A stretch of 10,702 bases of DNA from Deltaproteobacteria bacterium RBG_13_61_14 (GCA_001797815.1 MGQK01000053.1:132542-143243), one strand, 5' to 3'. Counted from the stretch's first letter, positions 1 to 10,702 are shown. Numbers and translations: made by a program. Notes: generated by a model not told the origin, from the letters alone.

Positions 1-420
1 AAGAAGGTCCGCGAGCTCCTTCCCCGGATCGAGACCTGCCCCCACCTGGTCGCGCTCATTTTGGCGGTGGCGCCCATCGCCATGCAAGGCGCGTTCGTGC
101 AGTTCATCGGCCAGGCCGGGGAGACCTTGCTCCAGGGCAGGGAGGAATCCTCGGCCCTGATGGAAGCGAGCTTCTCCTGGTGGAAGAACACCTGCTTGGT
201 GGCCGCGGAGGACGGGCCGGTGGTGCGAGAGATCAAAGAGCGGGGCATGCTCTACTCGCTCCAGGAAGTGGCGGCCATCCTCCACGTGGAATACCGCGAG
301 CTGCTCCAAAAGGCCAAGCAAGGCGAGTTCCCGGCCTTTGAGCAGGAGGGCAAGTGGGTGGTGCGCTGGCAGGATCTGGAGCCGTGGTTCAAGGCGCGGG
401 CCGAGGAAAGGAGAGCGTAG
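1..420 (+). CDS. Partial protein with C-terminal excisionase-like HTH
   Basis: The reading frame is open at the left edge of the window, so the start lies outside and 139 codons are visible. The C-terminal 50 or so residues (codons 83-131, beginning MLYSLQEVAAILHV) look like a MerR/excisionase-type winged helix-turn-helix: 'SLQEVAAIL' is the first helix, 'YRELLQKAKQGEFPAF' the recognition helix and turn, and 'KWVVRWQDLEPWF' the wing and last helix. The part before it (codons 1-82) I do not recognise; it is alpha-helical in character with no clear motif. The stop codon lies 2 nt before the TTG start of the thiolase, so the two genes are probably co-transcribed and this protein could be a local regulator. 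A DNA-binding role is inferred from the HTH only. An internal TTG at 61 is possible as a start but has no clear ribosome-binding site, and the frame continues upstream. Confidence 0.6.
   Translation, partial: KKVRELLPRIETCPHLVALILAVAPIAMQGAFVQFIGQAGETLLQGREESSALMEASFSWWKNTCLVAAEDGPVVREIKERGMLYSLQEVAAILHVEYRELLQKAKQGEFPAFEQEGKWVVRWQDLEPWFKARAEERRA
407..413 (+). promoter_or_regulatory. Shine-Dalgarno supporting the TTG start of the thiolase
   Basis: The sequence aaaggag ends 9 nt before the TTG at 423. It lies inside the last codons of the upstream gene and favours TTG 423 over start codons further upstream in the same frame, which would overlap the HTH gene. Confidence 0.55.
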
Positions 421-422
421 GC

Positions 423-1589
423 TTGGCGAACCTGAAGGACCAGTATGCCATTGTCGGCGCGGGGCTGACCAAGTTCGGGAAGATTTTTGATAAAAGCCCG
501 GTCGGGTTCACGCTCGAAGGGATCAAGTTGGCGGTGGAAGACGCGGGGCTAAGCCGCGATGACATTGACGGGCTTTTGGTGGCCATGCCCGCGATGATGG
601 GCGAGGAGCACGCCTGGGCGGCCCGGATCGGGGCGCTGCTGGAATTGCCGCTCACCTTCTCCTACACCATGGACATGGGCGGGGCCACGCCGGTGGCCAT
701 GGTCCAGACCGCGGCGTTGGCCATCGCGGCCGGGCTGTGCAAAACTGTGGTCTGCGCCTACGGCCACTCCGAGAACCCCCAGGGCGCGGCCTTTGCCATA
801 CCCAACCTCGAGTTCACCATGCCCTACGGCGACATCGGCGCCACCGCGCTCCAGGCCCACATCGCCCGCCGGCACATGCACGAATTCGGGACCCGGAGCG
901 AGCAGCTCGGCCAGGTGGCCGTGGCCTTCCGCCACAACGCCTGCCTCAACCCCGATGCGCAAATGTTCAGCAAGGGGCCGATCACCCTCGCGGACCACCA
1001 GCAGTCGCGCTGGGTAGTGGAGCCGCTGCGCCTGTTGGACTGCTGCGTCCAGACCTGCGGGGGCGGCGCGGTGGTGGTGACCTCGGCCGAGCGGGCCCAG
1101 GACTTGAAGCACCCGCCCGTCCTGATCTCGGGCATGGGCCAGTCGCACTCGGCCGAGATCATCGAGCCTTGGCCCGGCAAAACCGGCCACCGGGGCGGGA
1201 TCCCGGCCGGCCGGATGTGTTTCGAGATGGCGGGGATGAAGCCAAAGGACATGGACGTGATCCAGATTTACGACGGGTTCACCATCCTGGTGATCACGAG
1301 CCTGGAAAATTACGGGTTCTGCCCGATCGGGGAGGGCGGACCGTTCGCGGAGGACGGGAAGTTGAAGGTGGGCGGGGCCCTGCCCTGCTGCACCGCTGGG
1401 GGCTTGCTCAGCGAGGGGCATCTGATGGGCATGGGCCACGTGGTGGAGGGGGTGCGCCAGTTGCGCCGCCAGTGCAAGGAGCGGCAGGTCAAGGACGCGG
1501 AGATCTGTTTCGTGACCGGCTACGGCGGGGCGCCGCACACGTATCCGGTCACCTTGTGCTATTCAACTTTGATTCTGCGCCGGCCTTAA
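423..1589 (+). CDS. Thiolase-superfamily (lipid-transfer/SCP2-type) acyl-CoA enzyme
   Basis: A 388-residue member of the thiolase fold, close to the usual length of the bacterial SCP2/lipid-transfer-type thiolases that work with a DUF35 OB-fold partner; such a partner follows at 1742. Family landmarks are the N-terminal 'AIVGAGLTKFGK' strand (9-20), 'YDGFT' in the second half, 'SEGHLMGMGH' with the conserved His333, and a C-terminal 'VTGYGG' (364-369) before 'STLILRR'. The normal nucleophile region reads 'MDMGGATP' (83-90), with no cysteine. The usual C-terminal cysteine of degradative thiolases is also absent (Gly366 region), and the usual 'NTxGG' reads 'CCTAGG' (322-327). From the family this suggests C-C bond chemistry other than classical cysteine thiolysis, for example retro-aldol cleavage as in Ltp2 of steroid side-chain breakdown; that is inference. 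The TTG start is chosen for its Shine-Dalgarno and because the product then begins just before the first beta strand. Confidence 0.85.
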   Translation: MANLKDQYAIVGAGLTKFGKIFDKSPVGFTLEGIKLAVEDAGLSRDDIDGLLVAMPAMMGEEHAWAARIGALLELPLTFSYTMDMGGATPVAMVQTAALAIAAGLCKTVVCAYGHSENPQGAAFAIPNLEFTMPYGDIGATALQAHIARRHMHEFGTRSEQLGQVAVAFRHNACLNPDAQMFSKGPITLADHQQSRWVVEPLRLLDCCVQTCGGGAVVVTSAERAQDLKHPPVLISGMGQSHSAEIIEPWPGKTGHRGGIPAGRMCFEMAGMKPKDMDVIQIYDGFTILVITSLENYGFCPIGEGGPFAEDGKLKVGGALPCCTAGGLLSEGHLMGMGHVVEGVRQLRRQCKERQVKDAEICFVTGYGGAPHTYPVTLCYSTLILRRP

Positions 1590-1603
1590 AAGAAAAGAGT
1601 TTT

Positions 1604-1717
1604 ACCACAGAGACACAGAGAACACAGAGATAATTATGCTAAATCTCATAAAATACTCTTTCAATTCTTAACCTCTAAACTTCTTTTCTTTCTCTGTGCT
1701 CTCTGTGCCTCTGTGGT
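1604..1717 (+). repeat. Operon-junction inverted-repeat element 1 (CACAGAG family)
   Basis: Left arm 1604-1630 and right arm 1691-1717 are 27 nt each and are inverted copies with 2 mismatches; both begin or end with accacagag or its complement. Each arm is itself a run of 8-9-nt units of the type CACAGAGA. The 60-nt spacer is AT-rich and non-coding. The element starts 14 nt after the thiolase stop and ends 13 nt before the Shine-Dalgarno of the OB-fold gene. The outer flanks, aagaaaagag on the left and gaaattcttt on the right, also show weak inverted similarity. It could fold into a long hairpin in the operon mRNA and affect stability or coupling. It has no poly-U tail like a terminator. Confidence 0.85.
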
Positions 1718-1730
1718 GTGAAATTCTTTG

Positions 1731-1737
1731 GGGAGGA
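1731..1737 (+). promoter_or_regulatory. Shine-Dalgarno of the OB-fold gene, next to repeat element 1
   Basis: The sequence gggagga lies 4 nt before ATG 1742 and 13 nt after the right arm of the repeat element. It decides the start in favour of ATG 1742 over the GTG at 1718, which would begin immediately after the repeat arm and has no ribosome-binding site. Confidence 0.6.
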
Positions 1738-1741
1738 AGCG

Positions 1742-2155
1742 ATGTCGGAATGGGAAAAGTTTTTGCCGAAGCCGACCGAGGACACCGAGCCGTATTGGGA
1801 CTATTGCCGCAAGCAGGAGCTGCGGATGCAGAAGTGCAAGGGCTGCGGCCTGGTCCGGTTCCCGCCGAGCGTGATCTGCCCCCGCTGCTGGTCGCTCGGG
1901 CATGAGTGGGTCAAGCTCTCGGGCCGGGGCAAGGTCTGGTCCTGGGTGATCTTCCACCAGGCCTTTTACCCGGGCTATGCCGACGACGTGCCTTACAACA
2001 CCGCGATCATCGAGCTGGAAGAGGGTCCTCGGCTGCATGCCAATGTCATCGGGTGCCGGAACGAAGAGATCTATATTGAGATGCCGGTGGAAGTGGCGTT
2101 CGAGAAGGTGGACGACGAGGTAACGCTGCCCAAGTTCCGGCCGGTTCTGAGTTGA
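1742..2155 (+). CDS. Zn-ribbon/OB-fold (DUF35) partner of thiolase
   Basis: A 137-residue protein of typical DUF35 length and layout. A short N-terminal helix (MSEWEKFLPKPTEDTEPYWD) is followed by a rubredoxin-like Zn ribbon with Cys32-x2-Cys35-x10-Cys46-x2-Cys49, and then an OB-fold from about residue 55 ('WVKLSGRGKVWSWVIFH') to 'VDDEVTLPKF'. Proteins of this family form complexes with SCP2/lipid-transfer-type thiolases, for example ChsH2 domains with Ltp2, archaeal thiolase/HMG-CoA synthase complexes and BbsA with BbsB. In those complexes the OB-fold helps bind or shuttle the acyl-CoA. The position right after a cysteine-less thiolase fits that pairing. All four zinc-binding cysteines are present. 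The start is ATG with a strong GGGAGGA site. The actual substrate cannot be read from the sequence. Confidence 0.88.
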   Translation: MSEWEKFLPKPTEDTEPYWDYCRKQELRMQKCKGCGLVRFPPSVICPRCWSLGHEWVKLSGRGKVWSWVIFHQAFYPGYADDVPYNTAIIELEEGPRLHANVIGCRNEEIYIEMPVEVAFEKVDDEVTLPKFRPVLS

Positions 2156-2158
2156 AGA

Positions 2159-2190
2159 AAAGATTCAAACACTAAGGCACAAAGACACTA
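2159..2190 (+). repeat. Left terminal inverted repeat of the GxxExxY cassette
   Basis: It reads aaagattc, then an array of CAC-AAG units (actaaggcacaaagacacta). Reverse-complemented, the right copy (2634-2667) gives the same aaagattc and a near-identical array: about 18 of 22 aligned positions agree over the core with one gap. It begins 3 nt after the stop codon of the OB-fold gene. Confidence 0.7.
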
Positions 2191-2216
2191 ATTACCAAGA
2201 AAAGAGTATTGGTAAT
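2191..2216 (+). promoter_or_regulatory. Hairpin just upstream of the GxxExxY start
   Basis: A perfect 8-bp stem, attaccaa (2191-2198) with ttggtaat (2209-2216), encloses a 10-nt loop that contains aaagag. It ends 6 nt before ATG 2223, where no ordinary Shine-Dalgarno is seen except the aaagag in the loop. It may control translation of the gene or be part of the element's end structure. Confidence 0.4.
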
Positions 2217-2222
2217 CAATTA

Positions 2223-2630
2223 ATGAAAGAAAAAAACACCAATTTTGATCCAATACCCGATGAGACGGAGAAAGTCACCAAGGTAGTTGTAGATGCTGCC
2301 TATCGAGTGCATTCTCAGCTCGGCCCCGGACTTTTGGAGTCCGTGTATGAAACCTGCTTGTGTCACGAGCTTAAGCAACGCGGCGTCCCCTTTCAATCCC
2401 AGGTGGCTTGGCCGGTGATTTACGACGGCGTTCGGTTGGACGCCGGTCTTCGCTTGGACCTGTTGGTGGATAACTCGGTCATCGTCGAGATCAAGGCGGT
2501 GGAAAAAATGAATCCACTCTTTGAGGCGCAGCTCTTGACTTATCTCAAGCTGACCGGCCATCGGCTGGGACTGCTGATTAACTTCAACGTTTCCAGGATT
2601 GCAGACGGCATCCGCAGGATCGTGAAATAG
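2223..2630 (+). CDS. GxxExxY protein (PD-(D/E)xK nuclease-like)
   Basis: A 135-residue protein carrying the family's name motif, Gly36-Leu-Leu-Glu39-Ser-Val-Tyr42, after 'VVDAAYRVHSQLGPG'. Further along are Asp79 ('LRLDLLVD') and Glu89-x-Lys91 ('VIVEIKAVEK'), which match the D...ExK pattern of PD-(D/E)xK nucleases, then 'EAQLLTYLKLTG' with a Q-x4-Y-like pair (Gln103, Tyr107) and the hydrophobic strand 'LGLLINFN'. Length and order are normal for the family, whose biological role is poorly defined. A nuclease activity is plausible from the fold but not shown. The start is the only in-frame ATG before the conserved region; its Shine-Dalgarno is weak. The gene sits between inverted repeats and interrupts an acyl-CoA operon, so its job is probably tied to the element rather than to the pathway. 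Confidence 0.88.
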   Translation: MKEKNTNFDPIPDETEKVTKVVVDAAYRVHSQLGPGLLESVYETCLCHELKQRGVPFQSQVAWPVIYDGVRLDAGLRLDLLVDNSVIVEIKAVEKMNPLFEAQLLTYLKLTGHRLGLLINFNVSRIADGIRRIVK

Positions 2631-2633
2631 AGA

Positions 2634-2667
2634 ATAGTGCCTTGGTGTCTTGGTGGTAAGAATCTTT
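2634..2667 (-). repeat. Right terminal inverted repeat of the GxxExxY cassette
   Basis: Read on the minus strand it gives aaagattc followed by an ACC-ACCAAG-ACACCAAGG-CACTA array, the partner of the left copy at 2159-2190. It begins 3 nt after the GxxExxY stop, and its inner arm ends 14 nt before the Shine-Dalgarno of the acyl-CoA dehydrogenase. Confidence 0.7.
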
Positions 2668-2671
2668 CTTT

Positions 2672-2677
2672 AAGGAG
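2672..2677 (+). promoter_or_regulatory. Shine-Dalgarno of acyl-CoA dehydrogenase, abutting the cassette end
   Basis: The sequence aaggag lies 8 nt before ATG 2686 and 4 nt after the last base of the right inverted repeat. The same arm, A/T-rich stretch, Shine-Dalgarno order is seen at elements 1 and 2. Confidence 0.6.
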
Positions 2678-2685
2678 CGACAATC

Positions 2686-3840
2686 ATGGATTTTCGATGG
2701 AGCGAGGAGCAAGAACAGCTCCGCAAAATGATCCAGGACTTTTGCAAGCGCGAGACCAGCAAAGAGCTGGACCGCGAGTGCGACGAGAACGAGCGCTTTC
2801 CGCACGAGCTGAACGAGAAGCTGGCCCGGACCGGGATTTACGGCCTGCCCTTCCCGGAGAAATACGGCGGCACCGGCGGCCAGGTGATGGACTTTATCCT
2901 GGCCGTGGAAGAGCTGGCCAAGGGCAGCGAGGCGGCCTGCGCGCTCTTTTTGCTCCCGGTCTTTTTCGCGGGCGAGATGATCCTGAACAACGGGAGCGAA
3001 GAGCAGAAGCAGAAATACCTGCCCCGGATTATCGCCGGCCAGCTCAAGGGCTGCTTCGGGCTGACCGAGCCGGACGTGGGCTCGGACGCCTCGCGGGTGA
3101 AGACCAAGGCGGTCGCGGACGGCAAGGACTGGATCCTTAACGGGCACAAGACCCTGATCACCGGCGCGGACATCGCCGACCTGCTGATGATTGTGACCCG
3201 CACCGACTTCGAGGCCCGGCGCTACGAGGGCCTGAGCATCTTCATGGTGCCGCAAGGCTCCAAAGGGCTGATCGTGAAGAAGCTCAAGAAGCTGGGCGGC
3301 CGGATCATCTCCACCTGCGAGATCTTCCTGGAGGACGTGCGGGTTCCCCAGGACCTGATCCTGGGCGGGCCGGAGGGCCTCAACCAGGGCTGGCCGCAGA
3401 TGCTGATGCAGCTCGACATCGAGCGGATCATGATCGGCGCCACCCACGTGGCCCTGGCCGAGAAGGCCTTTGACGACGCGCTGGCCTATGCCAAGCAGCG
3501 GGAGCAGTTCGGCAAGCCGATCAGCACCTACCAGATGATCGTGCAAATGCTCGCCGACATGAAGACCCAGATCGAGGCGGCGCGCTGGCTCACCTACCGG
3601 GCGGCCTGGCTCAAGGACCAGAATCTCCCCTGCTCGCTGGAGGCGAGCTACTGCAAGCTCTTCGCCACCGAGATGGCCAAGAAAGTGACCCAGGACGGGA
3701 TGCAGGTGCTGGGCGGTTACGGTTACATGATGGAATACGACATGCAGCGCTACGTGCGCGACGCACTCCTCGGCACCATCGGCGGCGGCACCAACCAGAT
3801 CCAGCGCCTGATCATCGGCAAGCTGTTGGGGTGTTTCTGA
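2686..3840 (+). CDS. Acyl-CoA dehydrogenase
   Basis: A 384-residue flavoenzyme of standard length that introduces a C2-C3 double bond in an acyl-CoA. The N-terminal helical domain starts 'FRWSEEQEQLRKMIQDF'. The FAD/substrate signature 'CFGLTEPDVGSDAS' is at 123-136, followed by the beta-domain 'DWILNGHKTLITGA' (148-161). The C-terminal domain has 'AYAKQREQFGKPIS' (267-280) and 'QVLGGYGYMMEYDMQRYVRD'. The usual catalytic Glu of the 'YEGTN' motif is Gly367 here ('IGGGTNQIQR'). A Glu is present in the helix 'LDIERIMIG' (Glu246), the place used by isovaleryl-CoA dehydrogenase, so the enzyme is probably active with the alternative base. It very likely works with the upstream thiolase and OB-fold protein in one beta-oxidation-like route, perhaps for a branched or aromatic acyl chain (BbsG-like), but the substrate is not readable. 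The ATG has a good Shine-Dalgarno. Confidence 0.93.
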   Translation: MDFRWSEEQEQLRKMIQDFCKRETSKELDRECDENERFPHELNEKLARTGIYGLPFPEKYGGTGGQVMDFILAVEELAKGSEAACALFLLPVFFAGEMILNNGSEEQKQKYLPRIIAGQLKGCFGLTEPDVGSDASRVKTKAVADGKDWILNGHKTLITGADIADLLMIVTRTDFEARRYEGLSIFMVPQGSKGLIVKKLKKLGGRIISTCEIFLEDVRVPQDLILGGPEGLNQGWPQMLMQLDIERIMIGATHVALAEKAFDDALAYAKQREQFGKPISTYQMIVQMLADMKTQIEAARWLTYRAAWLKDQNLPCSLEASYCKLFATEMAKKVTQDGMQVLGGYGYMMEYDMQRYVRDALLGTIGGGTNQIQRLIIGKLLGCF

Positions 3841-4178
3841 GGGTAAAAATTCTATCCCCCCGAACCTCTTAATTTTCAAAGGAGATTTCCCCGCGACGAA
3901 CGGAATCCTTTTCCCATCTTTTGCATCTGATAACCTCAAAGGGCTCTTTCCAGAACTAAAGATTGACTGATTCGCTTGTCTTGCCGGAGTTTTATGTCCC
4001 GGATGACCCCGGGGGAAGGGATACGGTTTTACCGGCGTGGAGGCGGAAGCGGATGCTGCTGGGGGATTCAACATTTGCGGGCCAAAAACCAAGGAATGAC
4101 AAGGGGATAGCAATCCGAGCCTTGCCTGGTAAATGGAAGAGGACTAATGATTCAACCCAAAACCTAAGGAGGAAAAAC
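3841..4178. other. 338-bp intergenic gap with no gene seen
   Basis: Between the dehydrogenase stop and the coiled-coil gene there is no protein I recognise in any frame, no clear terminator and no convincing sigma70 promoter pair. The frame of the next gene stays open back to 3963, but that extension has no family features and would bury the signal peptide. The segment has mixed base composition and holds a small palindrome, ccccgggg (4007-4014). It may be the remains of a dispersed repeat or a long leader; one window cannot tell. Confidence 0.5.
4166..4172 (+). promoter_or_regulatory. Strong Shine-Dalgarno fixing the coiled-coil gene start
   Basis: The sequence aaggagg, close to a full anti-Shine-Dalgarno match, lies 6 nt before ATG 4179. 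The product from that start opens with a textbook signal peptide, so the longer reading from 3963 is rejected. Confidence 0.8.
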
Positions 4179-4742
4179 ATGAAACGCATGATGGTAGTGG
4201 GACTCATTCTCGCGGTTGGCTTGATTGGAGCCAGTGTCGCCCTGGCGCAGGCAACCGGCACCCCGACCAAAACCAAGACCGCGCCGGCAAAGAAATCGGA
4301 GCCGGCCAAGGCGGTTGCTACCCTGGAGCGGTATTGGAACATGCGGGTGGAGAAGCTGCAAGCGCAAACGCAGCACCTGAAAGACGTGGCCGCGGCCTAC
4401 GAGAAGAAAGCGGCCGAGAGCCAGACGGCCAAGGACGCCAAGGAAGCCGAGACCCGGCTGGATAAGCAGCTCAAGGACCTTCAGGCCCAGTTGGACGCGC
4501 AGATGAAGGACATTGACAAAAAATATGACGATGTGCTCGCCGAAGAGAAAAAGGACATGAGCGCCGAGCACAAGGAGCTGAACGCCAAGCGCGACGCCTG
4601 GCTGGCCCAGCACCCGGAGGTCAACGACCGGGTCAAGACCCTAGACAAGGACATCGCCGACCTCAAGGTCAAGGTGGACAATTTGAAGGCGAAAGAAAAA
4701 ACCCAGCCGAAAGCCGCGCCCACCAAGACTACTCCCTACTAA
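4179..4742 (+). CDS. Secreted Lys/Ala-rich coiled-coil protein
   Basis: A 187-residue protein of unknown function. Residues 1-23 are a signal peptide: MKR, a hydrophobic core to 'GASVALA', and an Ala-x-Ala cleavage site before Gln24. Residues 25-45 are a Thr/Lys/Pro/Ala linker. Residues about 47-172 are almost entirely charged alpha-helix with heptad-like spacing ('VEKLQAQTQHLKDVAAAYEK', later 'LDKDIADLKVKVDNLKAK'), predicted to form a coiled coil broken near 'QHPEVND' (144-150). The tail is again Lys/Pro/Thr-rich. There are no cysteines and no enzyme motif. It is probably a periplasmic or envelope structural or adaptor protein; OmpH/Skp-like or spectrin-like similarity would be superficial. 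It looks like a single-gene unit, having its own strong ribosome-binding site and a strong terminator directly after it. Confidence 0.75.
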   Translation: MKRMMVVGLILAVGLIGASVALAQATGTPTKTKTAPAKKSEPAKAVATLERYWNMRVEKLQAQTQHLKDVAAAYEKKAAESQTAKDAKEAETRLDKQLKDLQAQLDAQMKDIDKKYDDVLAEEKKDMSAEHKELNAKRDAWLAQHPEVNDRVKTLDKDIADLKVKVDNLKAKEKTQPKAAPTKTTPY

Positions 4743-4765
4743 TCCTTTCGGTCCACCCTTGCGAC

Positions 4766-4791
4766 AAAGAGGCCGGGCAACCGGCCTCTTT
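4766..4791 (+). terminator. Rho-independent terminator, probably bidirectional
   Basis: A perfect 11-bp stem, aaagaggccgg (4766-4776) with ccggcctcttt (4781-4791), is closed by a GCAA tetraloop and followed by ttcttattg. It lies between the convergent coiled-coil and gamma-carbonic anhydrase genes. On the minus strand the stem is followed by a shorter U-rich run (tctttgtcg), so it can serve both genes, more strongly on the plus strand. Confidence 0.92.
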
Positions 4792-4801
4792 TCTTATTGA
4801 T

Positions 4802-5329
4802 TTAAGCGGTGCGGTTCAGATTAAGGTGCTGGTAGCCCTGGGCATATTCCCAATAGCGTCGGGCTGAATCTCTGAACTCCTGAAGCTCCGCCGCGGTCAC
4901 CTCCCGCCGGGGCTTGGCCGGCGCGCCCAGGGCCAGGGTGCGCGGCGGGATCCGGGTGCCGGGCGTGAGCAAAGAACCCGCGCCGATGATGCACTCGTCG
5001 CCCACCTCCACCTCGTCCAAGAGGACCGCCCCCATCCCGATCAGGCAGCGGTCCCCCACCTTGCAACTGTGCAGGGTCACCCGGTGGCCCACGGTCACCT
5101 CCGAGCCCACTTCCACCGGCCACCCGCCCTGGGTAACATGGCAGATCACCATGTCCTGAAGGTTGGTCTTTTCACCGATATGGACGGCATTGACATCGCC
5201 CCGCACCACCGCCCCGAACCACACGCTCGACTCCGCCCCCATCTCCACGTCGCCGATCACAAACGCGCTCTCCATCACGATCACGCTCTCATGCAGCCTC
5301 GGCTTCACTCCCCTGAACTCCAGAATCAT
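4802..5329 (-). CDS. Gamma-type carbonic anhydrase family (hexapeptide-repeat) protein
   Basis: A 175-residue left-handed beta-helix protein of the YrdA/PaaY/gamma-carbonic anhydrase type. Hexapeptide repeats run from 'SAFVIGDVEM' (21-30) through 'ECIIGAGSLL' (112-121), ending with 'ALGAPAKPRREVT' and a C-terminal helix ('RDSARRYWEYAQGY'). The three histidines expected to bind the metal at trimer interfaces are present: His64 ('ICHVTQ'), His82 ('VGHRVT') and His87 ('LHSC'). The family includes true carbonic anhydrases and members of unclear or thioesterase-like role, so activity is likely but unproven. The start at 5329 is chosen because AAGGAG (5341-5336 on the minus strand) lies 6 nt upstream; the frame stays open further upstream but runs into the repeat element. 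It may belong to the minus-strand operon of the methyltransferase. Confidence 0.92.
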   Translation of the reverse strand: MILEFRGVKPRLHESVIVMESAFVIGDVEMGAESSVWFGAVVRGDVNAVHIGEKTNLQDMVICHVTQGGWPVEVGSEVTVGHRVTLHSCKVGDRCLIGMGAVLLDEVEVGDECIIGAGSLLTPGTRIPPRTLALGAPAKPRREVTAAELQEFRDSARRYWEYAQGYQHLNLNRTA

Positions 5330-5335
5330 CTCCAA

Positions 5336-5341
5336 CTCCTT
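5336..5341 (-). promoter_or_regulatory. Shine-Dalgarno of the gamma-carbonic anhydrase, next to repeat element 2
   Basis: AAGGAG on the minus strand lies 6 nt before ATG 5329 and 12 nt after the outer end of the repeat arm at 5354. It fixes the start and shows the same arm, A/T stretch, Shine-Dalgarno order as elements 1 and 3. Confidence 0.65.
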
Positions 5342-5353
5342 AAAAAATTTTTC

Positions 5354-5492
5354 ACCACAGAGACACAGAGGACTCAGAGCTTGGAAAATAAAAAAAGTAT
5401 TTAATTCCATTCAAACTCTGCCAGATAGATTATCCCTTTTCTTATAAAATAAATTCTATTTTCTTCCTCTGTGCTCTCTGTGTCTCTGTGGT
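5354..5492 (-). repeat. Operon-junction inverted-repeat element 2 (CACAGAG family)
   Basis: Arms 5354-5379 and 5467-5492 are 26 nt each and inverted with 3 mismatches; the first 17 nt (accacagagacacagag) are identical. The 87-nt spacer is strongly AT-rich and non-coding. Relative to transcription it has the orientation of element 1: on the minus strand the end TTAACCACAG meets the methyltransferase stop codon, and the end CTGTGGTGAAA leads into the Shine-Dalgarno of the gamma-carbonic anhydrase. A motif of the type AAATACTnTTT lies before the downstream arm in both elements. Confidence 0.85.
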
Positions 5493-6112
5493 TAACTCTT
5501 CCTCTTTCCGAACAGCATCCACCAGCTCCAGCCCGGGTGGTCGAAAACCTTGGTGAGCGCGAACCCGGCTCCCTCCACCGTCTGCACCCACCAGTCCGCG
5601 GGCCGGCCCGGATAAGGCGCATAGCGCTCCCGGTCGAGCGAGCACCAGAAGGGATGGTCGGAGGAGATGACGTGGAGGTAGAGGTGGCCGGCGAGCACGC
5701 GGAAGAGCTCGGCGAAATGGGCCGCCAGCGCCTCCGGGTGGAGATAAACCGCGGCGTTGTGGAGAGCGAGGTCAAAGGCGCGGTCCGGGAAGATCTCCAG
5801 GTTCTCGATATCCAGGTGATAGAGATAGGGCCGGACCTCCGGCGCCGCCAGCTCGAAGGCCTTGGGCGAAATATCAATCCCGAACGCATTAGCGCCGCGT
5901 TCCCGGAAGAGTCTCACGTAATGGCCCGGGCCGCAGCCCAGGTCCAGCACCCGTTGGCCCGCAATCTCGATCCCCGCTTCGGCCAGGTCGCCGAAGATTT
6001 CCTCCGGGCTCAGGACCGAGTCCGGGTCATGCGGACCCCGGCCGCCGGCATAATTTTTCCAGTAGTCTTCCCCTAATTTTTCTAAAGCCCCTTGCTCGAA
6101 CTCCCGCTTCAT
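5492..6112 (-). CDS. Class I SAM-dependent methyltransferase
   Basis: A 206-residue protein with the Rossmann methyltransferase core. Motif I is 'VLDLGCGPGHY' (55-65), the acidic residue of strand 2 is Asp80 ('FGIDIS'), and motif II/post-I is 'YHLDIENL' with 'FDLALHNAAVYLH' (113-125) as the motif IV region. The C-terminal part is rich in aromatic residues ('DHPGWSWWMLFGKRK'), which may bind the acceptor. It appears to act on a small molecule rather than DNA or rRNA, but the acceptor cannot be named. Its ATG overlaps the TGA of the upstream permease by 4 nt (ATGA, 6109-6112), so translation is probably coupled. The TAA stop overlaps the edge of repeat element 2 (TTAACCACAG), so the insertion may have reset the C-terminus. 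Confidence 0.88.
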   Translation of the reverse strand: MKREFEQGALEKLGEDYWKNYAGGRGPHDPDSVLSPEEIFGDLAEAGIEIAGQRVLDLGCGPGHYVRLFRERGANAFGIDISPKAFELAAPEVRPYLYHLDIENLEIFPDRAFDLALHNAAVYLHPEALAAHFAELFRVLAGHLYLHVISSDHPFWCSLDRERYAPYPGRPADWWVQTVEGAGFALTKVFDHPGWSWWMLFGKRKS

Positions 6113-6915
6113 GCTCGGCTCCGGGGCGTGAGGTAGAGGTCGCGGAGCCCGTCGCCCAAAAAGTTGAAGCCGAGCACGGTGACGAGCACGGCCAGGCCGG
6201 GGAAGATGGAGAGGTAGGGCGCGGTGCGCAGGAAGCTCTGGCCCTCGTTGAGCATGGCGCCCCAGCTCGGCAGGTTCTGCGCGCCCAGGCCGAGGAAGGA
6301 GAGCGAGGCTTCGGCCAGGATGGCCGCGGCCATGCCGAAGGTGGCCTGCACGATCACCGGCGCGCTGACGTTGACGAGCAAGTGCCGAAGCACGATGCGG
6401 CCGGGGCTGGCCCCGAGCGCGCGCGCGGCCTGGACGTAATCCTTTTCCCGCTCGACCAGCACCTGCCCGCGCACCAGGCGGGCGTAGCCGACCCAGCCCA
6501 GGATGGAGAGGGCGAGGATGACGTTCTCCAGGCTGGGGCCCAGCACCGCGGCCAGGGCGATGGCGAGGAGGATGCCGGGAAAAGCCTGGAGCACGTCCAC
6601 CACCCGCATGAAGAGCTGGTCCAGGGCGCCGCCGAAATAGCCGGAGAGCGAGCCGACCAGGATTCCGATCAGGGCGGAGATGGTCACCGTGGCCAGGCCC
6701 ACGATGGCCGAGACCCGCGCGCCGTAGATCAGACGCGAGAGCACGTCGCGGCCGTGCTTGTCCTGGCCGAGCCAGTGCTGGGCCGAGGGGCCGTGGAGCC
6801 CGTCGCACAAGGCCTGTTGTTTGGGTGAATAAGGCGCGAGTGCGGGCGCCAGGAGCGCGGTGGCCACCAGCAAAAGCGCCACCAGCGCGCCGAGGATGAG
6901 GCCGGCCCGGCTCAT
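6109..6915 (-). CDS. Dpp/Opp-type ABC transporter permease (DppC-like)
   Basis: A 268-residue inner-membrane subunit of a peptide/nickel-type ABC importer. It has an N-terminal membrane helix ('GLILGALVALLLVATALLAPALAPYSP', 5-31), the family sequence 'HWLGQDKHGRDVLSRLIYGAR' (47-67), several more membrane helices ('LATVTISALIGILVGSLSGYF', 'GILLAIALAAVL') and the ATPase-contacting EAA loop 'YVQAARALGASPGRIVLRHLL' (160-180). The end is typical ('LGFNFLGDGLRDLYLTPR'). It overlaps the DppB-like gene upstream and the methyltransferase downstream by 4-nt ATGA junctions, so the three genes are translationally coupled. No ATPase gene follows. Length is slightly short for the family but no domain is missing. 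Confidence 0.95.
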   Translation of the reverse strand: MSRAGLILGALVALLLVATALLAPALAPYSPKQQALCDGLHGPSAQHWLGQDKHGRDVLSRLIYGARVSAIVGLATVTISALIGILVGSLSGYFGGALDQLFMRVVDVLQAFPGILLAIALAAVLGPSLENVILALSILGWVGYARLVRGQVLVEREKDYVQAARALGASPGRIVLRHLLVNVSAPVIVQATFGMAAAILAEASLSFLGLGAQNLPSWGAMLNEGQSFLRTAPYLSIFPGLAVLVTVLGFNFLGDGLRDLYLTPRSRA

Positions 6916-7838
6916 GCTCTTCCCTCCAGGCGGACGCGGGGGTCCACCGCGGTGTAGAGGAGGTCGGTGATCAGATTCACCATGACATAAGTCAGGGCGA
7001 TGGCGAGGACCGAGCCCTGGACCAGGGGGAAGTCCCGAGTCTGGATGGCCTCGATCAGGAGCCGGCCCAGTCCGGGCCAGGCGAAGATGGTCTCGGTGAT
7101 GATGGCGCCGGAGAGGAGCGCGCCGAACTGGAGCCCGATGATGGTGAGGATGGGCACGCCGGCGTTGCGGAGCGCGTGCTTGAGGATCACCCGCGGCTCG
7201 GAGAGGCCGCGGGCGCGGGCCGCGGTCAGGTGCGGCTCGGAAAGCGCCTCGAGCAGGCTGGCGCGGGTCATGCGCGACAAGAGCGCGGCCATGGCCAGGC
7301 CCAGGGTCAAAGCCGGGAGCGCGAGGTGAAAAAGCCCGCCCCGGCCGGAGACCGGGAGCCACTCCAGCTTGAGGGAGAAGACCAGGATGAGCATGGGCCC
7401 GAGCCAGAAGTTGGGGATGGAGACGCCAAGGAGCGCGAAGCCGGTGGATAAGGAATCGGCCCAGCGGCCGCGGCGGAGCGCGGCTACGATGCCGAGGGGG
7501 ATGGCGAAGAGGCAGGCCAGGGCCATGGCGGCGAGGGCCAGCTCGAAGGTGGCGCCGAGCCGGGCAAAAACCTTGCGGCTGACCGGCTCGTGGTAGAAGA
7601 TGCTCTCCAGCTTGCCGGTGGCCAGGCCGGAGAAGAACAGCCCGAACTGGACCGAGAGCGGCTCGTCCAGGTGGAGCTGGTGGCGGAGCGCGGCGCGGTC
7701 GGCCGCGGAGGCGGACTCGCCGAGCATCACCTCCACCGGGTCGCCGGGGATGAGGTGGATGAAGAGAAAGACCAGGACCGAGGCGCCGATCAGCACCGGC
7801 AGGGTAAGGAGGAGCCGTTTAAGGAGGTAGAGGCGCAC
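6912..7838 (-). CDS. Dpp/Opp-type ABC transporter permease (DppB-like)
   Basis: A 308-residue permease, full length for DppB/OppB. The first membrane helix 'LLKRLLLTLPVLIGASVLVFLFIHLIPGDPV' (5-35) carries the family signature 'IPGDPV'. Other landmarks are 'ALLGVSIPNFWLGPMLILVFS' (135-155), the EAA loop 'LTAARARGLSEPRVILKHALRN' (204-225), 'ETIFAWPGLGRLLIEAI' (249-265) and 'AVDPRVR' near the end. It pairs with the DppC-like subunit through an ATGA overlap. The start is a GTG (7838) without a visible Shine-Dalgarno, which is odd for a gene inside an operon and may reflect the loss of its original upstream junction when the HEPN/MNT pair came in. The substrate class (peptide, nickel or similar) is not readable from permeases alone. 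Confidence 0.95.
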   Translation of the reverse strand: MRLYLLKRLLLTLPVLIGASVLVFLFIHLIPGDPVEVMLGESASAADRAALRHQLHLDEPLSVQFGLFFSGLATGKLESIFYHEPVSRKVFARLGATFELALAAMALACLFAIPLGIVAALRRGRWADSLSTGFALLGVSIPNFWLGPMLILVFSLKLEWLPVSGRGGLFHLALPALTLGLAMAALLSRMTRASLLEALSEPHLTAARARGLSEPRVILKHALRNAGVPILTIIGLQFGALLSGAIITETIFAWPGLGRLLIEAIQTRDFPLVQGSVLAIALTYVMVNLITDLLYTAVDPRVRLEGRA

Positions 7839-7890
7839 AAGGGAATTGTAGGAAATTTTTGGGGGAAAGGATAGAGGGCGAGAAATTCGA

Positions 7891-8289
7891 TTATCGCTTT
7901 ATCAAAGAAAGAACGGCTTCCCGAATGGCTTTGACCGCGGCCAAGAGTTCTTCGATCACTTCCGTAGAAAACACGAACCGACTCCTCGGATAACGAGGAG
8001 CCACTGCGAATTGACTCAAGAGATTGGCATGGTCTGAGAGCCTTTGGAGTTCGGGATGAAAGGAAACGCATTGAGCCAGGATATAAGCGATATCATGCAC
8101 CGGTTCCGGCTCGCGTCAGTGATATTGGAGAAGACCCTTCAGATATTTTTCCGCGGCCTGCTGGCAATGAAAGGAAGCCACGTCTAAGGGACCCTCTGGA
8201 TCTGCCAAAATCAACTCAACGACTTTAAGGTCGTGATCCGCCTTTTCGATCCACTCTTTTTCCGGACTTTCCGAGGGAGGTTTATCCAT
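7891..8289 (-). pseudogene. HEPN-domain gene broken by an in-frame TGA
   Basis: Read from ATG 8289, the frame encodes 57 residues ('EWIEKADHDLKVVELILADP', 'DVASFHCQQAAEKYLKGLLQYH'), then TGA at 8118-8116, then continues in the same frame to TAA at 7891 with 75 further codons ('REPEPVHDIAYILAQCVSFH', 'LLSQFAVAPRYP'). Both halves are unmistakably HEPN, and the total of 133 codons is normal. Homologues usually have Gly at the stop position ('YHGREP'), so one change of GGA to TGA explains it. The stop falls directly before the R-x5-H motif (Arg59, His65), the RNase active site of HEPN toxins, so the product lacks the catalytic part. The start overlaps the end of the MNT gene by 8 nt, the usual pair arrangement. 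A second short product from GTG 8100 is possible but would lack the Arg. Confidence 0.85.
8116..8118 (-). other. In-frame TGA replacing a probable Gly codon in HEPN
   Basis: The codon after 'LLQYH' is TGA, and the conserved frame resumes at once with 'REPEPVHD'. TGA is a true stop elsewhere here (acyl-CoA dehydrogenase, both permeases), so this is a nonsense mutation or a sequencing/assembly error, not recoding. Confidence 0.75.
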
Positions 8290-8593
8290 AAAGGACTCTG
8301 CCTTTTTTTAAAACCAGGTTTATCAGGGTCCCTCGGACATTCTGGTCTTCGGCAACCTCGGCCGGCGTCAACACTAGAATATCCATGGGAAAGGAAGGCG
8401 GCCAGAGGAATTTCCGAATCTCCAGCCCGCGGCGATGGGGCGGAAGGGCGGTCTCCTGGATGATAAGCAGATCCACGTCACTGTGCGCCTCGGGGCTGCC
8501 GTAGGCCCAGGAACCGAAGAGAATGATCTTTTGCGGATGAAACCGCTCCCCGATTTTGTGCGCCAGCGCCTGAATGTCCTCTTCCCGGATCAT
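8282..8593 (-). CDS. MNT-type nucleotidyltransferase (antitoxin of HEPN/MNT pair)
   Basis: A 103-residue minimal nucleotidyltransferase with an intact active site: 'LFGSWAYGSPEAHSDVDLLI', that is Gly27-Ser28-x10-Asp39-x-Asp41, plus the third carboxylate Asp71 in 'PMDILVLTP'. In studied HEPN/MNT toxin-antitoxin pairs (for example the Shewanella oneidensis pair) the MNT protein blocks the HEPN RNase by adding AMP to it. The gene overlaps the HEPN start by 8 nt, as expected for such a pair. ATG 8593 is preferred because the product then begins with the usual short helix before the nucleotide-binding strand. A TTG at 8629 in the same frame would overlap the solute-binding protein gene. No clear Shine-Dalgarno is visible. 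With its toxin broken, this antitoxin is probably an orphan. Confidence 0.88.
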   Translation of the reverse strand: MIREEDIQALAHKIGERFHPQKIILFGSWAYGSPEAHSDVDLLIIQETALPPHRRGLEIRKFLWPPSFPMDILVLTPAEVAEDQNVRGTLINLVLKKGRVLYG

Positions 8594-8613
8594 GGCATCA
8601 GAATAGCATAAGT

Positions 8614-10155
8614 TTATTCCGAACTCCAATCCGCCTGGGCCAGCGAGCGGTAATCGCCCTCGGGAAAAAGCTGGAAGCCCTGCAGCCGGCGGTCGCTGAC
8701 CACGGTGTCGGTGGAGTAAAACAGGCTGACGTAAGGCAGGTCAAGGGCCAGGATCTTCTGGACCCGGCCGTAAATGGCCCGGCGCTCGGCCGGATCGAAC
8801 GTCTTCCGGCCGGCCTCGGTCAGCCGGTCCACCTCCGGGTTGCGATAGCGGCCGCGGTTGGCTCCGGCTGGGGGAATGCTTTTGGAATGGAAAGCGGTGT
8901 AATAGATATCCGGCTCGGTCACCCCCACCCAATCCAGCGAGTAAAGCTGGAAATTGCCGGCCTGGATGTCGGCGAAAAGCGTGCCCCACTCCAGGCTCCG
9001 CACCGCCACCTCGATCCCCACCTCGCCCAGCGCGTAGGCAATGGCCTCGACCATCCGGCGCCGGAGCTTGTTCTGGGAGGTCTTGTAAAGCAAATGGAAG
9101 CGCGGAGCGCCCTCCGCCGGCCGGGGAAAACCGGCCCGGTCGAGCAACTCCTGGGCCCGCGCGGGGTTGTAATCATAGGTTTCCGCCTCGCGCTCGTAAG
9201 CCCAGTGGCCGGGCGCCAGCAGCCCGGTGGCGAGCTGAGCCTGGCCGCGGAAAAAGCAATCCGCCAGCTCCTGCCGGGGAATGGCATGGGCAATCGCCTC
9301 GCGGACTTCCCGGCGCTTGAGGATCGGGTCTTCCAGGTTAAAGCCCAGGTAGGTGTAGTTGGTCCCGGGCTGAGACCGGATTTGCAGCCGGGGATTTTGC
9401 TCCAACACCGGCAGGTCGTCGGGCGGGACCGAGTTGAGGAGCAGTTGGACCTCCCCGCGCTCGAGCGCCATGACCCGGGTGACATCATCGGGAAGCACGC
9501 GAAAGACCAGGCGGGAAATTTTGGGAGCCGGGCCGGCGCAAAAGGGATTGGGTTCCAGCACGATCTCGCCGCCTTGCTCCCACGAGCGCAGCCGATAAGG
9601 CCCGGAGCCGATCGGGCGCCGGCCGAACTCTTTGCCCAGGCGCCGGGCGTCGGCCTCGGGCACGATGCCGAACACGAGTTCGGTGAAGAGCGGGGCGTAA
9701 GGCTCGCGGAGCTGGAGGCGCACGGTGCGGGGATCGAGGGCGGTCACTTCTTGCAGCCGCTGGGCCAAGGCCTGGCGGGCCGAGCGGAGCTCCGGGTCGG
9801 CCAGGCTCTGAAGAGTATAGACCACGTCCCGGGCCCGGACCTCGCGGCCGTCGCTGAAGCGGGGGCCGGCGCGCAGGTGAAAAATTACGGTCAGGGGTTC
9901 GGGCTGTTCCCAGCTCTGGGCCAGGTCGGGGATGACTTCGGCGTTGGCATCCACCTGCACCAGGGAGTGAAAGAGCAGGGGAAGGATCCGGGTGGAATAA
10001 GCATCCCGGGCCACCCGCGGGTCCAGGGTGGTGGGGTTTCCTTCCAGGCCGATCACCAGGCCCTGGTGGGTTGAGGGCAGAGAACCCGAGGGACGACAGT
10101 CAGGAACCAGAAAAAAAAGAAGAAAAAAGTTGACTTTGAGGAAACGATATGGCAT
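8614..10155 (-). CDS. Family 5 (peptide/nickel-type) ABC solute-binding protein
   Basis: A 513-residue exported receptor of a Dpp/Opp-type importer. The N-terminus 'MPYRFLKVN' plus 'FFLLFFLV' is a signal sequence; Cys20 follows in 'VPDC', a poor lipobox because of the Asp at -1, so lipidation is uncertain. The mature part opens with the family pattern 'GLVIGLEGNPTTLDPRVARD' (32-51), followed by 'LLFHSLVQVDANAEVIPDLA' and 'FHLRAGPRFSDGREVRARDV' (92-111). Later come 'GSGPYRLRSWEQGGEIVLEP' and 'EVREAIAHAIPRQEL', all typical. The permeases of the same system follow after the HEPN/MNT insertion. ATG 10155 and TTG 10167 are both possible starts; neither has a Shine-Dalgarno, and ATG is chosen. The ligand cannot be deduced. 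Confidence 0.93.
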   Translation of the reverse strand: MPYRFLKVNFFLLFFLVPDCRPSGSLPSTHQGLVIGLEGNPTTLDPRVARDAYSTRILPLLFHSLVQVDANAEVIPDLAQSWEQPEPLTVIFHLRAGPRFSDGREVRARDVVYTLQSLADPELRSARQALAQRLQEVTALDPRTVRLQLREPYAPLFTELVFGIVPEADARRLGKEFGRRPIGSGPYRLRSWEQGGEIVLEPNPFCAGPAPKISRLVFRVLPDDVTRVMALERGEVQLLLNSVPPDDLPVLEQNPRLQIRSQPGTNYTYLGFNLEDPILKRREVREAIAHAIPRQELADCFFRGQAQLATGLLAPGHWAYEREAETYDYNPARAQELLDRAGFPRPAEGAPRFHLLYKTSQNKLRRRMVEAIAYALGEVGIEVAVRSLEWGTLFADIQAGNFQLYSLDWVGVTEPDIYYTAFHSKSIPPAGANRGRYRNPEVDRLTEAGRKTFDPAERRAIYGRVQKILALDLPYVSLFYSTDTVVSDRRLQGFQLFPEGDYRSLAQADWSSE

Positions 10156-10158
10156 AAT
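10130..10158 (+). promoter_or_regulatory. Sigma70-type promoter for the lytic transglycosylase gene
   Basis: TTGACT (10130-10135), 17 nt, then CATAAT (10153-10158): one mismatch in each hexamer and optimal spacing. Transcription would start near 10165, giving a leader of about 138 nt before ATG 10303. The -10 hexamer lies over the start codon of the divergent solute-binding protein gene, so RNA polymerase binding here could interfere with that gene. Confidence 0.75.
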
Positions 10159-10302
10159 ATTAAACAATGCAAGTTTTCCGCAAGGGTTCGATCGGCACCT
10201 CTTTCCTCGCTTCCATCATCTAACAACGGTCTATCCCATTCTCGCTAAAGAGCCTTGGCTTGTCAAACCGGCCGGGGCGAAGGAGCGAGAGGAGAACGGA
10301 GT

Positions 10303-10702
10303 ATGGCGCGCCAAGCTATCATCATGATCGGCTTAGTGGCCCTGAGTGTGGGCACGCACCAGAAGCATCCCCCGCCGGCGACCGCACCGCCCCCGGCGAC
10401 CGCGCCGCGTCCGGCCGAAGCCGTGGCCGGCCTGCCGGTGCCACCGGGCCTGGAGAGCCGGATCGAATTCTGGACCAAAATCTTCTCCGACATCCCTTCC
10501 TCCCGCACCCTGGTCTATCACCGCGATCACCCGGAAATCATCTACAGCCGCATCCGCTTCGACTGGCTGAACGTCCTCTCCAGCCTGTTCGCCCCCCAGG
10601 ATCTGGAAAAAATCCGCGCTCGGCGGGAAGCGGAAGTGGTGAACAAATACCGCCAGCTCCTGGCCCGGCTGGCCTCGCTGGCAAAAGAACCCGGGGGACT
10701 GG
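10303..10702 (+). CDS. Lytic murein transglycosylase (MltD-like), N-terminal part
   Basis: The gene runs off the right edge; 133 residues are visible. ATG 10303 has a Shine-Dalgarno (gagaggag, ending 8 nt upstream). The N-terminus 'ARQAIIMIGLVALSVGT' is a short hydrophobic export segment, followed by a Pro/Ala linker with two PPPATA units (23-34). From residue 44 the sequence 'LPVPPGLESRIEFWTKIFSD' and 'TLVYHRDHPEIIYSRIRFD' matches the region that precedes the SLT domain in MltD-type enzymes, which usually read 'FWxxIYxe...vvlHDxenlxiVY'. The catalytic Glu and any LysM repeats would lie beyond the window, so the call rests on this N-terminal signature. Family members cleave peptidoglycan glycan strands in the periplasm. 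It is transcribed divergently from the transporter operon. Confidence 0.75.
   Translation, partial: MARQAIIMIGLVALSVGTHQKHPPPATAPPPATAPRPAEAVAGLPVPPGLESRIEFWTKIFSDIPSSRTLVYHRDHPEIIYSRIRFDWLNVLSSLFAPQDLEKIRARREAEVVNKYRQLLARLASLAKEPGGL
10369..10404 (+). repeat. Two 18-nt tandem units encoding PPPATA
   Basis: Units 10369-10386 and 10387-10404 are near-identical 18-nt repeats within the linker of the lytic transglycosylase. Each encodes Pro-Pro-Pro-Ala-Thr-Ala. They are typical of flexible periplasmic linkers and could vary in copy number by slippage. Confidence 0.75.

What the first reader, a model, noticed from the sequence alone, without database searches (positions are those of the whole stretch)
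1590..5494. Three operon-junction elements with one shared architecture and orientation
At three co-directional gene junctions (thiolase/OB-fold, OB-fold/acyl-CoA dehydrogenase, methyltransferase/gamma-carbonic anhydrase) the same order is visible: stop codon, 0-14 nt, CAC-rich arm, spacer or gene, inverted arm ending in GGTG or GGTA, 12-14 A/T-rich nt, Shine-Dalgarno, start codon. All three point the same way relative to transcription although they lie on different strands. Random insertion would not give this. Either the element targets stop/Shine-Dalgarno junctions or it carries the downstream ribosome-binding site with it, which would make it a portable operon connector.
Basis: partly seen in the sequence, partly recalled or inferred. 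Interest (0 to 1): 0.72.

Follow-up and report, generated by a model that had tools for sequence, protein, structure and literature searches.

The report
Hairpin elements lodged after stop codons
Small hairpin-forming DNA elements, some carrying one gene (a probable nuclease or a four-helix-bundle protein), sit right behind the stop codons of bacterial genes and read in the same direction as the operon, and this holds on average across many unrelated bacteria.

Summary
The architecture is in the sequence at the stated places. E1 (1590-1730) and E3 (5340-5509) are long hairpins; E2 (2152-2673) is the same kind of element around a GxxExxY gene (PD-(D/E)XK nuclease family). "Pointing the same way" is empty for E1 and E3, which are palindromes, and real for E2.

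Genome-wide, 21 of 28 complete elements of this class begin within 20 nt after a stop codon (9.5% expected from intergenic space, P=2e-16). A second repeat class that contains the same arms does so in 0 of 12. Across 115 armed loci in 69 genomes, GxxExxY and S23 genes lie in sense behind a gene whose stop touches the upstream arm (75 against 30 for the mirror image; discordant 54:9, P=6e-9).

Arm words go with the cargo: CRC-type words in 40/47 GxxExxY but 1/68 S23 loci; S23 arms are mostly 7-nt repeats, as in the Coxiella 23S-rRNA intervening sequence. The element does not carry a Shine-Dalgarno. Gene-less copies in one other genome show no stop preference.

Best reading: a widespread dispersed element, related in design to rRNA intervening sequences, that folds out of the transcript and lodges at operon junctions. 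How it moves was not shown.

The parts
1587..1589 (+). stop codon of the thiolase-like gene (423-1589)
1590..1603 (+). outer A/T- and purine-rich end of E1, still part of the RNA stem
1604..1630 (+). E1 left arm ACCACAGAGACACAGAGAACACAGAGA
   Evidence: I7, 93% complementary to 1691-1717
1691..1717 (+). E1 right arm
1730..1736 (+). Shine-Dalgarno GGGGAGG of the OB-fold gene, left unpaired beside the stem
2153..2155 (+). stop codon of the OB-fold (ChsH2-like) gene
2156..2190 (+). E2 left arm (CACTAAGGCACAAAGACACTA with outer AGAAAAGATTC)
   Evidence: L084, arm score 33 against 18 in shuffles
2223..2630 (+). E2 cargo: GxxExxY protein, PDDEXK_3 nuclease family, 135 aa, D79/E89/K91 conserved
2635..2671 (+). 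E2 right arm (TAGTGCCTTGGTGTCTTGGTGGTAAGAATCTTTCTT)
2672..2677 (+). Shine-Dalgarno AAGGAG of the acyl-CoA dehydrogenase gene (2686-3840)
5492..5494 (-). stop codon of the methyltransferase gene, inside the edge of E3
5467..5495 (-). E3 upstream arm (in transcription sense)
   Evidence: I8
5351..5379 (-). E3 downstream arm (in transcription sense)
   Evidence: I8, 86% complementary
5336..5341 (-). Shine-Dalgarno AAGGAG of the gamma-carbonic anhydrase gene (4802-5329)

Best explanation
E1, E2 and E3 belong to a widespread class of dispersed inverted-repeat elements. Each has two long arms built of short repeated words and holds nothing, or one gene (GxxExxY nuclease-like or S23 four-helix-bundle protein), between them. 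They lodge preferentially in the gap directly behind the stop codon of a co-transcribed gene, with the cargo gene in sense. When transcribed, the arms pair into a long stem, so stop codon and next ribosome-binding site lie side by side at its base and the insert is nearly neutral for the operon; this is the same trick by which the S23-bearing intervening sequences sit harmlessly in 23S rRNA. Shown: architecture, copy number, position and sense bias, arm-cargo correspondence, presence/absence between related species at the same stop codon, strong hairpin potential. Inferred: that the cargo protein acts on its own arms and moves the element, that gene-less copies are moved in trans, and that folding is what makes the site tolerable.
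For: Copies: 74 arm matches against 1 control, 307 against 24; nested copies show separate insertion events. Position in the home genome: 21/28 within 20 nt after a stop, null 9.5%, P=2e-16; 1e-4 under a null that weights every gap equally; 138-nt class 0/12. Few copies in convergent gaps, which have no promoters to protect: 2 against 19, P=4e-9. Sense bias of cargo: 82/115 against 40/115, discordant 51:9; with ORFs of at least 150 codons 75 against 30, discordant 54:9, P=6e-9; one locus per genome and family 34:4, P=6e-7; random positions 5.8%. Arms match cargo: CRC-words 40/47 against 1/68, P=1.6e-22; S23 arms have period 7 in 42 of 58 periodic cases. Same stop codon with different repeat inserts or none in sister species. 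RNA hairpins z -5.5 and -5.1, stem starting 4 nt after the stop in E1. Conserved D-ExK triad and PD-(D/E)XK-like fold, nearest Cas4 SSO0001 at Foldseek E 1e-3. The Coxiella IVS has heptamer repeats before an S23 ORF and is cut out by RNase III (PMC4990558).
Against: Gene-less CAC copies in an unrelated genome (G048's counterpart G088) show no stop preference: 3/14, null 11%, although 6 of 7 armed cargo loci there are in sense. Movement was not observed; no target-site duplication was identified; no relative close enough to the home genome was available for exact empty sites at E1-E3. The four cyanobacterial loci were chosen because the element lay behind a stop. The word pattern used was defined after seeing arms.
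Confidence: 0.62

Rival explanations
1. Random insertion followed by loss of harmful copies: only the few bases between stop and ribosome-binding site tolerate an insert in a compact operon, so survivors are found there.
For: The home genome is about 84% coding by the caller used; gene-less copies in a less compact genome (G088) are not tied to stops.
Against: Long convergent and co-directional spacers hold far more tolerant sequence, yet the simple class has 2 copies in convergent gaps against 19 behind co-directional stops (P=4e-9), while the 138-nt class in the same genome sits in just such long gaps (0/12 near stops). Selection against damage also does not by itself give the 54:9 sense bias.
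Confidence: 0.2
2. A host-beneficial operon connector: the hairpin is kept because it sets mRNA processing, partial termination or translational coupling between neighbouring genes.
For: Strong hairpins between stop and start; sense orientation and intercistronic position.
Against: Genes after an element have an SD less often (8/19 against 68%); sister species carry different inserts or none at the same junction; no terminator was detected at the arms; most orthologous thiolase/OB-fold junctions examined have a gap of a few nt and no element.
Confidence: 0.1
3. A portable connector that brings its own ribosome-binding site.
For: All three window copies have a good SD 11-16 nt after the right arm.
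Against: Only 8 of 19 stop-proximal copies have one; its sequence and distance vary; 6 of 19 instead have an SD-like tract between stop and left arm.
Confidence: 0.03
4. Unrelated hairpins (terminators or chance palindromes) that resemble one another.
For: Palindromes are common between genes.
Against: Shared arm words, copy number, cargo families, arm-cargo match; terminator scan finds none here; no Rfam family matches.
Confidence: 0.02

Closest known systems
23S rRNA intervening sequences (IVS) with S23 / TIGR02436 / PF05635 ORF, e.g. Coxiella burnetii
   Same: Inverted-repeat ends that pair into a long stem, one small ORF in the loop read in the direction of the host transcript, tandem heptamers before the ORF (PMC4990558); S23 loci here have 7-nt arm words.
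   Different: Here the site is the junction behind a protein gene's stop codon, not rRNA; the window's element carries GxxExxY instead of S23 and has 8-9-nt CRC words; gene-less copies abound.
MITEs / intergenic palindromes such as ERIC, REP-BIME, NEMIS (from general knowledge)
   Same: Short palindromic dispersed repeats in transcribed intergenic DNA, probably moved in trans.
   Different: Arms are made of degenerate repeated words, no transposase family is known for them, and the copies are fixed to the post-stop position in the home genome.
Cyanobacterial short tandemly repeated repetitive (STRR) heptamers (from general knowledge)
   Same: Strings of 7-nt words such as GGGAACA and GGCAAGA were found directly behind stop codons at junctions where a sister species has the CCACAGAG element.
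   Different: STRR are usually described as plain tandem repeats without arms or cargo; the link is a lead only.
Avd of diversity-generating retroelements
   Same: Avd and S23/IVS proteins are reported as structural relatives (PMC10053308).
   Different: No reverse transcriptase or variable repeat was looked for or seen near these elements.

Membership tests
S23-type intervening-sequence element | Inverted-repeat ends able to form a long RNA stem | tested here: met
   115 of 160 cargo loci have arms above shuffles
S23-type intervening-sequence element | S23 (TIGR02436) ORF in the loop | tested here: not met
   E2 carries GxxExxY (TIGR04256), E1 and E3 no gene; 8 S23 loci exist elsewhere in the genome, 7 of them with other arm words by eye
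S23-type intervening-sequence element | Located inside 23S rRNA and cut out by RNase III | tested here: not met
   E1-E3 lie between protein genes; RNase III cleavage not testable
GxxExxY / PDDEXK_3 protein family (E2 ORF) | Score above curated cut-offs of TIGR04256 and PF13366 | tested here: met
   150.7 bits against 35; 145.6 against 22
GxxExxY / PDDEXK_3 protein family (E2 ORF) | PD-(D/E)XK active-site residues | tested here: met
   D79 and K91 invariant, E89 at 90% or more in 26 sequences; model pLDDT 93; nearest PDB folds Cas4 and lambda exonuclease, weak
MITE (non-autonomous mobile element) | Multiple dispersed copies with shared inverted ends and no transposase | tested here: met
MITE (non-autonomous mobile element) | Ends shared with an autonomous copy | tested here: inconclusive
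   GxxExxY copy at C75:35251 has arm CACAGAGACACAGAGAGCACAGAG, identical to gene-less C107:59639, but GxxExxY is not a shown transposase
MITE (non-autonomous mobile element) | Target-site duplication | tested here: inconclusive
   flanks compared by eye; none recognised; no exact empty site in the home lineage
Intrinsic terminator | Short GC-rich stem with a T-run | tested here: not met
   one search finds none at E1-E3

The most novel reading that the evidence does not exclude
Two unrelated small proteins (a PD-(D/E)XK nuclease and a four-helix bundle related to Avd) each drive their own kind of word-built inverted-repeat element, and insertion is steered to the ends of translated genes, perhaps through the transcript or the terminating ribosome, with rRNA intervening sequences and cyanobacterial heptamer repeats being members of the same system.
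Probability: 0.22. Interest if true: 0.9.

Novelty: new variant of a known kind. Interest (0 to 1): 0.7.

Why it matters
rRNA intervening sequences have been called selfish elements of unknown origin for decades. If they are one case of a much wider class that lives at operon junctions, with a fixed reading direction, a place behind stop codons and arm words that go with the cargo protein, then two common 'hypothetical' protein families gain a testable role, and a large set of unexplained intergenic repeats gains a common explanation. Genes behind such elements often lack their own SD, which would also bear on how operon expression is set.

Tried and rejected
SD carried by the element: rejected. 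Terminator: rejected. Rfam: no match in the window. Plasmid- or phage-borne cargo: 7 of 72,556 plasmids and 0 of 50,697 phages hold a relative, so it is chromosomal. Direction of palindromic copies from the order of G and A in the arm words: 9 against 2 in sense, too few to claim. Replication of the gene-less copies' stop preference in G088: failed. Orthologous E1/E2 junctions: OB-fold homologues were found only in distant genomes (37-47% identity), where thiolase stop and OB-fold start are mostly a few nt apart or overlap and no element is seen; too distant to fix the exact insertion point. Solved relatives of GxxExxY by sequence: none. Papers: nothing found that describes operon-junction copies or links GxxExxY to such repeats, in an open-access library only.

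Full report
What is in the window. Arms of E1 are 93% and of E3 86% complementary over 27-29 nt. As RNA, both fold far better than shuffles (z -5.5 and -5.1; none of 200 shuffles as good), and in E1 the stem begins four nt behind the stop codon and ends just before the free GGGGAGG. The gene in E2 is a GxxExxY protein (TIGR04256, PDDEXK_3) with the D-ExK residues kept across 26 relatives. Its model is confident (pLDDT 93), and its weak nearest solved folds are Cas4 and lambda exonuclease. E1 and E3 are palindromes, so their 'orientation' carries no information.

Copies in the same genome. The 4.74-Mb genome has 74 matches to the CAC arm against 1 for the reversed pattern, and 307 against 24 with a degenerate form. 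Two classes appeared. The simple class comprises hairpins of about 65-270 nt or with one gene inside. A second class has 137-143 nt between the arms and long extra ends (TTAACCCGGAAAATGCAATTAGG...). Some simple elements are nested in others (C24:13016, C106:102574, C124:28033), so they arrived at different times.

Position. Of 28 complete simple sites (E1 and E2 merged into one site by the procedure), 21 begin within 20 nt after a stop codon that faces them (20 if one overlapping call is dropped) and 23 lie between co-directional genes. Random intergenic bases would give 9.5% (P=2e-16); choosing gaps with equal weight gives 38.9% (P=1e-4). The second class gives 0 of 12. Survival of harmless insertions alone does not explain this: convergent gaps, where no promoter is at risk, offer 22.0 kb against 8.6 kb behind co-directional stops, yet hold 2 elements against 19 (P=4e-9).

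Ribosome-binding sites. An SD-like motif lies between arm and next start in 8 of 19 stop-proximal cases, against 428 of 627 co-directional genes without an element; 6 of 19 have one between stop and arm. The element is therefore not a carrier of SDs. In distant orthologues of the thiolase/OB-fold junction the stop overlaps or abuts the SD and the start is mostly within a few nt.

Other genomes. 160 loci of GxxExxY and S23 (TIGR02436) genes were gathered by protein family, independent of arms. 115 of them, in 69 genomes, have inverted arms above shuffles. A caller-free test asked whether a long ORF ends at the upstream arm in sense, or at the other arm in antisense. With ORFs of 150 codons or more it is 75 against 30 of 115, discordant 54:9 (P=6e-9); without the home genome 50:9; one locus per genome and family 34:4; random positions give 5.8%. 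The stop-to-arm distance is mostly -8 to +13 nt.

Arms and cargo. Words of the type CACAGAG, CGCAAAG or CGCAGAT fill the arms of 40 of 47 GxxExxY loci but of 1 of 68 S23 loci (Fisher P=1.6e-22). S23 arms use other words; 58 of 68 are periodic, 42 of those with period 7, whereas GxxExxY arms have periods 8-10. The word pattern was written after looking at examples, which is a caveat, but both kinds occur in one genome. The Coxiella 23S intervening sequence has tandem heptamers (GACAGAT) in front of an S23 ORF, inverted ends and RNase III excision (PMC4990558), so it has the same build at a different site.

Same place, different insert. In a genus that I take from its sequence to be cyanobacterial (G048, G145-G150), four junctions were compared. 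Behind the same stop codon, sister species carry CCACAGAGTCACAG, strings of GGGAACA, other repeats, or nothing; in the empty alleles the native stop is at the same place within a codon or so. The stop thus belongs to the host gene there, not to the element. These loci were chosen because the element lay behind a stop.

Limits. In G088, gene-less CAC hairpins show no stop preference (3 of 14), although 6 of 7 armed cargo loci there are in sense. The home genome has no close relative in the holdings, so exact empty sites of E1-E3 are unknown. Movement, cutting of arms by GxxExxY and folding in the cell are inferred.

Verdict. The finding is real and general in its core: a class of word-built inverted-repeat elements, related in design to rRNA intervening sequences, sits in sense behind stop codons. 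The 'portable ribosome-binding site' half of the idea fails.

Noticed in passing
home genome, e.g. G000:C65:6127-6264, C81:130622-130759, C99:29315-29452 (12 sites in the sample): A second repeat family with CAC arms 137-143 nt apart, a conserved interior and extra outer ends TTAACCCGGAAAATGCAATTAGG / TTCCAACTGCACGATTCGGGTTAA; found in long gaps, never within 20 nt of a stop.
   Followed up: partly
L079:270-856 (G000:C128): CAC arms flank an MlaD-domain gene (PF02470, 168 aa) between a stop and the next gene: possibly a host gene caught between two arms.
   Followed up: partly
L037 C24:13016, L070 C106:102574, L078 C124:28033: CACAAG-type elements inserted inside CACAGAG-type elements.
   Followed up: partly
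L085 (G000:C23:7049-7396): Fourth GxxExxY copy with an internal TGA, a probable decaying copy, still with arms and behind a stop.
   Followed up: no
G048 and sister genomes (L243-L299): Post-stop positions are hot spots for strings of 7-nt words (GGGAACA, GGCAAGA, GGCAGTA) and one-sided CCACAGAG arms; may tie cyanobacterial STRR repeats to S23-type arms.
   Followed up: partly
ends of contigs C32, C79, C101, C110 of the home genome: Contigs break within or a few hundred bases from CAC arms, so copy number is probably underestimated.
   Followed up: no
window 7889-8593, minus strand: A small nucleotidyltransferase gene (NTP_transf_2, 8285-8593) followed by a stretch with no intact frame, perhaps a broken partner gene.
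   Followed up: partly
window 6109-10155, minus strand: Two ABC permease genes and a family 5 solute-binding protein gene (peptide or nickel uptake type), ordinary.
   Followed up: no
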